Assembly (NCBI GenBank): GCA_040755395.1
Contig: JBFMAX010000001.1
Location: 434,001-498,000 of the forward strand
DNA from: Nitrospirota bacterium
GTDB lineage: Bacteria > Nitrospirota > Nitrospiria > Nitrospirales > Nitrospiraceae
Reading direction: 5' to 3'
Length of the DNA: 64,000 nucleotides
In this document: piece by piece, positions 1 through 64,000 of the stretch
How the letters are laid out: every line of letters starts with the position of its first letter
Numbering within the stretch: position 1 is the stretch's first letter
Position numbers and translations under genes: made by a program
Notes under the pieces: model-generated
The model's input: only the letters and a program-made list of their open reading frames with translations
Database searches by the model: none
Told to the model about the DNA's origin: nothing

Positions 1-86
1 GCGATGACGAACCGGACCGCCGCAGCGAAAAACGTATGCCATTCCGGGCGGGACGGCGCTCGTCCATGATCCGCCGCAGACATCAT
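1..86 (-). CDS. Partial CDS, unknown product (5' end only)
   Basis: An open frame without stops runs from ATGATG at 86-81 off the left edge. Its N-terminus reads MMSAADHGRAPSRPEW. The start overlaps the stop of the zinc protein upstream as ATGA (86-83), the usual sign of translational coupling, and this is the main reason to call it. Only about 28 residues are visible and no family can be named. Confidence 0.45.
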   Translation of the reverse strand, partial: MMSAADHGRAPSRPEWHTFFAAAVRFVI

Positions 87-382
87 GATCCAACGGCGAC
101 TCGAGCCTTTTCATCGATCGCGCCGGAGGACGCGTGGGGTGCCCCGTCCTCCTGCGCCGCCCGACAGAGCTTGCAGACCCGCGGCCGCATCTTGAGAAAC
201 TTCACCTTGCCGCTGGCGAGACAACTGTAGTGGACGAACTCGTCGCAGACCGTGCACCTCGACCAGCCGCCGCGGAACAGCGTCTTGTCGCGGTAGAGAC
301 CTTGGTGACAGACCTTGCAGGAACGCGGCTGAATCCCCAGCAGGAGAGGCTCCCATTCTCCGCCTGCCTTGCGAATGCTCAT
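83..382 (-). CDS. Small zinc-binding protein (paired CxxC/HxxC fingers)
   Basis: This 99-residue protein has three metal-ligand pairs: CKVC, then CTVC followed by a histidine and cysteine in VHYSC, then CKLC near the C-terminus. The spacing suggests a compact two-zinc treble-clef or FYVE/C1-like fold. I do not recognise a named family. The frame stays open upstream to 577, but the internal ATG at 382 is chosen because the cysteine-rich domain follows it and a good promoter ends 8 nt before it. The stop overlaps the next minus-strand start by ATGA. The role is unknown; binding of nucleic acid or protein is only a guess. Confidence 0.65.
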   Translation of the reverse strand: MSIRKAGGEWEPLLLGIQPRSCKVCHQGLYRDKTLFRGGWSRCTVCDEFVHYSCLASGKVKFLKMRPRVCKLCRAAQEDGAPHASSGAIDEKARVAVGS

Positions 383-390
383 GGCGGCGC

Positions 391-420
391 AGTATACCGA
401 AGGCATCCCCGAAATAACAA
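391..420 (-). promoter_or_regulatory. Sigma70-like promoter giving a leaderless transcript
   Basis: On the minus strand TTGTTA (420-415) and TATACT (396-391) are separated by 18 nt. TATACT ends 8 nt before the ATG at 382, so transcription would begin at or next to the start codon. No Shine-Dalgarno sequence fits between them. Confidence 0.5.
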
Positions 421-632
421 GCGCAGTCCGCAGGCAAGGGGCGCGAGGAGAGAGCAAGCGGGAGCAGCCTCTTGCCGCTCGCCTCGAGCTTCTCGCCCGC
501 TCGTTCGTTTGACAGCCTCTCAGCCATTTGCTACCCTCACACCGCCCGAACGTCCGCCCAGGATGGATGATACGCATTCCACCGGCGGGCCGGTCTCACC
601 GTCATTGACTCGCACGGCAGGCTCCACGGCAC

Positions 633-1523
633 ATGGACATCCGGCACTACCTCGAGCGGAAGCGCGAGGAAATCGATCGGTTCCTCGATTCCGTCCTCCC
701 CGGCGCGCAGACCGAGCCCAGGACCCTTCACGAAAGCATGCGGTACAGCGTGTTCGCGGGAGGAAAGCGCATCCGCCCGATTCTCTCGATCGCGGCCGCT
801 GAGGCCGTCGGCGATCCGCCCGCCGCCGTTCTTCGGATCGCCTCTTCCCTGGAATTGATCCACACCTATTCTCTGATTCATGACGATCTGCCCGCCATGG
901 ACAACGACGACTATCGGCGCGGGAAACCGACGAACCACAAAGTCTACGGCGAGGCCATGGCGATCCTGGCGGGCGACGCGCTGCTGACGCTGGCGTTCGA
1001 TCTCTGCAGCCGCCCGGATCCGGGCGACGGGCTCGATCCGGCCCGGCAGGTCCGGTTGATCCACGAATTGGCGCTCGGAGCGGGCAACCTCGGCATGGTC
1101 GGCGGCCAGGTGCTGGACATCCAGGCGGAAAACAGGGACATCGACCTGGCGACGCTGCGGTCGATCCACAAGCATAAGACCGGCATGCTCATCCGCGCCG
1201 CCGTGCGCATGGGCGCCATCGCCGCGGCCGCGACACCGGCCCAACTCGACGACCTGACCGCGTACGCCGAGGATATCGGATTGGCGTTTCAGATCGCCGA
1301 CGACGTATTGAACGTGACGGGCACTCGCGAGGAACTCGGCAAGAATCCCAACACCGACGCCCAACGCGGCAAGAAGACATATCCTACCTTTTACGGCGTC
1401 GAGGGCGCCCTCGCGTTGGCCAACGAATGCGTCGAACGCGCGACCGAGCGGCTGGCTTCTCTCGGTCCGTCCGCCGAGCCGCTGCGGGAAATCGCGCGAT
1501 ATATCACGGCGCGGAAGAATTGA
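633..1523 (+). CDS. ispA: Polyprenyl (farnesyl-type) diphosphate synthase
   Basis: This 296-residue class I trans-prenyltransferase condenses isopentenyl diphosphate with allylic diphosphates to give C15-type precursors for hopanoids, carotenoids and quinones. The first aspartate-rich motif is DDLPAMD at residues 84-90, and the second is the variant DDVLN at 223-227, where IspA usually has DDILD. GGKRIRP (about 43-49) and KTGMLIRAAV (182-191) are also typical, and the length fits the family. Downstream lie a hopanoid-type epimerase and a carotenoid gene, so this is a small terpenoid locus. The exact chain length of the product cannot be read from sequence. Confidence 0.88.
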   Translation: MDIRHYLERKREEIDRFLDSVLPGAQTEPRTLHESMRYSVFAGGKRIRPILSIAAAEAVGDPPAAVLRIASSLELIHTYSLIHDDLPAMDNDDYRRGKPTNHKVYGEAMAILAGDALLTLAFDLCSRPDPGDGLDPARQVRLIHELALGAGNLGMVGGQVLDIQAENRDIDLATLRSIHKHKTGMLIRAAVRMGAIAAAATPAQLDDLTAYAEDIGLAFQIADDVLNVTGTREELGKNPNTDAQRGKKTYPTFYGVEGALALANECVERATERLASLGPSAEPLREIARYITARKN

Positions 1524-1525
1524 CC

Positions 1526-1626
1526 CTCGTTCGTGACACGTATCTCGTGAAGCGCATAATCACTCATCTCGACAATTACTCCCGATCCAGACGCTTCACG
1601 CTTCACGTTTCACGCTTCACGCATTT
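1526..1626. repeat. Junction inverted-repeat spacer (CGTGAAGCG family)
   Basis: The gap between ispA and the next gene is made of CGTGA-type words (CGTGACACG, CGTGAAGCG) on the left and their reverse complement in tandem (CGCTTCACG repeated with small changes) on the right. The right arm ends 3 nt before the ATG at 1627. It can fold as an imperfect hairpin. Confidence 0.6.
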
Positions 1627-2610
1627 ATGAAAGTTCTCGTCACCGGGGCGACCGGATTCGTGGGGGCGGCCGTGGTCCGCGCGCTGCTGGCGGCCGGCGT
1701 CGAAGTCCGGGTCCTGGCCAGACGCGGGAGCGACTTCACCAACCTCAGCCGATTCAAGCTGGAACACGCGTACGGCGACCTGCGGGACCGGGAGTCCCTC
1801 CGCCGCGCCTTGTCCGGCTGCCAGCGGCTCTATCACGTCGCCGCCCATTATGCGCTCTGGGCCAAGGACCCCTCGATCTTTTACGAGGTCAACGTCGCGG
1901 GCACCCGTAACCTGCTGGAGGCGGCCCGCGAGGTCGGAACCGAACGCATCGTCTATACCAGCACCATCGGCGCCATCGGGTTGCCGCGCGGCGGCGGGAT
2001 GGGCACGGAGGACACGCCGGTCTCGCTCGACCAGATGGCGGGCCATTACAAGCGGTCCAAGTACCTGGCCGAACAGGAGGCGCTCACGTTCGCTCGCCAA
2101 GGGCTGCCGGTGGTTATCGTCAACCCCAGCGCGCCTGTCGGCGAAGGAGACGTCAAACCGACTCCGACGGGCCAGGTGATCGTGGATTTCATGAAAGGCC
2201 GCATGTGGGCCTACATCGAAACCGGCATGAACCTCATCGACGTGGACGACGTCGCCGCCGGACATCTCCTCGCCATGGAGCGAGGCCGTGCCGGCGAACG
2301 CTATATCCTCGGCAACAGAAACCTGACGCTGCGCGAAGTGTTCGAGATGCTCGCGAAGATCACCGGAGTCCGCGCTCCATCGGTGAAATTGCCCCGTGGC
2401 GTCGTGCTGCCGTTGGCCTACCTGAATCTCGGGTTCTCCTACGCCAGCGGTATTCCGCCCCGCATTCCCCTGGAAGGCGTCAAGATGGCCAAGTACAAGA
2501 TGCACTACGATTGCAGCAAGGCGATCCGCGAACTGGGCCTCCCGCAGACGCCCGTCGAGGTCGCCTTGGAAAAGGCGGTGAGGTGGTTTCGCGATCACGG
2601 ATACACGTGA
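1627..2610 (+). CDS. hpnA: NAD-dependent epimerase, hopanoid-associated (HpnA-like)
   Basis: This 327-residue extended short-chain dehydrogenase has the N-terminal nucleotide-binding motif TGATGFVG (residues 7-14) and the catalytic Tyr-Lys pair in HYKRSKY. The overall pattern (YHVAAHYALW, TSTIGAIGLP) matches the hopanoid-associated sugar epimerase group HpnA, related to dihydroflavonol reductases. Its likely role is modification of the hopanoid side chain or sugar. It follows ispA on the same strand. No squalene-hopene cyclase is present here, so the hopanoid role rests on family resemblance. Confidence 0.75.
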   Translation: MKVLVTGATGFVGAAVVRALLAAGVEVRVLARRGSDFTNLSRFKLEHAYGDLRDRESLRRALSGCQRLYHVAAHYALWAKDPSIFYEVNVAGTRNLLEAAREVGTERIVYTSTIGAIGLPRGGGMGTEDTPVSLDQMAGHYKRSKYLAEQEALTFARQGLPVVIVNPSAPVGEGDVKPTPTGQVIVDFMKGRMWAYIETGMNLIDVDDVAAGHLLAMERGRAGERYILGNRNLTLREVFEMLAKITGVRAPSVKLPRGVVLPLAYLNLGFSYASGIPPRIPLEGVKMAKYKMHYDCSKAIRELGLPQTPVEVALEKAVRWFRDHGYT

Positions 2611-2629
2611 CGCGCGCCAGCGCGCGTAA

Positions 2630-2712
2630 GTTCTGAATTCCGAATGTTGAATGTTGAATTGTGAGCCTTGCTTTCTCCGCCATTCAAAATTCAGAATTCA
2701 GCACTCAGAATC
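2630..2712. repeat. Junction inverted-repeat spacer (TTGAATT family)
   Basis: The left arm (from about 2630) holds TTCTGAATT and GAATGTTGAATGTTGAATT. The right arm (about 2682-2712) is the reverse complement in kind, with ATTCAAAATTCAGAATTCAG. Both are AT-rich in an otherwise GC-rich region. The right arm ends 1-2 nt before the ATG at 2714. Confidence 0.65.
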
Positions 2713-2713
2713 G

Positions 2714-3553
2714 ATGGACACCCTGACCCTCCTGATCAAGACCGTCCAACTCCGTCCCTATGTCTTTCTCTTTCTCGCCGCATTTTTCTTCTCGGCCAAG
2801 GCGCTGATCGGCTGGAAGCGGACGTGGCTGTTCTTCGGCTTGACCTGGCTCACCGCGTTCGCCTGCGAGTTCAGCTCGACACGGACCGGCATTCCGTTCG
2901 GTCGGTACTCCTACACCGGCGCGACGACCGGCCGGGAGCTGTATCTCGCCGACATTCCCTTCATGGATTCGCTGTCCTTCACTTTTCTTCTCTACGCCAG
3001 CTATTGCCTCGCGCTGCTCTTTCTCCTGCCGGCGCGCGACGGCCATCCGGCCGGAAGGACCGCCCGGGCCGATCGTGTCTTGCCCTTTCTCGTCTTCGAT
3101 CCGGTCGTCCGATCGAGTTGGCCCGCGCTCTTCCTCACCGGGCTGTTCTTCGCCTTCATCGACATCGTCATCGATCCGGTGGCGTTGAGGGGGGACCGGT
3201 GGTTCCTGGGCAAAATCTACGACTATCCCGATCCAGGCATTCACTTCGGCGTGCCGATCGCCAATTACATCGGCTGGGCGATCGTCGGTCTCATCGCGCT
3301 TACCCTGTACTTCTCGTGCGATCGCCGACTCCCGCCCGTGCCCTTTCACCGAGACGAACCGGTTACCCTCAAGCTATTACGGGGCTGCGGGCTCTATTAT
3401 GGAGTGCTGGCCTTCAACTGGTCGGTGACCTTCTGGATCGGGGAACCGTTGCTGGGCCTGACGGGCATCCTGATCTATATCCCGATCACCGCCTTGTTGC
3501 TCCTGCGTCTGTTCGGACAAGCCCCCGCCCGGCTGCCTCATGAGTGGCGGTAG
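2714..3553 (+). CDS. Carotenoid biosynthesis membrane protein (CruF-like)
   Basis: This 279-residue protein has about seven hydrophobic segments and matches the Caroten_synth family (PF04240), which includes the CruF carotenoid 1',2'-hydratases. Diagnostic stretches are EFSSTRTGIPFGRYSYTG near residue 53 and the polar DIVIDPVALRGDRWFLG between helices near 152. Proximity to ispA and an HpnA-like gene supports a terpenoid role. I chose the ATG at 2714 because the upstream frame reads through the AT-rich junction repeat. The substrate is unknown. Confidence 0.72.
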   Translation: MDTLTLLIKTVQLRPYVFLFLAAFFFSAKALIGWKRTWLFFGLTWLTAFACEFSSTRTGIPFGRYSYTGATTGRELYLADIPFMDSLSFTFLLYASYCLALLFLLPARDGHPAGRTARADRVLPFLVFDPVVRSSWPALFLTGLFFAFIDIVIDPVALRGDRWFLGKIYDYPDPGIHFGVPIANYIGWAIVGLIALTLYFSCDRRLPPVPFHRDEPVTLKLLRGCGLYYGVLAFNWSVTFWIGEPLLGLTGILIYIPITALLLLRLFGQAPARLPHEWR

Positions 3554-3595
3554 CATCTCGGAGTTTGTATACTGCAGAACAAACACGGAGGCGCG

Positions 3596-4216
3596 ATGAA
3601 GACGCGATCCAAACTGATCGTGATCCTGGTCCTTGTCGTCGCGGCGCTGATGGGCATGCTGGGCTGGGTTGGGTACCGGTCGTTCAAGACCGGCTTCAGC
3701 GCGAAGGCCGAACCCCATGCGCTCGAAGTCTTTCTGGCTCGGCAGATTCGACATCTGGCCATTCCCGTCGAGCAGCGCAACACACCCAACCCGGTGCCGC
3801 GCAGCCCGGACGTTCTGGCCGAGGCGCGCGCGCATTTCGCCGATCATTGCGCCACCTGTCATGCGAACGACGGCAGCGGAAAAACCCCGATCGGACAGAG
3901 CGTCTACCCCAAAGCGCCTGACCTGCGACTGAAGGAGACACAGTCCATGTCCGACGGCGAGTTGTTCTTTATCATCCACAACGGGATTCGGTTTACCGCC
4001 ATGCCGGCTTGGGGCTCGGGCGATCCGGACAAGGACCTCGACAGTTGGAAACTGGTTCACTTCATCCGGCACCTGCCGGACCTCACGCCCGAGGAATTGC
4101 AAGAGATGAAGTCGCTGAATCCGAAGACGAAAAAAGAACTGGAGGAGGAGGCCGCCTTCGACCGTTTTCTGGAAGGCGAGGACGTGCCCGCGCCGTCCTC
4201 TTCGCATCGTCACTGA
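3596..4216 (+). CDS. Membrane-anchored class I cytochrome c
   Basis: This 206-residue protein starts with an uncleaved-looking membrane anchor (LIVILVLVVAALMGML, residues 7-22) and carries one haem-attachment site, CATCH, at residues 85-89. A later FTAMPAWG supplies the probable axial methionine. The C-terminal tail is charged and ends in SHRH. A Shine-Dalgarno sequence (GGAGG) precedes the ATG. It is probably a periplasmic electron carrier. Its partner oxidase or dehydrogenase is not evident here. Confidence 0.85.
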   Translation: MKTRSKLIVILVLVVAALMGMLGWVGYRSFKTGFSAKAEPHALEVFLARQIRHLAIPVEQRNTPNPVPRSPDVLAEARAHFADHCATCHANDGSGKTPIGQSVYPKAPDLRLKETQSMSDGELFFIIHNGIRFTAMPAWGSGDPDKDLDSWKLVHFIRHLPDLTPEELQEMKSLNPKTKKELEEEAAFDRFLEGEDVPAPSSSHRH

Positions 4217-4239
4217 CACGTCGTGGAAGGAGGTGCCCG

Positions 4240-4551
4240 TTGGCGAAGTTCATCATCGGCCTGCTGGTGTCGTGCCTGGCTGCTGTGGGGACCGCGGCCT
4301 GGGCCCATGGCGGCGGCGAGCATGTGCTCGGAATGGTGACCGCGATCGACGGCGGCCACATCGAGGTCAAGACGCTCAAAGGCGGCACGGTTTCGGTGCG
4401 ACTGACCGACAAAACACGGTATCGGGCCAAGGGCGAGGCCGGCGCGCAGGGAAGGCCTCAAGTGGGCGACCGAGTCGTGATCGAAACCACCAAGGACGGC
4501 GAGACGTTGACGGCGACGGAAGTGCGGTTCGCCAGGCCGAAAGGCAAGTAA
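4240..4551 (+). CDS. Exported DUF5666-like small protein
   Basis: This 103-residue protein starts at TTG 4240, placed by a strong GGAGGT six nt upstream; the upstream open frame has no such signal. A signal peptide ends near AWAHGGG. The mature part (VLGMVTAIDGGHIEVKT, then VGDRVVIETTKDGETLTATEVRF) has the OB-like beta pattern of DUF5666 proteins. A short His/Gly stretch (HGGGEH) follows the cleavage site. The function is unknown. It lies 23 nt after the cytochrome c gene and may be cotranscribed. Confidence 0.68.
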   Translation: MAKFIIGLLVSCLAAVGTAAWAHGGGEHVLGMVTAIDGGHIEVKTLKGGTVSVRLTDKTRYRAKGEAGAQGRPQVGDRVVIETTKDGETLTATEVRFARPKGK

Positions 4552-4570
4552 CCACATTCGACGAGTCGCG

Positions 4571-4972
4571 ATGAGAGCGTTGCTGATCCGTTTCATCATC
4601 ACCGGCGTCGCGGTGTTTCTGGCCATCACAATCGTGCCCGGCATCGAGGCGCAGAGTCTCTCCGCCGGACTCGCCGCGGTCCTGTTGCTGTCGCTCCTGA
4701 ACGCGGCGGTCAGACCCATCCTCTATCTCTTCTCGCTTCCGCTCATCATCCTCTCACTGGGCCTCTTCATGGTGATCATCAATGCGCTTCTCCTTCAATT
4801 CGTCGGGTGGCTGGTGAAAGGGTTCGTCGTGGAGGGATTCTGGGCGTCGGTGTGGGGCGCGCTGCTGATCAGCGTCGTGAGCTTCACCTTGAACCTGTGG
4901 ATCAACGAACAGGGCCGCGTCGAGCTGGTGATTCACCGGTCCCGCCCGCCGCGCATCGTGAACCCCGACTGA
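4571..4972 (+). CDS. Phage-holin-like family membrane protein (PF04020)
   Basis: This 133-residue protein has four hydrophobic helices and matches the widespread chromosomal 'phage holin family' (mycobacterial four-TMS type). Recognisable parts are LLSLLNAAVRPILYLFSLPL and the final helix with SFTLNLWI. Despite the name there is no phage gene nearby, and the family is normally a housekeeping inner-membrane protein of unknown role. It starts 19 nt after the preceding gene. Confidence 0.75.
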   Translation: MRALLIRFIITGVAVFLAITIVPGIEAQSLSAGLAAVLLLSLLNAAVRPILYLFSLPLIILSLGLFMVIINALLLQFVGWLVKGFVVEGFWASVWGALLISVVSFTLNLWINEQGRVELVIHRSRPPRIVNPD

Positions 4973-4981
4973 CCGGCGGGT

Positions 4982-5011
4982 TTGATCATGACCGCTCTCC
5001 GCTGCTACAAT
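4982..5011 (+). promoter_or_regulatory. Sigma70-like promoter of the sensor kinase gene
   Basis: TTGATC (4982-4987) and TACAAT (5006-5011) are separated by 18 nt. The -10 element covers the ATG at 5010, so translation must start further downstream. This favours the GTG at 5040. Confidence 0.45.
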
Positions 5012-5039
5012 GCGGCCTCTGTGTGAGAGACTCCTTGTC

Positions 5040-6851
5040 GTGACGCCATCGGCCGAACAGACCAAAGCCGCACAAGAGACGCACCTCCAGCGAACCTTGA
5101 CGTCGGTCCTCAACGACCTGCCGGTGGATGCGGCCTTGGCCGCGATTTTTCACCGCGAGAAAGGCCCGCTCGTGGCCCAAGTCTATCGAGGGTTCACGCC
5201 GCGGGACGTCCACGCCATCATCAGAACGCTCTCCACGCCGGAAGCCTCGTTTCTGCAGCCCTCTTCCGAAGAGGGGGATGGCTCGCGCACGATCCGCCTC
5301 CGGCTGATCACCCCCGGCGCCAAGTCGTTGCTGGCCGCTCCGCTGCGCTACCGCCAGCGGACCTACGGCTATGTGGTCGTCGGACGGAAGGAGAGCGCGT
5401 CGTTCGCTAAGAAAGAAAAGTCGCTCCTGGAGAGCGCGAGCGAAGAGATCACCAAGGCGCTGGAGCGCGAAGTCCTCTTCGACAACTCCGTGGTCCTCAG
5501 CCGCCCGCTCGTCGCTCAGGAACCGCTGACCGTCTCGACTGGAACCGACCTGCTGACGGCCTCGACCTCGCGCGCCACGCCGGAGATGCAGGAACAAGTG
5601 GGCGCTGTGCTGGGAGAGGTGACGCCGTTGTTGCCGTACGATCGCGCCTGGGTCTGCTACTATGATCCTCTTGCGGGCAGCGTGGAAGTCATCGCCATCG
5701 CCGGGGATCAGAAGGGGGAACACAAAAAGGACCTCAAACCCGGCCAGCGGCTCGCGCTCGACGCATCGGCGGCCGGGTGGGCCGTGCGCCACCGCAAGCC
5801 GCGCGTGGATCACGATCTGGCCTCCACGCAGGGCAGATTTCTCGATCACAAGCACCTCTATAAGGACCGGTTCCGCTCCTCGCTGGTCGTGCCCTTCTTC
5901 GTCCGCGGCCAGGTCGGGGGCACTCTGACGCTCGCCTCCAAAGAAACGGCCTTTTATTCCGTCGCCGACGCCCGCACGCTGGAACCCGTGACGCTGAAGT
6001 TGGTCGATCTCTTTCAACAACCGCCGGCGAGCCAGCCGGCCAGGCCGCAGGAAGCGACTCCGGGGGACGGCCAGGCCGCCGCAGCCCCACCGGCCCCGTC
6101 CGAGCCCATGATCCGGAAACAAGAGCGGCAAGCGGCTATCGGCGAGTTCAGCGCGTTCCTGGCGACGGAAGTACGGGAACCTTTGGCCTCCATCCGCGCC
6201 CAACTTGAAGAAGTCACGGGCGAGGGGATTCTGGATTTCGATCCGCAGACGCGGGTCGAGAACGCCATGCGCGATCTCATCCGGATCGAAGCCATTCTGA
6301 ACGAGATCCTGGACTTCGCCAAACCCTTGGAGCTGAACCGGCGGCTGTGCCGCGTGCCGGAAATCATCGAAAACGCGCTGACCGTCGTGGCCACGGAGTT
6401 GGAGGTCACCCGTATCCAGGTCACCAAGGACTATGCGTCCCACGTCAGCCCGGTCCGGTGCGACGAAGCCAAGATGCAGCAGGTGTTTCTGAGCATTTTC
6501 AAAAACGCCCTGGAAGCCATGACGCCCGGCGGCCATTTGGACATTCAGGTGGCGAATCAGCGGGCCGGCCGACATCAGGAAGTCCAGATCCTGATCAAGA
6601 ACGACGGCGCCCCGATTCCGACGGAACACGTCGGCAAGGTGTTCGAACCCTTTTTCACCACCAAACGGTCAGGAACCGGTCTTGGGTTGGCGACGGTCAA
6701 GAAAATAGTCGAGGAACACCAGGGACACATCTCTATCGCCAGCGGGCCTGGTCAGGGCACCACGGTCATTATCCGGTTACCGGCCGCCGGGCGAACCGGC
6801 GCCTATCGCCACCGAGGACGGGGCCGGCGTCCTCCCCGGCGAACCCATTGA
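5040..6851 (+). CDS. GAF-domain sensor histidine kinase lacking the acceptor histidine
   Basis: This protein of about 603 residues has a first GAF-like region (about 20-155), a second GAF (about 180-325, with VCYYDPLAGSVEVIAI) and a Pro/Ala linker. A dimerisation helix and a HATPase domain follow. The ATP-binding motifs are intact: N-box FKNALEAM, G1 KNDGAPI, F-box EPFFTTK, and G2 GTGLGLATVKKIVEEH. In the dimerisation helix the acceptor position of the usual SHE-R-PL motif reads ATEVREPL, with Thr at residue 376 instead of His. The start is set at GTG 5040 because an ATG at 5010 lies inside the -10 element. No response regulator is adjacent. It may signal through a partner kinase or be a non-phosphorylating sensor. 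Confidence 0.82.
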   Translation: MTPSAEQTKAAQETHLQRTLTSVLNDLPVDAALAAIFHREKGPLVAQVYRGFTPRDVHAIIRTLSTPEASFLQPSSEEGDGSRTIRLRLITPGAKSLLAAPLRYRQRTYGYVVVGRKESASFAKKEKSLLESASEEITKALEREVLFDNSVVLSRPLVAQEPLTVSTGTDLLTASTSRATPEMQEQVGAVLGEVTPLLPYDRAWVCYYDPLAGSVEVIAIAGDQKGEHKKDLKPGQRLALDASAAGWAVRHRKPRVDHDLASTQGRFLDHKHLYKDRFRSSLVVPFFVRGQVGGTLTLASKETAFYSVADARTLEPVTLKLVDLFQQPPASQPARPQEATPGDGQAAAAPPAPSEPMIRKQERQAAIGEFSAFLATEVREPLASIRAQLEEVTGEGILDFDPQTRVENAMRDLIRIEAILNEILDFAKPLELNRRLCRVPEIIENALTVVATELEVTRIQVTKDYASHVSPVRCDEAKMQQVFLSIFKNALEAMTPGGHLDIQVANQRAGRHQEVQILIKNDGAPIPTEHVGKVFEPFFTTKRSGTGLGLATVKKIVEEHQGHISIASGPGQGTTVIIRLPAAGRTGAYRHRGRGRRPPRRTH

Positions 6852-6885
6852 ACAAAGCCGCCCGCGAATCCGTCGCTTCGTCCTC

Positions 6886-6915
6886 TTGACAGGGTCAGGG
6901 CGGGACCGCTAAGAT
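6886..6915 (+). promoter_or_regulatory. Strong sigma70-like promoter
   Basis: A perfect TTGACA (6886-6891) and TAAGAT (6910-6915) with an 18-nt spacer lie 65 nt upstream of the exported protein at 6981, which also has the ribosome-binding site AAGGAGTAGGGG. Confidence 0.6.
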
Positions 6916-6980
6916 GCCGCCCGCTTGATCGGTTCTCATGCGCCACTGTTTTCAGCCACCTTCTTCAAAGGAGTAGGGGT

Positions 6981-7346
6981 ATGAAGCTCTTAATCGGCAC
7001 TGTTGCAACACTGTCAGGTGTGCTGTTTGTGCTGTCGTTGGCTTCCGCCAATCCGGCGTTGCTGCCCAAGCATCCCGGATATCCTGCCAAACCGGCCACA
7101 AGCCCGGTCACCGGCCAACCACTGGCCAATGATCCGGGCCAGACCAATGCCTCCGGGGAGAAGGCGGAGCTTGAGGCAGCCCAGTCTGTCAAGCACGCTC
7201 AGCAACACCTGATGGACCAGAATAATCAGCGGATCATGAAGAAGGAAGGCGCCGGCCGGCTCCCGGCCGTTCAAGGCCCGCAGATTAAGATCGAGCCTCC
7301 GGTGCAGTCGGCCACCAAGATCGGGGCCGGTCGCCAAATCCCGTAA
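6981..7346 (+). CDS. Small exported protein of unknown function
   Basis: This 121-residue protein has a signal peptide ending near LASAN (about residue 24). The mature chain is low in complexity and rich in Pro, Gln, Lys and Gly, without cysteines; examples are KHPGYPAKPATSPVTGQPL and a Gln/Asn-rich helix near residues 70-85. It has its own strong promoter, a strong Shine-Dalgarno and its own terminator, so it is a well-expressed single-gene unit. I do not recognise a family. Confidence 0.65.
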   Translation: MKLLIGTVATLSGVLFVLSLASANPALLPKHPGYPAKPATSPVTGQPLANDPGQTNASGEKAELEAAQSVKHAQQHLMDQNNQRIMKKEGAGRLPAVQGPQIKIEPPVQSATKIGAGRQIP

Positions 7347-7363
7347 TCATCGTTTCGAACCAC

Positions 7364-7400
7364 AACGGGGGCCTTGTCGATCCGACGAGGTCCCCGTTTT
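7364..7400 (+). terminator. Intrinsic terminator
   Basis: AACGGGGGCCTTGTCG (from 7364) pairs with CGACGAGGTCCCCGTT (to about 7398) around a 3-nt ATC loop, with one mismatched pair. It is followed by TTTTCTAT. It lies 18 nt after the stop at 7346. Confidence 0.8.
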
Positions 7401-7430
7401 CTATACCGCGACCCGTCCACGGTCAGGCAA

Positions 7431-7973
7431 TTATTCAGCGGGCTCTTCAACCCTGAACCGCCAGGGTTTGGCTGCCCACTCGCCTGCATACGCCACGCCG
7501 ATCCTCGGATAGACCGCAATCCGGCCTCTCGACCATCGATCTCCCCGGTCCTCGATCCAGAGCGCCCGGCCTTGCGTGAGATCGAGCCGGTTCAGCCTAC
7601 GATCGATCTGCAACGTCCGACACACACGGCCCGGGCCGTCCACCAGGCCGGTATCCAACTCGATCGCCCGGATCAACACCGCGGCCGGATAGCCTTCCCG
7701 TTCGGTCACCACGTTCAAGCAGTGATGCATCCCGTAAACCAGGTAGACATAGGCGATGCCCGGCGGCCCAAACATGACGTCGGTCCGAGGGGTTCGTCCG
7801 CGTGACGCGTGCGACGCACGGTCCTCCGGCCCGACGTAGGCCTCGACCTCGACGATCTTCGCGACTATTCTTCTCTCCCCGTTCTCCCGCACCAGATACT
7901 TGCCCGGCAGCGACCGAGCCACCTGCAAGGTGGGGCGGTTGAAGTACGAGCGAGGGAGTATCTTGCGTATCAT
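7431..7973 (-). CDS. mpg: DNA-3-methyladenine glycosylase (AAG/MPG family)
   Basis: This 180-residue monofunctional glycosylase removes alkylated purines in base excision repair. Family hallmarks are VEVEAYVGPEDRASHA with the catalytic Glu, TPRTDVMFGPPGIAYVYLVYGMHHCLNVVT, and the later GPGRVCRTL. The start at 7973 follows GGAAGG and fits the family N-terminus; longer versions of the frame have no similarity. It stands alone between a plus-strand terminator and the TonB receptor. Confidence 0.9.
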   Translation of the reverse strand: MIRKILPRSYFNRPTLQVARSLPGKYLVRENGERRIVAKIVEVEAYVGPEDRASHASRGRTPRTDVMFGPPGIAYVYLVYGMHHCLNVVTEREGYPAAVLIRAIELDTGLVDGPGRVCRTLQIDRRLNRLDLTQGRALWIEDRGDRWSRGRIAVYPRIGVAYAGEWAAKPWRFRVEEPAE

Positions 7974-8063
7974 TGCCTTCCACGGTGGCGCGCCGCGGGC
8001 GCGACTCGCGGGAAAAGCGCGACCGGGCAAGTCCCACGACTCCCGCCTTTCGCGCTTGTCCCG

Positions 8064-10109
8064 CTAAAAATACCACGCCAGGCCCCCCATCACGAACCGG
8101 GGATTCCCCGGCACGAAATGGGTGTCATTGACCGGTGCCGCTTCATTCCGGAGTTGGGATTCGAAAGCAAAGACCGCTTGCTCCCATTTGGTATTGAACA
8201 GGTTCTGGACAAACAGAAACGCTTCCATCCGGCCATACGGCAACTTGACGGGCAGTTGGTACCGTTCGCTCAAGTCGAACACGAACCACGACGGCGCTGT
8301 GATGCTCCGATCTTCGATTAACGGTCGGACGCCGAGATAGGTCGCCTGCAATTGCGACGTCAGGCCCTCCGGCCAGCGAACCAGCACCGAGCCGTAGGCC
8401 GTGTATTCGGGAGCCAGAGGAATCGCATCGCCGTTCCGGAATTCGGCCTGGGTCCAGGTAAAACTGCTGTTGAAATAGAGCGGGCCCCAAACTTGCCCGC
8501 GGGCCGCGACCTCGATGCCACGGCGTTGCGTAGCGCCCCGGATTTCGGTCGTGCCCTCGTCGCCCACAAAGACCAACTCCTGCTTCAGATCCAGAGCCCA
8601 GGCCGTGGCGATCAGTTCCATCCCCTCGGGTCCCCAGGGCCATGAGCGCACCCCCACCTCATAGCTCTTGGCCCGCGCGAGCGGGGATGAAGCGGGAGCC
8701 ACGGCCGACCGCGCGTCATTACTGTGAAAGCCCTCCCCGTAGTTGAGAAAAAGTTCCGTACCGAGCCAGGGACCCAGAACCAGGTTCGCTTTCGGCAAGA
8801 CCAGACCTGAGGTCGTCCGTCCCACCGGCTGCTCGGGACAATCGGGACAGCGATTCCGGACGTTGAACGTAAAGACCTCGCCACGCACACCGCCCCCCAG
8901 CCGCAGCCACAGCGTCGGCTGAATTTCCGCTTTGACAAACGGTGCATAGGAGGCTTCCTGAATATCGCTATCGACCGTGACGCCGAGCGGCGCCCGCCTG
9001 ACCTGTGGCCCGAGCCGCGCATGAATCTTGTCCACACGGCTTTGGACGCCGATCGTGGCAGCAGCGGGAACATCGAGTAGAGTTCCCGCTTGCCGATAGC
9101 CCAGGTCACCGCCGTAGAGGACCCGCCGGTCGGACTGGAGGAACCCATCTCCGTTCACCGGATCATTCAGAAAGAAGGTGAAGTTGGTAAAGAGATCGAA
9201 TTTGTAATACTGGGCATAGGCATTCGCAAAGAAGCGACCCCCTGCGGTTGTGTCGTAATGATAATTGAGCCTGGCGGTGCTGCGGATGGTTTTCCCTCCC
9301 TCGGATGGATCGATCGACCCAAAGCGATCGAGCGATCCATCCTGCACCGCTCGCAGGGGAATCTCGCCAGAGCCATTCCACTGCGCTTTATGGAAGGTGG
9401 CGGCCAGACTGAGTTCGTCCCGGCCGAGCGGATTCAACGTGGCTTTTCCCAGCAGATTCCCGCGAAGGTACCGATTGTCATTGAGAAACGGTCCATTGGT
9501 GTAGTAGCCCTCTCCCGCAAACAGGGTTCGGACCCTGTCCTTCGTCGGAGAAAACATGAGCAAATGCCTCTGGGTGTCGAACTGGCCGCCGGCCAGTTGC
9601 ACGACACCCTCCCTGACAACGTCCCTGGTTCTGAAATTCACCGCCCCGGCTGTCGCGAAATCTCCGAATTCGGGCAGATAGGCGCCCTTGTACACGTCAA
9701 GACCCTCGATCGTCTCCGGAATAATGAAGTTCAGGTCCGCATAGCCCTGGCCGTGCGCATGGCTCCGGAGATTGATCGGCATGCCGTCTGTGAAAAAGGC
9801 GACATCCGTTCCATGGTCCGCATCAAAGCCGCGCAGAAAGTACTGGTCCGCTTTGCCCGCGCCGCCGGAATGCTCGACCGCAATAAAGCCGGGGATCAGG
9901 CGCAGCACCTGGGCCGGCCGTCCTTGCGGCTGCAAGAGATACTCTACGTCCGGAATGAACTGGTGCGAGGACGCCGCGATGGGCCGATCCGCCGAGACGG
10001 CGATTTCCGGCACCTCCACGGTCGGCGCGTCCGGATCATGCGCGAAGGCTGACGAGGCGAGCAGAACGATGAAAAGAAAGAGCTGGAGAAGCGAGCCGAA
10101 TACCTTCAC
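8064..10109 (-). CDS. TonB-dependent outer-membrane receptor (probable nickel uptake)
   Basis: This 681-residue receptor has a signal peptide (to about AFA, residue 23), a plug domain (RLIPGFIAVEHSGG, YFLRGFDADHGTDVAFFTDG, EFGDFATAGAVNF) and a barrel ending in the typical terminal aromatic (AWYF). It starts 8 nt after the nikR stop, so the two genes form an operon. NikR controls nickel receptors of this type in other bacteria, for example FrpB4 of Helicobacter. The nickel substrate is inferred from this linkage. A His-rich element near the plug (LRSHAHGQGY) may help bind metal. Confidence 0.85.
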   Translation of the reverse strand: MKVFGSLLQLFLFIVLLASSAFAHDPDAPTVEVPEIAVSADRPIAASSHQFIPDVEYLLQPQGRPAQVLRLIPGFIAVEHSGGAGKADQYFLRGFDADHGTDVAFFTDGMPINLRSHAHGQGYADLNFIIPETIEGLDVYKGAYLPEFGDFATAGAVNFRTRDVVREGVVQLAGGQFDTQRHLLMFSPTKDRVRTLFAGEGYYTNGPFLNDNRYLRGNLLGKATLNPLGRDELSLAATFHKAQWNGSGEIPLRAVQDGSLDRFGSIDPSEGGKTIRSTARLNYHYDTTAGGRFFANAYAQYYKFDLFTNFTFFLNDPVNGDGFLQSDRRVLYGGDLGYRQAGTLLDVPAAATIGVQSRVDKIHARLGPQVRRAPLGVTVDSDIQEASYAPFVKAEIQPTLWLRLGGGVRGEVFTFNVRNRCPDCPEQPVGRTTSGLVLPKANLVLGPWLGTELFLNYGEGFHSNDARSAVAPASSPLARAKSYEVGVRSWPWGPEGMELIATAWALDLKQELVFVGDEGTTEIRGATQRRGIEVAARGQVWGPLYFNSSFTWTQAEFRNGDAIPLAPEYTAYGSVLVRWPEGLTSQLQATYLGVRPLIEDRSITAPSWFVFDLSERYQLPVKLPYGRMEAFLFVQNLFNTKWEQAVFAFESQLRNEAAPVNDTHFVPGNPRFVMGGLAWYF

Positions 10110-10117
10110 CGGCCGGC

Positions 10118-10534
10118 TCAGCTCAGTCCCTTGCCGGTCGTCGTCATGGTCAGCTTCCCGTGTTTTACGCCCTTGACGCTGACCAGCGCATCCGAGACCT
10201 TCTTGATCTCCGACCCTCTCCCCTTCACGACCAGCACTTCCAGACAGTGGTCGTGATCCAGGTGCACGTGCATGCCGGAGAGGATGAGCTTTTGGTACCG
10301 GTGCTGGATGTCGGTGAGCTTCCGGGTCAGGTCGCGGACGTGGTGGTCATACACGAACGTGATCGTCCCGACCGTCTCCTTGTTCTCGTCCCACTCCTGC
10401 CCGACCAGGTGGTTTCGGATCAGATCCCGCAACGCCTCCGATCGGTTCGTATACCTCCGCCGCTGAATCAACCGGTCGAAATCATCCAGCAGATGGTGAT
10501 CCAGCGACACCCCGAACCGAACGAGCTTTGTCAT
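10118..10534 (-). CDS. nikR: Nickel-responsive repressor NikR
   Basis: This 138-residue protein has an N-terminal ribbon-helix-helix domain (VRFGVSLDHHLLDDFDRLI) and a C-terminal ACT-like nickel-binding domain. The ligands H78, H89, H91 and C97 have the same spacing as E. coli H76, H87, H89 and C95. The start at 10534 follows AGGAAGGA and matches the family N-terminus; an upstream extension to 10612 would read through the operator. It is likely autoregulated and represses the receptor gene downstream when nickel is plentiful. Confidence 0.95.
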   Translation of the reverse strand: MTKLVRFGVSLDHHLLDDFDRLIQRRRYTNRSEALRDLIRNHLVGQEWDENKETVGTITFVYDHHVRDLTRKLTDIQHRYQKLILSGMHVHLDHDHCLEVLVVKGRGSEIKKVSDALVSVKGVKHGKLTMTTTGKGLS

Positions 10535-10550
10535 TATTGAGTCCTTCCTG

Positions 10551-10577
10551 GTGTTACGAATGTCTAATTCGTGGCAC
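10551..10577. promoter_or_regulatory. Probable NikR operator
   Basis: The imperfect palindrome GTGTTAC-N13-GTGGCAC lies 16 nt upstream of the nikR start. The left half-site equals the GTGTTAC-N13/14-GTAACAC operator described for Geobacter NikR, and the right half matches at five of seven positions. Inner bases continue the symmetry (GAAT and ATTC). Confidence 0.7.
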
Positions 10578-10748
10578 GCACAATAGCATCGGGGCGGCGG
10601 GAGTGTCAACAATGGTGTTTACGGTGCCTGCTGGGCCGTGCACGCGCGGGGGTTAGACAGGCGAGCCAACTGGTGGAGGGGTGTTTTGGAGAAGACTAGC
10701 ATCCTTCAGCAAGCTGCGTGGTACGAGTGCTGCAGAGGAAACCAGGTG

Positions 10749-10946
10749 TTAGGCTGCGATCTGCTCGAAAGAAAAATGCGGAATGTCCGCTCTCTCTCGG
10801 GCATGCTCGATTGTCATCGCACAGATATTTCCATCTTTGTCGAGATCGAGTTGCGTGTTTTCATCCAAATCCCTCGTCTCTGAGACTTCTGCTGCCCTGA
10901 ACTCGATGTACAGCGTGTCTGTGTCTTGAAAATATTTGATCTTCAT
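10749..10946 (-). CDS. DUF2283 family small protein
   Basis: This 65-residue protein has the family pattern MKIKYFQDTDTLYIEF, then a Thr-Arg-Asp-Leu-Asp-Glu-Asn turn and DLDKDGNICAMTIEHA. DUF2283 genes often stand next to small DUF4258-type partners and have been suspected of being toxin-antitoxin components. No such partner is intact here. A degraded small gene lies upstream on the same strand. Confidence 0.75.
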   Translation of the reverse strand: MKIKYFQDTDTLYIEFRAAEVSETRDLDENTQLDLDKDGNICAMTIEHARERADIPHFSFEQIAA

Positions 10947-11085
10947 GGCTTAAATTCCCGATCAAAGAAGATTCTGCATTTCCACAGACGGCGATGCACT
11001 TGATACGACAAGCAAACCCGAATGTTCCCTGAATTTCGCCCGGAAAGCCGCTACTGATCAATGGCCGGTTAGGCGGCAGCGGTTT

Positions 11086-11280
11086 CGAGCGAACGGATTT
11101 TTTCTCGATCGCCTTTGGAAAGTCCGCGAAAACGAAGAGGCTTTTGTGAAAAAGGTAATCCTCGCCGCTTTCGTCTACGATCCGCACGAGATCATCCTTC
11201 GCTGCCTGCGGAGACTGACCGAGTCTTCGAGGGAATTTCCGAAGGTTTCCGCCGGGCAGAGTCCGGAAGGGTCGCTTCGA
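11086..11280 (-). pseudogene. Remnant of a small conserved protein (DESGEDYL motif)
   Basis: Within the 371-nt gap between DUF2283 and htrA, one minus-strand frame reads AAKDDLVRIVDESGEDYLFH followed by KSLFVFADFPKAIEKKSVRS. This resembles small conserved proteins with an L-x-R-[IV]-[IV]-DESGEDYL core, known to me only from memory. No good start codon or Shine-Dalgarno precedes it. The frame then runs on past its natural end into DUF2283, while a neighbouring frame would end as SLETAAA-stop at 11067. A frameshifted remnant is the simplest reading. The rest of the gap shows nothing else. Confidence 0.4.
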
Positions 11281-11317
11281 GAGGTGCGGGAGCACCAGCC
11301 CTGACACGCCCTGCTCC

Positions 11318-12763
11318 CTATTCCCCTTGGATCGGCACATACAGCACCGTCCCCTGGCGGTTGACCAGGAGGAGGGTCACATCGGTGGGTCTGATCGGCT
11401 CGGCGAGTCGTTGAAACGTGGCGAAGTTGGGGAGCGGTTGTCTGTTCAGCTCGAGGAGCACGTCGCCGGGCATCAGGCCGGACGCCTCCGCCAGGCTGCC
11501 TTCCTCGACGTCGGTCACCACCACGCCCGAATTGACGTTCAACCCCATCTGCCGTGCCAACGCAGGCGTGACCTCATCGACCAGGACCCCGGACAGCGGA
11601 TGGGTGGCCGCCTCGACCGGCGTGGTCTGCGCGCGCTTGACGCGCTCGCGCGGCGCTTCCTGAACGATTAGTTCCGTCTGCGCCAGCCTGCCGTCACGGA
11701 TGACATCCAACCGGTGCCTGCTGCCGATCGGCGCTGCGGCGACGAGGTTGCGAAGGTGGCCGCTGTCCATCACGTCCCTGCCGTCGAAGCGCACCACCAC
11801 ATCGCCCCGGCGCAGGCCGGCCTTCTCCGCCGAGCCCTTGGCCATCAAATCGGTAATGATGGCCCCCTTCACGTCCGGCAGCTTGAAAATCTTGCCCAAC
11901 AACGGCGTCACGTCCTGGGTGGAAGCGCCGAGAAAGCCGCGGACGACGCGGCCGGTCTTGAGGAGGCTCTGCATCGCGGCGCGCGCCATGTTGCTCGGAA
12001 TAGCGAATCCCACGCCCACGCTCCCGCCCGTCGGGCTGGCGATGGCCGTGTTGATACCCACCAGCTCGCCATGGATGTTGACCAGCGCGCCGCCCGAGTT
12101 GCCGGGATTGATGGGCGCGTCGGTCTGGATGAAATCTTCGTAGTCGGCGACGCCGACATCCGCCCGGCCCACCGCGCTCACGATCCCGAACGTCACCGTG
12201 CGGCTCAACCCCAACGGATTGCCGATGGCGAGCACGAAGTCCCCGACGGCCAGGGCGCCCGAATCGCCCCATGGCACCGTCGGCAGATTGGTCCCGTTGA
12301 TCTTCACCACCGCCACATCGGTCTTCGGATCGGTGGCGACGACGCGGCCTTTGAATTGCCGTCGATCGGCCAGGATCACTTCGACGTCCACGGCGTCCGC
12401 TACGACATGGTTGTTGGTGATGATGTATCCGTCCGGCGAGACGATGACGCCCGACCCCTGCCCGTACTGCCGGCGCGACGGCGGTTCGCGGAACAGCCCG
12501 AAGGGCAGGCCTTCGTCGCTGAAGGCTTGATCGCGCACAACGACCGTGGATGCGATGCTCACGACGGCCGGGATGACCTTGGCCGCCGTCCCTTTGACCT
12601 GCGCCTGCAGATCGAGGGCCGTGACGACCGGGATCAACCGCCCGGCCGCGAAGGCCGAGGGAAGCCCGGCGCTTCCCCCCGCGACGAGCGCCAGCACCGG
12701 TACCCACCACAGAGCCCGCAGCGCCGTCGCGGCTTTCTCTGAAGGAAAGGGACTCGCACTCAT
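11318..12763 (-). CDS. Periplasmic serine protease, Deg/HtrA family with two PDZ domains
   Basis: This 481-residue protein has a signal peptide or anchor (about 15-40), a trypsin-like domain with catalytic triad H119 (NNHVV), D149 (KTDVAV) and S223 (GNSGG), and two PDZ domains (about 265-355 and 385-475). It degrades or refolds damaged envelope proteins. The ATG overlaps the stop of the upstream copper-type ATPase as ATGA, so translation is probably coupled. This suggests a joint response to metal or envelope stress. The linker between the protease and PDZ1 is short, as in Deg proteins. Confidence 0.92.
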
Positions 12764-15417
12764 AACTCGACGCGCCGCAGCCTCAACGCGTTGGAGATGA
12801 CCGACACGGAACTGAAGGTCATGGCCGCGCTCGCGATCATCGGGCTGAGCAACAGCCCCCAGACGGGATAGAGCAGGCCGGCGGCGATCGGCACCCCCAG
12901 CGCGTTGTACAGAAACGCGAAGACCAGATTCTGCCGGATGTTCCGCATGGTCGCGCGGCTGAGCCGGCGCGCGCGGGCGATCCCCCGGAGATCGCCTTTC
13001 ACCAGGGTCACTCCGGCGCTCTGCATCGCGACATCGGTGCCCGTGCCCATCGCGATCCCGACATCGGCCTGCGCCAGCGCCGGCGCATCGTTGACGCCGT
13101 CCCCGGCCATCGCCACGACGCGCCCCTCGGCTTGCAGTTGTTTCACGATTCGGCCCTTTTGCTCCGGCAACACCTCGGCCCTCACCTCATCGATTCCCAG
13201 TTGCTTCGCGACCGCTTCCGCCGTTGACCGATGGTCGCCGGTCACCATAATGAGCCTGAGGCCCTCGGCGTGCAGCAGCCTGATGGCTTCCCGCGTCGAC
13301 GCCTTGATCGGATCGGCGACGCCCAGCAAGCCGGCCGGCTTGCCATCCACGGCGACGAATACGACGGTCTGCCCCTCGCGCCGTAACCGGTCCGCTTCCG
13401 TTCCGAGTTCGCGCAGGTCCTGCTCCGCGAGACCCAGGTCCTGCCGCAAAAAGGCCGGCGTGCCCAAGGCGACGGCGCGGCCTTCGACCGTTCCCTTCAC
13501 GCCCTTCCCGGTCACGGACCGGAACTCCTGAGCGGGTGAGAGGACCAAGCCTCTGGCTTCGGCTTCCGCGACAACCGCCGCGGCCAGCGGGTGCTCGCTG
13601 CCCCGTTCGAGCCCGGCGGCGAGCCGCAGCAGATCGATCTCAGAGATCCACGGCTCAGCTCTGACCGTCGTCAGTTTCGGTTTCCCCTCGGTCAGGGTGC
13701 CGGTCTTGTCGAACATGAGGGTATCGACTTTTTCTAAAACCTCCAGCGCTTCCGCTTTCTTGATCAACACGCCGGCGGTCGCGCCGCGTCCCGTTCCGAC
13801 CATGATCGACATCGGCGTCGCCAGCCCCAACGCGCAAGGGCAGGCGATGATCAGCACCGCCACGGCGTTCACCAGAGCATAGGCCAGTCGCGGCTCCGGT
13901 CCGAACAGGGCCCAGGCAAGCCCCGAGACGAGGGCGATCCCGACAACCAGCGGTACGAAATAGCCGGCCACGACGTCCGCCAGCCGCTGGATCGGCGCGC
14001 GGCTGCGCTGCGCCTCGCTCACCATCCGCACGATCTGCGCCAACAATGTCTCGGCGCCGACCCGCTCGGCCCGCATGATCAACGTGCCCGTGCCGTTCAC
14101 CGTCCCCGCCGTCACGCGATGGCCCTTGGCTTTTTCGACGGGGATCGGCTCGCCGGTAATCATCGATTCATCCACCGCGCTGGCACCTTCCACCACGACG
14201 CCGTCCACCGGCACGTTCTCCCCGGGCCGGACCCGCAGCCGATCGCCCGGTTTCACCTGGTCCAGCGGTATATCTTCTTCCGTCCCGTCGTCCCGGAGCC
14301 GGCGCGCGGTCTTGGGCGCCAAACCCAACAGCGCCTTGATCGCGCTGGTCGTGCGGCCGCGCGCCCGCAACTCCAGCACTTGACCGAGCAGCACGAGGAC
14401 CGTTATGACGGCCGCCGCTTCAAAATAGACGGCGACCGAGCCGTCGGGCCGGCGGAACGAGGACGGCACCAGGCCGGGGAGCAGCGTCACGAACGCGCTG
14501 TAGAGATACGCGGCGCCGGTTCCCATCGCGATCAACGTGAACATGTTGAGGCTGCGGTTGACGACGGACTGCCATCCCCGCTCGAAAAATGGCCACCCGG
14601 CCCAGAGCACCACCGGCGTCGCCAGCAGGAACTGCAGCCAACCGAGCGCGGCATTCGACAGGATCCGCTGAATCGGCTGCCCCGGAATCATGTCGGACAT
14701 GGCCAGGACCAATACCGCCGCTGCCGGTCCCAGGCTGATCCGGAACCGGCGGGTCATGTCGGTCAGTTCGGGATTCGCTTCCTCTTCAAGAGACACCGTT
14801 CTCGGCTCCAGCGCCATCCCGCAGAGCGGACAGGTCCCTGGTTCGCTCCTGACGATCTCCGGATGCATCGGGCAGACGTATTCGGTCTTGGTGGCAAACG
14901 GCGCAACCGTCGCCGGCTCCAGGGCCATCCCGCACTTTGGACAGGGGCCGGGCTTGTCCCGGTGAACCTCCGGGTCCATCGGGCAGGTGTAGTCGCGGGA
15001 GAGGCCGCCGGTTGGCGCCGGCGTGTGAGACTCCGGTTCCGCCTTCGCCTTGAGGTACTTGAACGGATCGATCTGAAACTTGGTCAGGCAACCCTGACAG
15101 CAGAAATAATAGGTCTTGCCTTCGTACACGTGCGAGCCGGCGGCTGTTGCGGGCTCCACGGTCATCCCGCAGACCGGATCAACCTCGCCTGGTCCGCCGC
15201 CGACCTGTGGGCCACCGGACATCACCGGCAGCGTCTTCTTCGCAGGCGGCGTCTCGACCGTCACCAGCGGTCGAGACTCGGCATATTTCGCTGGATCGGC
15301 GCGGAAGGTGTTGAGACAATGCCGGCTGCAGAAGTAATAAGTCTTGCCCAGGTAGTCATGACTGCCCGCCGCCCGAGCCGGCTCCACCGTCATGCCGCAG
15401 ATCGGATCAATGGCCAT
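12760..15417 (-). CDS. Copper-type P1B ATPase with two YHS and two HMBD modules
   Basis: This 885-residue heavy-metal ATPase begins with two YHS domains ([11 protein letters not shown] near residue 4 and [11 protein letters not shown] near 80, each with a later C-x3-C pair). Two heavy-metal-binding modules follow ([20 protein letters not shown] and [20 protein letters not shown]). The pump core has the transmembrane CPC motif (ACPCALG, near 525), the phosphorylation site DKTGT (near 567), SEHPLA, and [10 protein letters not shown] (near 771). CPC and the modules point to Cu+ or Ag+ export. Four metal modules in duplicate pairs is more than usual. It lies between a DsbA-like gene upstream and htrA downstream. 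Confidence 0.92.
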
Positions 15418-15426
15418 CAGAACCCC

Positions 15427-15520
15427 GTGAGGCGTGACGCGTGATGCGTGATGGGTGAAGAGACCAGCAAGTCACTCTTTGAGATGAGCTTTTCTCCGTT
15501 CACTGGCCCCGTGTCATCCG
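15427..15520. repeat. Junction repeat spacer (GCGTGATG family)
   Basis: Between the DsbA-like gene and the ATPase, the words GCGTGACGCGTGATGCGTGATG (one base class, in overlapping copies from 15433) face a looser inverted arm containing GTGTCATCCGTCAC (15511-15524), which forms the last codons of the DsbA-like gene. It is the same type of junction as in the nuo operon, but more degenerate. Confidence 0.45.
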
Positions 15521-16168
15521 TCACTTTTTCGCGTCCGCATCCAAAATGCTCCGAATAATCGTTTTGAGATTCTCCGGATCGATCTGTTCCACCTTGATGT
15601 TGCCGTCGAGGAGGATGGTGGGCGTCTGTTGCACCTTGATGCGCTCGCCCCACTTTCTTCCCTCCTCAAACGCTCTCGCCGGCTTGCCGCTCGCCAAGCC
15701 TGCTTCGAACGCGACCGGGTCGAGGCCCACTTCCTTGGCCAGCTTCTCTCGAATCAGCCGATCAAAGATGTGCACCCGGTCCTGATGAATCGTCCGGAAG
15801 ATCGCCCGCTTCATCTCATTGCCCTTGCCCATGCTCTTGGCCTGCTCGTACATGTCGAAGGCGGTCGGGAGCTTGCCTTGAATGACCGGAAAGCCGACCA
15901 TGGTCACTTCCAGTTTGTTGCCGAACTCCTTTTCCAACATCGACAACCCTTCCGCATCAAACCGATGGCAATGCGGGCAGTAGAAATCCAGGAACTCCAC
16001 CAGCTTCACCTTTCCCGGCGTGTGGCTGGAGGGCTCGTTTAGCTCTTCGTACTTTCCGTTCAACTGAAGTTTGCCGGCCGCGCCGAGGGAAGGCATTCCC
16101 CCCCACGCCAGCAAGACCAGAAGCAGCCAGGCCATTATCGGCCAAGAGGTGCGTCGTCGATCCGTCAT
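15521..16168 (-). CDS. Periplasmic thiol-disulfide protein, DsbA/thioredoxin-like
   Basis: This 215-residue protein has a signal peptide (about 12-31), the active site CPHC at C64-C67 in EFLDFYCPHCHRF, an inserted helical domain and the cis-proline loop VQQTPTILLDG. CPHC is the classic DsbA dipeptide, so the likely role is disulfide formation or metal-thiol chemistry in the periplasm. It is upstream of and co-oriented with the copper-type ATPase and htrA. A TATAAT lies upstream on the minus strand at 16214-16209. Confidence 0.85.
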   Translation of the reverse strand: MTDRRRTSWPIMAWLLLVLLAWGGMPSLGAAGKLQLNGKYEELNEPSSHTPGKVKLVEFLDFYCPHCHRFDAEGLSMLEKEFGNKLEVTMVGFPVIQGKLPTAFDMYEQAKSMGKGNEMKRAIFRTIHQDRVHIFDRLIREKLAKEVGLDPVAFEAGLASGKPARAFEEGRKWGERIKVQQTPTILLDGNIKVEQIDPENLKTIIRSILDADAKK

Positions 16169-16246
16169 GCCATCACTCCTTTTTCATCGTATGCGCTCCA
16201 ACGTGGTCATTATAATCCATGCGGCGCAGGCGCAGTGTTTGTTATT

Positions 16247-16256
16247 TTGTTATAAT
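16247..16256 (+). promoter_or_regulatory. Extended -10 promoter, leaderless
   Basis: A TG-T-TATAAT extended -10 element ends at 16256, and the only sensible start codon is the ATG at 16263, 6 nt later. Transcription would start on or beside the ATG, leaving no room for a Shine-Dalgarno. No convincing -35 is visible. A second, overlapping TATAAT/ATTATA at 16209-16216 could serve the divergent dsbA-like gene. Confidence 0.55.
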
Positions 16257-16262
16257 GTCGGC

Positions 16263-16805
16263 ATGAAAGACGGGTTTGCGCGGCCGGCTCTGTTGCTTCT
16301 CCTGCTGGCGTCTCTCTCGGGATGCGCGGCCGCTGCCCCTGAGTCATATCCCAACCAAGCGGAGCGGGTCTCGTTTACCGAAATCAAGGCCTCTCCGGAA
16401 TCGCACAAAGGCCGGGTGGTCATGTTAGGCGGGGAAGTGCTGACGGCCAAACGGCTCAAAGAGGGGACGCGAATCGAAGTGTTGCAACTCCCGCTTGACG
16501 GATCGCAGGAGCCTGGACTCGATTTGACCAAGTCACAGGGCCGGTTCGTGGCGATTCAACGAGACTTCCTCGACCCTGCGACGCTGCCTCCTGGAACGCG
16601 CGTGACGATCACAGGCGAGGTGACCGGTTCGATCACGCTGCCGTTGGATGAGACCGAATACACCTATCCGGTGCTGGAAATCAAGCACCTGAAAGTCTGG
16701 CCGAGAATCGCCGATGCGCCCCTCCGCATCAGACCCTACTACGGCCCCTATTGGGGACCGCCGTACTGGGGTCCGTACTATTGGGGCCGGTATCCCTATT
16801 GGTAA
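16263..16805 (+). CDS. Slp-family outer-membrane lipoprotein
   Basis: This 180-residue protein has a lipoprotein signal peptide with lipobox LSGC (Cys 20). The body (FTEIKASPESHKGRVVMLGGEVL, TRIEVLQLPLDG, GRFVA, PPGTRVTITGEVTG) matches Slp, a stationary-phase/starvation lipoprotein family. The C-terminus is a Tyr/Pro/Trp/Gly-rich repeat (PYYGPYWGPPYWGPYYWG). The upstream frame extension is ignored because the promoter and lipobox fix the start. Confidence 0.85.
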   Translation: MKDGFARPALLLLLLASLSGCAAAAPESYPNQAERVSFTEIKASPESHKGRVVMLGGEVLTAKRLKEGTRIEVLQLPLDGSQEPGLDLTKSQGRFVAIQRDFLDPATLPPGTRVTITGEVTGSITLPLDETEYTYPVLEIKHLKVWPRIADAPLRIRPYYGPYWGPPYWGPYYWGRYPYW

Positions 16806-16835
16806 ATCATCACTTTACCCCCATTCCGGAAATGC

Positions 16836-16880
16836 ACACGCCCCCTGCACCTATTAGGGTTTAGGGTGCAGGGGGCGTGT
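16836..16880. terminator. Perfect 16-bp hairpin between convergent genes
   Basis: ACACGCCCCCTGCACC (16836-16851) and its exact reverse complement (16865-16880) flank a 13-nt loop. It lies between the convergent slp-like and cupredoxin-like genes. No T-run follows on either strand, so it may be a bidirectional transcription barrier rather than a textbook intrinsic terminator. Confidence 0.6.
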
Positions 16881-16908
16881 CCTCGCTGCGTTCTCACCTT
16901 GCCCAGTT

Positions 16909-17388
16909 TTAGCGAAGGATCAGCAGTTTTCCCTCGGCCCCGCTTGGGTGGAGATGATCCTTATACACAAAGGTACTGCCGGATGTGGCATAGAGCAGGT
17001 CGCTCGTCGGAATGCCAATATATTTCGTCTCTCCTGGCTTGAGCACCAACTGCGCCCTTAAGACCGTCGGCGCCTCAAATGCCCCGTCGGCAGTCATCAA
17101 GAACCCACGATCGATGGAGGACCTGTTCGTCACCTTGATGACGACCGGTCGACCGCCCCGTGTCTTCATGTCCAGGACCGATGTCGGTGGATAGATGATT
17201 TTCAAGTTCCCTAGATCGGCAGCATAAATTTCCAGGTCAACCGGCAATTCCTTGAAGGGCTGCCCGACAACAGAGCCCGTCTCCAGGTCTCCGATTTCGA
17301 CGCCGCCCGCTTGAAGGGCGAATGCACGATAATCGGCCGACCCGACCACTGACACGAGTAAGACTCCGAACATGACTTTCTTCCACAT
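16909..17388 (-). CDS. Exported cupredoxin-like protein
   Basis: This 159-residue protein has a signal peptide (about 1-25) and a beta-rich C-terminal half (VVIKVTNRSSIDRGFLM, LVLKPGETKYIGIPTSDL, STFVYKDHLHPSGAEGKLLIL) that resembles a cupredoxin sandwich. The DHLHP stretch could supply histidine ligands, but the usual C-terminal Cys-x-His-Met cluster is absent, so a type 1 copper site is not supported. An AGGAGG lies just upstream of the ATG and directly after the end of the repaired frame of the preceding gene. The function is unknown. Confidence 0.65.
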   Translation of the reverse strand: MWKKVMFGVLLVSVVGSADYRAFALQAGGVEIGDLETGSVVGQPFKELPVDLEIYAADLGNLKIIYPPTSVLDMKTRGGRPVVIKVTNRSSIDRGFLMTADGAFEAPTVLRAQLVLKPGETKYIGIPTSDLLYATSGSTFVYKDHLHPSGAEGKLLILR

Positions 17389-17403
17389 TGGAGACCTCCT
17401 TGG

Positions 17404-17809
17404 TTAGAGTGACGACGCCTGTGATGAAGTTGAGCTGCACGGCGGCAGGTCAGCGTGTTCGAGGATCTGCCCTCCGATGACTTGCTCGCCGACCACCAAG
17501 AACTCCACTCTCAGCCGTTTTTCCTGCCCGAAAAATCTCGCCACTGGCGACGGCAATCACCTCCCGTGAACCGTCCGCATGGAGGCGATCGGACTCGATC
17601 GTCACGACGTACGAATCAAACCCGTCGAACGCTTTGTTGAAGGCTTGTGCTCGAAGAATCCGCTCCAACGCTCGATGTGCGTCGGCTGCTGGATCCGCCG
17701 CACCGGAAACCACCGGGATCAGCAAGACGAGGGCGACAAGAGCACTGCTGCATACGATCACAAGACGACGCTGACTCACAACGCGCCGCTTCCGCTGATC
17801 GACCGACAT
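17404..17809 (-). pseudogene. Exported protein of unknown function, frameshifted in a homopolymer
   Basis: The open frame (17450-17809, 119 aa) begins with a signal anchor (LVIVCSSALVALVLLIPVVSG) and continues sensibly to GEIFRAGK. It then turns into an Arg/Ser-rich nonsense tail. Dropping one base from the A5 run (plus-strand T5 at 17518-17522) joins RAGK to RLRVEFLVVGEQVIGGQILE and a stop at 17404. That lies just ahead of the next gene's AGGAGG, which is normal operon spacing. It is therefore a real frameshift or a sequencing error. The family is not recognised. Confidence 0.6.
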
Positions 17810-17903
17810 ACGCTCACCTCCGCTGCCTGATCAGGACTCATCGAGACGTTTCTTCGCGTGACTCCACCCATCGATCTCTGCCTCGCTGGCGTCCTTCGAT
17901 TCG

Positions 17904-17937
17904 AAAAAGGGGGAGCGGTTCGGTGACCGCTCCCCTT
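17904..17937 (-). terminator. Intrinsic terminator downstream of cytochrome P460
   Basis: Read on the minus strand, AAGGGGAGCGGT pairs with ACCGCTCCCCCTT across a short loop and runs into TTTTTC. It lies about 90 nt after the P460 stop. Confidence 0.75.
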
Positions 17938-18024
17938 GTGGAGCCTGTGTCGAGGAGGTAGGTCACAGCACAAGCTCCGCGGAACGGCGCCTCGTGGGCA
18001 AGCGGCGCCGCATGTGACGCGCAT

Positions 18025-18540
18025 TCAATGGACATGCCCCCGCTTCTGAAAATATTCCTCGTACCGGTGAACGAAATCATGTTTGGCCAACGGTGCGTGG
18101 CACGCCCGGCATTTAGTCACGTCTTCCGCCAACGGCTTCCCCTTCGGATCATATGCCGCGAATATCCAGTTCCCGGTTTTCAGATTGTCGGCGACCCCTT
18201 GTCCCCAACCGGGATTCTTACCCATCACGAACACCTTCACAAGTTGGTCTTTTTCCAATTGTCCCTGAGCTCCGTTTTTCGCCGAGTACAGTTCCATCAC
18301 CATGACCGTTCCGTCGGGAAACATCTGCCCCTGTACCGCTTGTGCTCCGGCGGGGTTGACATAAATATCCCGGACTTGCTTGAGGTCCGGTCGTTGGACA
18401 TTGGTGAGAAAAACCGGCCACTGTTTGTAATTGGCCGGCAGGGCCAGTTGCCCATCTTTCAGGACAGACCCGACCTCGGCATAGGCTACACACGCCAGCA
18501 CTCCACCAATCAGCACGGAGAGACCGACCGTTTTGCTCAT
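18025..18540 (-). CDS. Cytochrome P460 family protein
   Basis: This 171-residue exported protein has a signal peptide (to about AYA, residue 21), the P460 core (NYKQWPVFL, RDIYVNPAGAQA, FPDGTVMVMELYSAK, TGNWIFAAYDPKGKPL) and one haem site, CRACH, at C144-H148. P460 enzymes of nitrifiers and methanotrophs oxidise hydroxylamine or bind NO through a haem cross-linked to lysine; the cross-linking lysine cannot be assigned here with certainty. The start at 18540 has GGAGGAGAAGG upstream. A terminator follows at about 17920. The gene fits a nitrifier lifestyle. Confidence 0.88.
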   Translation of the reverse strand: MSKTVGLSVLIGGVLACVAYAEVGSVLKDGQLALPANYKQWPVFLTNVQRPDLKQVRDIYVNPAGAQAVQGQMFPDGTVMVMELYSAKNGAQGQLEKDQLVKVFVMGKNPGWGQGVADNLKTGNWIFAAYDPKGKPLAEDVTKCRACHAPLAKHDFVHRYEEYFQKRGHVH

Positions 18541-18790
18541 AGTCCTTCTCCTCCTTGTTTCCCACATGCCGCTTTCCCCCCTGCACAGGTCACATTTCGC
18601 TTCATCCCGTGCACGCCACCGTGCCGGCTTCTCAGTTCTCATCGCACCCGCGGTCGCACGCCAGCCGTCTTGGACCGGCTTTTGGTGGCAATGGGCCGTC
18701 GTCACAACAGCCCGACCACTGTTCGAACACCCCCTTTGCCTTGCGTCACGCTAGCCCGGCTGATCCACCCTCGGTCTCCTCGTTAAAATG
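18541..18790. other. Intergenic region upstream of P460, no gene seen
   Basis: About 250 nt between the hairpin block and the P460 ribosome-binding site. Frames crossing it have no start signals and no recognisable protein content. No clear -35/-10 pair stands out. It presumably holds the P460 promoter. Confidence 0.4.
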
Positions 18791-18832
18791 GCTCGGAGCA
18801 GGGGAGAAGAGTGTGAAGCCCCTGCTCCGAGC
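18785..18832 (-). terminator. Intrinsic terminator of the TonB receptor gene
   Basis: A perfect 14-bp stem, GCTCGGAGCAGGGG (18791-18804) with CCCCTGCTCCGAGC (18819-18832), surrounds a 14-nt loop. In minus-strand reading it is followed by CATTTTAACG. It lies about 130 nt after the receptor stop. Confidence 0.65.
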
Positions 18833-18888
18833 GGATCCGAGGAAGGAGGCCCCCCGAACCTCGGACCCTTACGCGGGGCATAACCCGC
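18833..18888. other. Two further hairpins next to the terminator
   Basis: TCCGAGG (18836-18842) pairs with CCTCGGA (18859-18865), and GCGGG (18873-18877) pairs with CCCGC (18884-18888). With the terminator they form three consecutive stem-loops in the 3' untranslated region of the receptor mRNA. No known riboswitch consensus was recognised. Confidence 0.4.
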
Positions 18889-18963
18889 AGGAGGACACAA
18901 GTCACGCCCCGTCTCCGACCGTTGCCCGACGGAAAGCCTCGTCGCAGGCCGAACCGCTCCGGT

Positions 18964-21240
18964 TTACATGAAGGCATACCGGAGCGAAAAGCCGCTAAAG
19001 ACATTTCGCCCGATGAACGGCCCGAAAGCCGGTTGGCTGGCCGGGTTGATAGTCGCAAACGCATAGTTCGCATCGAAAATGTTTTCCAAACGTCCGAACA
19101 GTTCGAGCCCCCAGTGCTTGCTGAGCATGGCCTTGTAGCCGCCCTTGAGGGTCGTGACCGTGTAGCCGGGATTTTTCCGATCGTTCTGGGGATTCGTCCC
19201 TGTCGGAGAAACGGAATCCAGATTGGTGTCGCTGACAAAATAGGCCGTTTGATACTGCCATTCGACTCCGGCAAAGGCGCCAGCCAACAGGCCTTCCTGC
19301 TGTTCATAGGTCGCATCGATAATCAATCGGTGCTCGGGAATGCCTGGCAACCTCCGACCGGCTAACTGCACGCCATTGACGACGTAATCCCGGAATCGGT
19401 AGTCGGCATACGTATAGGCGACCTGAATCGTCAGGGCGCGAAGTGGTTTATAGGCGAGCCCCACTTCGAAGCCGTCATGATCGGTTTTTCCGGCATTCCG
19501 AAAACACGGGGCAAAGATGCTGCACGCCCCAGTGAAACCGGTCGAGAACTGAATCAACTCGTCGCTGAAATGTTGCCGGTAGATGGCGAAATCGTAATAC
19601 AGTGTCTCGCCGACCGCGCCTTTGACACCCAGTTCGTAATTTGACGACTTCTGGGGCTGCACGAACGGATTGAGCCCCACGCCCGTCGGAGTCGTGGGAT
19701 TGCGAAACTCCGTGCCTGTCGGTGTCTCAAAAGATTGGCCGAAGTTGAAGTAGAAGTTTGCCCACTTCACCGGGCTGTAGCGAACCCCGGCGAGGCCCGT
19801 CGTCTGGGCAAAATTGCGACGGCTGGAGCCATCGATCCCGCCGGCTTTGAGGCGGTCATCGATTTTGAATCGGACTTGGCTGTACCGGACGCCGCCTACA
19901 AGCTCGACCTGCTCAAGAATGCTCAGCTCGTCCTGCGCATAGAAGCCGTCCTGGCTAATGCGCTCTTGTGTATACACGCGCAGCGCTCCCGGCGAGCCGA
20001 GCACATTGTCGAAATTCTTGTTCACGGAATTCTGATCTTGCCAGTCATAGCCGACAATGAGGCGGTTGGGCAGTCCAAAGAACGGGACGGTGTTGGTGTA
20101 TTTCGCAAACGCCGCGTTCTCGACCCTGGTGAGCGTGATGAAGCTGGCCGGGAAGCAACAAAGCGGATGATGGAGATCCCGCGTCCCGAAAAACCCGGTG
20201 AGGCTGAATTCTTGGTTCTCCGAGAACTGGTTTCGATAGACCACAGCGGGTCGGAACCGTTCATCCTTCCTGGCCGGTTGAAACGCGGCAAACGGCGTAT
20301 TCGCCGGAAATGTCGCAGGCGGAATCGCGTGCAAGGTCTGCTGTTGTTGCCGCGGATTGGTTCGAAACTGGGTCATGGTCAGGTTGCCCGGAATATCCCC
20401 GTCGAGCTGGCCGTAGGTGACCACCAGCGACAGGTCGGAGCGGTCATTGATCGTGTATTTGAACTTTCCCAAAAAGCGCTGGTTTCTGGTTGTGGAATGG
20501 TCGCGGTAGCCGCCGTAATCAAGATAAGAGTAATTGGCCATCCAACCGAACCGATCCGTCGCGCCGGCCGACTTCAGCCGATACTTGTAGAAGTCATAGG
20601 CGCCGAATACGAACCTCGGCTCCGCGTACCGATTGTCTTTTTCCCCTTCCTCCAGCACATAGTTGATGACCCCGGCCGAGGCGTTGCCGTAGAGCGTCGA
20701 GTTGGGACCGCGCAGGACTTCGACTCGCGCAACTGCATCCAAGTCGATCGGCTCCAGCCGGGTTTGACCGTCGACCTCAGTCAGCGGAATGCCGTCGATC
20801 AAGACGCGGATACTCCGCACACCGAATGTCGAACGAACGCCGCTGCCTCGGATCGAGATACGAACATCGTCCGGTCCGAACCGTCGCTCCGCCTGCACGC
20901 CGGGCGCGTAGCGCAACGTCTCGTCGACGCCTGTCGCGGGCCTGCCTTGCAGAATCTGCTTCTGCTCGACGACGCTGACGGCACCCGGCACCAGCGTCAG
21001 CGGCTTCGGCGCCCTCGTCGCCGTCACGACGACGGGGGCCATCTGCACCAGCGGCGCTTCCGTTCGTACGGCGTCGCCGCCTTCTGCTCCGCCACGTTGT
21101 TCCGTCGATCCGCCGGCCACCGGCCCCGATTCTTCCGCCGCCGCCATATCCATACAGACTCCGACAGCAAAACAGACTGACACACCGATCACGGCCTGTA
21201 ATGTGAAGACATGGCGCCGCATCATCGACGTTTTCCCCAT
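18964..21240 (-). CDS. TonB-dependent receptor (FecA/siderophore-type)
   Basis: This 758-residue receptor has a signal peptide (to about AAA, residue 37) and a TonB-box-like PVVVTAT. Its plug includes VEVLRGPNSTLYGNASAGVINYV. A 22-strand-type barrel follows, with SFETPTGTEFRNP and SSNYELGVKG as in siderophore receptors. The chain ends FSLRYAFM, with the usual final aromatic one residue from the end. The start at 21240 is set by GGAGGGAGAGG and the following signal peptide. The CAWxC gene at 21354 is just upstream on the same strand. The substrate is unknown. Confidence 0.85.
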   Translation of the reverse strand: MGKTSMMRRHVFTLQAVIGVSVCFAVGVCMDMAAAEESGPVAGGSTEQRGGAEGGDAVRTEAPLVQMAPVVVTATRAPKPLTLVPGAVSVVEQKQILQGRPATGVDETLRYAPGVQAERRFGPDDVRISIRGSGVRSTFGVRSIRVLIDGIPLTEVDGQTRLEPIDLDAVARVEVLRGPNSTLYGNASAGVINYVLEEGEKDNRYAEPRFVFGAYDFYKYRLKSAGATDRFGWMANYSYLDYGGYRDHSTTRNQRFLGKFKYTINDRSDLSLVVTYGQLDGDIPGNLTMTQFRTNPRQQQQTLHAIPPATFPANTPFAAFQPARKDERFRPAVVYRNQFSENQEFSLTGFFGTRDLHHPLCCFPASFITLTRVENAAFAKYTNTVPFFGLPNRLIVGYDWQDQNSVNKNFDNVLGSPGALRVYTQERISQDGFYAQDELSILEQVELVGGVRYSQVRFKIDDRLKAGGIDGSSRRNFAQTTGLAGVRYSPVKWANFYFNFGQSFETPTGTEFRNPTTPTGVGLNPFVQPQKSSNYELGVKGAVGETLYYDFAIYRQHFSDELIQFSTGFTGACSIFAPCFRNAGKTDHDGFEVGLAYKPLRALTIQVAYTYADYRFRDYVVNGVQLAGRRLPGIPEHRLIIDATYEQQEGLLAGAFAGVEWQYQTAYFVSDTNLDSVSPTGTNPQNDRKNPGYTVTTLKGGYKAMLSKHWGLELFGRLENIFDANYAFATINPASQPAFGPFIGRNVFSGFSLRYAFM

Positions 21241-21353
21241 CGGCCTCTCCCTCCAATTCTGCATCGCAAAGCGCGCGAACCCGCGCCGTCCTGTGCGTGC
21301 GCGCAACAGAGTAGGTTCACGGACGAAGCGGTGATAAATGACGAGAAGACTGC

Positions 21354-21686
21354 TTACCGGGGAGGGCCGCGGGCAAACAACAGCGCAAGGGAAACCGTTG
21401 GATTCGATCCCGGAGATGAATGGACGACCGTGCCGATGAGCCTTAGGGTCCAATTTTCAACCGGAAGCGACGGGAGCGCCGCGCCTCCGTGTGTCTGGCA
21501 TGCCCAAGCGCAGAAGGGAGTCTTGGCCGGCGAGTCATGGTGGTGAGTCGCATGATCTGAAACGGATCCAACATGCAGCAGGCCGCAGGCCGACATCAGC
21601 ATCGCTGCAAGGACATAGGCAACGACGACCCCGACCGCCAAGGGCCCAAGGTATGGACTCCTCATCATCGGATCACGTCCGCGCAT
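21354..21686 (-). CDS. CAWxC family small membrane/exported protein (copy 1)
   Basis: This protein of about 110 residues has a hydrophobic segment (about 12-38, ending LMSACGLLH, a possible lipobox). The sequence HATHHHDSPAKTPFCAWACQ follows, with C59 and C63, then a variable part ending RGPPR. The His-rich stretch plus C-A-W-x-C recurs in two other genes of this window (24418 and 29737). It stands upstream of a TonB receptor. The pattern recalls DUF2946 proteins linked to copper receptors, but I cannot assign that family. The alternative start at 21668 is equally possible because no clear Shine-Dalgarno is present. Confidence 0.6.
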   Translation of the reverse strand: MRGRDPMMRSPYLGPLAVGVVVAYVLAAMLMSACGLLHVGSVSDHATHHHDSPAKTPFCAWACQTHGGAALPSLPVENWTLRLIGTVVHSSPGSNPTVSLALLFARGPPR

Positions 21687-21758
21687 CGACTTGGCTTCAC
21701 CGCCGTACGGCGCCTATTCACGAATGGACGCGTGTATACTCCCGAATCTGTTCTGTGT

Positions 21759-22055
21759 CTACTGACGAGTGCTACTCTCTGCAACATTCACGAACTCTGG
21801 ATCGCGTGAATCCTTGCGTATCCGCCCAATTCCCCTGCGACTGCGCGTAAATTGAAGCGGTGCAGGCATCGCCTCGCCACCGGCCGTCCGGTGTTGTTCT
21901 ACCAGCGCCATGACGGACTCGCCAAAGATGCGGAGGCTCCCGCGCCCGAGCTTCGTGCCCCCAAGCCGCCCTTCCTCCAGCCACCGGTAAATCGTCCACC
22001 GGCTGACACGCAGGAACTCGGCGGCTTCCTTGACGCGCAGTAACGGCTTATCCAT
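21759..22055 (-). CDS. Excisionase-type helix-turn-helix DNA-binding protein
   Basis: This 98-residue protein begins LLRVKEAAEFLRVSRWTIYR then WLEEGRLGGTKLGRGSLRIF, the winged HTH_17/MerR-like pattern of excisionase family proteins. The C-terminal half is basic and unassigned. GGAGGT precedes the ATG at 22055. It lies between the two TonB receptor genes, 28 nt after the first, so it could regulate the cluster. No integrase is near, so the phage or plasmid excisionase meaning does not apply. Confidence 0.75.
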   Translation of the reverse strand: MDKPLLRVKEAAEFLRVSRWTIYRWLEEGRLGGTKLGRGSLRIFGESVMALVEQHRTAGGEAMPAPLQFTRSRRGIGRIRKDSRDPEFVNVAESSTRQ

Positions 22056-22083
22056 GGCTGCACCTCCGTAGTGAAAGAATCGT

Positions 22084-24369
22084 TCAGAACCGGTACTCGA
22101 CACCCGCGTAGCCGCTCACGCCCTGAGCCGGATTCGCGAAGCGGGTGAATTGATCGTTGACGATGACCGCTCCCGCATAGGTCTTGTCGGTCAGGTTGCG
22201 GCCCTCGGCAAAGAACGTGAGGTTCTCATTCACGTTCCAGCCGGACCGCAGGTGCAGGACGAAATAAGACGGGTTCTTCACCGTGTTCAAATTGTCCACA
22301 TAAAAGCCGGAAAGCGACCACTCGAAGTTCGGGGCGATCCACCAGCCGTTCGGGTGGTCATAGCGGACTTCGACGTTCAGATTGTGCTCCGGCGCGCCGG
22401 GCACCGTGTTGCCGTCTTTGGCGATCAGCACGTTGGGCCCGCCGACGCCTCCGCCGCGCACGTCGTCCGTAAACTTGAAGCGGGACCAGGTGTAGGCGAC
22501 GCGCGTCTGCAGGCTGTCATCATTCGCGCCGCCCCCCTTCGCGAGGAGCCCTTTGGTCACCACCATCGCGCCCCCGACTTCCACACCCGTGTGACGCGTC
22601 CCGTTGGCATTTTGGAAGGTGCTCTGGTTGTTGATGTTCGACGCCAGGATCTCCTTCTGCATTTCCAGGTCGTACACGGTCACATCCCACAGATACCGTT
22701 TGTCGGCTGACGCCCCTCGGTGCCCCAGTTCGAACTGCCACGCCCGTTGTGCGTCGAGATTCAAAAAGCCGGTGTTGGGCGAGCCGGTCGCATTGACCGA
22801 GGAGAGCAATTCGAGGTTCAGCGGCGCCTCGTAAGCCCGGCTGGCGTTGAAATAGAGTTGCGACGTCGCCGTGGTGCGGTACACGAAGCCGACTTTGGGA
22901 TTCAGGGCGTCGAACTGCGCAAGCGGCTGGCGGGTGTTCTGCAGGACGGATGGGGTCGTCTGAGTCGCCGGGAAGCTGGCCGGTCCAAAGTTTTGCACAT
23001 TCCCCTGCCGGCTCGAGTAGTCCCACCGGCCTCCGACGACCAGCGTGAAATTGTCCATCGCGTCGAATTGGTCCTCGGCATAGGCGCCGACATACAGCGT
23101 CCGGAGAAACGCGTTCTGGGTCATCGCGCCGATGCTGCCGTTGATGTTCACGAAGCGGGTCTGGTGCTGGTCGCCGTAGCGCGGCTGGACGCCGACGACG
23201 AAGACGTTCTCGCGCCCGAACAACCGGTTGGTGTTGCGATACCGGATCTCGCCACCCACGTTGTTGTTGTCCTGCCGGATGGTCTGGAAAATGGGGTGGT
23301 CGAGATACTGGTATGAATAGTACGGAATCACTTCCACAAACTGGTCCGGTGCGAATTCGTTGCGGTAGGCCACGCCGATCCGCTGCAGGTTGTAATAGCG
23401 GCCGTAGTTGCAGGTTTGATTGTCCAGGTTGCAGGCGAAGAAATTGCCGCCGGTCGGGTTCGCGCCCGGTGTCCGCCCGCCCGCCTGCTGAGGATTCGCG
23501 AACAGTTGCGCGTTGGTCAACGACCCCGGGATGCGTTCCGACACGTTGGCTTGAAGGAAATACGCGCGGATTTCCTGGTGCAATCCCAGCTGCAGGCCGA
23601 GATTCGCGTTGATGCGCTGTCGGCCCTGCTGACTGTTGTCCTGAAACCCGTCCTGGCGATTGCCGGAGACGCTGATGTAGTAATCGGCGGTCGCGTTCAG
23701 GTTGCCGACCTTGAACGGCAGGACCTTGCCGCTCGAGACCTGTCCCATGTACAGGCCGAAGCTCCCCCCCATGCCCCGCATTTGCAGGATCGACGCGCTG
23801 TAGCCGGTCCTCGGCACGAAATTGATCGCGCCGCCGATCGTGTTGGCGCCATATCGCAAGGCATTCGCCCCCTTATAGACTTCGATCCGCTCGTAGGCCA
23901 TGAGGTCGATGGACTCGAAGTCCGAAAATCCGTCCGCATCGCCGAAGAAAATGCCGTTGATGAGGATGTTGATGCCGCGGTGGTGGAAATTGTTCCGGAG
24001 CGACGTGCCGCGGATCTGGAACTGCCCTTCGTCCGCGCCGAAGCGGGACTGAAAGCGCACCCCCGGCGCGAATTGCAACACATCCTGAAGATTCAACTGG
24101 CGCGACTCGACGATCTGTTTCTCTTCGATCAGAATGTTGCTGCCCGGTCGCCGGGCGAATTCTTTTCTGACATCCTCGATGTTCTCGATCTTCTGCCCTT
24201 CGATGCGAACGTCTTCCAGGACGACATCGGGTGGGCTCGATTCCTGTTCTTGCGCCCCAACGGCCGGAACCTCCGCCGCAACCATACTCACGATTCCCGC
24301 ACTCCATGCCCCGATAATAATAATGAGATACGCCCGGCAGACATCCCGCCGGAGACTCGGCAGACGCAT
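22084..24369 (-). CDS. TonB-dependent receptor (FecA-like)
   Basis: This 761-residue receptor has a signal peptide (about 12-40), a plug with FQIRGTSLRNNFHHRGINIL and YERIEVYKGANALRYGANTI, and a barrel ending GYAGVEYRF with the terminal Phe. A cysteine-bearing extracellular loop (FFACNLDNQTCNYGRYY) is present. It is preceded by GAGGAGGAGG. Upstream on the same strand are CAWxC copy 2, TonB and a ResA-like protein, so receptor and energiser are genetically linked. The substrate is unknown; a metal or metallophore is inferred. Confidence 0.86.
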   Translation of the reverse strand: MRLPSLRRDVCRAYLIIIIGAWSAGIVSMVAAEVPAVGAQEQESSPPDVVLEDVRIEGQKIENIEDVRKEFARRPGSNILIEEKQIVESRQLNLQDVLQFAPGVRFQSRFGADEGQFQIRGTSLRNNFHHRGINILINGIFFGDADGFSDFESIDLMAYERIEVYKGANALRYGANTIGGAINFVPRTGYSASILQMRGMGGSFGLYMGQVSSGKVLPFKVGNLNATADYYISVSGNRQDGFQDNSQQGRQRINANLGLQLGLHQEIRAYFLQANVSERIPGSLTNAQLFANPQQAGGRTPGANPTGGNFFACNLDNQTCNYGRYYNLQRIGVAYRNEFAPDQFVEVIPYYSYQYLDHPIFQTIRQDNNNVGGEIRYRNTNRLFGRENVFVVGVQPRYGDQHQTRFVNINGSIGAMTQNAFLRTLYVGAYAEDQFDAMDNFTLVVGGRWDYSSRQGNVQNFGPASFPATQTTPSVLQNTRQPLAQFDALNPKVGFVYRTTATSQLYFNASRAYEAPLNLELLSSVNATGSPNTGFLNLDAQRAWQFELGHRGASADKRYLWDVTVYDLEMQKEILASNINNQSTFQNANGTRHTGVEVGGAMVVTKGLLAKGGGANDDSLQTRVAYTWSRFKFTDDVRGGGVGGPNVLIAKDGNTVPGAPEHNLNVEVRYDHPNGWWIAPNFEWSLSGFYVDNLNTVKNPSYFVLHLRSGWNVNENLTFFAEGRNLTDKTYAGAVIVNDQFTRFANPAQGVSGYAGVEYRF

Positions 24370-24417
24370 GGCCTCCTCCTCCTCGAATCCGCTTTGGTGA
24401 AGTGATGGGCAGATGAG

Positions 24418-24801
24418 CTAGCAGCTGAGTCGAGGCAGGGGCGGGGAACGGGATCGGCCGGCACGTAGATCGGCGGCCGGCGGCAACCAAGAGGTCAGCG
24501 AGAGAAACCCGACGAGCAGCAGGAAAATCGGGCCGCCGACGCCCGACGGTGCGAGAGACACCGACGGGTTGGCCTGACAGGCCCAGGCGCAGAGCGGAGA
24601 GTGTGCAAGGCCGTTCTGGTTGTGGTGGCTGTGCTGATGATGGTGCGCCTGTCCGATCGGCGGACCGGCATCGGGCAGGCAAGCGACCGCCGCAACGCTC
24701 AGAACGGCGTAGAGCATGATCAGCGCGGGAGCGAGAACGACGTCGACGCCGGGTGTCGGCGCAGGACGGCGAGCGCTCTTCGCAGGCACGTTGCCACCCA
24801 T
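24418..24801 (-). CDS. CAWxC family small membrane protein (copy 2)
   Basis: This 127-residue protein has an N-terminal hydrophobic segment (about 20-41), then HHHQHSHHNQNGLAHSPLCA with C71, W73 and C75. A second hydrophobic segment (GPIFLLLVGFLSLTSWL) and an Arg/Ser/Pro-rich tail (RSRSPPLPRLSC) follow. It is the most His-rich of the three copies. It lies 13 nt after tonB and 48 nt before the receptor gene, so it is embedded in the uptake operon. The His and Cys content suggests transition-metal binding. Confidence 0.65.
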   Translation of the reverse strand: MGGNVPAKSARRPAPTPGVDVVLAPALIMLYAVLSVAAVACLPDAGPPIGQAHHHQHSHHNQNGLAHSPLCAWACQANPSVSLAPSGVGGPIFLLLVGFLSLTSWLPPAADLRAGRSRSPPLPRLSC

Positions 24802-24814
24802 GTACGCGCTGACC

Positions 24815-25939
24815 CTACCTCAAGGCATAGTTGATCGGAATCTGCAGCACGACTTCCGGGCGTCCGAGCGGATGCTTCAGGTGAAGGGGACAGGCCTTGC
24901 GCACTAATTCCATTGCATCCTGGTCCAAGATGTCGTAGCCGGAGCTTTTTTGGATTTGCAGGTCACCCAGGTGACCGTCTTCACGGATCACCGCTTTCAG
25001 GACCACTTTCCCTTCCCATCGGTTCAGCCTGGCCTCGTGAGGATACCGTTTGAGCTCCACGACGCGGCGCCACAGCGATTCCGCCAGCCAACTGTAATCC
25101 GCTTTCGTCGCGGGAGCGGAGCGAGGAACTGCGGCGATCTGCGAAGCGGTCTCCTGCGCCGTCGGAGCGGGGGCCTCGGGCTCGCCGTGGTCGGCCACCG
25201 CGGACCGGGCCGGCGGTTCAATATTCGCTTGTACGGGCGCTGCATCCGGAATCGGCGCGGGGTTGCGGGTGATAGGCGTCACGGCCGGCTGCTCCACAAT
25301 CGGCTGCCGCTCGACCACCACCGCCGATTGCGTCGGCACTGCCGCGAGAGACGTTGGCTCCGGCTGTTGAACGACGGACGGCGCTTTTGCTACAAGAGCC
25401 AGTTCCGCCGCGACAGGTTTTGTCTCGGTCATCACCGGGGCCGGCTCGCCGACCGGTTCGGTGCCCGCAACTCGTTGAAGAGGAGCACGCTCTCTCGGCA
25501 CCGTCTCCGGCTGTTGGATCGGCTGGGGCAGAACCGCCCGGGTTTGGACCTCCATGACCGGCTTGACCGGTTGAACGGCCGTGACCACCTGGCGGATTTC
25601 CCGCTCGACCGTCTCTTCGATCGGTCTGGTCTCAACCCGGCGCACGACCGGTTGTTGGGTCGGCCGGACCGGCTCGCGTGACGCCGGCTGCACGCGAGGC
25701 TGTGACGGCGTGGGCACATCCGCGGCTGGCGCCGATTCGGCGGCGACATCGTGCCGGGGCGCCTCGACCAGCGATACCTCCCATCGAAAGGGTTCTTGTT
25801 CCGGCGCCGGGTGCAGGTTCGCCATCACGCCGAGTGACGCCGCGACGACGAGAGCATGGAGCAGCACGGACCATGTCCACCCGGCGGCCCATCGCCGCCG
25901 CTCGAATGAAGTGAACGCCACACGTTCCGGTCCGTTCAT
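24815..25939 (-). CDS. tonB: TonB family energy transducer
   Basis: This 374-residue protein has an N-terminal membrane anchor (WSVLLHALVVAASLGVMA, about 23-40), a very long Pro/Val/Gln/Glu-rich periplasmic linker (about 50-285) and a TonB C-terminal domain (YPHEARLNRWEGKVVLKAVI, GHLGDLQIQKSSGYDILDQD, VLQIPINYAL). It couples the proton motive force to outer-membrane receptors. The linker is longer than that of E. coli TonB. The start overlaps the ResA-like gene as ATGA. ExbB and ExbD are not in this window. Confidence 0.92.
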   Translation of the reverse strand: MNGPERVAFTSFERRRWAAGWTWSVLLHALVVAASLGVMANLHPAPEQEPFRWEVSLVEAPRHDVAAESAPAADVPTPSQPRVQPASREPVRPTQQPVVRRVETRPIEETVEREIRQVVTAVQPVKPVMEVQTRAVLPQPIQQPETVPRERAPLQRVAGTEPVGEPAPVMTETKPVAAELALVAKAPSVVQQPEPTSLAAVPTQSAVVVERQPIVEQPAVTPITRNPAPIPDAAPVQANIEPPARSAVADHGEPEAPAPTAQETASQIAAVPRSAPATKADYSWLAESLWRRVVELKRYPHEARLNRWEGKVVLKAVIREDGHLGDLQIQKSSGYDILDQDAMELVRKACPLHLKHPLGRPEVVLQIPINYALR

Positions 25940-26490
25940 CGCGGAGACTCGGTCAAGTTTTCAAACAGGGCCACCATGGCCGGACTGTCCCATTCCCGAG
26001 GACCGACCGCGCGGCCCACCCAGCGGCCGGTCCGATCAATCACGACCGTCGTCGGCAACCCCCGCACGCCGAAGGCCGCGCTCACCTCTTTGGTCTCATC
26101 CACCAGAATGGGGAACTCCAGGTTGAAGGTCTTGGCGAAATTCCGAATGGCCTCCGGCTGCTGGTCGGCCGTCACAGCCAGCACTTCGAACTGCCGATCG
26201 CTCAAACTGCGCCGGAGCCGCTGCAGGGCCGGCATCTCATCTTTACAGGGACCGCACCACGTCGCCCAGAAATTGACGAGCACGACTTTGCCGCGCAGGC
26301 TCCCGGAATCGACTGCATGCCCATCGATGGTGTGCATGGAAAAGTGCGGCGCCTCCGGGACTCCGCTGATCCGTTGCACCCCCGCAGCCCGATAGGGATC
26401 GACGCCGCCCGCCGCATCTGCCGAGGCCGCACCCAGCGAGCCGAGCGCCGCGATCATGACCGCGGCGCCGATTGCCGATGAGGTTTTCAT
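25936..26490 (-). CDS. ResA/TlpA-type periplasmic thioredoxin
   Basis: This 184-residue protein has a signal peptide (to about ADA, residue 26) and a thioredoxin fold with WCGPC (C79, C82), the central insert typical of TlpA/ResA, and the cis-proline loop VRGLPTTVVIDRTG. It probably reduces disulfides of apo-cytochromes or metal-binding Cys pairs. Both ends overlap neighbours by ATGA (BNR gene upstream, tonB downstream), so it belongs to a tightly coupled operon. Its targets could be the CAWxC or CPCC proteins beside it; this is inference. Confidence 0.9.
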   Translation of the reverse strand: MKTSSAIGAAVMIAALGSLGAASADAAGGVDPYRAAGVQRISGVPEAPHFSMHTIDGHAVDSGSLRGKVVLVNFWATWCGPCKDEMPALQRLRRSLSDRQFEVLAVTADQQPEAIRNFAKTFNLEFPILVDETKEVSAAFGVRGLPTTVVIDRTGRWVGRAVGPREWDSPAMVALFENLTESPR

Positions 26491-27794
26491 GACGGCTGCT
26501 TCGCCTTCTTCACCGGCAGCCGGCCCTGCCGCACGACGATCCGATTGTCGGGGAACGCATGTTCCGTCCAACTCACGGCCAGCCGGCCGTCGTCATGAAC
26601 GGCCACCGCCGGATGCTCCGCCTTGGCACCTTCACTCAGCGTTACGACCGGTCCGAACGTGCGCCCCCGATCTTCCGAGACGCGCATCACAACGCGCTTC
26701 CGCACGCCGGTCACTTCTTCCCACACCGCGATCACCGCGCCATCCGGATGCACCGCCATCCGTAACTGATCGGGCAATGCCGTGGCCGAAGTGTGAAGGG
26801 ACACTGGCTCGGAAAAAGTCTGGCCACGGTCGTCCGACGTCGCCAAGTAGATTCGCGGTTGCTCATCCATACCCTCGGTGTACCAGCCGACATACATGCG
26901 CCCCTGCCGGTCGAACGCAATGGACGGGCCACGATGGGGACAGGCGTCGAAGACCCATCCGTCCTTCCGTACCAGTATCGGCTGTGAAAACGTCGCGCCT
27001 TTGTCCGTCGAGCTCGCCACCACGATGTCCCGGACATTCCCGGGAAAGGTTTTGCGCCACGCGACCCACAGGGTGCCGTCCGGCGCCAATGACGCCGTGG
27101 GCCGGCAACAGGGACAGGCCATCCCGTCGATGACGATGTTGTTTCCAACCGTCGCGCCCCTATCGTGGGAACAGGCGAAGACGGCGCTTGCCCCGCTTTT
27201 GCTTTTCACCCGGCCGTCCAGCCACGCGACATAGACGCGGCCGTCTCCATCCGCCAGCACATCCTCGAAAGTGTGGCTGATTGGTTGGCCGTCGTCATTC
27301 ACGAGGACCGGTCGTTCGAAGGTGCGGCCCCCGTCCGTCGAGCGCGCCAGGAGTAAGTCCGAGGCGAACAAGGCACCGGGGGTTCTATTGGGCACCGACC
27401 AGGTGACGTACAGTTCGGCATCCGGCCCCGTCGCCAGCCCCGGAGCCTGATGCAGCGCCTCAGGGCCTCCGCCCTCGGGATTCACACGAACGACCAGAGA
27501 AACTTCGCCTCCATCCGGAGCAACGCGCACCGTTTTCACGTCTCCGGCCGCTCCCTTCTTTTCGAACCAGGCGACATGCAATGTGCCGGTTCGGTCGAAG
27601 CGGATCGCAGGCGGGGACAGCGGTCCAGGGCCTTCGCGAACGGTGATCTTTCGCCCCAACACCGGCTCTGTCTGATCCTGGGCCGCATGAACCAAGGCGG
27701 CGCACAGGACCACGTTCAGCCCGAACATGAGCGAAGCAACGAGCGAGCGGACGGCCGACGGCCGAGTTCTGACGCATTGCTTCTGGCTGACCAT
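26487..27794 (-). CDS. Exported BNR/sialidase-like repeat protein with CPCC motif
   Basis: This 435-residue protein has a signal peptide (about 15-38) and several Asp-box (BNR) repeats such as STDGGRTFERP, SSTDKGATFSQP and SEDRGRTFGPV, implying a six-bladed propeller. Between blades are CPCCRP (C227, C229, C230) and ACPHRGPSIAFD near 290. These look like a metal or thiol site rather than a sialidase active site. From memory, similar exported propellers with a C-x-CC and a CP-x-x-GP motif exist near TlpA-type proteins. Glycosidase activity is not supported. It starts 4 nt after the second TlpA-like gene. Confidence 0.75.
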   Translation of the reverse strand: MVSQKQCVRTRPSAVRSLVASLMFGLNVVLCAALVHAAQDQTEPVLGRKITVREGPGPLSPPAIRFDRTGTLHVAWFEKKGAAGDVKTVRVAPDGGEVSLVVRVNPEGGGPEALHQAPGLATGPDAELYVTWSVPNRTPGALFASDLLLARSTDGGRTFERPVLVNDDGQPISHTFEDVLADGDGRVYVAWLDGRVKSKSGASAVFACSHDRGATVGNNIVIDGMACPCCRPTASLAPDGTLWVAWRKTFPGNVRDIVVASSTDKGATFSQPILVRKDGWVFDACPHRGPSIAFDRQGRMYVGWYTEGMDEQPRIYLATSDDRGQTFSEPVSLHTSATALPDQLRMAVHPDGAVIAVWEEVTGVRKRVVMRVSEDRGRTFGPVVTLSEGAKAEHPAVAVHDDGRLAVSWTEHAFPDNRIVVRQGRLPVKKAKQPS

Positions 27795-27798
27795 ACGC

Positions 27799-28347
27799 CT
27801 ACCTCAATGACGCCGCCTTCGGCACTCCAGCCGCCCGAATACGGCTGAGGACTTCGATGATTTTCTGCTCAGTCAACAGGCCCCCCTTGATGTACTCCTG
27901 CACCACGCCGGACCCGTCGATGAACACGCTGACCGGCAGGCCGAACACCCCGAACTGGTTCGCTACGCGATTGTCGCGATCCAGCAGCACCGGGAACGTG
28001 TGGCCGTAGGTTCGAATATGGTCCCGGACCTTTGCCTCATCTTCCAGTTCGTTGACGGCCAATACGACGAATCCCTTGTCGCGGAGCCGATCGTAGGTCG
28101 CCTGCATAGCCGGCATTTCGGTCGTGCAGGGCTTGCACCAGGTCGCCCAAAAATTCACCAGCACGATCTGGCCTCGATACTGGCTCAGGCTGTGGGTGCG
28201 GCCGTCCAAGTCGGTCAGACTGAAGTCCGCGGCCGGTGTTCCGACGACCGGCGGCCGTTCGGACATCCCCCAGACCACGTCGGCCGCCTGGTTCGACACA
28301 AAGGCCAGTCCTGTCACGACCATGACAACGCTCAGGAGCGCTTTCAT
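27799..28347 (-). CDS. TlpA-type periplasmic thioredoxin
   Basis: This 182-residue protein has a signal anchor (about 1-27), a redox fold with WCKPC (C71, C74), EMPAMQATYDRL, the VLLDRDNRVANQFGVFGLPV insert and the cis-Pro loop. It is the second TlpA-like protein in the operon and differs in the active-site dipeptide (KP against GP), so the two may have different redox potentials. The start at 28347 follows AAGGGGGA. Confidence 0.88.
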   Translation of the reverse strand: MKALLSVVMVVTGLAFVSNQAADVVWGMSERPPVVGTPAADFSLTDLDGRTHSLSQYRGQIVLVNFWATWCKPCTTEMPAMQATYDRLRDKGFVVLAVNELEDEAKVRDHIRTYGHTFPVLLDRDNRVANQFGVFGLPVSVFIDGSGVVQEYIKGGLLTEQKIIEVLSRIRAAGVPKAASLR

Positions 28348-28387
28348 AACCCATCCCCCTTTTGAGCGACTTCGCCCTCGCTCCGAA

Positions 28388-29503
28388 CTACGGGTTGACG
28401 ACCTGAAACGACTTGGTGATCCCGAAGACGAAGCTGGTCCCCTGCGCCAGATTGTTGTTGGCATCCCGCGCGATGGGAATCTGCGAGTAGAAATACAACG
28501 ACGACATGCTGGCCCAGTCGGCCTCGACCAACGAACCGAGATTGATCTGAAAGCCCGGCGTGTAGGCCAAATAGGTCGAGCCCGTATTGGGGACTCGGCG
28601 GTTCTTGATGGTCGGATCAATCGGCACCGGCTCGTCGGGCGCCAGCGTACCCACTGGCAAGGATTGCAGCAGCGACGCGCTGATATTGTCATGCACCAGA
28701 TACCGATAGTTGAGCTGGTTGGTCAGCACCAGCCACGGCACGGTCACCAGATTGAGCCCTACATTCAGGAGGTATTCGTCGCCGAACTGGTACCCGTCGT
28801 TGTTCCGGAACGTGTGCCGGTAACTGACGAAGGCGAACTGATTCAGGCGGTGGGGAATCAACTCATAAGTTTGATAAATGGTGCCGATCAACCCCACATT
28901 GCCTCGCCCGAGCTGCGTCGGCGACTCCATAATCCCCCCGCTGCTGTCCCTCGCCCGCGTATCGCCCGTGGGCAGATCCACTCCGAATCCCAGCACCACC
29001 ATGCTTCTCAGGGTCGGGAGCACGTTGTATTTGGCGGTGACCCTGATGTCTCCGATCCCGTTATCCGCAAAGTGCACGGCCTCGCCTTCGCCGTTCAGCC
29101 CCTCTTCGCCGAGACCGTCGAGGTGCCCGTGCGTCCGTTTGAGATATGGAATCGTCAGCTCCAGCCCGAACCGGTCCGTCACACCGTAGTTGAGATCCAG
29201 GGTATAGGTCTGCGTGATCGTCCGCGTTTCCCGATGATGGTCCAGAATCAGCCGCCGCCGCTCCTGATCGATAGCGGGAATGACGCCGGAGGTCCCGCCC
29301 AGCAACCGCATCGGCGTGTAGTTGTAAATGCCGTTGATCGTGAGCAGTCCGTGCTGAGGCACCTGCTGCTGGGAGCCGATCACAACAAAACAGGTGACCG
29401 CTCCGCAAGACGCTTCGAGACGGGATGACCCCGCAAGGCTGTACAACATGATCGTGAGAAAGCCACATACGATGACTGCGCATTTCCTGATCGTCTTGTT
29501 CAT
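28388..29503 (-). CDS. Outer-membrane beta-barrel protein
   Basis: This 371-residue protein has a signal peptide and alternating amphipathic strands (YTLDLNYGVTDRFGLELTIP, GIGDIRVTAKYNVLP, NQFAFVSYRHTFR, TSFVFGITKSFQV). It resembles the transporter/porin-like families often annotated as MetA-pathway or DUF-type barrels. Two cysteines near the mature N-terminus (SCGAVTCFVV) could form a disulfide or bind metal. GGAGGAAAG precedes the ATG. The function is unknown, but the gene heads the redox-TonB operon. Confidence 0.7.
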   Translation of the reverse strand: MNKTIRKCAVIVCGFLTIMLYSLAGSSRLEASCGAVTCFVVIGSQQQVPQHGLLTINGIYNYTPMRLLGGTSGVIPAIDQERRRLILDHHRETRTITQTYTLDLNYGVTDRFGLELTIPYLKRTHGHLDGLGEEGLNGEGEAVHFADNGIGDIRVTAKYNVLPTLRSMVVLGFGVDLPTGDTRARDSSGGIMESPTQLGRGNVGLIGTIYQTYELIPHRLNQFAFVSYRHTFRNNDGYQFGDEYLLNVGLNLVTVPWLVLTNQLNYRYLVHDNISASLLQSLPVGTLAPDEPVPIDPTIKNRRVPNTGSTYLAYTPGFQINLGSLVEADWASMSSLYFYSQIPIARDANNNLAQGTSFVFGITKSFQVVNP

Positions 29504-29736
29504 CTTTCCTCCACCATCTCAACGCACGGGTCTCAGTCGCGACAGCGACACATTGGCGCTGAAGGCCCATGAATGCTGATTGACGACGGGCTGAACGCAT
29601 TCTTAACGCCGCCATAACACCAGCATGCAGAGCACGTGACCGGAGAGCCTCGGTCGAGGCCCGTCAAACGGCGAGCCACACCGCTCTGTGCTTCGGAGGG
29701 TCAGCCCACCCTTGGACCGGTTGTCTCTGTGATGAA

Positions 29737-30048
29737 CTAGGAGATGGAGAGTGCCGGAGGACCGCGGGAACCCGGCGCCCGACAGGCTATCTCTAACGGT
29801 TCTTGAAAGGTCGGAAGGCTTCTGAATCTCAGCGGAACGCGATCGATTTGAAAGACGGCCGGAATCTCTCCGAGCGCCTGACCCGCCGCGCACATCCAGG
29901 CACAGATCCCGGTGCTGTGCAAGCCGGCCCCGTGGTGTGCGGCGTGCTGGAGGTCATGCGCGACGGCGCTGCCGGTCGTGGCGGCGAGCACGATCACGAT
30001 CGCGACGACCAACGCCCAGGCTGCGGTTCTCAAAAGGGAACGACTCAT
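29737..30048 (-). CDS. CAWxC family small exported protein (copy 3)
   Basis: This 103-residue protein has a signal anchor (AAWALVVAIVIVLAATTGSA), then HDLQHAAHHGAGLHSTGICA and WMC (C49, C53). A variable stretch and a C-terminus with SRGPPALSIS follow. It shares with copies 1 and 2 the membrane segment, His-rich stretch, C-A-W-[AM]-C and a late R-[GS]-x-P-P-type motif. It is the first gene of the minus-strand envelope cluster, separated from the barrel gene by 233 nt that show no other gene. Confidence 0.6.
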   Translation of the reverse strand: MSRSLLRTAAWALVVAIVIVLAATTGSAVAHDLQHAAHHGAGLHSTGICAWMCAAGQALGEIPAVFQIDRVPLRFRSLPTFQEPLEIACRAPGSRGPPALSIS

Positions 30049-30137
30049 GGCCTCGCTGCTCTGAACGGCGATCGGCCTGCATGTTAACAAAACGCCTGCG
30101 GTCGCGTCAAAGCGCGCCGGCGTCGAGGCTCTGTCGC

Positions 30138-31208
30138 TTACCGTCCCCCCTGCCCCACGATCCGTTCGACCCGGTCGTCTTTTCCCCCGAGCTCCCGGTA
30201 CTTCCGGTATTGGGCGAGGGCCTTGGCCGCATCCTTGCGATGCAACTCGTAGAACACGCCCAGATTGTAATGGGCCTCGACGAAGTCGGGTTTCAACGCG
30301 ACCGCGGTTTCATAGGCGCGCTCGGCTTCATCCAACTTGTTCAGGCTGGTATAGACGACGCCGAGATTCATGTGGGCCTCGGCGTACCCGGGACGCAGCC
30401 GCACGACCTCCTGAAACTCCTTCGCGGCGTCCGCGAGTCGTCCTTGGCTGCGGTAGATGAATCCCAGGTTATAGTGGGCGTCGACCAGATCCGGTTTCAC
30501 CGCGATCGCCTGCCGGTACGCGTAGGAGGCTTCAGCCAGATCGTTCGTCTTCTCGGCGATCCGTCCCATGAGATACCACCCGTCCGCATACCGAGGATGA
30601 GCTTTCACAAGCTTCCGCAGAAGCCCCAGTGCGCGGCGGCTGTCGCCCTGATAGTCGTAGAGGCTCGCCAAACTGAAGAGGGCATCGAGATGGTCCGGAT
30701 GGAAGCCGAGCAGTGTTTCATAGGCGCGAATCGCCGCCGCGTGGTCGTGGCGTGTCTCATAGAGTTTCGCCAGATCAAAATAGGCCTCTTCGTCGCGCGG
30801 TGCAACCGAAATGGCCCGCGTCAGCGCACGCTCGGCCTCGGCCGACTTGCCCTGCGACAGGTACACATCGGCCAGGTCGTTCAGGACCTCTGCGGAATCG
30901 GGCTTGAGCGTGAGCGACCGCTGAAGCGCCTCGGCCGCCTCGACCGGCTTTTTTTTTCCTTGGAAATACACAAGCCCGAGCAAATGGTAGGATTCGGCAG
31001 AGCGGGGATCGATCTCGATGGACTTTTTCAGCGCTTCGATGGCGCCGTCAAAGTCCCCTTGGCGGAAGAGCCCGAACGCTCGGTCGTAGTGCCGCTGAGC
31101 GGCGTCGGGCGTAGCGCTGTGAGCGGCGCCGAGCACCACAAGACTCGCGACCAACGTCCAGATGAGCGGCCGCACGAGTTTCGGCCCCCGTTGTCTCTGA
31201 TCCGGCAT
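30138..31208 (-). CDS. Exported tetratricopeptide-repeat protein
   Basis: This 356-residue protein has an N-terminal signal anchor (LIWTLVASLVVLGAAHSA, about 17-34) and roughly nine consecutive TPR units such as AYFDLAKLYETRHDHAAAIR and AHYNLGFIYRSQGRLADAAK. It is probably a periplasmic scaffold. The start at 31208 is preferred over 31331 because the hydrophobic segment then falls at the N-terminus; the Shine-Dalgarno is weak. It is divergent from secA. Confidence 0.8.
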   Translation of the reverse strand: MPDQRQRGPKLVRPLIWTLVASLVVLGAAHSATPDAAQRHYDRAFGLFRQGDFDGAIEALKKSIEIDPRSAESYHLLGLVYFQGKKKPVEAAEALQRSLTLKPDSAEVLNDLADVYLSQGKSAEAERALTRAISVAPRDEEAYFDLAKLYETRHDHAAAIRAYETLLGFHPDHLDALFSLASLYDYQGDSRRALGLLRKLVKAHPRYADGWYLMGRIAEKTNDLAEASYAYRQAIAVKPDLVDAHYNLGFIYRSQGRLADAAKEFQEVVRLRPGYAEAHMNLGVVYTSLNKLDEAERAYETAVALKPDFVEAHYNLGVFYELHRKDAAKALAQYRKYRELGGKDDRVERIVGQGGR

Positions 31209-31399
31209 GACGCCCGATGCCTTCTCCGTCGTCCGCTCGCTCCGCACAGCCGCACGCCGCGAGTCCGTCCCGTTCGGACTATAGCCGGAGCCGGAGACGA
31301 AAGCAACGGATCGATTTGCCGTAGGATTCACACGGGAATTGCTGTATACTTTTCTTCGCTCGATACGACATACACCTCTAGCGCGGCCGACTGACGCCT

Positions 31400-34105
<2,706 letters not shown>

Positions 34106-34116
34106 GAAATAAGAAC

Positions 34117-34150
34117 GGCGAGAGGCCTGGGGCCAGAGGCTGGCACGTGC
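34117..34150. repeat. Single repeat arm (GGGGCCAGAGG family)
   Basis: Just after secA, GAGAGGCCTGGGGCCAGAGG uses the same words as the insertions inside nuoG and nuoM and the spacer at 53842. No matching inverted arm is nearby. Confidence 0.5.
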
Positions 34151-34206
34151 AAATCGTTATCCTTCGAGATCATCTTCGTCCTGACCAATCTCACCCATAG
34201 CCTATA

Positions 34207-34428
34207 GTCCGGGACAGGTCGCTGGACCTACCTCGCGAATCGCGGAGGCTCGGGTTACCGTACTTGCCGAACAGATGCGGTCCGTCGCAGACGGACGACG
34301 AGCACTGCTCGAAGTTCCGTTCGAGCGAAGCTCGGGACGGAACACGTTGCGCAGTCGAGCAGATGTGAGGCTTAGTACGGTCGAGCCGCAGCGTTTGAGC
34401 AGAGGAGGTCTGGCGATCTGTCCCGGAC
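34207..34428. mobile_element. 222-bp palindromic MITE/REP-like element
   Basis: The ends are the inverted repeat GTCCGGGACAG (34207-34217) and CTGTCCCGGAC (34418-34428). The pairing continues inward through TCGCTGGACCT with two G-U-compatible positions, then GGCTCG and ACCGTACT pair with AGTACGGT and CGAGCC. The centre has smaller stems (GTCCGT/ACGGAC and GTTCCGT/ACGGAAC). No protein is encoded. No target duplication is evident. Termini of this kind recall palindromes that accompany REP-associated tyrosine transposases, but no transposase is here. Confidence 0.65.
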
Positions 34429-34441
34429 ACCACTTCTTACC

Positions 34442-34471
34442 TTGACTTGGCTTCGAGCCGGAAGCTAATGT
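34442..34471 (+). promoter_or_regulatory. Candidate promoter for the methyltransferase-nuo operon
   Basis: TTGACT (34442-34447) and TAATGT (34466-34471) are separated by 18 nt, about 60 nt upstream of the ATG at 34532 and just downstream of the palindromic element. Confidence 0.4.
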
Positions 34472-34531
34472 AGACCACTTTGGAGCCTGAAAAACGAGGG
34501 GCGAAGCTTGCCCTGAAGGTGGTCGTCGTCG

Positions 34532-35734
34532 ATGAGCGTAAAATCATCGCTCAGCAGCGGACATCCGGGACTGATCGCCGAGATCGCGGCGGAAATTTCA
34601 CGCTCGGGTCCTATCCCTTTTGCCCGGTTTATGGAGCTTGCGCTCTACCACCCGCGGTTCGGGTACTACGTTCGCCCAGCGGATGGTCCGGCGACCGAGC
34701 GTATCGGCTGGTCGGGCGACTTCTACACGAGTTCCGACGTGCATCCGTTGCTTGGTCAGGCGTTGGCCAGACAGGCCCGGCAGATCGACGAACTGCTCGA
34801 CTGCCCTGATCCCTTCACCGTCGTCGAGATGGGCGCGGGGAAAGGGCTCCTCGCCCGACATTTCCTCGCGAGCTGCGGGAAGGAATCCGCTTCTCTTGCG
34901 AATCGCCTCCGATATCTCCTGATCGAGCGCAGCCCGGCCATGCGGGAGCAGCAGCGTCGGAACCTCGCGCCCTATCTCGACCCTCCTGCTCGAGTCTCCT
35001 GGGTCTCCGGTCTGTCCGACCTTCCGGATGCGAGCCTGGTCGGGTTGTTGCTTTCGAACGAACTGGTCGATGCGTTCCCGGTGCATCGCATCGAGATCGT
35101 CGGCGGCGAACCGAGGGAGATCCACGTCGACTATCGGGACGGGCGGTTCCTAGAATGTCTATATCCTCCGTCCACCCCGGAGATCGAAGCGTATGTGCGC
35201 CGCGTGGGCGCGGACCTGTCCGACGGGTATCGGACCGAGATCAATCTCGAAGCGCTCCGATGGATCAAAGACGTCGCTCGTGTCATGGGTCGCGGCATCG
35301 TCATCACCATCGACTACGGTCACAGCGCGCAGGACCTGTACGCGCCCGAGCGCCGTCGTGGGACGTTCCTCTGCTACTACCATCAGATGGCGTCGGAGGA
35401 CCCCTACACCCGCGTCGGGGAACAGGACATGACCGCCCACGTCGATTTCACCAGCTTGGCGACGGCCGGCGAAGAAGCGGGGCTGCGTGTGGCCGGATTC
35501 ACCAATCAGATGAGCTTCCTGATCAGTCTCGGCGCCGAACACATGATCGACTCACTCGATCCCGAGTCGCCGGAATTTCGGGCCGCACTGCATTTGCTCA
35601 AGCCGGAAGGCATGGGGCGCACGTTCAAGATCCTTGTGCAGCGCAAGGGCATGCCCGAGCCGGAGTTGGAGGGATTGAAGTACAAGCCGTTCTTCGGGAA
35701 CGCACTGGTTGCTTCGGCACCCAGGAGTCATTAG
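34532..35734 (+). CDS. SAM-dependent methyltransferase, MidA/NDUFAF7 family
   Basis: This 400-residue class I methyltransferase of the PF02636 family has GDFYTSSDVHPLLG (62-75), the SAM-binding EMGAGKG (99-105), LLSNELVDAFPVHR and the late VDFTSLATAGEEAGL. The human member NDUFAF7 dimethylates an arginine of complex I subunit NDUFS2. This gene lies directly upstream of nuoA on the same strand, and that arginine is conserved in the NuoCD encoded 2 kb downstream (R237 in YLHRGVEK). The likely job is complex I assembly or modification. Function is inferred from the human enzyme plus context. Confidence 0.85.
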   Translation: MSVKSSLSSGHPGLIAEIAAEISRSGPIPFARFMELALYHPRFGYYVRPADGPATERIGWSGDFYTSSDVHPLLGQALARQARQIDELLDCPDPFTVVEMGAGKGLLARHFLASCGKESASLANRLRYLLIERSPAMREQQRRNLAPYLDPPARVSWVSGLSDLPDASLVGLLLSNELVDAFPVHRIEIVGGEPREIHVDYRDGRFLECLYPPSTPEIEAYVRRVGADLSDGYRTEINLEALRWIKDVARVMGRGIVITIDYGHSAQDLYAPERRRGTFLCYYHQMASEDPYTRVGEQDMTAHVDFTSLATAGEEAGLRVAGFTNQMSFLISLGAEHMIDSLDPESPEFRAALHLLKPEGMGRTFKILVQRKGMPEPELEGLKYKPFFGNALVASAPRSH

Positions 35735-35827
35735 TCAATGGTCAGTGGTCAATGGCGAAGAACACCTCCGTGGGACCGGTACGATTAAGCCCCCATTGCC
35801 CAATGACTGATGACCTTTGACCAATCT
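35731..35827. repeat. Junction inverted-repeat spacer (GTCAATG family), before nuoA
   Basis: The left arm has GTCATTAGTCAATGGTCAG; the right arm (about 35788-35826) has CCATTGCCCAATGACTGATG and TTTGACCAAT. The arms pair at about 17 of 22 positions around a loop of about 35 nt. The right arm touches the nuoA ATG, and no Shine-Dalgarno is left. Confidence 0.75.
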
Positions 35828-36199
35828 ATGGGTGATGAATCCGTTCCGCTGAACTACGTCCCGATCCTGGCCTTCATCGCAATCGCGCTGGCGTTCGGTG
35901 TGGTGTCGCTGCTGATCGGGTGGGTCGTCCGTCCGAATCGGCCGTATCGGGCGAAGCTGGTGCCGTACGAGAGCGGGAGTCCGTTGTTTCAGGACGCCCG
36001 CGTACAGTTCCCGATGCGGTACTACATCATCGCGATGCTGTTCGTGATTTTCGACATCGAGATCGTATTCCTCTTTCCTTGGGCAGTGGTGTTTCAGAAA
36101 CTGGGCGTTGTCGGCCTCGTGGAAATGGGGGTCTTCATCGGCATCCTCGTCGTCGGGTTCTGGTACGCGTGGAAAAAAGGGGCGTTGGAGTGGGAGTGA
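35828..36199 (+). CDS. nuoA: NADH-quinone oxidoreductase subunit A
   Basis: This 123-residue membrane subunit of complex I has three helices and the conserved matrix-side stretch PYESGSPLFQDARVQFPMRYY followed by FDIEIVFLFPWA. It is the first nuo gene here. The start at ATG 35828 (MGDESVPLNY) fits the family. There is no Shine-Dalgarno, because the junction repeat runs up to the start codon. Confidence 0.95.
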   Translation: MGDESVPLNYVPILAFIAIALAFGVVSLLIGWVVRPNRPYRAKLVPYESGSPLFQDARVQFPMRYYIIAMLFVIFDIEIVFLFPWAVVFQKLGVVGLVEMGVFIGILVVGFWYAWKKGALEWE

Positions 36200-36211
36200 C
36201 GCGCGAAGCGC

Positions 36212-36300
36212 GCGAATGAGAAATTTGGAATGTGGAATTATGAATTCTGAATTTTCAGTTTTCGACCATTCCCCATTTCTCATTCCACATTCCACATTGG
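36212..36300. repeat. Junction repeat spacer (TGGAATGTGGAAT family), nuoA-nuoB
   Basis: The left arm has GAATGAGAAATTTGGAATGT, and the right arm (about 36268-36298) has CATTTCTCATTCCACATTCC. TGGAATGTGGAAT and AATGAGAAAT both occur inverted, but in swapped order, so the arms are shuffled rather than simple mirror copies. Confidence 0.7.
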
Positions 36301-36310
36301 AGCGAACGAA

Positions 36311-36790
36311 GTGAGCTTTCTCGAGCGGCAGCTTGAACCGAACATCTTGACCACCAACCTGGATGCCTTCGTGTGCTGGGCGCGGAAGTCGTCGCTGTGG
36401 CCCATGACGTTCGGGCTGGCCTGTTGCGCGATCGAGATGATCGCGACCGTGTCGTCCCGATACGACATCGACCGCTTCGGCGCCGGCGTGTTCCGCGCCT
36501 CTCCGAGACAGTCGGATCTCATGATCGTGGCCGGCACGGTCACGCGAAAGATGGCGCCGGTGATCCGCCGCATCTACGACCAGATGGCCGAACCGCGCTA
36601 CGTGATCTCGATGGGCTCCTGCGCCACCTCCGGCAACCATTACAACAGTTACAGCGTCGTCCAGGGCGTGGATCAGATCGTCCCGGTGGACGTGTATGTC
36701 CCCGGCTGCCCGCCCAGGCCGGAAGCGTTGCTGGACGGCCTGCTCAAGCTGCAGGAAAAGATCCAACGGGAGAAAGTGTTCGTCAAATGA
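36311..36790 (+). CDS. nuoB: NADH-quinone oxidoreductase subunit B
   Basis: This 159-residue peripheral-arm subunit carries iron-sulfur cluster N2. The ligands are the paired C38-C39, C104 and C133 in [15 protein letters not shown] and PGCPPRP. It starts at GTG 36311 after GGAG at a slightly long spacing. N2 passes electrons to quinone at the NuoB/NuoD interface. Confidence 0.96.
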
Positions 36791-36885
36791 CGGTAACCGT
36801 TAAACGAGAATCGTGAACCGCTGGAAAACAGTCCGTCGGTCGAAAGCTTCGATTCACGTTTAACGGTTAACGAATAACGGGTGAC
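36791..36885. repeat. Junction inverted-repeat spacer (CGTTAAAC family), nuoB-nuoCD
   Basis: TAACCGTTAAACGAGAATCG near 36794 and its reverse complement near 36850-36870 (CGATTCACGTTTAACGGTTA) pair over 20 nt with one mismatch, around a loop of about 35 nt. This is the best-matched pair in the series. Confidence 0.85.
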
Positions 36886-38634
36886 ATGCATCCACTGCTC
36901 GAAACACTGAGGGCAAAATTCCCCGAGGCCGTGCTATCGGTCCAAGAGGATGAGGCCCGCGGAGAGCTGTCCGCCCGCGTCGCCGCCGACCGCATCGTAG
37001 ACGTGGCGCGGTTCCTTCACGATGATCCGGCGATGGCGTTCGATCACATCACGGATGTGTGCTCGGCCGACTTTCCGGAAGACCGCGAACGGTTCGAAGT
37101 GATCTACCATCTGCTGTCGTTGCCGCATCGCCGGCGCGTTCGGCTCAAGGCCCGCGTCACGGAAGACAACCCTTGCATCGATTCGGTCACCGCCGTTTGG
37201 AAAGGCGCGGAGTTCATGGAGCGGGAGGTCTACGACTTGATGGGCATCCGCTTCGACGGGCATCCGGACCTGCGCCGCATCCTCATGCCGGAAGACTACG
37301 ACGAGGGCTACCCGCTCCGGAAAGATTTCCCGACGGAAGGCAAGGGTTGGCGTAGCTCCTTCGAATTCATCCCCCGGCTTGACGAGCCGCCCGTCGAAGT
37401 CGAAGGCGAGATCTCCGAAGACCTGAAGAAACCCTTCATGGCCGGCAACGGAGCCGTGTCATCCATCCGTAAGGAGGAGTTGCTGCTGAACATGGGCCCC
37501 CAACACCCGAGCACGCACGGCGTGCTGCGGGTGGTGCTCGAACTCGACGGCGAGCGGATCGTCAAGGCGACGCCGGACCTCGGCTACCTGCACCGCGGGG
37601 TGGAAAAGCTGGCCGAGGGGTTGCACTACCTGCAGATCATCCCGCACACCGACCGGCTCGATTACGTCTGCGCCATGGCGAACAACTACGCGTATGTCCG
37701 GGCCGTCGAGAAGCTCGTGGGTGTCAAGGTGCCGGAACGCGCCGAGTATATCCGCACGATCGTCGCGGAGATGCAGCGGGTGGTCGGTCACCTGTTCTGG
37801 CTGGGCACGCAGGCGCTGGACATCGGCGCGATGACGGTCTTTTTCTGGACGTTTCGCGAGCGCGAAGCACTGTTGGACATGTTCGAGAAGCTCTGCGGCG
37901 CGCGGCTTACGTTGAACTATTACCGTATCGGCGGCGTGGACAGCGACTTCACGCCCGACCTCGTCGCGCGCCTGAAAGCGTTCCTCGACACGTTCTACGA
38001 CAAGATTCACGAGTACGACACGCTCCTCATGACGAACCGGATCTGGCTGTCCCGCACGAAGAACGTGGCCGTCATTTCCGCCGAAGACGCGATCAACTTC
38101 GGCCTCACCGGACCGGTGCTGCGCGGCTCGGGAGTCGCATACGACGTGCGCAAGTTCGAACCCTACGGCATGTACGACCGGGTGGAATGGGAAGTGCCGG
38201 TCGGCAAGAGCGGCGACACCTACGACCGGTACTGGGTGCGCATGGAAGAGATGCGGCAGAGTTGCCGGATCATCCGCCAATGCTTGGACCAGATGCCGCC
38301 CGGCCCGATCATGGCCGATCTCCCGCAGGTGATCCCGCCGCCCAAGCCCAAGGTCATGCGGGACATGGAGAGCCTGATCCACCATTTCATCATCTTCACG
38401 CAGGGCTTCAAGCCGCCGAAAGGCGAGACCTATTGCGCGTCGGAAGCGCCGAAAGGAGAACTGGGCTTCTTCATCATCAGCGACGGGAGTCCCCGGCCCT
38501 ATCGGTTGAAGATCCGGGCTCCGTCGTTCGTTCACATGGGCGCCTTCGACCACATGGCGCGCGGCTATCTGATCTCGGACATCATCACGATCTTCGGCAC
38601 CTACGACATCGTGATGGGAGAATGCGACCGCTAA
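36886..38634 (+). CDS. nuoCD: Fused NADH-quinone oxidoreductase subunit C/D
   Basis: This 582-residue natural fusion has the NuoC (30-kDa) part at about 1-165, with VYDLMGIRFDGHPDLRRILM, and NuoD (49-kDa) from about 195. The quinone-site His is H211 in GPQHPSTHGVLR. R237 in YLHRGVEK corresponds to the arginine that is dimethylated in mammalian complex I (bovine mature numbering R85). The C-terminus ends IVMGECDR as in other NuoD chains. The ATG follows the repeat arm at 36885. Confidence 0.96.
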   Translation: MHPLLETLRAKFPEAVLSVQEDEARGELSARVAADRIVDVARFLHDDPAMAFDHITDVCSADFPEDRERFEVIYHLLSLPHRRRVRLKARVTEDNPCIDSVTAVWKGAEFMEREVYDLMGIRFDGHPDLRRILMPEDYDEGYPLRKDFPTEGKGWRSSFEFIPRLDEPPVEVEGEISEDLKKPFMAGNGAVSSIRKEELLLNMGPQHPSTHGVLRVVLELDGERIVKATPDLGYLHRGVEKLAEGLHYLQIIPHTDRLDYVCAMANNYAYVRAVEKLVGVKVPERAEYIRTIVAEMQRVVGHLFWLGTQALDIGAMTVFFWTFREREALLDMFEKLCGARLTLNYYRIGGVDSDFTPDLVARLKAFLDTFYDKIHEYDTLLMTNRIWLSRTKNVAVISAEDAINFGLTGPVLRGSGVAYDVRKFEPYGMYDRVEWEVPVGKSGDTYDRYWVRMEEMRQSCRIIRQCLDQMPPGPIMADLPQVIPPPKPKVMRDMESLIHHFIIFTQGFKPPKGETYCASEAPKGELGFFIISDGSPRPYRLKIRAPSFVHMGAFDHMARGYLISDIITIFGTYDIVMGECDR

Positions 38635-38644
38635 TAGAGGCGTC

Positions 38645-38744
38645 ACTGGTCAAGCGTCAACCGTCAACCGAGAGACAGGATGGTGGCCTCTCTTCGAGTC
38701 GATGGACGAAATGCCGATTGATGAATGACGCGAGCTGACAGGGC
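38645..38744. repeat. Junction spacer (GTCAACC family), nuoCD-nuoE
   Basis: CTGGTCAAGCGTCAACCGTC near 38646 is a tandem of GTCAA words like those of the other junctions. The opposite arm (GATTGATGAATGACG near 38717) is only loosely complementary, so this copy is decayed or half-armed. Confidence 0.4.
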
Positions 38745-39278
38745 ATGAGACTGTCGGAGAAATATAAGGATCAGATAGCCGATATCCTGTCCCGCTACCC
38801 GGTTCGACGCTCGGCGCTGTTGCCGCTGCTGTGCCTGGCGCAGCAGGAGGAAGGCTACGTGAGCGAGGCGGCGATGAAGGAAATCGCCGGCATCCTGAAA
38901 CTGACGCCGCCGCAGGTGTACGAGACGGTCACGTTCTACACGATGCTGAACCTGAAGCCAGTGGGAAAGTTCCACATTCAGGTGTGCAAATCGCTGATGT
39001 GCGCCTTGGTCGGGTCCGACACGTTGCTCGGCTGGCTCCGCGCCAAGCTGGGGATCAAGCCCGGCGAAACTACTCCGGACCGGATGTTCACCCTCAGTAC
39101 GGTGGAATGCTTGGCCGCCTGCGGGGCCGGGCCGATGATGCAGATCAACGACGACTATTACGAGAAGCTGACCGAAGAGAAGGTGGATCGGATCCTGGCC
39201 GACCTGAAACGCGACGGCACGTCTCCCTTGAAGAGCGGGCCGTTCATGCTGCCTGAACCAGTGAACAGTAAGGGGTAA
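38745..39278 (+). CDS. nuoE: NADH-quinone oxidoreductase subunit E
   Basis: This 177-residue thioredoxin-like subunit holds the [2Fe-2S] cluster N1a through C81, C86, C122 and C126 (VCKSLMC and CLAAC). The N-terminal helical part (KYKDQIADILSRYPVRRSAL) is typical. The last residues (PVNSKG) are encoded by the first bases of the next junction repeat, so the repeat seems to have replaced or extended the natural C-terminus. Confidence 0.95.
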   Translation: MRLSEKYKDQIADILSRYPVRRSALLPLLCLAQQEEGYVSEAAMKEIAGILKLTPPQVYETVTFYTMLNLKPVGKFHIQVCKSLMCALVGSDTLLGWLRAKLGIKPGETTPDRMFTLSTVECLAACGAGPMMQINDDYYEKLTEEKVDRILADLKRDGTSPLKSGPFMLPEPVNSKG

Positions 39279-39365
39279 ACGGTGAGGAGTCAGGGGATGC
39301 GTCGGCTTTTTGTTCTCAATTTCGCACCCCCTTACCCCTCACTCCTTACCCCTTACCGATGAGAT
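39259..39365. repeat. Junction inverted-repeat spacer (GTAAGGGG family), nuoE-nuoF
   Basis: The left arm AGTAAGGGGTAAACGGTGAG and following GTCAGGGG pair with the right arm CTTACCCCTCACTCCTTACC and CCTTACC (about 39331-39358). GTAAGGGGTAA is exact. The loop is about 35 nt. The left arm overlaps the nuoE stop codon. Confidence 0.78.
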
Positions 39366-39369
39366 CGCA

Positions 39370-40686
39370 ATGGCCAAACACGAACTCATTTTGCTGAAGA
39401 ACATGACATCGCCGGGCTACACGGGCTCGCTGGCGGACTACGAGCGGGCGGGCGGATATCAGGCGCTCCGCAAGACGCTCGGCAAGATCGCACCGGCGGA
39501 CGTGACGGCGATAGTGGTGAAGTCGGGATTGCGGGGGCGCGGGGGCGCGGGATTCCCGACCGGGATCAAATGGGGATTCCTGCCCAAGGATTATCAGGGT
39601 CCTCGTTACCTGTGCTGCAACGCGGACGAGAGCGAACCGGGCACGTTCAAGGACCGCCAACTGATCGAACGCGACCCCCACCAGGTCATCGAAGGCATCC
39701 TGCTCGCCTGTTACGCCATCGGGGCCGAGACCGCCTACATCTATATTCGAGGGGAATTTGCCTTGGGCGCCGCGATTCTGGAACGGGCCTTGTCGGAAGC
39801 CGGAGCCGCCGGCTACATCGGCCGGAACATTCTCGGCACGGGGGTCAACATCGACGTGTGGATTCACCGCGGAGCCGGCGCCTACATTTGCGGGGAAGAG
39901 ACGGCGCTCCTGGAGTCGCTCGAAGGGAAGCGGGGCTTGCCGCGCGTGAAACCGCCGTTTCCTGCCACCCACGGCCTGTACGGCAAGCCGACCGTGGTCA
40001 ACAACGTGGAGACGCTCGCGAACCTGCCGCATATCCTCAACCGCGGCGCCGAATGGTTCGCCTCGATCGGTTCGCCGCCGAAGAGCACGGGCACCCGCAT
40101 CTTCTGCGTGAGCGGCCATGTGCGGCGGCCCGGCAATTACGAAGTGCCGATGGGAATTACGTTCCGCGAGTTGATCTTCGAACACGCCGGCGGCATGCGC
40201 TCGGACAAGTCGCTGAAGGCGTTCATCCCGGGAGGGGCGTCGGCGCCGTTTTTGACCCCGGACCACTTGGACGTGAAAATGGACTTCGAGTCGGTGGCCC
40301 AGGCCGGGTCGATGCTGGGATCGGGCGGGGTCACGGTCATGGAGGAAGGCACCAGCATGGTCTGGGCCACGCTGCGCCTGATGGAGTTCTTCTACCACGA
40401 GTCCTGCGGCAAGTGCACCCCGTGCCGGGAAGGCAGTTCGTGGTTGGTCCAGACCATGCGTCGCATCCTCGCCAAGCGCGGCCGCCGGGAGGACCTTGAA
40501 ACCCTGACCGATCTGTGCCAGAACATCGCCGGCCGAACGGTCTGCGCGTTCGGCGACGCCGAGGTGGCCCCGGTCATGAGCACCCTGAAGTACTGGCGGC
40601 ACGAGTATGAGGACCTGATCCGGGAGGCGGAATCGCTGGGCCTGTCAGGCGTCCCCGAACTGGTCCTGCCGGCGGGACGATATTAA
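39370..40686 (+). CDS. nuoF: NADH-quinone oxidoreductase subunit F
   Basis: This 438-residue subunit oxidises NADH. It has the FMN/NAD-binding GLRGRGGAGFPTGIKWGF and CNADESEPGTFKDR, and the N3 cluster motif SCGKCTPCREG with a further Cys in DLCQNIAGRTVCAFGD. The ATG at 39370 is set by GATGAG upstream and the family N-terminus. Confidence 0.96.
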   Translation: MAKHELILLKNMTSPGYTGSLADYERAGGYQALRKTLGKIAPADVTAIVVKSGLRGRGGAGFPTGIKWGFLPKDYQGPRYLCCNADESEPGTFKDRQLIERDPHQVIEGILLACYAIGAETAYIYIRGEFALGAAILERALSEAGAAGYIGRNILGTGVNIDVWIHRGAGAYICGEETALLESLEGKRGLPRVKPPFPATHGLYGKPTVVNNVETLANLPHILNRGAEWFASIGSPPKSTGTRIFCVSGHVRRPGNYEVPMGITFRELIFEHAGGMRSDKSLKAFIPGGASAPFLTPDHLDVKMDFESVAQAGSMLGSGGVTVMEEGTSMVWATLRLMEFFYHESCGKCTPCREGSSWLVQTMRRILAKRGRREDLETLTDLCQNIAGRTVCAFGDAEVAPVMSTLKYWRHEYEDLIREAESLGLSGVPELVLPAGRY

Positions 40687-40777
40687 AAACGTTAAACGTG
40701 AATCGTTATTCGTGAATCGCAAAAGGACAGATCGGCTCTTGCGTTGAACGGTTAACGGTTAACGAATAACGGGGAAC
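40687..40777. repeat. Junction inverted-repeat spacer (CGTTAAC family), nuoF-nuoG
   Basis: The left arm AACGTTAAACGTGAATCGTT and ATTCGTGAA face the right arm TTGAACGGTTAACGGTTAAC and GAATAACG. The word family is shared with the nuoB-nuoCD junction. Confidence 0.7.
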
Positions 40778-43480
40778 ATGCCTAGCACGAGCACAGAAAC
40801 AGTGAAACTTACCATCGACGGCATCCCGGTGACGGTGCCGAAGGGCACGTTGCTCATCGAGGCGGCGCGCCGGGTGGGGGTGATGATCCCGCATTTCTGT
40901 TACCACCCGAAGCTCAAGCCGGACGCCAACTGCCGGATGTGTCTGGTGGAGATCGAAAAGATGCCCAAGCTTCAGACGGCCTGCAGCACCCCGGTGACCG
41001 AGGGGATGAGCGTCCGCACGGCCACCACCGTCGTCGACGAAGCGCACAAGTCGGTGCTGGAGTTCATTCTGGCCAACCATCCCCTGGACTGCCCGGTCTG
41101 CGATCAGGGCGGCCGCTGCGACCTGCAGGACTTCTCTCACGAGTACACGCCGACCACCAGCCGGTTCATCGAGGTCAAGCGCATTTTCCCGAAGGAATAT
41201 TTCAGCCCGCTGATCGAAACCCAGATGAACCGGTGCGTCCAGTGCCTGCGCTGTGTCCGGTATTGCGACGAGGTCATGGATGTCAAAGCGCTGGCGCCGG
41301 CCGGCCGAGGAACGATGACCGAGATCAAGCATTTCGGCCCTCACCCGTTGGAGTGCGAGTTCTGCGGGGGCTGCGTGCAGATTTGTCCCGTCGGAGCCAT
41401 CACCAGCCGCCTGTCGATGTACGAATACCGGCCCTGGATGCTGAAACGGACCGACACCGTCTGCGCCTACTGCGGGGACGGCTGCCAGATCACGATCCAG
41501 ACCAAGGACGACGAACTGGTCGAAGTCATGTCGGCCTATGGCGCCGGCCGCAACAACGGCGACCTGTGCGCGCGAGGCTTCTTCGGGTATCACGCCACCA
41601 GTCACCCGGAGCGTTTGATGCGCCCACTGATCCGCCGCGACGGCCGGCTGGTGGAGACGACCTGGGAAGACGCGCTGGAATACGCGGCCGGCGCCGCGAT
41701 CCGACTCAAGCTGAAGCATGGCCCGGACGCGTTCGCCGGGTTGATCGCGTCCCGCTGCACGAACGAAGACCTCTATGTGTTTCAGAAATTCATGCGCCTG
41801 ACGATCGGCACCAACCGCATCGACGGCAGCGCGCGCTACGGCCACCTTAACGGCGTTCAAGCGATGCGCCGGGTGCAGGGCACCCACCGGTGGACCGTCA
41901 CGTTCGACGACATCGTCGCCGCCGACGCGCTGTTGCTGGTCGGCACCAACATCACGGAGACCAATCCCGTCACGGGCCTGAGAGTGAAAGAAGCCGTCAA
42001 GAAGCGGCAGGCGACGCTGGTGACGGTCGAAGCCCTCGATCCGGCGATCGACACGATCAGCAACATCGCGAATCTCGCGCAACATCACTTCTCCGCCCAC
42101 CCGGCTCGGTTCGGCCCTGTCGCCGTGGGCTTGATCAAGGCGGTGATCGAGGACGGCCACGTGGATCAGGCCCTCCTCCAGCAGGCGCCGGCCTATGTGA
42201 GCGCGATCACGCAGGCGGTGGAACGCTTGTCATGGGAGGAACTTGAAGCCGCCACCGGCTCGACTCGGGCGTCCATGCTCGACGCCGCACGGGTCCTGGC
42301 GCGCGCCGGACGCCTGGTCGTCCTCATCGGACCCGGCGTGTTGCGAAATCCCGGCGGGTACAATACGGCCGCCAACCTGCTCGATTTGTTGCTGCTCACC
42401 GGGCATCATGGGCGTCCGGGCTGCGGATTCGCGCCTCTGGCCGAGGAGAACAACGACCAGGGCGCCGTGGAGATGGGGGCCGTCGCGGAGTTTCTCCCCG
42501 GTCCCGTCGACCGCACGGATCGAACCGCGCGCGAGCGGCTGGCCAACCTGTGGAAGGAGGAGCTTCCCAAGGGACCAGGCGCCACGCTGATGGAGATGAT
42601 CGAGGACGCGCGCGCCGGCAGGCTGAAAGCCCTGTTCGTGGTCGGCGAGAACCCGGTCGGCAGCCTGCCGGCCGCCGCCGGCGCGAAGGAGGCGTTGGGC
42701 AATCTCGAACTGCTGGTCTGTCAGGAACTGTTCCTCACCGAGACGGCATCGCTCGCCCACGTGGTGTTGCCGGCCTGTTCCTATGCCGAGAAGGACGGGA
42801 CCTTCACGAACAGCGAAGGGCATGTGCAGGCCGTCCGGCAGGCGATCCAACCGATCGGCGAGAGTCGCCCCGACTGGGAAGTGTGTTCGGCTCTGTCGGG
42901 GCTGATGGGCTACCCGCTCGAATACGGCGACGCGCGTGAGATCTTGAAGGAGATTCGCGGCCTCATTCCCGGCTACGGTCTGCTGGGGCCGGCGCCGACG
43001 CCGCCTCAAGTCGATCGCGCGGCGGTCGAGCGATATCTCAGCCGAGGATACGCCGATGATATCGCGAGCCGGTACCGACTTTCTGGAGCGCGGCGAGAGG
43101 CGAGGGGCCAGGGGCCAGGGACGAGAGACCACGGGAAAAACGACATGCTCACGTTGGTATTGGGGCAGTCGCTGTTCCATTCGGGTAAACTGTCGACCCG
43201 CGCCAAGGGCCTGCTTCAGGTGGAAAGCGTCGGCTTGTTGAGAATGAACCCCGCCGACGCGGCGCGGCATGATGTGTCGGACGGCGATCGGGTCCGCGTG
43301 TTTAACTCGCGCGGCGAGTTCACGACAGCCGTGAAAATCCTGGCACGTATCCCGGAAGGGATGGCGTTCTTCCCCGAGCATTTCGATCAGGACGCCAAGG
43401 CGCTGGCCGACGTGGAGATCGACCCCGTGACGAAGGTGCCGTATTGCAAAATGTCGCAGGTGAACGTGGAACGGATATAA
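40778..43480 (+). CDS. nuoG: NADH-quinone oxidoreductase subunit G
   Basis: This 900-residue subunit begins with a [2Fe-2S] ferredoxin domain (CYHPKLKPDANCRMC), the His-Cys cluster in CPVCDQGGRCDLQDFSH, and two [4Fe-4S] motifs (CVQCLRCVRYC and CEFCGGCVQICP). A molybdopterin-oxidoreductase-like body follows, opening with CAYCGDGCQ. It relays electrons along the peripheral arm. Residues of about 770-790 (ARREARGQGPGTRDHGKND) have no counterpart I know in NuoG and are encoded by a junction-type repeat inserted in frame, between the body and the C-terminal dinucleotide-binding-like domain. Confidence 0.95.
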   Translation: MPSTSTETVKLTIDGIPVTVPKGTLLIEAARRVGVMIPHFCYHPKLKPDANCRMCLVEIEKMPKLQTACSTPVTEGMSVRTATTVVDEAHKSVLEFILANHPLDCPVCDQGGRCDLQDFSHEYTPTTSRFIEVKRIFPKEYFSPLIETQMNRCVQCLRCVRYCDEVMDVKALAPAGRGTMTEIKHFGPHPLECEFCGGCVQICPVGAITSRLSMYEYRPWMLKRTDTVCAYCGDGCQITIQTKDDELVEVMSAYGAGRNNGDLCARGFFGYHATSHPERLMRPLIRRDGRLVETTWEDALEYAAGAAIRLKLKHGPDAFAGLIASRCTNEDLYVFQKFMRLTIGTNRIDGSARYGHLNGVQAMRRVQGTHRWTVTFDDIVAADALLLVGTNITETNPVTGLRVKEAVKKRQATLVTVEALDPAIDTISNIANLAQHHFSAHPARFGPVAVGLIKAVIEDGHVDQALLQQAPAYVSAITQAVERLSWEELEAATGSTRASMLDAARVLARAGRLVVLIGPGVLRNPGGYNTAANLLDLLLLTGHHGRPGCGFAPLAEENNDQGAVEMGAVAEFLPGPVDRTDRTARERLANLWKEELPKGPGATLMEMIEDARAGRLKALFVVGENPVGSLPAAAGAKEALGNLELLVCQELFLTETASLAHVVLPACSYAEKDGTFTNSEGHVQAVRQAIQPIGESRPDWEVCSALSGLMGYPLEYGDAREILKEIRGLIPGYGLLGPAPTPPQVDRAAVERYLSRGYADDIASRYRLSGARREARGQGPGTRDHGKNDMLTLVLGQSLFHSGKLSTRAKGLLQVESVGLLRMNPADAARHDVSDGDRVRVFNSRGEFTTAVKILARIPEGMAFFPEHFDQDAKALADVEIDPVTKVPYCKMSQVNVERI
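43087..43142. repeat. In-frame repeat insertion inside nuoG
   Basis: GCGAGAGGCGAGGGGCCAGG and GGCCAGGGACGAGAGACC form a purine-rich tandem of GGGGCCAG/GAGAGGCG words, as in other junction repeats. It lengthens the protein by about 19 residues without breaking the frame. Confidence 0.7.
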
Positions 43481-43482
43481 CC

Positions 43483-43562
43483 AATCGTCAATGGTCATTG
43501 GTCAACGGTCACCGGGAAATAGGCACGGCTCACCATTGACTGTTTTCCATTGACCGTTGACA
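43483..43562. repeat. Junction inverted-repeat spacer (GTCAATGG family), nuoG-nuoH
   Basis: The left arm CGTCAATGGTCATTGGTCAA and CGGTCA faces the right arm CCATTGACTGTTTTCCATTG and ACCGTTGAC. GTCAACGGTCA/GACCGTTGAC and GTCAATGGT/ACCATTGAC pair exactly in parts. Confidence 0.75.
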
Positions 43563-43588
43563 TCGACGATCTTCAGTCCGGAGGAACC

Positions 43589-44662
43589 GTGGTTGAAACA
43601 AGTCTGAAGCTGGTCATCTCGCTGACGCAAATTGCCGCCGTGATGGGCGTGGTTCTGCTCACGGTCATGCTGCTGACCCTGCTCGAGCGAAAGGTGCTCG
43701 GTTGGATGCAGGACCGGATGGGCCCGATGGAAGTCGGCCCGTACGGCATCCTCCAGCCGATCGCGGACGGGATCAAACTCTTCTTTAAGGAAGACATCAT
43801 TCCGGCCGGTGCGAACAAATTTCTCTTCAGCCTGGCGCCGATCCTCGCGCTGGTTCCGGCCTTGATCGGGTTTGCCGTCGTGCCGTTCGGCCCGAACCAG
43901 ACGGTGGAACTGTTCGGGGTTCAGTTCAAACCGTTCGTCATCAGCGACATCAACATCGGGATCCTCTATATCCTGGCGTTCGCGTCGATCGGCGCCTACG
44001 GGATCATCCTCGGCGGCTGGGCGTCCAACAGCAAGTACTCGCTGCTCGGCGGATTGCGGTCGGCCGCGCAGGTCATCAGCTACGAACTGAACGTGGGCTT
44101 GGCGATCGTCGGCGTGCTGCTCCTGGCCGGCTCGCTGAGTCTCGTCAAGATCGCGGAAGCCCAGGCCGGCGGCTTCTGGCACTGGTTCGTTTTCGCGCCG
44201 CCCTTCCCGCAGATTTTCGCGTTCGTCGTGTACGTCATCTCGGCGGTGGCCGAGACCAACCGTGTGCCGTTCGATCTGCCGGAAGCCGAAAGCGAATTGG
44301 TGGCGGGATTCTTCACCGAATACAGCGGGATGCGATTCGCGTTCTACTTTCTCGCCGAATACGCCAACATGATCCTGGTGTCCTGCGTCGCCGCGGCGCT
44401 GTTCCTGGGCGGGTGGAACGCCCCCTATCCGGGCACGATCCTGGCCCGGATCGGCTTGGAACACATTTCCTGGATGGAGAACGTGGGCTGGTTCACCGTC
44501 AAAGTGTACTTTTTCCTGTTCCTGTTCTTCTGGCTGCGGGCCACGCTGCCACGCCTGCGCTATGACCAACTGATGCGGTTCGGGTGGAAGGTCATGCTGC
44601 CGATCGCGCTGGGCAACATCCTGATCACGTCGGTCGCGGCATATCTGTTCCCGAGGAGCTGA
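43589..44662 (+). CDS. nuoH: NADH-quinone oxidoreductase subunit H
   Basis: This 357-residue membrane subunit forms the quinone-entry region. Recognisable parts are [35 protein letters not shown], the Glu-rich loop [20 protein letters not shown] and TEYSGMRF. I chose GTG 43589, which follows GGAGGA, rather than TTG 43550, which lies in the repeat arm. Confidence 0.95.
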
Positions 44663-44687
44663 TGGCTAATAGCTGATAGCTGTAGGC

Positions 44688-45227
44688 ATGAAATTCAAGA
44701 ACTGGCTCAAGACGATCACCTTTTACGAGATCCTGGTGGGCATGAAGGCCACGTTGACGCATTTGCTGCGCTATCGGCCGATCACGCTCCAGTATCCTCA
44801 CGAGAAACGCACCCTGCCGGACAGCTACCGCGGCATGCTCGCGTTGCTGCGCTACGATGACGGCACGGAGAAATGCGTCGGATGCGATCTCTGCGAAGCG
44901 GCCTGCCCCTCCCGGGTGATCCGGGTGGTCAGCGCGGAAGTGCCGGGCGAACCCACCAAGCGGTACGCGAAAGAATATTACATGGACATGACACGCTGCC
45001 TCTTTTGCGGCCTGTGCGTCGATGCCTGCCCGGTGGACGCCCTGGGCATGACCCGCGAATTCGAGTGGGCGGTCTATGACAAACGGCAGCTCCTCCTGAA
45101 TAAGGAACAACTCCTCGCCATCGGCGACCGGTCATTTCTTGTGCGAGAGAAACGGCTGGAGCTGCAGCACCCGAATGTGGCGTTCTTCAACGTCGCGTTC
45201 AAGCACGTGCCACAGAAACCAACGTGA
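44688..45227 (+). CDS. nuoI: NADH-quinone oxidoreductase subunit I
   Basis: This 179-residue subunit carries two [4Fe-4S] clusters (N6a and N6b) through CVGCDLCEAACPSRVI and CLFCGLCVDACPVDAL. The short nuoH-nuoI gap holds a one-armed repeat (GCTAATAGCTGATAGCTG). The 137-nt gap after the gene has no further gene. Confidence 0.96.
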   Translation: MKFKNWLKTITFYEILVGMKATLTHLLRYRPITLQYPHEKRTLPDSYRGMLALLRYDDGTEKCVGCDLCEAACPSRVIRVVSAEVPGEPTKRYAKEYYMDMTRCLFCGLCVDACPVDALGMTREFEWAVYDKRQLLLNKEQLLAIGDRSFLVREKRLELQHPNVAFFNVAFKHVPQKPT

Positions 45228-45364
45228 GCCCCTCTCCTTGCCCTCGCTGCGGTTCACCATACAGAGGCGAATGGGGCGGCACCGGCTGTGGGCCTGGAAC
45301 CTGAACACGACCGGCGGGCCGGCGCTTTGACTTCCGGACTCGGAACGACAGGAGGCTGCGTCCG

Positions 45365-45877
45365 TTGAATCAGTTCTTCTTTTTGTACTTCGCCGGCGTC
45401 ATCGCGCTGACCTCGGTCCTCGTCGTCGCGCTGCGCAATCCCGTCTACAGCGCCCTCGCTCTGTTGATCATGTTTTTCCACGTCGCGGGCCTGTATGTGA
45501 CCCTGCACGCGGAGTTTCTCGCCGCCGTGCAAGTCATCGTGTACGCGGGCGCGATCCTGGTGCTCTACCTATTCGTGGTCATGCTGCTGAACGTCAAGCG
45601 CGAAGACCGTTACCACGCGCAACTGCCGGTCGCGGGGTTGCTGGGGTTGACGTTCCTGACGACGGTGCTGCTCGCGGCGGTCCGCTTCCGCGACGCCGGC
45701 GCTCCCGCGGGGACGGCCGACGGCGCCGCCGGGGCGTCGGGGAACACGGAAACGATCGGCCAGGTGCTGTATTCGACGTACCTTTTTCCGTTCGAGATCG
45801 CCTCGCTCATCCTGCTGGTCGCCATGATCGGCGCGATCGTCCTCGCGAAAAAAGATATCGGGGGACGTGAAACGTGA
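45365..45877 (+). CDS. nuoJ: NADH-quinone oxidoreductase subunit J
   Basis: This 170-residue membrane subunit has five helices, with ALALLIMFFHVAGLYVTLHA and VQVIVYAGAILVLYLFVVM typical of NuoJ. It starts at TTG 45365 after AGGAGG. The loop of about residues 115-135 (APAGTADGAAGASGNTE) is Ala/Gly-rich and variable. Confidence 0.94.
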   Translation: MNQFFFLYFAGVIALTSVLVVALRNPVYSALALLIMFFHVAGLYVTLHAEFLAAVQVIVYAGAILVLYLFVVMLLNVKREDRYHAQLPVAGLLGLTFLTTVLLAAVRFRDAGAPAGTADGAAGASGNTETIGQVLYSTYLFPFEIASLILLVAMIGAIVLAKKDIGGRET

Positions 45878-45950
45878 AGCGTAAGGCATCATGCGCGAGA
45901 TGGTCTGAAGCGCCTTATTGTTTGTCCCAACGCGTCACGAGGCATACGTC
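45866..45950. repeat. Weak junction repeat (CGTGAAACG family), nuoJ-nuoK
   Basis: GACGTGAAACGTGAAGCGTA overlaps the nuoJ stop and uses the words of the ispA-hpnA spacer. The facing arm (GCGTCACGAGGCATACGTC before nuoK) is only partly complementary. Confidence 0.4.
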
Positions 45951-46253
45951 ATGATCCCCTTAAGCTATTACATCATCCTGAGCGCCTTCGTGTTCATCAC
46001 CGGCGTGGTGGGCGTGCTGATCCGGCGGAACATCATCATCATTCTGCTGTCGGTGGAGCTGATGCTGAACGCTACGAACATCAACTTCGTGGCCTTCTCG
46101 CATTATCTTCAGAGCGTGGCCGGCCAGGTGTTCGTCTTTTTCGCGCTGACGGTCGCGGCGGCCGAGGTCGCCGTCGGTCTGGCGATCATCATCGCCCTCT
46201 ACCGATCCAAATCGAGCATTAACGTGGACGAGTTTCAGCTTCTAAAATGGTGA
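45951..46253 (+). CDS. nuoK: NADH-quinone oxidoreductase subunit K
   Basis: This 100-residue three-helix antiporter-like subunit has the conserved [20 protein letters not shown] with the membrane glutamate, and [17 protein letters not shown]. The start at ATG 45951 ([10 protein letters not shown]) fits the family; GAGG is upstream. Confidence 0.95.
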
Positions 46254-46254
46254 A

Positions 46255-46358
46255 CATGTCATTGGTCAACGGGCATAGGTCAACGGCAAGGAACCGAACA
46301 CCGGCTTTCAGAGCATTTCTTCACTGTTGATCAATGACTCTTGTCCATTTGACCCATT
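46255..46358. repeat. Junction inverted-repeat spacer (GTCATTGGTCAAC family), nuoK-nuoL
   Basis: GTCATTGGTCAAC on the left and GTTGATCAATGAC on the right pair over 13 nt with one mismatch; further GGTCAACGG and GTCCATTTGACCC words extend the arms. The loop is about 35-40 nt. The nuoL ATG lacks a Shine-Dalgarno because the arm ends 4-5 nt before it. Confidence 0.75.
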
Positions 46359-46362
46359 ACAT

Positions 46363-48261
46363 ATGCTCTACGCCCTGATCCCCCTCCTTCCCATCGCCGC
46401 GTTTCTGATTCTCGGCCTCGCCGGCCACTGGATCAGGGAACGGGCGCACCTTGTGGCCGTGCCGGCCGTCCTCGGCTCGCTCGCGCTCTCCGTCGTCGCG
46501 TTCTTTAACGCGGCCGAAGGCGATCGGATCTCGGTTCCGCTGTACACATGGATCGCCTCAGGCGAACTGGAGGTCCGCCTGGGCCTGTTCATCGACCGGC
46601 TGACCGCCGCCATGCTGCTGCTCGTGACGATCGTCAGCTCGCTCGTGCACGTGTACACCATCGGCTACATGCACGGCGAGAAGGGGTACGCGCGCTTCTT
46701 CGCCTACATCGCCCTCTTCACCTTTTCCATGCTGATGCTGGTCATGTCCGACAACCTCCTCCAGTTGTTCATCTTCTGGGAGGCGGTCGGCCTGTGTTCC
46801 TACCTGCTCATCGGCCACTGGTACGAGCGGCCGGTCGCGTGCGCCGCGGCGACCAAGGCCTTCATCGTGAACCGTGTCGGCGACTTCGGGTTCCTGCTGG
46901 GGCTGCTGGTGATCGTGTACAACTTCGGGTCATTGGATTATCGGCAGGTGTTCGCTCAGGCTCCGGGCTTCGCCGACGACATGATGAATCTCCTCCGGCT
47001 GTTCGGAGGGACATGGGAAGTCTCCACGCTCACCGTGATCTGCCTCCTGCTGTTCGCCGGCGCCGTCGGGAAATCGGCGCAGGTTCCGCTGCACGTCTGG
47101 CTCCCCGACGCGATGGAAGGTCCGACGCCGATCTCGGCGCTGATCCACGCGGCCACGATGGTGACCGCCGGCGTGTTCATGGTCGCCAGGCTGGCGCCGC
47201 TGTATCACCTCTCGCCGATCGCGATGGACGTGGTGGCGGTGGTCGGGGCCCTGACGATGGTCCTGGGCGCGACCATCGCGCTGACGCAGACCGACATCAA
47301 GCGGATCGTCGCCTACTCGACCGTGAGCCAGCTCGGCTACATGATGATGGCCTGCGGCCTGGGCGCCTATGCGGCGGGCATGTATCACCTGCTCACGCAC
47401 GGCGCGTTCAAGGCGCTCCTGTTCTTGGGCTGCGGCTCGGTGATCATCGCGCTGCATCATGAACAGGATATGCGGCGCATGGGCGGACTCAAAGACAAAC
47501 TGCCGATCACGTACTGGACCTTTGTCGTCGGCTCGCTGGCGTTGGCCGGCTTTCCTCTCACCGCCGGCTTCTTCAGCAAGGACGCCCTGTTGCTGGAGTC
47601 GTGGTCGTCGGGGGCGTTGGGGCGAACGCTCTCGGTCTTCGGGCTGCTCACGGCGCTCCTGACCGCCTTCTACAGTTTCCGCCTCGTCTTCGTCACCTTC
47701 TGGGGATCGTCCCGTGTCGATCCCCACCTGGCCGGCCGTATCCAGGAACCGTCCGGAACGATGACGGTTCCCTTGCTCATTCTGGCCGTGCTCAGCGTGG
47801 TCACCGGCTACTTGGGCGTCCCCGAATTTTTAGCGCCGGTCTTTCCCGGCGGCGCAGAGGCCGGCCATCACGGCGGAGCCGCCGCGATCGGCGTCATGGC
47901 CGCAGCGACGCTGATGGGTCTGGCCGGCATCGCAGCGGCGTACTATGTCTATGTGAAAGAGCCCGGGTTGCCGGACCGCCTGGCCGCGCGCTGGCGGCAG
48001 GCGTATCGACTCTCCGCCAACAAATGGTACGTGGACGAACTCTATGACGCCAGCATCGTGCGGCCCACATTCTCGCTCGCCGACGGCCTGTGGAAACGGC
48101 TGGACGTCACGATCATCGACGGCGCGGTGAACGGGGTCGCGCGGGCGATCGCCCTGGGCGGATGGCTTCTGCGCCTGATCCAGAGCGGGCAGGCCCAACA
48201 CTACGCGCTGGGCATGGCGGCCGGCGCGGTGGCGCTGTTGACGGTGTACCTCCTTTTTTAG
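46363..48261 (+). CDS. nuoL: NADH-quinone oxidoreductase subunit L
   Basis: This 632-residue proton-pumping antiporter-like subunit has LFIFWEAVGLCSYLLIGHWYERP, VGKSAQVPLHVWLPDAMEGP with the pumping lysine, and TDIKRIVAYSTVSQLGYM. The C-terminal lateral helix region includes NKWYVDELYDASIVRP. Single copies of nuoL and nuoM make this a standard complex I. Confidence 0.96.
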   Translation: MLYALIPLLPIAAFLILGLAGHWIRERAHLVAVPAVLGSLALSVVAFFNAAEGDRISVPLYTWIASGELEVRLGLFIDRLTAAMLLLVTIVSSLVHVYTIGYMHGEKGYARFFAYIALFTFSMLMLVMSDNLLQLFIFWEAVGLCSYLLIGHWYERPVACAAATKAFIVNRVGDFGFLLGLLVIVYNFGSLDYRQVFAQAPGFADDMMNLLRLFGGTWEVSTLTVICLLLFAGAVGKSAQVPLHVWLPDAMEGPTPISALIHAATMVTAGVFMVARLAPLYHLSPIAMDVVAVVGALTMVLGATIALTQTDIKRIVAYSTVSQLGYMMMACGLGAYAAGMYHLLTHGAFKALLFLGCGSVIIALHHEQDMRRMGGLKDKLPITYWTFVVGSLALAGFPLTAGFFSKDALLLESWSSGALGRTLSVFGLLTALLTAFYSFRLVFVTFWGSSRVDPHLAGRIQEPSGTMTVPLLILAVLSVVTGYLGVPEFLAPVFPGGAEAGHHGGAAAIGVMAAATLMGLAGIAAAYYVYVKEPGLPDRLAARWRQAYRLSANKWYVDELYDASIVRPTFSLADGLWKRLDVTIIDGAVNGVARAIALGGWLLRLIQSGQAQHYALGMAAGAVALLTVYLLF

Positions 48262-48358
48262 GCGAGGGGCCCGTGGCTCGCGGCGCAAGGAAGAGCGGAA
48301 GATGAATCGTATTGAAAGACACGTCGTTCGCCTCCCGCCCCTAGCCCAGAGCGAAGCG
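48262..48358. repeat. Junction repeat spacer (GAGGGGC family), nuoL-nuoM
   Basis: GCGAGGGGCCCGTGGCTCGC after the nuoL stop and CGCCTCCCGCCCCTAGCCC before nuoM form loosely inverted arms around about 50 nt that include an AT-richer loop. Confidence 0.5.
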
Positions 48359-48360
48359 AG

Positions 48361-49950
48361 ATGAGCGAACCGAGCCTACAAAGCGCGTTCCCCTGGCTGA
48401 CCGCCGTGGTGTTTCTGCCCCTCGTCGGCGCGGCGCTCGTCTGCCTTGTCAGAGATACCATGGTCCGTTGGACGGCGTTGGCGGTGACGGTCGCCGACGT
48501 TCTGGTGGCGCTGCCCGTCTGGTTTCAGTTCGATCCCGCCGTTTCGGGAATGCAGTTCACCGAGCACGTGCCCTGGATCGCGTCTCCGCCGATCAGCTAT
48601 CAGCTGGGCGTGGACGGCATCAGCCTGCCGCTGGTGCTCATGACCGCCCTCTTGATGCCGCTCTGCGTGCTCGCCTCCTGGCGGGCGATCGAGACCCGCA
48701 TCCGCAGTTTCATGGCCGTCACGTTGATCATGGAAGCGGCGATGCTCGGCGTGTTCGTCGCGCTCGACTTCGTGTTGTTCTATGTCTTCTGGGAAGCGAT
48801 GCTGATCCCGATGTATCTCCTGATCGGCGTGTGGGGCGGCCCGAACCGGCTATACGCGGCCATCAAGTTCTTTCTCTATACCCTGGCCGGCAGCGTCCTG
48901 TTGCTGGTCGCGATCATCGTCCTGTACTTCCAGGGCGGCCACACGTTCGACATCCTCGCGCTCGGCCGGCAGACCTACGACGCCTCGCTCCAGAGCTGGC
49001 TGTTCCTCGCCTTCTTCGCCGCCTTCGCGGTCAAGGTGCCGATGTTCCCGTTCCATACCTGGCTGCCCGACGCCCACGTCGAGGCGCCCACCGCCGGCAG
49101 CGTGATTCTCGCCAGCATCCTGCTGAAGATGGGCGCGTACGGCTTCCTGCGCTTCACGCTCCCCATGCTGCCGGACGCGACGGTGACGTTCACGCCGCTC
49201 ATGATCATGCTTTCGATCGTGGCGATCATCTACGGCGCCTACATGGCGCTGGCCCAGGCCGACCTCAAAAAACTCATCGCCTATTCCAGCGTCAGCCACA
49301 TGGGCTTCGTCACGCTCGGCATCTTCGTCCTGAACCACCAGGGGATCGAGGGCGCGGTGCTGCAGATGGTCAACCACGGCATCACGACCGGCGCGTTGTT
49401 TCTGTGCGTCGGCGCCGTCTACGAGCGGACGCACAGCCGGATGATCGCAGACAACGTGGGATTGGCCGGTCCCATGCCGCGGTACGCCACCCTGCTGGTG
49501 ATCTTCGCGCTCTCGTCGCTGGGGCTGCCCGGCACGAACAGCTTTGTCGGCGAGTTTCTCGTGCTCGTCGGAGCCTTCCTCTGGAACAAGATCGCGGCGA
49601 GCCTGTCTGCGCTCGGCGTTATCCTGGCCGCGGTCTACTTGCTGTGGATGGTCCAGCGCGTGGCGTTCGGCGTGCCGGCTGAACGCTACGTCCGCCACCT
49701 GGTCGATCTGAACCTGCGCGAGATGGCCACCCTCGCGCCGCTGGTCGCGCTGGTGTTTTGGATCGGCTTCTTCCCGAATCCCGTGCTCACGCGAATGCAC
49801 GCCAGCGTCAACGAGCTGGTCGAACGAGCCGAGGCTCGGAGCCAGGGGCCAGAGGCGAGGGGCAATCGGACCGACGGCTCGGAGCAGCGTGATGCGTCTT
49901 CCCCTCTGGCCTCTCGCCTCGACCCTCGTGCCTGGGAGGATCGCCCATGA
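48361..49950 (+). CDS. nuoM: NADH-quinone oxidoreductase subunit M
   Basis: This 529-residue antiporter-like subunit has FYVFWEAMLIPMYLLIGVWG, VKVPMFPFHTWLPDAHVEAP, and QADLKKLIAYSSVSHMGFV. The normal chain ends around NPVLTRMHASVNELVE. The last 40 or so residues (from about 490, including SQGPEARGNRTDGSEQ) are encoded by an inverted-repeat cassette and are probably a disordered tail. The stop overlaps the nuoN start as ATGA. Confidence 0.95.
   Translation: MSEPSLQSAFPWLTAVVFLPLVGAALVCLVRDTMVRWTALAVTVADVLVALPVWFQFDPAVSGMQFTEHVPWIASPPISYQLGVDGISLPLVLMTALLMPLCVLASWRAIETRIRSFMAVTLIMEAAMLGVFVALDFVLFYVFWEAMLIPMYLLIGVWGGPNRLYAAIKFFLYTLAGSVLLLVAIIVLYFQGGHTFDILALGRQTYDASLQSWLFLAFFAAFAVKVPMFPFHTWLPDAHVEAPTAGSVILASILLKMGAYGFLRFTLPMLPDATVTFTPLMIMLSIVAIIYGAYMALAQADLKKLIAYSSVSHMGFVTLGIFVLNHQGIEGAVLQMVNHGITTGALFLCVGAVYERTHSRMIADNVGLAGPMPRYATLLVIFALSSLGLPGTNSFVGEFLVLVGAFLWNKIAASLSALGVILAAVYLLWMVQRVAFGVPAERYVRHLVDLNLREMATLAPLVALVFWIGFFPNPVLTRMHASVNELVERAEARSQGPEARGNRTDGSEQRDASSPLASRLDPRAWEDRP
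49829..49942. repeat. Inverted-repeat cassette forming the nuoM 3' end
   Basis: The left arm GGAGCCAGGGGCCAGAGGCG and AGGGGC pairs with the right arm CCCCTCTGGCCTCTCGCCTC around about 40 nt. The open frame is kept through the whole cassette up to the nuoN start. Confidence 0.78.
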
Positions 49951-51422
49951 CGCTGCCGCTGTCCGACCTCGCCGCCGTCCTCCCCGAGTTGATCGTCGTC
50001 ACGGCGGCCTGTCTCGTGCTCGGGCTCGACCCGATCACGCCTGCGTCGAAGAAAGACGCGCTGGCGTGGTTGAGCCTCGGATCGCTGGTGATCTGCCTGG
50101 GATTCACCGCGTCCCAAATGGGCGGCCGGACATCCGCGTTCAGCGACCTGGTGATCATCGACCCCTACGCCTGCTTCTGGAAACTCCTCCTCTATTTGGT
50201 GACGGGCCTGACCATCCTGCTGTCGTTCGCCTACCTCAAAGAAGAGCACCTGCACCTCGGCGAGTACTACGGATTCATCCTGTTGGCGCTGTCCGGCATG
50301 ATGGTCATGGTGTCGGCCGCCGATCTGCTGACGATCTATCTCGGCACCGAACTGATGTCCCTGTCGCTGTACGTCATGGCCGGACTCAAGCGGTCCGAGC
50401 CTCGCTCGCTCGAAGCCTCGGCCAAATATTTCGTGCTGGGCGCCTTTTCCTCCGGCCTCCTGCTGTACGGCATCTCGTTGCTCTTCGGCGCGGCGGGCGC
50501 CACGAGGCTCTCCGCCATTGCAATCGCCGTAGCTGCGCGGGGACTCGACGACCCGGTCGTGCTCTTGGCGATGATCCTGTTGGCGGTCGGGTTCGGCTTC
50601 AAGCTCGCCGTGGTGCCGTTCCACATGTGGACGCCCGACGTCTACGAAGGCGCGCCGACCTCGGTCACCGCCTTCATGGCCGTGGCCTCCAAGGCGGCCA
50701 GCTTCGGCGCCTTTCTCCGGGTGTTCGTGGAAGGGCTGGGCGGGCTCAAAGCGAACTGGCAGCCCCTGTTCCTGGCCGTTTGCCTCGCCACGTTGGTGCT
50801 CGGCAACGTGGTGGCGATCGTCCAGACCAACATCAAACGCATGCTGGCCTACTCGAGCATCGCGCACGCCGGCTATGCCCTGATCGGCCTGGTCGCGGCC
50901 GGGCGGGCGGCCGACGGAACCGGCGCCACCGGCCTGGCCAGCGTCATGCTGTATCTTGCCGTGTACGCCTTCATGACCCTGGGCGCCTTCGCCGTCGTCG
51001 CGATGTTGCGCAAGGGCGGGCTCGAAGGCGAGGAGATCGAGGATTTCACGGGCTTGGCCAAGCGGCAGCCGGTGGCGGCGCTGCTCATGCTGGTCTTCAT
51101 GGTCTCGCTCGCCGGCATCCCCCCGACGGCCGGCTTTATCGGAAAATTTTACCTGTTCATGGCAGCCGTCAACGGCGGGCTGGCTTGGCTGGCCGTCGTC
51201 GCGTTGCTCTTCGCCGCCGTGTCGGCTTACTATTATCTGCGCGTGGTCATGGTCATGTACATGCGGGAGCCCGAGCCCGGCTCCGCTCCGGTCCCCTACC
51301 TGGCCGCCTCGCCGGCGCTGTCCATTGTCCTGGCCTGCGCGATCGCCGGCGTCGTGCTCTTGGGCCTGTTTCCCAATCCTCTCGTCTCGCTGACCGCCCA
51401 AGCCGTGCTCGTGCTGAAGTAA
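49947..51422 (+). CDS. nuoN: NADH-quinone oxidoreductase subunit N
   Basis: This 491-residue antiporter-like subunit has YLGTELMSLSLYVMAGLKR, FKLAVVPFHMWTPDVYEGAP, and QTNIKRMLAYSSIAHAGYAL. It is translationally coupled to nuoM through ATGA and is the last nuo gene. The operon has 13 genes with C and D fused. Confidence 0.96.
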   Translation: MTLPLSDLAAVLPELIVVTAACLVLGLDPITPASKKDALAWLSLGSLVICLGFTASQMGGRTSAFSDLVIIDPYACFWKLLLYLVTGLTILLSFAYLKEEHLHLGEYYGFILLALSGMMVMVSAADLLTIYLGTELMSLSLYVMAGLKRSEPRSLEASAKYFVLGAFSSGLLLYGISLLFGAAGATRLSAIAIAVAARGLDDPVVLLAMILLAVGFGFKLAVVPFHMWTPDVYEGAPTSVTAFMAVASKAASFGAFLRVFVEGLGGLKANWQPLFLAVCLATLVLGNVVAIVQTNIKRMLAYSSIAHAGYALIGLVAAGRAADGTGATGLASVMLYLAVYAFMTLGAFAVVAMLRKGGLEGEEIEDFTGLAKRQPVAALLMLVFMVSLAGIPPTAGFIGKFYLFMAAVNGGLAWLAVVALLFAAVSAYYYLRVVMVMYMREPEPGSAPVPYLAASPALSIVLACAIAGVVLLGLFPNPLVSLTAQAVLVLK

Positions 51423-51511
51423 CCGCGCCATCGGCGTTTTCCACCAACTCGTGCGTCCGCGGCCCAGTCGTGGTACGCTCGGACGGCGAACCGGGAGGTG
51501 TTGGCCACGGC

Positions 51512-52348
51512 ATGGCGAACCCGCTGCGCTTCATGTCCGTCGTGATGACGGAGTTTCGCCGGCTCGGCTGCACCAGTCTGGCCGCATCCCTGGCTTTCTT
51601 CTCCTTGTTGTCTCTCTTTCCGATGGTCTTCCTGCTGCTCTACGCCGTGGGGTTCCTCGTCAGCCAGGACGTCATCGGCCACCAGTTTCTGTTGAGCTTT
51701 TTGAAAGGCTTTCTCCCCGGTCTCGGTCCGGGCTTGGCGAACGAAATCCGTCGTGTCGCCGAGCTGGAGCCCGTCCGTTGGATCGTCCTGCTGGCCTTCG
51801 CCTGGTTCGGCACCCTGGTGTTCTTTGAGATCGACTACACGATCAACGTCGTCTTCGGCTCGTCTCGGCACCGCCACCCGCTCATTTCCACCGCCGTCGC
51901 CGTCGCCCTGTTCGGCGTCATCGAGCTGCTCCTGATCGTGACCTATGTCGCGACCCAGACCATCGACGCCCTCGTCGCCCACGCGCCCCGCTTGTGGAGC
52001 ATCGACCTGGTCGCGGTCGCCGCCCATGATTTCGTCCTCGCCTACACCCTGCCGTTCATCCTGAGCTTGGCCGCGGTGACCTGTCTCTACCGTTACTTGC
52101 CGCAACAACGCCCACGCCTGCGCGACGCGGCGGCCGGCGGGTTGCTGTTCAGCCTGCTTTGGGTCCTGGCAAAACTGCTGTTCGTCGCCTACGGTGAACA
52201 GGCCACGATTTACGGCCGCCTGTACGGCTCGCTGCTGGACGTCATCATCCTCCTGCTCTGGGTGTACTATTCCGCAAGCCTGTTGCTGTTCGGCGCCGTC
52301 ATCGTCCGCCACCTCCAGATTCACACGGCTCCGCCCTCCTTTCCCTGA
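51512..52348 (+). CDS. YihY/BrkB-family inner-membrane protein
   Basis: This 278-residue protein has six hydrophobic segments and the family signature CTSLAASLAFFSLLSLFPM near residue 20, SLLDVIILLLWVYYSASLLL near the end, and the RDAAAGGLLFSLLW helix. Members are often misannotated as ribonuclease BN. The function is unknown; envelope transport is suspected. The ATG at 51512 is used; a GGGAGG lies 14 nt upstream. Confidence 0.85.
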   Translation: MANPLRFMSVVMTEFRRLGCTSLAASLAFFSLLSLFPMVFLLLYAVGFLVSQDVIGHQFLLSFLKGFLPGLGPGLANEIRRVAELEPVRWIVLLAFAWFGTLVFFEIDYTINVVFGSSRHRHPLISTAVAVALFGVIELLLIVTYVATQTIDALVAHAPRLWSIDLVAVAAHDFVLAYTLPFILSLAAVTCLYRYLPQQRPRLRDAAAGGLLFSLLWVLAKLLFVAYGEQATIYGRLYGSLLDVIILLLWVYYSASLLLFGAVIVRHLQIHTAPPSFP

Positions 52349-52477
52349 TCGTGCCCGCCGACAGGTCGAGTCCTCCCACCCGGCTGCCTACGGGTTTTCC
52401 CGGCCCGCCGCCTTCTGGTCTTTTCCTGGCAGGAAATCGGCTTCCTAGATAAAATCGGCGTCGTTCTTGAGGGTCAT

Positions 52478-53836
52478 ATGCTGGAAATCGTGAATCGGGA
52501 GTTCTTGCTCTTCGCCGGGGCGATCATCGGATTCGTCGCGGCCGTCCTGTCGTTCATGGACAAGTTGCTGACGATCCAGGATCGGCTGCGCACGACCAAA
52601 GCGAGCAAACAGACGCCCGTAGAAGGCCGCGCCCAGGGGGAGCCGGTCTCCCGCACGGAAACGGTCAGCTCAAAGATCCTGGAAAAGGCGTCCTATCTCT
52701 TCCTCTACGAGACCAGCGTGATCGTGGCCGCCGGGATCCTGCTGAACTATCTCGGCCTCACCCTCAGCCGGCATCTGCACAGCATTCTCTTCCTCGACAT
52801 GACCGGCACCGCGCTGGCCGCGTTTCTCCTGGGGCCCTGGTGGGGGGCGATCGTCGCGCTGCTGTCGAATTCGGTGGTGAACTGGTTGCTGTTTCCGGAG
52901 ACCGGAGCCGACGTCATCATCTTCCCCTGGTCGCTGGTGAACATGGCGGGCGGATTCTACTGGGGCTTCATGGCCCGGCGCGCCAGCTTCAGCAAGTATC
53001 TGCGCACCGGCCGCAGCTCGGCCTTCTCCCACGTCTTGTTTCTGTTCAGCTTCGGCGCGCTCGGCGCCGTCGTCATGAGCGTGCCCGGCGCGTTGGTGCA
53101 GACCGCGCTGGGAGAGAACGCGGTCTTCGCCCTCAATCCCCGGGTGGCGGAGACGCTCAGCCGGATCGTGGTGGAATGGCAGCAGGCGATCGAGGCGCAT
53201 TTGGACGTGTGGTTCGGGCTGGGCTACGGGCAGAGTCTGGGCTGGACGGTGGTCAATTGGCTGCAGACCTGTATCCGCTATATCCCCGACAAGACCATGA
53301 GCGCGGCGATCGCCCTGGTCGTTCTGAAGTACGGGTATCCGCTCTTCGAGCGGGAATTGATCCACGGCGGGCCGAACGGCGGGAGGCCGGGCGATGAGCG
53401 GGTCCTTCCGCTCGTGCTCGGATTGCTGTACGCGCCGTCGTTCGCCGTGCTGCTCACATCCGAGCCGTACGGCGGACACCGGTTTTGGCCGCTCTGGTTC
53501 TCCCCCTGGGTGATGATCATCGGGGGCTACGTGGCTTTGCGCTACTGGGGACCGGGGGAAGCGGGCCTGCGCGAAGCGCGACTGCAGCGCGCCCAGCGGT
53601 ATGCCAAGGCGTTGAAACCGATCGACCGCGAACCGTCGTACGAATTCTGCCGGCGTCTGACCTTCGCGACGTTGATCGCCAGCCTGTTGTTCGCGCTCTT
53701 CCTCCCCGTCCTGCTGGTGGATTTCTACCGGGTCGCCTTCAACTTCTTCTGCGTCGTCTACGGCCTCATGCTCGCCGTCCATCTCGTGCGCGTGGCGATC
53801 GCGCAAAACCTCTCGGTCGCGCGGACGGACGACTGA
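52478..53836 (+). CDS. Polytopic membrane protein, ECF S-component-like
   Basis: This 452-residue protein has an N-terminal helix, a polar linker and about eight helices. The central part (FLDMTGTALAAFLLGPWWGA then IVALLSNSVVNWLLFP and LVNMAGGFYWGFMARR) resembles the substrate-binding component of ECF vitamin transporters. No ECF ATPases are adjacent. TAAAAT at about 52451 may be its -10 element. The function is not established. Confidence 0.6.
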   Translation: MLEIVNREFLLFAGAIIGFVAAVLSFMDKLLTIQDRLRTTKASKQTPVEGRAQGEPVSRTETVSSKILEKASYLFLYETSVIVAAGILLNYLGLTLSRHLHSILFLDMTGTALAAFLLGPWWGAIVALLSNSVVNWLLFPETGADVIIFPWSLVNMAGGFYWGFMARRASFSKYLRTGRSSAFSHVLFLFSFGALGAVVMSVPGALVQTALGENAVFALNPRVAETLSRIVVEWQQAIEAHLDVWFGLGYGQSLGWTVVNWLQTCIRYIPDKTMSAAIALVVLKYGYPLFERELIHGGPNGGRPGDERVLPLVLGLLYAPSFAVLLTSEPYGGHRFWPLWFSPWVMIIGGYVALRYWGPGEAGLREARLQRAQRYAKALKPIDREPSYEFCRRLTFATLIASLLFALFLPVLLVDFYRVAFNFFCVVYGLMLAVHLVRVAIAQNLSVARTDD

Positions 53837-53841
53837 AAACG

Positions 53842-53898
53842 TGCAGGGCCAGGGGCTCGAGGCTAGAGGCTATGGGCAGGAGTGCTCTTGCCTCTTGC
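53842..53898. repeat. Short junction repeat (GGGGCTCGAGGCTAGAGG family)
   Basis: CAGGGCCAGGGGCTCGAGGC and TAGAGGCTATGGGCAGGAG face CTCTTGCCTCTTGCC. It lies between two convergent genes and reaches the stop of the protease gene. Confidence 0.55.
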
Positions 53899-55056
53899 CT
53901 AAGTCCCGAATCCTCGTAATTGCAGATACCGCCCGATCGCGGAGCGTGTGACCAGGCCGACCAGTCGCCCGTCATCGACCACCACCAATCGATCCTCGCC
54001 CTCCTGAACCATCCGTTCCAGCGCCTGAATCGCGGAGCAATCCGATGTCACCGCCATCTCCGGCGTCCAGGGCCGCATCACGTGATGCACCTGCCGCCAC
54101 GCCCACAGCGATGTCGGGACGGCGCGGATCTCGCGAACCGTGACCATACCGACGAGATGCCCGTCCTGCATCACCGGGAACCCGCCGTAGCCATAGTGCA
54201 AGAACCGGCGGTTGACGGCATCTTCTATCGTCAGGTCCGGACTGATCGTCGCCACGGTGCGGACCATGAGATCCCGCACGGCAACGGACGAGAGCGCGGC
54301 CTTCAGCGCCGCTTGGCGGCGACTGCCGCGCGCGGCCGCGAACAGAAACGCACCGATCAGGACGATCCACCCGCCGTTCGTCACGAGCGCGCCCGGTAAC
54401 GCGCCGGCCAAGGCGCCAAAGACCAACAGGCCGCCGAGCAGCGACAACACCCCCCCGAACCACAGTCCGGCCAGCGAAGCCTGGCTCGTGGCCCGATAGA
54501 AGTCCTTGGTCCACGCCCACAGGCCGGCCCGCAACACCCGCCCCCCATCCAGAGGGAATCCGGGGAGCAAGTTGAACACCCCGAGCAGGATGTTGGTCTG
54601 TCCCACCATCACGGCGAGAACCAGAAGACCCTGAAATTGACCGGCGCCGGGCGTCGCTTCGGCCACGGACACCAGTCCGAAGCACAGCCCGCCCAGGATG
54701 AAACTCACGAGCGGGCCGGCGATCGCAATGAGAAACTCGGCCCGCGGACCAGGCGGTTCCCGACGCATCTGCGCGACCCCGCCGAAGATGAACAGCGTGA
54801 TCTGCCCGATGGGAATGCGATAGCGCAGAGCCACATAGGAATGGCCGAGTTCGTGGAGCAAGACCGAGGCGAAGAGCAGCACGGCGGACACGCCGCCCAT
54901 CGCCCAATAGCGCCCGGCGGAGTGGCCGGGCAAGGCCGCCGGCAGATAGCCGGTCGCCAGCGTCCAGGTGACAAACAGAAAGACGAGAAACCAGGACGCG
55001 TGGACTTTAATGGGGATGCCGAGTATCCGACCGATCTGCCAATCCGGGCCGTGCAT
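53899..55056 (-). CDS. Site-2-type metalloprotease (M50) with CBS pair
   Basis: This 385-residue polytopic protease has zinc site HELGH (H68-H72), the second ligand motif NLLPGFPLDGGRVLRAGLW, and a C-terminal pair of CBS domains (about 255-380) that may sense adenosine nucleotides. M50 enzymes cut membrane-embedded regulators. The ATG at 55056 is used because GGAGG lies ten nt upstream; a GTG at 55080 is possible. It is divergent from the deacetylase gene. Confidence 0.88.
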   Translation of the reverse strand: MHGPDWQIGRILGIPIKVHASWFLVFLFVTWTLATGYLPAALPGHSAGRYWAMGGVSAVLLFASVLLHELGHSYVALRYRIPIGQITLFIFGGVAQMRREPPGPRAEFLIAIAGPLVSFILGGLCFGLVSVAEATPGAGQFQGLLVLAVMVGQTNILLGVFNLLPGFPLDGGRVLRAGLWAWTKDFYRATSQASLAGLWFGGVLSLLGGLLVFGALAGALPGALVTNGGWIVLIGAFLFAAARGSRRQAALKAALSSVAVRDLMVRTVATISPDLTIEDAVNRRFLHYGYGGFPVMQDGHLVGMVTVREIRAVPTSLWAWRQVHHVMRPWTPEMAVTSDCSAIQALERMVQEGEDRLVVVDDGRLVGLVTRSAIGRYLQLRGFGT

Positions 55057-55210
55057 CTGGAGAATTCCCTCCCTGCGCACCCTAGCAGCCGACCGGATCG
55101 GCCGTCAACGGGAACCGCTCCACACTCCCCGCGAAACGCCGGCAACTCTCGTCTTGTATGATGCGATCAGGCCGGCGACCGCGTACTCCAACGAAGACCT
55201 CGCGGCAGCC

Positions 55211-55239
55211 TTACCCCGCGTCCTTCCTTCAGGTATACT
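55211..55239 (+). promoter_or_regulatory. Promoter with -10 seven nt before the start (leaderless)
   Basis: TTACCC (55211-55216) and TATACT (55234-55239) are spaced by 17 nt. TATACT ends 7 nt before the ATG at 55247, so the transcript would begin at the start codon. The -35 is weak. Confidence 0.45.
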
Positions 55240-55246
55240 CACACCC

Positions 55247-55981
55247 ATGCCGGGCCTCAGAGGACATGGTGCGGGCCGCGCCGCGGCCGGCCTGACGGCG
55301 CTGGTGGCACTCGTCTGGGCGGTCGCTCCCGGACAGGCGCAGGTCATCAAATCCGGACCGCCAACCTGTCACGCCGTCGCCTTGACCTTCGACCTCTGTC
55401 CGGTGCGAAGCGGGCCCGGCTACGACGCGGACCTGATCGGGTTCCTGGTGTCCAAGCAGATCCCCGCCACCTTCTTTCTGTCCGGCAATTGGATGGCCAA
55501 GCACGATACGGAAGTGCAAGCGCTGTTGACAGTGCCGTTCTTCGAAATCGGGACACATGGGGACGTGCACGCGCACTTGCCGATGCACACGGAAGAGGAG
55601 CAGCGGCGGGAAATTCTCGGGCCGGTCACGCTGCTCAAGACCAAATACCGCCGCGAGGCGTCGCTATTCAGGCCGCCTTACGGAGAGTTCAACGATCTCA
55701 CGGTGGAAGTCGTGAGGTCCCTGGGGCTTCGGTTTGTTCTGTGGAACGTCGAGTCCGGCGATCCGGACCCGCAACTGACTCGCGAACAGATCCTGGCGCG
55801 GCTCAAGGCCAGGGTGAAGCACGGCAGCGTGATCGTCTTCCATGCCAACGGCAAAGGGAAGCACACACGCGCCGTGATCGAAGAGGTGGTGCAGGTCCTG
55901 TTGCCCGAACGCGGGCTGATCCCGGCCACCGTCTCGGAGCTTCTCGCATGCGTGAACCACGCTCCGCAGCCGCACCGATGA
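55247..55981 (+). CDS. Exported polysaccharide deacetylase-like protein
   Basis: This 244-residue protein has a signal peptide (to about GQA, residue 31) and a NodB-type barrel. Motif 1 reads LTFDLCPV rather than TFDDGP, so the first Asp is kept but the metal-ligand second Asp is Leu. Motif 2 is GTHGDVHAH and motif 3 is FRPPYGEFN; a late HANGKGKHT matches motif 5. A subfamily with TFDLC is known to me, so the variant need not mean inactivity. The stop overlaps the next gene by ATGA. Confidence 0.8.
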   Translation: MPGLRGHGAGRAAAGLTALVALVWAVAPGQAQVIKSGPPTCHAVALTFDLCPVRSGPGYDADLIGFLVSKQIPATFFLSGNWMAKHDTEVQALLTVPFFEIGTHGDVHAHLPMHTEEEQRREILGPVTLLKTKYRREASLFRPPYGEFNDLTVEVVRSLGLRFVLWNVESGDPDPQLTREQILARLKARVKHGSVIVFHANGKGKHTRAVIEEVVQVLLPERGLIPATVSELLACVNHAPQPHR

Positions 55982-56442
55982 TCCGGGCATTTCAACCGGA
56001 GGACCGGGAACCGGTCGTTCGATTCCTCAGCGATTCCGACCCCTGGAAGCGGCTGAACTACACGGCAGCCGACTGGAACCGCATTTTCACACCGCTGCCG
56101 CAGGGCCGCGACGGGTATGTCATCGAACTGGACGGAGCCGTGGCGGGGGTGGCGTTGGTCCGCCAGAAATTTCTCATGGGGGACTATCTGGAGTTGCTCG
56201 CCGTCGCCCCGTGGGCGCAAGGTCGGGGCTTGGGAGCCGCGCTGCTGGCTCACCTGGAACGAATCGTCTTCGCCCGCACGAAAAACGTCTTCGTCTGCGT
56301 ATCCGACTTCAATGAGGGCGCGCGGCGGTTTTATCGGAAACACGGCTATCAGGAGATCGGGCCCATGCCGAATTTCCTGATTCCCGGTTCGGCGGAGATT
56401 CTGCTGCGCAAGACCGCGGGGCCGGCGAGAGAGAACAGTTGA
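55978..56442 (+). CDS. GNAT family N-acetyltransferase
   Basis: This 154-residue protein has the acetyl-CoA loop APWAQGRGLGAALLAHLE (motif Q-x-x-G-x-G) and the final FNEGARRFYRKHGYQEIG. The start overlaps the deacetylase stop as ATGA, so the two are coupled. The substrate is unknown; the pairing with a deacetylase hints at sugar or cell-wall acyl groups, but this is only inference. Confidence 0.86.
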   Translation: MIRAFQPEDREPVVRFLSDSDPWKRLNYTAADWNRIFTPLPQGRDGYVIELDGAVAGVALVRQKFLMGDYLELLAVAPWAQGRGLGAALLAHLERIVFARTKNVFVCVSDFNEGARRFYRKHGYQEIGPMPNFLIPGSAEILLRKTAGPARENS

Positions 56443-56448
56443 CCGATA

Positions 56449-56826
56449 CCAACGGTCAACGGTCATCAGTCAACGGTTAAGAGTTAGTTCTGATCCGAAA
56501 ATATTTCTCTCGGCAAAATGCCTTTCCCCGGTTCCCGAAAGGATCCTCTCCCTCGCGCGGGAGGGAGAGGAGACAGGTGAGGGTGGTATCCGAAAAGCAC
56601 CCCCTCACCGCAGCCTCTCCCCCAATGGGGGCGAGGAGAATAGAGGGCTCAAGGTCGGAAGGAATTTCGGATCAGGGTTAGATGTGAAAATCGCCATTGG
56701 CGGCCGACGACAAGGCGACTGCAAATCACAAGCGCTCATGCAGAACGGAGCCCTTGGTAGTCCCTCTGTGACCCATTGACCAATGACCCTTGACCGTTGA
56801 CCAGTGACCCTTGACCGTTGACCAGT
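56449..56826. repeat. Nested palindromic repeat region (three concentric inverted pairs)
   Basis: The outer arms are GGTCAACGGTCATCAGTCAA near 56452 and repeated TTGACC words at 56767-56826, including a perfect 21-bp tandem duplication (56784-56804 and 56805-56825). The middle pair is CTGATCCGAAA (56490-56500) and TTTCGGATCAG (56665-56675). The inner pair is AGGTGAGGGTG near 56575 and CACCCCCTCACC near 56603, flanked by GGGAGGGAGAGG-type words that occur in many bacteria. No gene lies in this 400-nt stretch. Confidence 0.8.
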
Positions 56827-56842
56827 GATTGAGAGGCCTGCC

Positions 56843-57241
56843 ATGCGCGTCAAAAAACTTCTGCACACCCGCATGCGCGTCAGCGACATGGATGAGACGA
56901 TTAAGTTCTACACGGACGTGCTGGGTCTTGAAGTCCTGGAGCGGAAGACGTCGCCGCGCGGCTCGCACCTGGCTTTTCTCAAGGCGCCCAACAGCGAAGA
57001 ACTGATCGAGCTGTGCAGCTTTCCGCCGAGCGGACCGGTCAAGGTCCAGGAGGATTTGGTCCACCTGGCGTTCGAAATCGACAACCTGGATGAGACGATC
57101 CGGGCTCTTGAAGCCAAGCGGGTCAAGATCACCGACGGTCCGACCAGGACCTCCTCCGGCAGCCGCTTCATCTTTATCGACGCTCCCGACGGCTACGAGA
57201 TCGAATTGATCGAACGGCCGCCGGGCACGGCGATTGTATAG
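56843..57241 (+). CDS. Glyoxalase/VOC superfamily protein
   Basis: This 132-residue protein opens KKLLHTRMRVSDMDETIKFY and has the paired beta-alpha-beta-beta-beta units of the VOC fold, with metal-ligand candidates H8, E57 (ELIELCSF), H75 (LVHLAFEI) and E124 (YEIELIE). It resembles lactoylglutathione lyase/methylmalonyl-CoA epimerase-like enzymes. The ATG at 56843 follows GAGAGG; the repeat region ends just upstream. Confidence 0.8.
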   Translation: MRVKKLLHTRMRVSDMDETIKFYTDVLGLEVLERKTSPRGSHLAFLKAPNSEELIELCSFPPSGPVKVQEDLVHLAFEIDNLDETIRALEAKRVKITDGPTRTSSGSRFIFIDAPDGYEIELIERPPGTAIV

Positions 57242-57423
57242 ACTGCAGGGGCGGCGAGACGCGCGAGAATGGCGCGACACGTGAGACGACCGGCAAGCGA
57301 CCATATCGGTTTCTTGTTCCGATTTCCTTCAGAACACTTGTTACGCCCTTCTCGCTTTTCATGCGCGTCGCGCAGCTTCATTGGCTCCATCGTAATCAAA
57401 CCGTGTTGAGGAAAGGACGGACG

Positions 57424-58293
57424 ATGAAGAACGCCTTCTACCGTGGCCACGGCCTCGGTAACGATTATCTCGTGATGGACCCGAAGGAGTTGTCGTTCAA
57501 ACTCACGCCCGCCAACGTCCGGGCGATCTGCGACCGCCACCGGGGCCTGGGCAGCGACGGCATTCTCGCGCCCGTCCCCTCCAAGAACGCCGACTTCGGC
57601 CTGCGCATCTTCAATCCCGACGGCAGCGAAGCGGAAAAATCCGGCAACGGCCTGCGCATCTTCGCCCGCTATCTGCATGCGACCGGCCGCGTCCGCCGGA
57701 AAACGTTCAGCGTGGACACGAAGGGCGGACGGGTTGCGGTCGAGCTGCATCTGGATCGGTACGGAGAGGCCAGCGCCGTGACGGTCGAGATGGGGCGGGC
57801 CTCTTTCGAGCCCGACGCGCTCCCATGCAAACTGTCCGTGGACGAGCTGATTAACCAGCCGATCACGGTCGCCGGACAAGAACTCCGCTTTACCGGCGTC
57901 AGCGTCGGCAATCCCCATTGCGTCGTCTTCAAGCCGAAAGGAGCGGAGTGGACGCGAGACGAACTTCTCCTCCTCGGTCCGGAACTCGAAAATCATCCGC
58001 TCTTCCCCAAACGAACCAACGTCCAGCTCGCCGTGCCGACCGGTCCGCGGGACATCTTCATGCTGATCTGGGAACGGGGCGCGGGAGAGACCCAAGCCTC
58101 CGGGTCCTCTTCCTGCGCCGCCGCCAGCGCGGCCGTGCGGTTGGGCCTGGTGCGGAGCCCGGTCTCCGTCAGGATGCCGGGCGGCGCCTTGCGCATCGAC
58201 GTGGACCGGGACTTCAGCCTCACCATGCAGGGGCCCGTCGCGGAAGTGGCGCGCGGCACTTTGAGCCCGGCGTTTGTGCGCACATTACACTGA
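57424..58293 (+). CDS. DapF-family epimerase with both catalytic cysteines replaced by serine
   Basis: This 289-residue protein has the full DapF double-hotdog pattern (HGLGNDYLVMD, HRGLGSDGIL, FNPDGSEAEKSGNGLRIFAR, GNPHCVVF, ERGAGETQASGSSSCAAASA). The catalytic pair of diaminopimelate epimerase is Cys-Gly-Asn-Gly and Ala-Cys-Gly-Thr. Here both cysteines are serine, S73 and S226, confirmed at codon level (TCC in both). C231 is a few residues away and is not the normal acid/base. It may epimerise another substrate or work with serines. DapF identity cannot be assumed. It has AGGAAAGG upstream. Confidence 0.82.
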   Translation: MKNAFYRGHGLGNDYLVMDPKELSFKLTPANVRAICDRHRGLGSDGILAPVPSKNADFGLRIFNPDGSEAEKSGNGLRIFARYLHATGRVRRKTFSVDTKGGRVAVELHLDRYGEASAVTVEMGRASFEPDALPCKLSVDELINQPITVAGQELRFTGVSVGNPHCVVFKPKGAEWTRDELLLLGPELENHPLFPKRTNVQLAVPTGPRDIFMLIWERGAGETQASGSSSCAAASAAVRLGLVRSPVSVRMPGGALRIDVDRDFSLTMQGPVAEVARGTLSPAFVRTLH

Positions 58294-58807
58294 CGAGTCA
58301 ACGGTCATTGGTCAAGGGTCAATGGGAACGGCCAAACCCAGAGGCAATAGGGTCAAGACATTCCAGGACTTGGAAGTCTGGCAAGTAGGAAGAAGGATTC
58401 GCAGCCAGCTTTATGGAGTAGCCAACCGACTCCCTGATTGTGAACGCTATAACCTGTCAGCGCAGATCAGAAGGGCTGCAGTCTCACTGACTTCGAACAT
58501 TGCGGAAGGATATGGGCGTTATCATTTCAAGGAGAATGTTAAGTGTTGTCGCATCTCCAGGGGCTCGGCCTATGAGTTGATTGACCATCTCATTGCGTGC
58601 CAAGATGAGCGTTATCTGAAAAAGAAAGGAGGAAGCCTAAGACTTACACCGTGAACTGTTAACGTTTTTGCGCCTTCTGAACGGATACATTCGCAGCATC
58701 GGCAGGCCAACAAGCGGTCAATAGTCAATGGTCATTACTCATTGGGGGCAACGAAGCAAGCCGATTGCCATTGACTGTTGACCATCGACCATCTTAACCG
58801 TTGACCA
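58294..58807. repeat. Repeat-flanked cassette carrying the S23 gene
   Basis: The left arm (58296-58325) has GTCAACGGTCATTGGTCAAG and GGTCAATGG; the right side (58716-58807) has GGTCAATAGTCAATGGTCAT facing CCATTGACTGTTGACCATCG and TTGACCAATGA. The S23 start codon lies inside the left arm, its ancestral stop at the first base of the right arm, and the uvrC start inside the last arm. Confidence 0.78.
58322..58724 (+). pseudogene. Four-helix bundle (S23/IVS) protein gene, C-terminal frame broken
   Basis: The open frame 58322-58654 encodes 110 residues of the S23 family (PF05635), with FQDLEVWQVGRRIRSQLYGV, RAAVSLTSNIAEGYGR and SRGSAYELIDHLIACQDERY. The family's last helix is found in another frame (HRELLTFLRLLNGYIRSIGR, ending at 58724). 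Reaching it needs loss of one G near 58641 and reversal of an in-frame TAA. The gene is therefore a recent wreck. S23 genes are known from intervening sequences of 23S rRNA; here it sits between junction-repeat arms. Confidence 0.72.
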
Positions 58808-60637
58808 ATGACCCCTGAACTCCAATCCAAGCTCGACCGCCTTCCGACCCAGCCGGGCGTGTACCTGTTCAAGAGCGCCAGGGGGGAGATCCTGTATATC
58901 GGCAAGGCCGGCGTGCTGGCCGACCGCGTGCGGTCGTACTTCCAGCGTGGGAGCGATCACACGCCGAAAACCACCGTGCTGGTCGGTCAGGTCGCGGACA
59001 TTGAAACGATCGTCACCCGATCGGAACTCGAAGCCCTCATCCTCGAAAGCAACCTGATCAAACGCCACCGCCCCCGATTCAACGTCGTCCTCCGCGACGA
59101 CAAGCAGTATCCCTACCTCCGCCTGCCGATTAAGGAGGACTTCCCGCGTCTGTCGATCGTCCGCCGCGTGCAGAAAGACGGCGCGCTCTACTACGGCCCT
59201 TACACCCCGGCCGGCGCCCTGCGCGAAACCCTGAAGGTCATCCGCAAGGTGTTCCCCCTCGCCACCTGCGAGATCGACATCGACGGAAAGGCCGAGCGCG
59301 CCTGCATTGAGTTCGAGATCAAGCGATGCATGGCACCCTGCATCGGCAACCAGACCCGCGACGAGTATCACCGGATCGTCAAGCAGGTCCGCCAATTCCT
59401 GGAAGGGCGCGACACCGAACTGCTGGAAGACTTGCGCGCGCACATGCACGCGGCGGCCGAGCGGGAAGACTTCGAAGAGGCGGCCCGGCTACGCGACCGG
59501 ATCTTCAAGATCGAGCGGACCTTGGAGAAACAGCGGATCACCCAGACCGCTTCGACGGACCAGGACGTCATCGGGCTGGCGCGGCAGGGAACGGCGGTCG
59601 ATCTCCAGATGCTGTTCGTGCGCGGCGGCCTGCTGATCGGGCGCAAGGATTTTTTCTGGACCGAGTCGGCGGAGGCGAGCGACGAGGAGCTCGTCCGGTC
59701 GGCCGTCGAGCAGTTTTACAACAAGGACGGGCTCCCGCCGAAGGAGTTGCTGGTCCCGACCGCGTTGGGGGACGCGGCGTTGATCGAGCGGTGGCTGTCC
59801 GAGAAGAAAGGCGAGACGGTGCGGGTGATCGCGCCGGAGCGAGGGAAGAAACATCAGTTAGTCCAACTCGCGGAGGAAAACGCGGCCGTGGCGCTCGCCG
59901 ACCATCTCCGCGACGAAGAGACCGATCGCCTGGCGACGGAGGAACTGAAGCGCTTACTCCGCCTCGACAAGGCCCCGCGCCGCATCGAAGGATTCGACAT
60001 CTCGAACACGATGGGCGACCAGTCGGTCGCCTCGCTTGTCGTGTGGGAGGACGGCCAGGCCAAGAAATCGGACTATCGGAAGTTCCGCATCCGGACCGTC
60101 GCGGGAGCGAACGACTTCGCCAGCATGAGAGAAGCGGTGATGCGGCGTTACGGCCAGGCCTGTGGTGAGCAAGGCCGAACCACTGAAGATCTGCCGCTGC
60201 CGGACCTCGTCCTGATCGACGGCGGGCTCGGCCAACTTGCCGCCGCGATGGAGGGCTTGAAGCAAGTCGGACGCGCGGAGTTGCCGATCATCGGACTGGC
60301 CAAGGCTCGCGGCGAGAAAGAAGAGCGCGTCTTTCTCCCCGGCCGCAAAAACCCCGTCATGCTGAATCCGTCTTCGCCCGCCACGCACCTGCTCCAACGC
60401 ATCCGCGACGAAGCGCATCGGTTCGCCGTCACCTACCATCGAAAGCTCCGAGGAAACGCCCTGGTCGCGTCACGGCTCGACCAGATCATCGGGATCGGCG
60501 AGATCCGGCGGAACACTCTGCTCAAGACCTTCGGGAGCCTGGAAACCATCGCTCAGGCGACCGACGAAGAACTGAAACAGGCGGGCATCGACAGCAAGAC
60601 GGCTGTCGAGATCCGGAAGGCGCTGTCTAAAACTTAA
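58808..60637 (+). CDS. uvrC: Excinuclease ABC subunit C
   Basis: This 609-residue protein makes both incisions in nucleotide excision repair. It has an N-terminal GIY-YIG nuclease domain (QPGVYLFKSARGEILYIGKA), a UVR motif (EDFEEAARLRDRIFKIERTL, about 220-240), the RNase H-like nuclease core (EGFDISNTMG, LVLIDGGLGQL) and C-terminal HhH motifs. The ATG sits inside a TTGACCAATGA repeat word without a Shine-Dalgarno. Confidence 0.96.
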   Translation: MTPELQSKLDRLPTQPGVYLFKSARGEILYIGKAGVLADRVRSYFQRGSDHTPKTTVLVGQVADIETIVTRSELEALILESNLIKRHRPRFNVVLRDDKQYPYLRLPIKEDFPRLSIVRRVQKDGALYYGPYTPAGALRETLKVIRKVFPLATCEIDIDGKAERACIEFEIKRCMAPCIGNQTRDEYHRIVKQVRQFLEGRDTELLEDLRAHMHAAAEREDFEEAARLRDRIFKIERTLEKQRITQTASTDQDVIGLARQGTAVDLQMLFVRGGLLIGRKDFFWTESAEASDEELVRSAVEQFYNKDGLPPKELLVPTALGDAALIERWLSEKKGETVRVIAPERGKKHQLVQLAEENAAVALADHLRDEETDRLATEELKRLLRLDKAPRRIEGFDISNTMGDQSVASLVVWEDGQAKKSDYRKFRIRTVAGANDFASMREAVMRRYGQACGEQGRTTEDLPLPDLVLIDGGLGQLAAAMEGLKQVGRAELPIIGLAKARGEKEERVFLPGRKNPVMLNPSSPATHLLQRIRDEAHRFAVTYHRKLRGNALVASRLDQIIGIGEIRRNTLLKTFGSLETIAQATDEELKQAGIDSKTAVEIRKALSKT

Positions 60638-60711
60638 CCGTTCGTTGTAAGCCGATAACTTACGTAGATCTCTCCTCAGACGGAAAGCTTCCGCGTCGAG
60701 TGAGGCAACTC

Positions 60712-60740
60712 TTGCGCCGAGAACGGCGGGCGACTATAAT
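60712..60740 (+). promoter_or_regulatory. Sigma70-like promoter of luxR
   Basis: TTGCGC (60712-60717) and a perfect TATAAT (60735-60740) are spaced by 17 nt, giving a leader of about 90 nt before the ATG at 60840. No lux box is visible here, so luxR itself may not be autoinduced. Confidence 0.55.
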
Positions 60741-60839
60741 CCGGCTGTCTCTGGAAGAGTCTTACGCAAATCTCCGCTCCCCAGCGTGACGGTGAACAAC
60801 CACCCCGGCTCGGGTATCCGGTTTACGGGAGGGTGACCG

Positions 60840-61625
60840 ATGGGGCAGTTCAGAACGCCTTTCCCCGCCAGACTCTTCACCGACTTCTCCAAGCGCGAAC
60901 TTCAGGACTTTCTCGAAATCTTCCACTATTCCGTTGAGGCCGAAACCAACGAAGACGTAGTCGGTGTGCTGCGCCTTCTCCAAAAAATTGTGCCCTGCCC
61001 TCACATCATCGGCGGGCTGGTGCGTGTAGACCAGACTGGGCGGGTTAAAGAATTTGCGAACGTGCTCAACATCAGTTACCCCAACGATTGGCTCCACCGA
61101 TACGCCCAAAATGGATATGCGCAAGTCGATCCTGTTCTGAATTCTCTCATGACCAGCCTGGAGACACAGGTTTGGGAGCATACGTATCAGAACGTGACCT
61201 CCACCAAGCAGAAAGAATTCATCGAAGATGCGAAATCGTTCGGGTTGGTCAACGGCGTCACGACCGGCTCGCTGGAAGCCCGGCGCGGTTTGGCGAGCTT
61301 TTTCTCCTTCGCCGGCGGCGAATCCAGCGATAACCAGCGCTACGCGGGCATTCTGGAATACGTCATCCACCATCTGCACCAGGCCTTGGTCAAGAACGCG
61401 CCGAACCCCGCCTACAACCGCGTGAACGGCCTCTCCTCCCGCGAACTTGCCGTCCTCAACTGGATGAAGGACGGAAAGACCAACTGGGAGATCGCCCGCA
61501 TCCTAGGTGTCACCGAACGCACCGTCCGCTTCCATATCGAGAGCATTTTCATCAAGCTTGACGTGACTTCAAGAACCCAGGCGGTCGCGATGGCCGTCGA
61601 AAGCGGCGTCTTGACGGCCACTTGA
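60840..61625 (+). CDS. luxR: LuxR-type acyl-homoserine-lactone receptor/regulator
   Basis: This 261-residue protein has an autoinducer-binding domain (about 20-180) and a C-terminal LuxR helix-turn-helix (LSSRELAVLNWMKDGKTNWE, then IARILGVTERTVRFHIESIF). The invariant AHL-pocket residues are present with LuxR spacing: W84, Y88, D97, P98 and W112 correspond to W57, Y61, D70, P71 and W85 of LuxR. It should bind an AHL and act at the lux box near 62470. It is convergent with the synthase gene, 35 nt apart. Confidence 0.9.
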   Translation: MGQFRTPFPARLFTDFSKRELQDFLEIFHYSVEAETNEDVVGVLRLLQKIVPCPHIIGGLVRVDQTGRVKEFANVLNISYPNDWLHRYAQNGYAQVDPVLNSLMTSLETQVWEHTYQNVTSTKQKEFIEDAKSFGLVNGVTTGSLEARRGLASFFSFAGGESSDNQRYAGILEYVIHHLHQALVKNAPNPAYNRVNGLSSRELAVLNWMKDGKTNWEIARILGVTERTVRFHIESIFIKLDVTSRTQAVAMAVESGVLTAT

Positions 61626-61660
61626 CCGCCGTTCCTTCGCTCTGCAGTTCGATTCATGTC

Positions 61661-62389
61661 TCAGGCCTTTACTAATTCTCCGCTGATCGGGGCCGTATGC
61701 TCTGCCTTGACCTCGACTGTCTGTAGCGCGACCGCCTCGCCACGAACCTCCGCGTTGTCCAGCGTCGTAATCCACTGCAAGAACTCCGGGTGCTTCCGCG
61801 CGCTCTCCTCTCGGAACTGATCCCAGTCCAACATCGCCGCCACGGAAATCGCACCGGCCGGCGGCAGCGTCACGACCGGGCTGATCGGCTCGCAGGGAAA
61901 GCCGATCGCGCGGAGCACACGTAGAAACCGCTTCTCGACGACCATATAGAGGTACCGGACATCGTTGAAGATCGACCACTGATACACGCCTTTGAACAAT
62001 GCCAGCATCATACGGGACGAGAGTCCCTTATCGTGAATGCCCGGATCCACAGTCAGCCGTGTGATTTCCACCGTATCCGGCTCTTTCCGAAGACGATATC
62101 CGGGAAGCAAACAGGGTCGGAACTCCGACTCCAACATGAACGGCCCGGGCGGCGCCAGGATACGAAACAAGCCCGCCAGGGTCCCATTGTCCATGAACAG
62201 ACCGACCGATGTTGCCCAGGCGTCATAAGAATCCACCTCCAATTCGATGGGCGAGGCCGGCACCCATTGCAGCCGGTCGACAAAGACTTTGTGGCGCAAC
62301 CGATAAGCTTCCACAAGATCTTGTTGCTCCGTGAGCGTTTTGACCAAAAACCGCCCCTCATAGAACGCGATCTTCCTCCAGCCCTCCAT
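61661..62389 (-). CDS. luxI: LuxI-type acyl-homoserine-lactone synthase
   Basis: This 242-residue GNAT-fold enzyme makes AHL from S-adenosylmethionine and acyl-ACP. The conserved LuxI residues are all visible: R32 and F36 (YRLRHKVF), W42, D53 and D56 (EVDSYD), R76 (LFRIL), and E108 and R111 (EITRL). A C-terminal tail of about 30 residues is longer than in classic LuxI. GGAGG precedes ATG 62389. The lux box lies 72 nt upstream, so positive feedback is likely. Confidence 0.9.
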   Translation of the reverse strand: MEGWRKIAFYEGRFLVKTLTEQQDLVEAYRLRHKVFVDRLQWVPASPIELEVDSYDAWATSVGLFMDNGTLAGLFRILAPPGPFMLESEFRPCLLPGYRLRKEPDTVEITRLTVDPGIHDKGLSSRMMLALFKGVYQWSIFNDVRYLYMVVEKRFLRVLRAIGFPCEPISPVVTLPPAGAISVAAMLDWDQFREESARKHPEFLQWITTLDNAEVRGEAVALQTVEVKAEHTAPISGELVKA

Positions 62390-62461
62390 GGCCGCCTCCC
62401 TTCTTGTGCGCAAGAATGCGCTGTCAGGGAACCCGTCATGGTCGAAATTCCATTTTTTGTC

Positions 62462-62481
62462 ACCTGGCGGAGTCGCCAGGT
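62462..62481. promoter_or_regulatory. lux box (perfect 20-bp palindrome)
   Basis: ACCTGGCG-GAGT-CGCCAGGT is an 8-bp perfect inverted repeat around 4 nt with the ACCTG-N10-CAGGT ends of lux boxes. It lies midway between the divergent luxI (72 nt) and response regulator (71 nt) starts. Confidence 0.85.
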
Positions 62482-62552
62482 GTGCCGGCCGGTTTTCTTT
62501 GGCATGCTGGAGGGAAGAAACTGCCCGGTTTTACCCCTAGCCGGAGGAACCC

Positions 62553-63236
62553 ATGGACAGGCACAGCGGCAAGTCCATTCACGTGTATATCGTGGACGAT
62601 CACGAAGTCGTGCGGGCCGGATTACGGACCATCCTGGAATCCGCTCCCGACATCACCGTCGTCGGTGAAGCGGGCGCCAGAACGGAAGCGGTCCAGGAAG
62701 TCGTTCGCCTGACACCTGATCTCGTGTTGATGGACGTGCGTTTGAAACAGAGCAGCGGCATCGAAGCCTGCCGGGATATCCGGAGAGTCTGCCGCGAAAC
62801 CCGTGTCCTGATGCTCACCGCCTTTGCCGAGGAAGACCTTGTCCTCGACGCCGCGTTGGCCGGCGCCCACGGCTATCTTTCCAAGTTCGCGAGCAGCGCG
62901 GCCCTGATCAGCGCGGTGCGAGCGATTGCGGCAGGCCGGACGGTGTTCGACAGGACGATCGCGGGGCGGGCGTTCGAGATGAGACCTGTCCTCGCCACGA
63001 AACCCAGGACAGGACCGGAGAGCCTGACCGCGCAGGAACAGCGTGTCCTGACGCTGGTCGCGGAGGGTAAGACCAACAAGGAAGTCGCGGCTGAACTCGA
63101 CCTGAGCGAAAAAACCGTCAAGAACTATCTCGCCAATATCTACGACAAGCTCAACATCTCGCGTCGCGCACAGGCTGCCGCTCTCTATGCCAGAGGGATG
63201 AGGGCGGTCGCTCAATATACCGTGCGAACACACTGA
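62553..63236 (+). CDS. NarL/FixJ-type response regulator
   Basis: This 227-residue protein has a receiver domain with D15, D16, the phospho-acceptor D61 (LVLMDVRL), T89 and K111, and a LuxR-type helix-turn-helix (LTAQEQRVLTLVAEGKTNKE, LSEKTVKNYLANIYDKLNIS). No kinase gene is adjacent. Divergent transcription from luxI across a lux box suggests that cell density controls its level while phosphorylation controls its activity. Confidence 0.9.
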   Translation: MDRHSGKSIHVYIVDDHEVVRAGLRTILESAPDITVVGEAGARTEAVQEVVRLTPDLVLMDVRLKQSSGIEACRDIRRVCRETRVLMLTAFAEEDLVLDAALAGAHGYLSKFASSAALISAVRAIAAGRTVFDRTIAGRAFEMRPVLATKPRTGPESLTAQEQRVLTLVAEGKTNKEVAAELDLSEKTVKNYLANIYDKLNISRRAQAAALYARGMRAVAQYTVRTH

Positions 63237-63551
63237 CATCGGCGCGGAGCCGGCATTTCGGGGGCTCCACGCGCGGCAGTCGTTGCTGCCTTCGCTGTAA
63301 TCGTCGCCGGACCAGCCGCGCCCGGGGTTCGTTTATTTCATTCCCTCCGCCCGGCTCCCTTGAAGCCTTTTCGGCGGCGGCGGCGCTGTCTCGTTTGCCG
63401 GAGCGAATTGACAGATGGCCGTGGTCTCACTAGGATACGGCCCCTGAATGCAGCCGGATACGGTAGACGTCCGAACGTGTAGAGACCCGTTGCTCCTTCC
63501 GCCCGTCACCCCGTGCAGCGAACGCGATCTACCGATCAGCGAGGAGACAGC
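63237..63551. other. Intergenic region, no gene seen
   Basis: About 315 nt. Near 63246-63276 GGAGCC and GGCTCC can form a short hairpin with one extra mismatched step but without a T-run, perhaps a weak end of the response-regulator transcript. A purine-poor GC-rich stretch around 63370 shows no motif. No tRNA-like structure was seen. Confidence 0.4.
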
Positions 63552-64000
63552 ATGTCCAACGTGACGCATTCCACTCACTCACCGGGCACGGCCACGACCT
63601 CAACTGCGGCGACCACGGACGTCGCCGGCCGCGTCGAGCGCGGATTCGAGGTTATCGTGTTCGCCAGCCGGTGGATTCAAGCGCCGCTCTATGCCGGCCT
63701 GATCGTCGCCGAACTGCTCTACGCGTACAAGTTCCTGGTCGAGCTGTGGGAGATGATCCACAACATCCGCGAACTGACGGAAACGATTTTCATGCTCGGC
63801 GTCTTGTCCCTCGTCGATATCACGATGGTCGCCAACCTACTGACGATGGTCGTGATCGGCGGCTACGCGACGTTCGTCAGCAAGCTCGACCTGGAGGGGC
63901 ATCGAGACCGGCCGGACTGGCTCAGCCACGTGGACCCGGGCACCATCAAGGTCAAGCTCGCGGCCTCGCTGATCGGCATCTCCAGCATTCATCTCCTGAA
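63552..64000 (+). CDS. YqhA/UPF0114 family membrane protein (partial, 3' end missing)
   Basis: The first 149 residues are visible. After a Ser/Thr-rich N-terminus (about 1-25) come three hydrophobic segments with FEVIVFASRWIQAPLYAGLI, MLGVLSLVDITMVANLLTMV, and SKLDLEGHRDRPDWLSHVDP, a pattern typical of the UPF0114 family. The function of the family is unknown. The ATG at 63552 is preceded by GAGGAGA. The gene runs off the right edge. Confidence 0.82.
   Translation, partial: MSNVTHSTHSPGTATTSTAATTDVAGRVERGFEVIVFASRWIQAPLYAGLIVAELLYAYKFLVELWEMIHNIRELTETIFMLGVLSLVDITMVANLLTMVVIGGYATFVSKLDLEGHRDRPDWLSHVDPGTIKVKLAASLIGISSIHLL

Follow-up and report, generated by a model that had tools for sequence, protein, structure and literature searches.

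S23 or 'four helix bundle' genes are annotated without a function in many genomes. Over the years, scattered reports have also described degenerate heptamer repeats, variously as SSRs, G-quadruplex repeats, regulatory sites or intron hairpins. Both occur in a 64,000-nt stretch of a Nitrospirota bacterium genome (the window, in what follows), in which an S23 gene lies among heptamer arrays between dapF and uvrC. The locus raises the question of whether gene and repeats form a unit and, if so, of what kind. Here, we argue that an S23 gene with its heptamer arms is likely to be one minimal mobile element, representing a previously unrecognised small class, and that S23 genes and the scattered heptamer repeats are probably one system. 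We regard the class as new relative to the openly licensed literature; subscription literature or preprints may hold parts of it.

The dapF stop codon occupies positions 58291–58293 and uvrC starts at 58808; the gene and its arrays fall within 58294–58820. In a profile search, the open reading frame (ORF) at 58274–58654 matches PF05635 with E=5.8e-26 and 91.2 bits, above the curated cut-off of 33.8, which together with the arrays confirms the initial annotation of an S23 gene framed by heptamer repeats at this junction. The match covers 88 of the 106 profile positions, stopping at position 88, because the reading frame is broken near 58630. Orthologues at the same junction in relatives (L165 and L166) read on past this point, supporting the frameshift that had been proposed from the window alone. 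The present frame ends at 58654, and the original TAG lies at 58722–58724, so that the frameshifted gene, as delimited by PF05635 and the orthologues, extends over 58322–58724 on the plus strand.

The left arm (58297–58324, plus strand; seen in the sequence, the inverted-repeat pairs I1/I2 and pattern matches) consists of four degenerate heptamers, GTCAACG-GTCATTG-GTCAAGG-GTCAATG, which correspond to TGACCNN read on the minus strand. As had been noticed initially, the S23 start codon lies inside this arm: the ATG at 58322–58324 is formed by the last three bases of unit 4. A second array, GGTCAATAGTCAATGGTCATT (58716–58736, plus strand; sequence, inverted repeats and pattern), holds the original TAG. 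The frame of L165 ends at a stop in GGTCAATAG, the equivalent of 58716–58724 in the window, and this orthologue keeps both the ATG within the arm and the TAG within the second array. The earlier reading that the original stop abuts the opposite arm is to be corrected in that this array has the same orientation as the left arm. The arrays facing the other way, both on the plus strand and both supported by inverted repeats and pattern matches, are TTGACTGTTGACCATCGACC at 58771–58790 and the outer right arm TTAACCGTTGACCAATGACCCCTGAAC at 58794–58820, which includes the uvrC ATG at 58808. The second array pairs with 58768–58790 as a hairpin, and the region 58716–58820 gives an RNA fold z of −3.74. 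An Rfam scan of the 64-kb window gave no match, and a Pfam scan of the S23 ORF found only PF05635, with no Y1 (HUH) or other transposase. We favour the reading of the window copy as a decaying insertion in the dapF–uvrC junction.

The repeat is not confined to this junction. With at most one mismatch, TGACCNNTGACC has 37 matches in the window, where 4.2 are expected and no shuffle reached 37, and among array periods of 5–11 only period 7 is enriched there (16 arrays versus 0–4). A strict three-unit pattern occurs 15 times in the source genome, and its reversed control is absent from all 60 family genomes. Several of the window occurrences, none assigned to a strand, are inverted pairs lacking an S23 gene. 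One TGACCNN pair (56449–56823; pattern, L434 and period scan) has roughly 300 bp of other sequence between its arms; further repeat-like sequence, CCTCTCCC...GGGAGAGG, lies in its enclosure at 56472–56777, perhaps a nested element. Arms-only TGACCNN elements lie at a nuo-type operon junction (35726–35822; pattern, RNA fold z=−2.7 and period scan) and at the nuo junction at 43481–43565 (comparison with relatives, RNA fold z=−4.7 and period scan), and pattern matches reveal a degenerate one at 46252–46360. An array of CGTTAAA/CGTGAAT-type heptamers with an inverted partner (40686–40708; sequence and period scan) matches the repeat that frames another S23 copy of the source genome (L002). A GGAGCCAGGGGCCAG-type heptamer array, also with an inverted partner, is present at 49838–49863. 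The interiors of most arms-only elements in the source genome are mutually unrelated, and some of these elements may therefore stem from in-place array growth.

The source genome contains six PF05635 genes, and by eye all six are framed by inverted short-tandem arrays, each of a different heptamer (GCGTGAT, CGTGAAT, GTCAATG, GTGATTG, GAATGAG and GGCGATC); the weaker arms of L004 and L006 fall below our periodicity threshold, and at L001 the scan chose another stretch. The initial annotation had suggested examining whether S23 genes elsewhere are bordered by inverted short-tandem arms, and such borders were found across phyla. In a first sample of 75 S23 loci, drawn from named genomes across many phyla and one archaeal metagenome-assembled genome (MAG), strong lag-7 periodicity was present on the left of 58, on the right of 53 and on both sides of 46; for lags other than multiples of 7, the figures were 0–8 loci per side and at most six on both sides. 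A larger sample comprised 269 non-redundant loci with full flanks, drawn from Nitrospirota, named genomes, gammaproteobacteria and viral-collection contigs. Here, lag 7 was strong at 173 loci on the left, 169 on the right and 135 (50%) on both sides. Lag 8 (left 39, right 37, both sides 29) defines an octamer class, and lags that are multiples of neither 7 nor 8 appeared on both sides in at most six. Among 630 control ORFs from the same contigs, the lag-7 signal reached 8.4% on the left, 9.2% on the right and 1.4% on both sides, the one-sided background of 8–9% probably being due in part to arms-only elements. About one-fifth of S23 loci have no strong lag-7 array on either flank at the threshold used; some of the loci without strong lag-7 periodicity belong to the octamer class, and others show short or decayed arms on inspection. 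The S23 gene of the Methanophagales archaeon MAG (L117) has a heptamer-like right flank, and a search of phage records for S23 gave no match.

The arms share a common geometry. The left array mostly lies 40–150 bp upstream of the conserved domain, the right one at or just after the stop codon, and array positions around the ORF step by exactly 7. At 79% of the 75 loci, the best 21-mer matches between the arms in inverted orientation at 17 or more of 21 positions (direct orientation, 15%); a match of this quality to an arm of another locus occurs in 4%, indicating that arms are locus-specific. Each side has a median of four units, which is also the peak, and the longest array has 74. L154 (Vreelandella sedimenti) carries about 30 units to the left of its S23 gene and about 70 or more to the right, and the arms of L088 and L118 are also unusually long. 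Very long arrays at a few loci are what slipped-strand microsatellite expansion beside unrelated genes would produce, with S23 hitch-hiking and no functional link between the two. We give this explanation hardly any credence, because the period is confined to 7 (or 8), the arrays are inverted on the two sides with a mode of four units, the motif is specific to the S23 subfamily and only 1.4% of control ORFs have arrays on both sides. A chance-microsatellite reading was rejected on the period, the inversion, the unit number and the control ORFs.

Comparison of repeats with proteins refines the picture, since the repeat differs by S23 subfamily and is an octamer in some families. The octamer class groups into S23 clades: the S23 tree requires 17 changes of unit length, compared with a mean of 31 after shuffling (minimum 28 of 300). 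Agreement in unit length climbs from about 68% to 95% as S23 identity increases. When the two loci of a pair have unrelated flanks, their motif similarity is 0.46 at 25–30% S23 identity, 0.61 at 60–65% and 0.73 at 70–80%. Within loci fetched from the family of the source genome, only the S23 subfamily to which the window copy belongs has the TGACCNN type, which is present in members of at least 72% identity and missing from neighbours at about 60%, and the outer arms keep a constant direction relative to the S23 gene. Such covariation is the trace expected of a protein that recognizes its own repeat, and from it we infer binding.

The same junctions in relatives differ in their content. Across 60 relatives, the states of the dapF–uvrC and nuo junctions range over clean, arms-only (with about ten repeat types) and S23-bearing. 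At dapF–uvrC, some Nitrospiraceae lack any repeat (for example G138, with a junction of 13 bp); two main repeat types make up the arms-only elements; G108, G159 and the source genome (G000) have S23 with TGACCNN arms; G027 has a deleted S23; and in G155 and G123 the S23 belongs to another subfamily and its repeats differ as well. The copies common to G000, G108 and G159 may reflect one old insertion or repeated insertions. The S23 subfamily at this junction in G155 (L198) is very different from that of the window copy, and G155 has two dapF-like matches in tandem. At the nuo junction represented by window positions 43481–43565, about ten genomes have a clean orthologous site, and other relatives carry about ten different 7- or 8-mer types, nested once (G139). 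Within the complete genome G014, two S23 copies (L016 and L446) about 216 kb apart are 97% identical over 499 bp; their boundaries are not clean, because both lie beside other, CRISPR-like shared repeats.

Occupied and empty sites are found on cyanobacterial plasmids, where roughly 430 bp including both arms is inserted between flanks that are 97% identical. At site A, the element (L466) lies between two genes on a Trichormus variabilis plasmid; in plasmids of Aulosira, N. carneum and Tolypothrix, these two genes adjoin directly, at 97.3–97.7% identity. The empty sequence reads AAAAAGTAATTAACAAATA, and the occupied one AAAAAGTAAT, arm, S23, arm, GTAATTAACAAATA, with GTAAT on both sides of the element. 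Site C is occupied in three Nostoc plasmids and empty in two, with TTCTA on both sides. The two sites point to a likely 5-bp target duplication, which is readable at these two, whereas divergence or alteration obscures it at sites B, D, E and F. Plasmids also differ in whether sites B and D are occupied, the exact edges of the two sites not being readable; at site F (Anabaena 90 versus Dolichospermum), the junction was changed by another insertion, leaving no clean empty site. The evidence for transposition here is the comparison of sites. These occupied and empty plasmid sites, together with the three states of the dapF–uvrC junction, indicate that the gene and its arms form a single mobile cassette, as the initial annotation had supposed, and provide the occupied and empty sites that it had suggested seeking.

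The plasmids also clarify the origin of arms-only elements. The plasmid element has a single annotated ORF. At site B of one plasmid, the same repeat is found in an arms-only version (L481), and the site A copy on a Nostoc C052 plasmid is internally deleted (L471). At site C of Nostoc N6, the S23 gene is split by an arms-only element that carries the same heptamer; this element belongs to a multicopy family found in 101 places in 43 cyanobacterial plasmids, and four aligned copies have both ends in common and unrelated flanks. The earlier proposal that the other junctions could be emptied cassettes can be refined: L194 and L471 are internally deleted intermediates, but a dispersed arms-only family inserts on its own, and arms-only (non-autonomous) derivatives is the better term for those junctions.

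Could the arrays instead serve S23, acting as a host RNA-binding regulator, as regulatory or RNA-processing sites (RNase III-type hairpins or binding sites), and could repeats and gene have spread by selection for regulation rather than as a selfish element? The arms fold as stable RNA hairpins (z from −2.7 to −4.7) and often overlap the start and stop codons of neighbouring genes, S23 genes are under purifying selection (dN/dS 0.07–0.14), and the solved S23 structures 2gsc (XCC0516) and 2rld each contain five chains per entry, which suggests that S23 forms a ring; each of these features would suit a regulator. The title of the 2gsc paper refers to 'five four-helix bundles' (cited in PMC3936711). 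We nevertheless consider such a role unlikely to explain the arrays, because the window S23 gene is broken, the same site in relatives is clean or carries unrelated repeat types, an insertion is nested inside an S23 gene and the whole unit is missing from empty sites with nearly identical flanks.

Movement by reverse transcription is another possibility, given that S23 is homologous to Avd of diversity-generating retroelements (4DWL/2GSC alignment, cited in PMC10053308) and that a hairpin at the terminus would fit with an intermediate made of RNA. Avd, however, needs a reverse transcriptase and template and variable repeats, none of which accompanies the S23 element. A PF00078 (RVT_1) search covering 60 relatives found no such gene in G120 (eight S23 genes), G108 (11), G146 (seven), G149 (seven) or G125, G129, G132, G140 and G145 (six each), and none is present in the source genome with its six copies. 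The lack of a reverse transcriptase in genomes with 6–11 S23 genes argues against the need for an Avd-type partnership, and the likely short target duplication at two sites is of the DNA-transposon type. We therefore rejected reverse-transcriptase dependence as a requirement and regard movement by this route as very improbable.

Among known systems, the S23 mobile element resembles REPIN/RAYT, in which a protein gene is flanked by inverted repeats, short inverted-pair derivatives are dispersed and repeat type tracks protein type. All three features are also found in S23 elements, and REPIN/RAYT is their best functional analogue. However, RAYT belongs to the Y1 tyrosine transposases and each REP is a single palindrome, whereas S23 is a four-helix bundle associated with tandem 7/8-mer arrays; we do not class the S23 element as REPIN/RAYT because the defining transposase is absent. 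With MITEs and their parent insertion sequences, it shares terminal inverted repeats and multicopy non-autonomous copies, and a target duplication is likely at two sites, but it has no recognized transposase, and its ends are tandem arrays that vary between closely related families.

The 23S rRNA intervening sequences (IVSs) of Coxiella and Leptospira are similar in that S23 is the sole ORF, the length is about 430 nt and complementary termini form a stem. In the Coxiella IVS, the heptamer GACAGAT is repeated two or three times in tandem immediately upstream of the S23 start, and the terminal stem measures 28 bp; the authors of that report give mobility as an old hypothesis (PMC4990558). The window element likewise has an S23 ORF within complementary termini; IVSs, in contrast, lie in rRNA helices and are described as rRNA-restricted, and the window element lies between dapF and uvrC rather than in a 23S rRNA helix. 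Motif probes of about 310 S23 loci placed none inside 23S rRNA and detected no flanking 23S motifs at insertion distance. The small S23 class probably includes the 23S rRNA IVSs.

Published heptamer repeats are also degenerate, intergenic arrays, often in convergent pairs. They include GGGAATC in Xanthomonas and Nostoc, with 70–75 convergent inverted pairs per Xanthomonas genome (PMC4692102), TAACTGA in Beggiatoaceae, for which the author raised the speculation that the mobile element might be a protein that binds the repeats (PMC4679880), heptanucleotide repeats in the P6b hairpin of the Nostoc tRNA-Leu intron (PMC3488679) and heptanucleotide elements of Geobacter (PMC2700814); in the passages considered, these four reports make no mention of S23. 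GGGAATC arms frame an XCC0516-like S23 gene in gammaproteobacterium G538 (L388), apparently between accB- and accC-like genes.

In the explanation that we favour, an element of about 0.43–0.5 kb, with S23 as its sole ORF and inverted arrays of about four degenerate 7-nt units (8-nt in some subfamilies) as its ends, inserts between genes; the two clearest sites suggest that 5 bp of the target is likely to be duplicated. The element leaves shorter arms-only derivatives of about 60–200 bp, which disperse and form hairpins, and each S23 subfamily has its own cognate repeat. The anatomy and its recurrence across phyla, the insertion of the whole unit, the dispersed derivatives and the covariation of repeat and S23 are shown by the comparisons above. 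With regard to binding, the requirement for S23 and the enzymology, we infer the following as the most likely mechanism. The protein, a putative ring-forming four-helix bundle, would bind its own arrays as hairpin nucleic acid with about one protomer per unit and present the ends, in cis or, for arms-only copies, in trans, to a strand-cutting and -joining activity supplied by S23 itself or by a host enzyme. That the ring might read one repeat unit per protomer is an attractive idea, which the four units per arm would fit only roughly. A Pfam scan found no recognized nuclease or recombinase motif in S23. More tentatively, S23 could be a new kind of transposition protein, a four-helix-bundle ring that recognizes tandem 7/8-nt repeats and cuts or joins ends through its conserved polar face (GxxRxxxSxxxNxxE...E). 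It would then define a class of very small elements found across bacterial phyla and, in one case, in an archaeal MAG; rRNA intervening sequences, the heptanucleotide hairpins of cyanobacteria and the S23 genes reported in CRISPR–cas loci would all belong to this class.

A cognate repeat for each S23 subfamily, joint insertion and dispersal would combine into one testable mobile-element system without a recognized transposase, and regarding S23 as part of a mobile element offers a simple account of S23 genes inside rRNA, cas operons and conjugation operons. S23 genes have been reported in cas loci (PMC3936711), and insertion of an S23 element plausibly accounts for these IVP/S23 genes. On the Anabaena sp. 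90 plasmid pANA02 (L484, 1483–2010), a type I-D CRISPR locus has an S23 element between its cas6 and cas4 genes, and the right heptamer arm of this element now supplies the new N terminus of Cas4.
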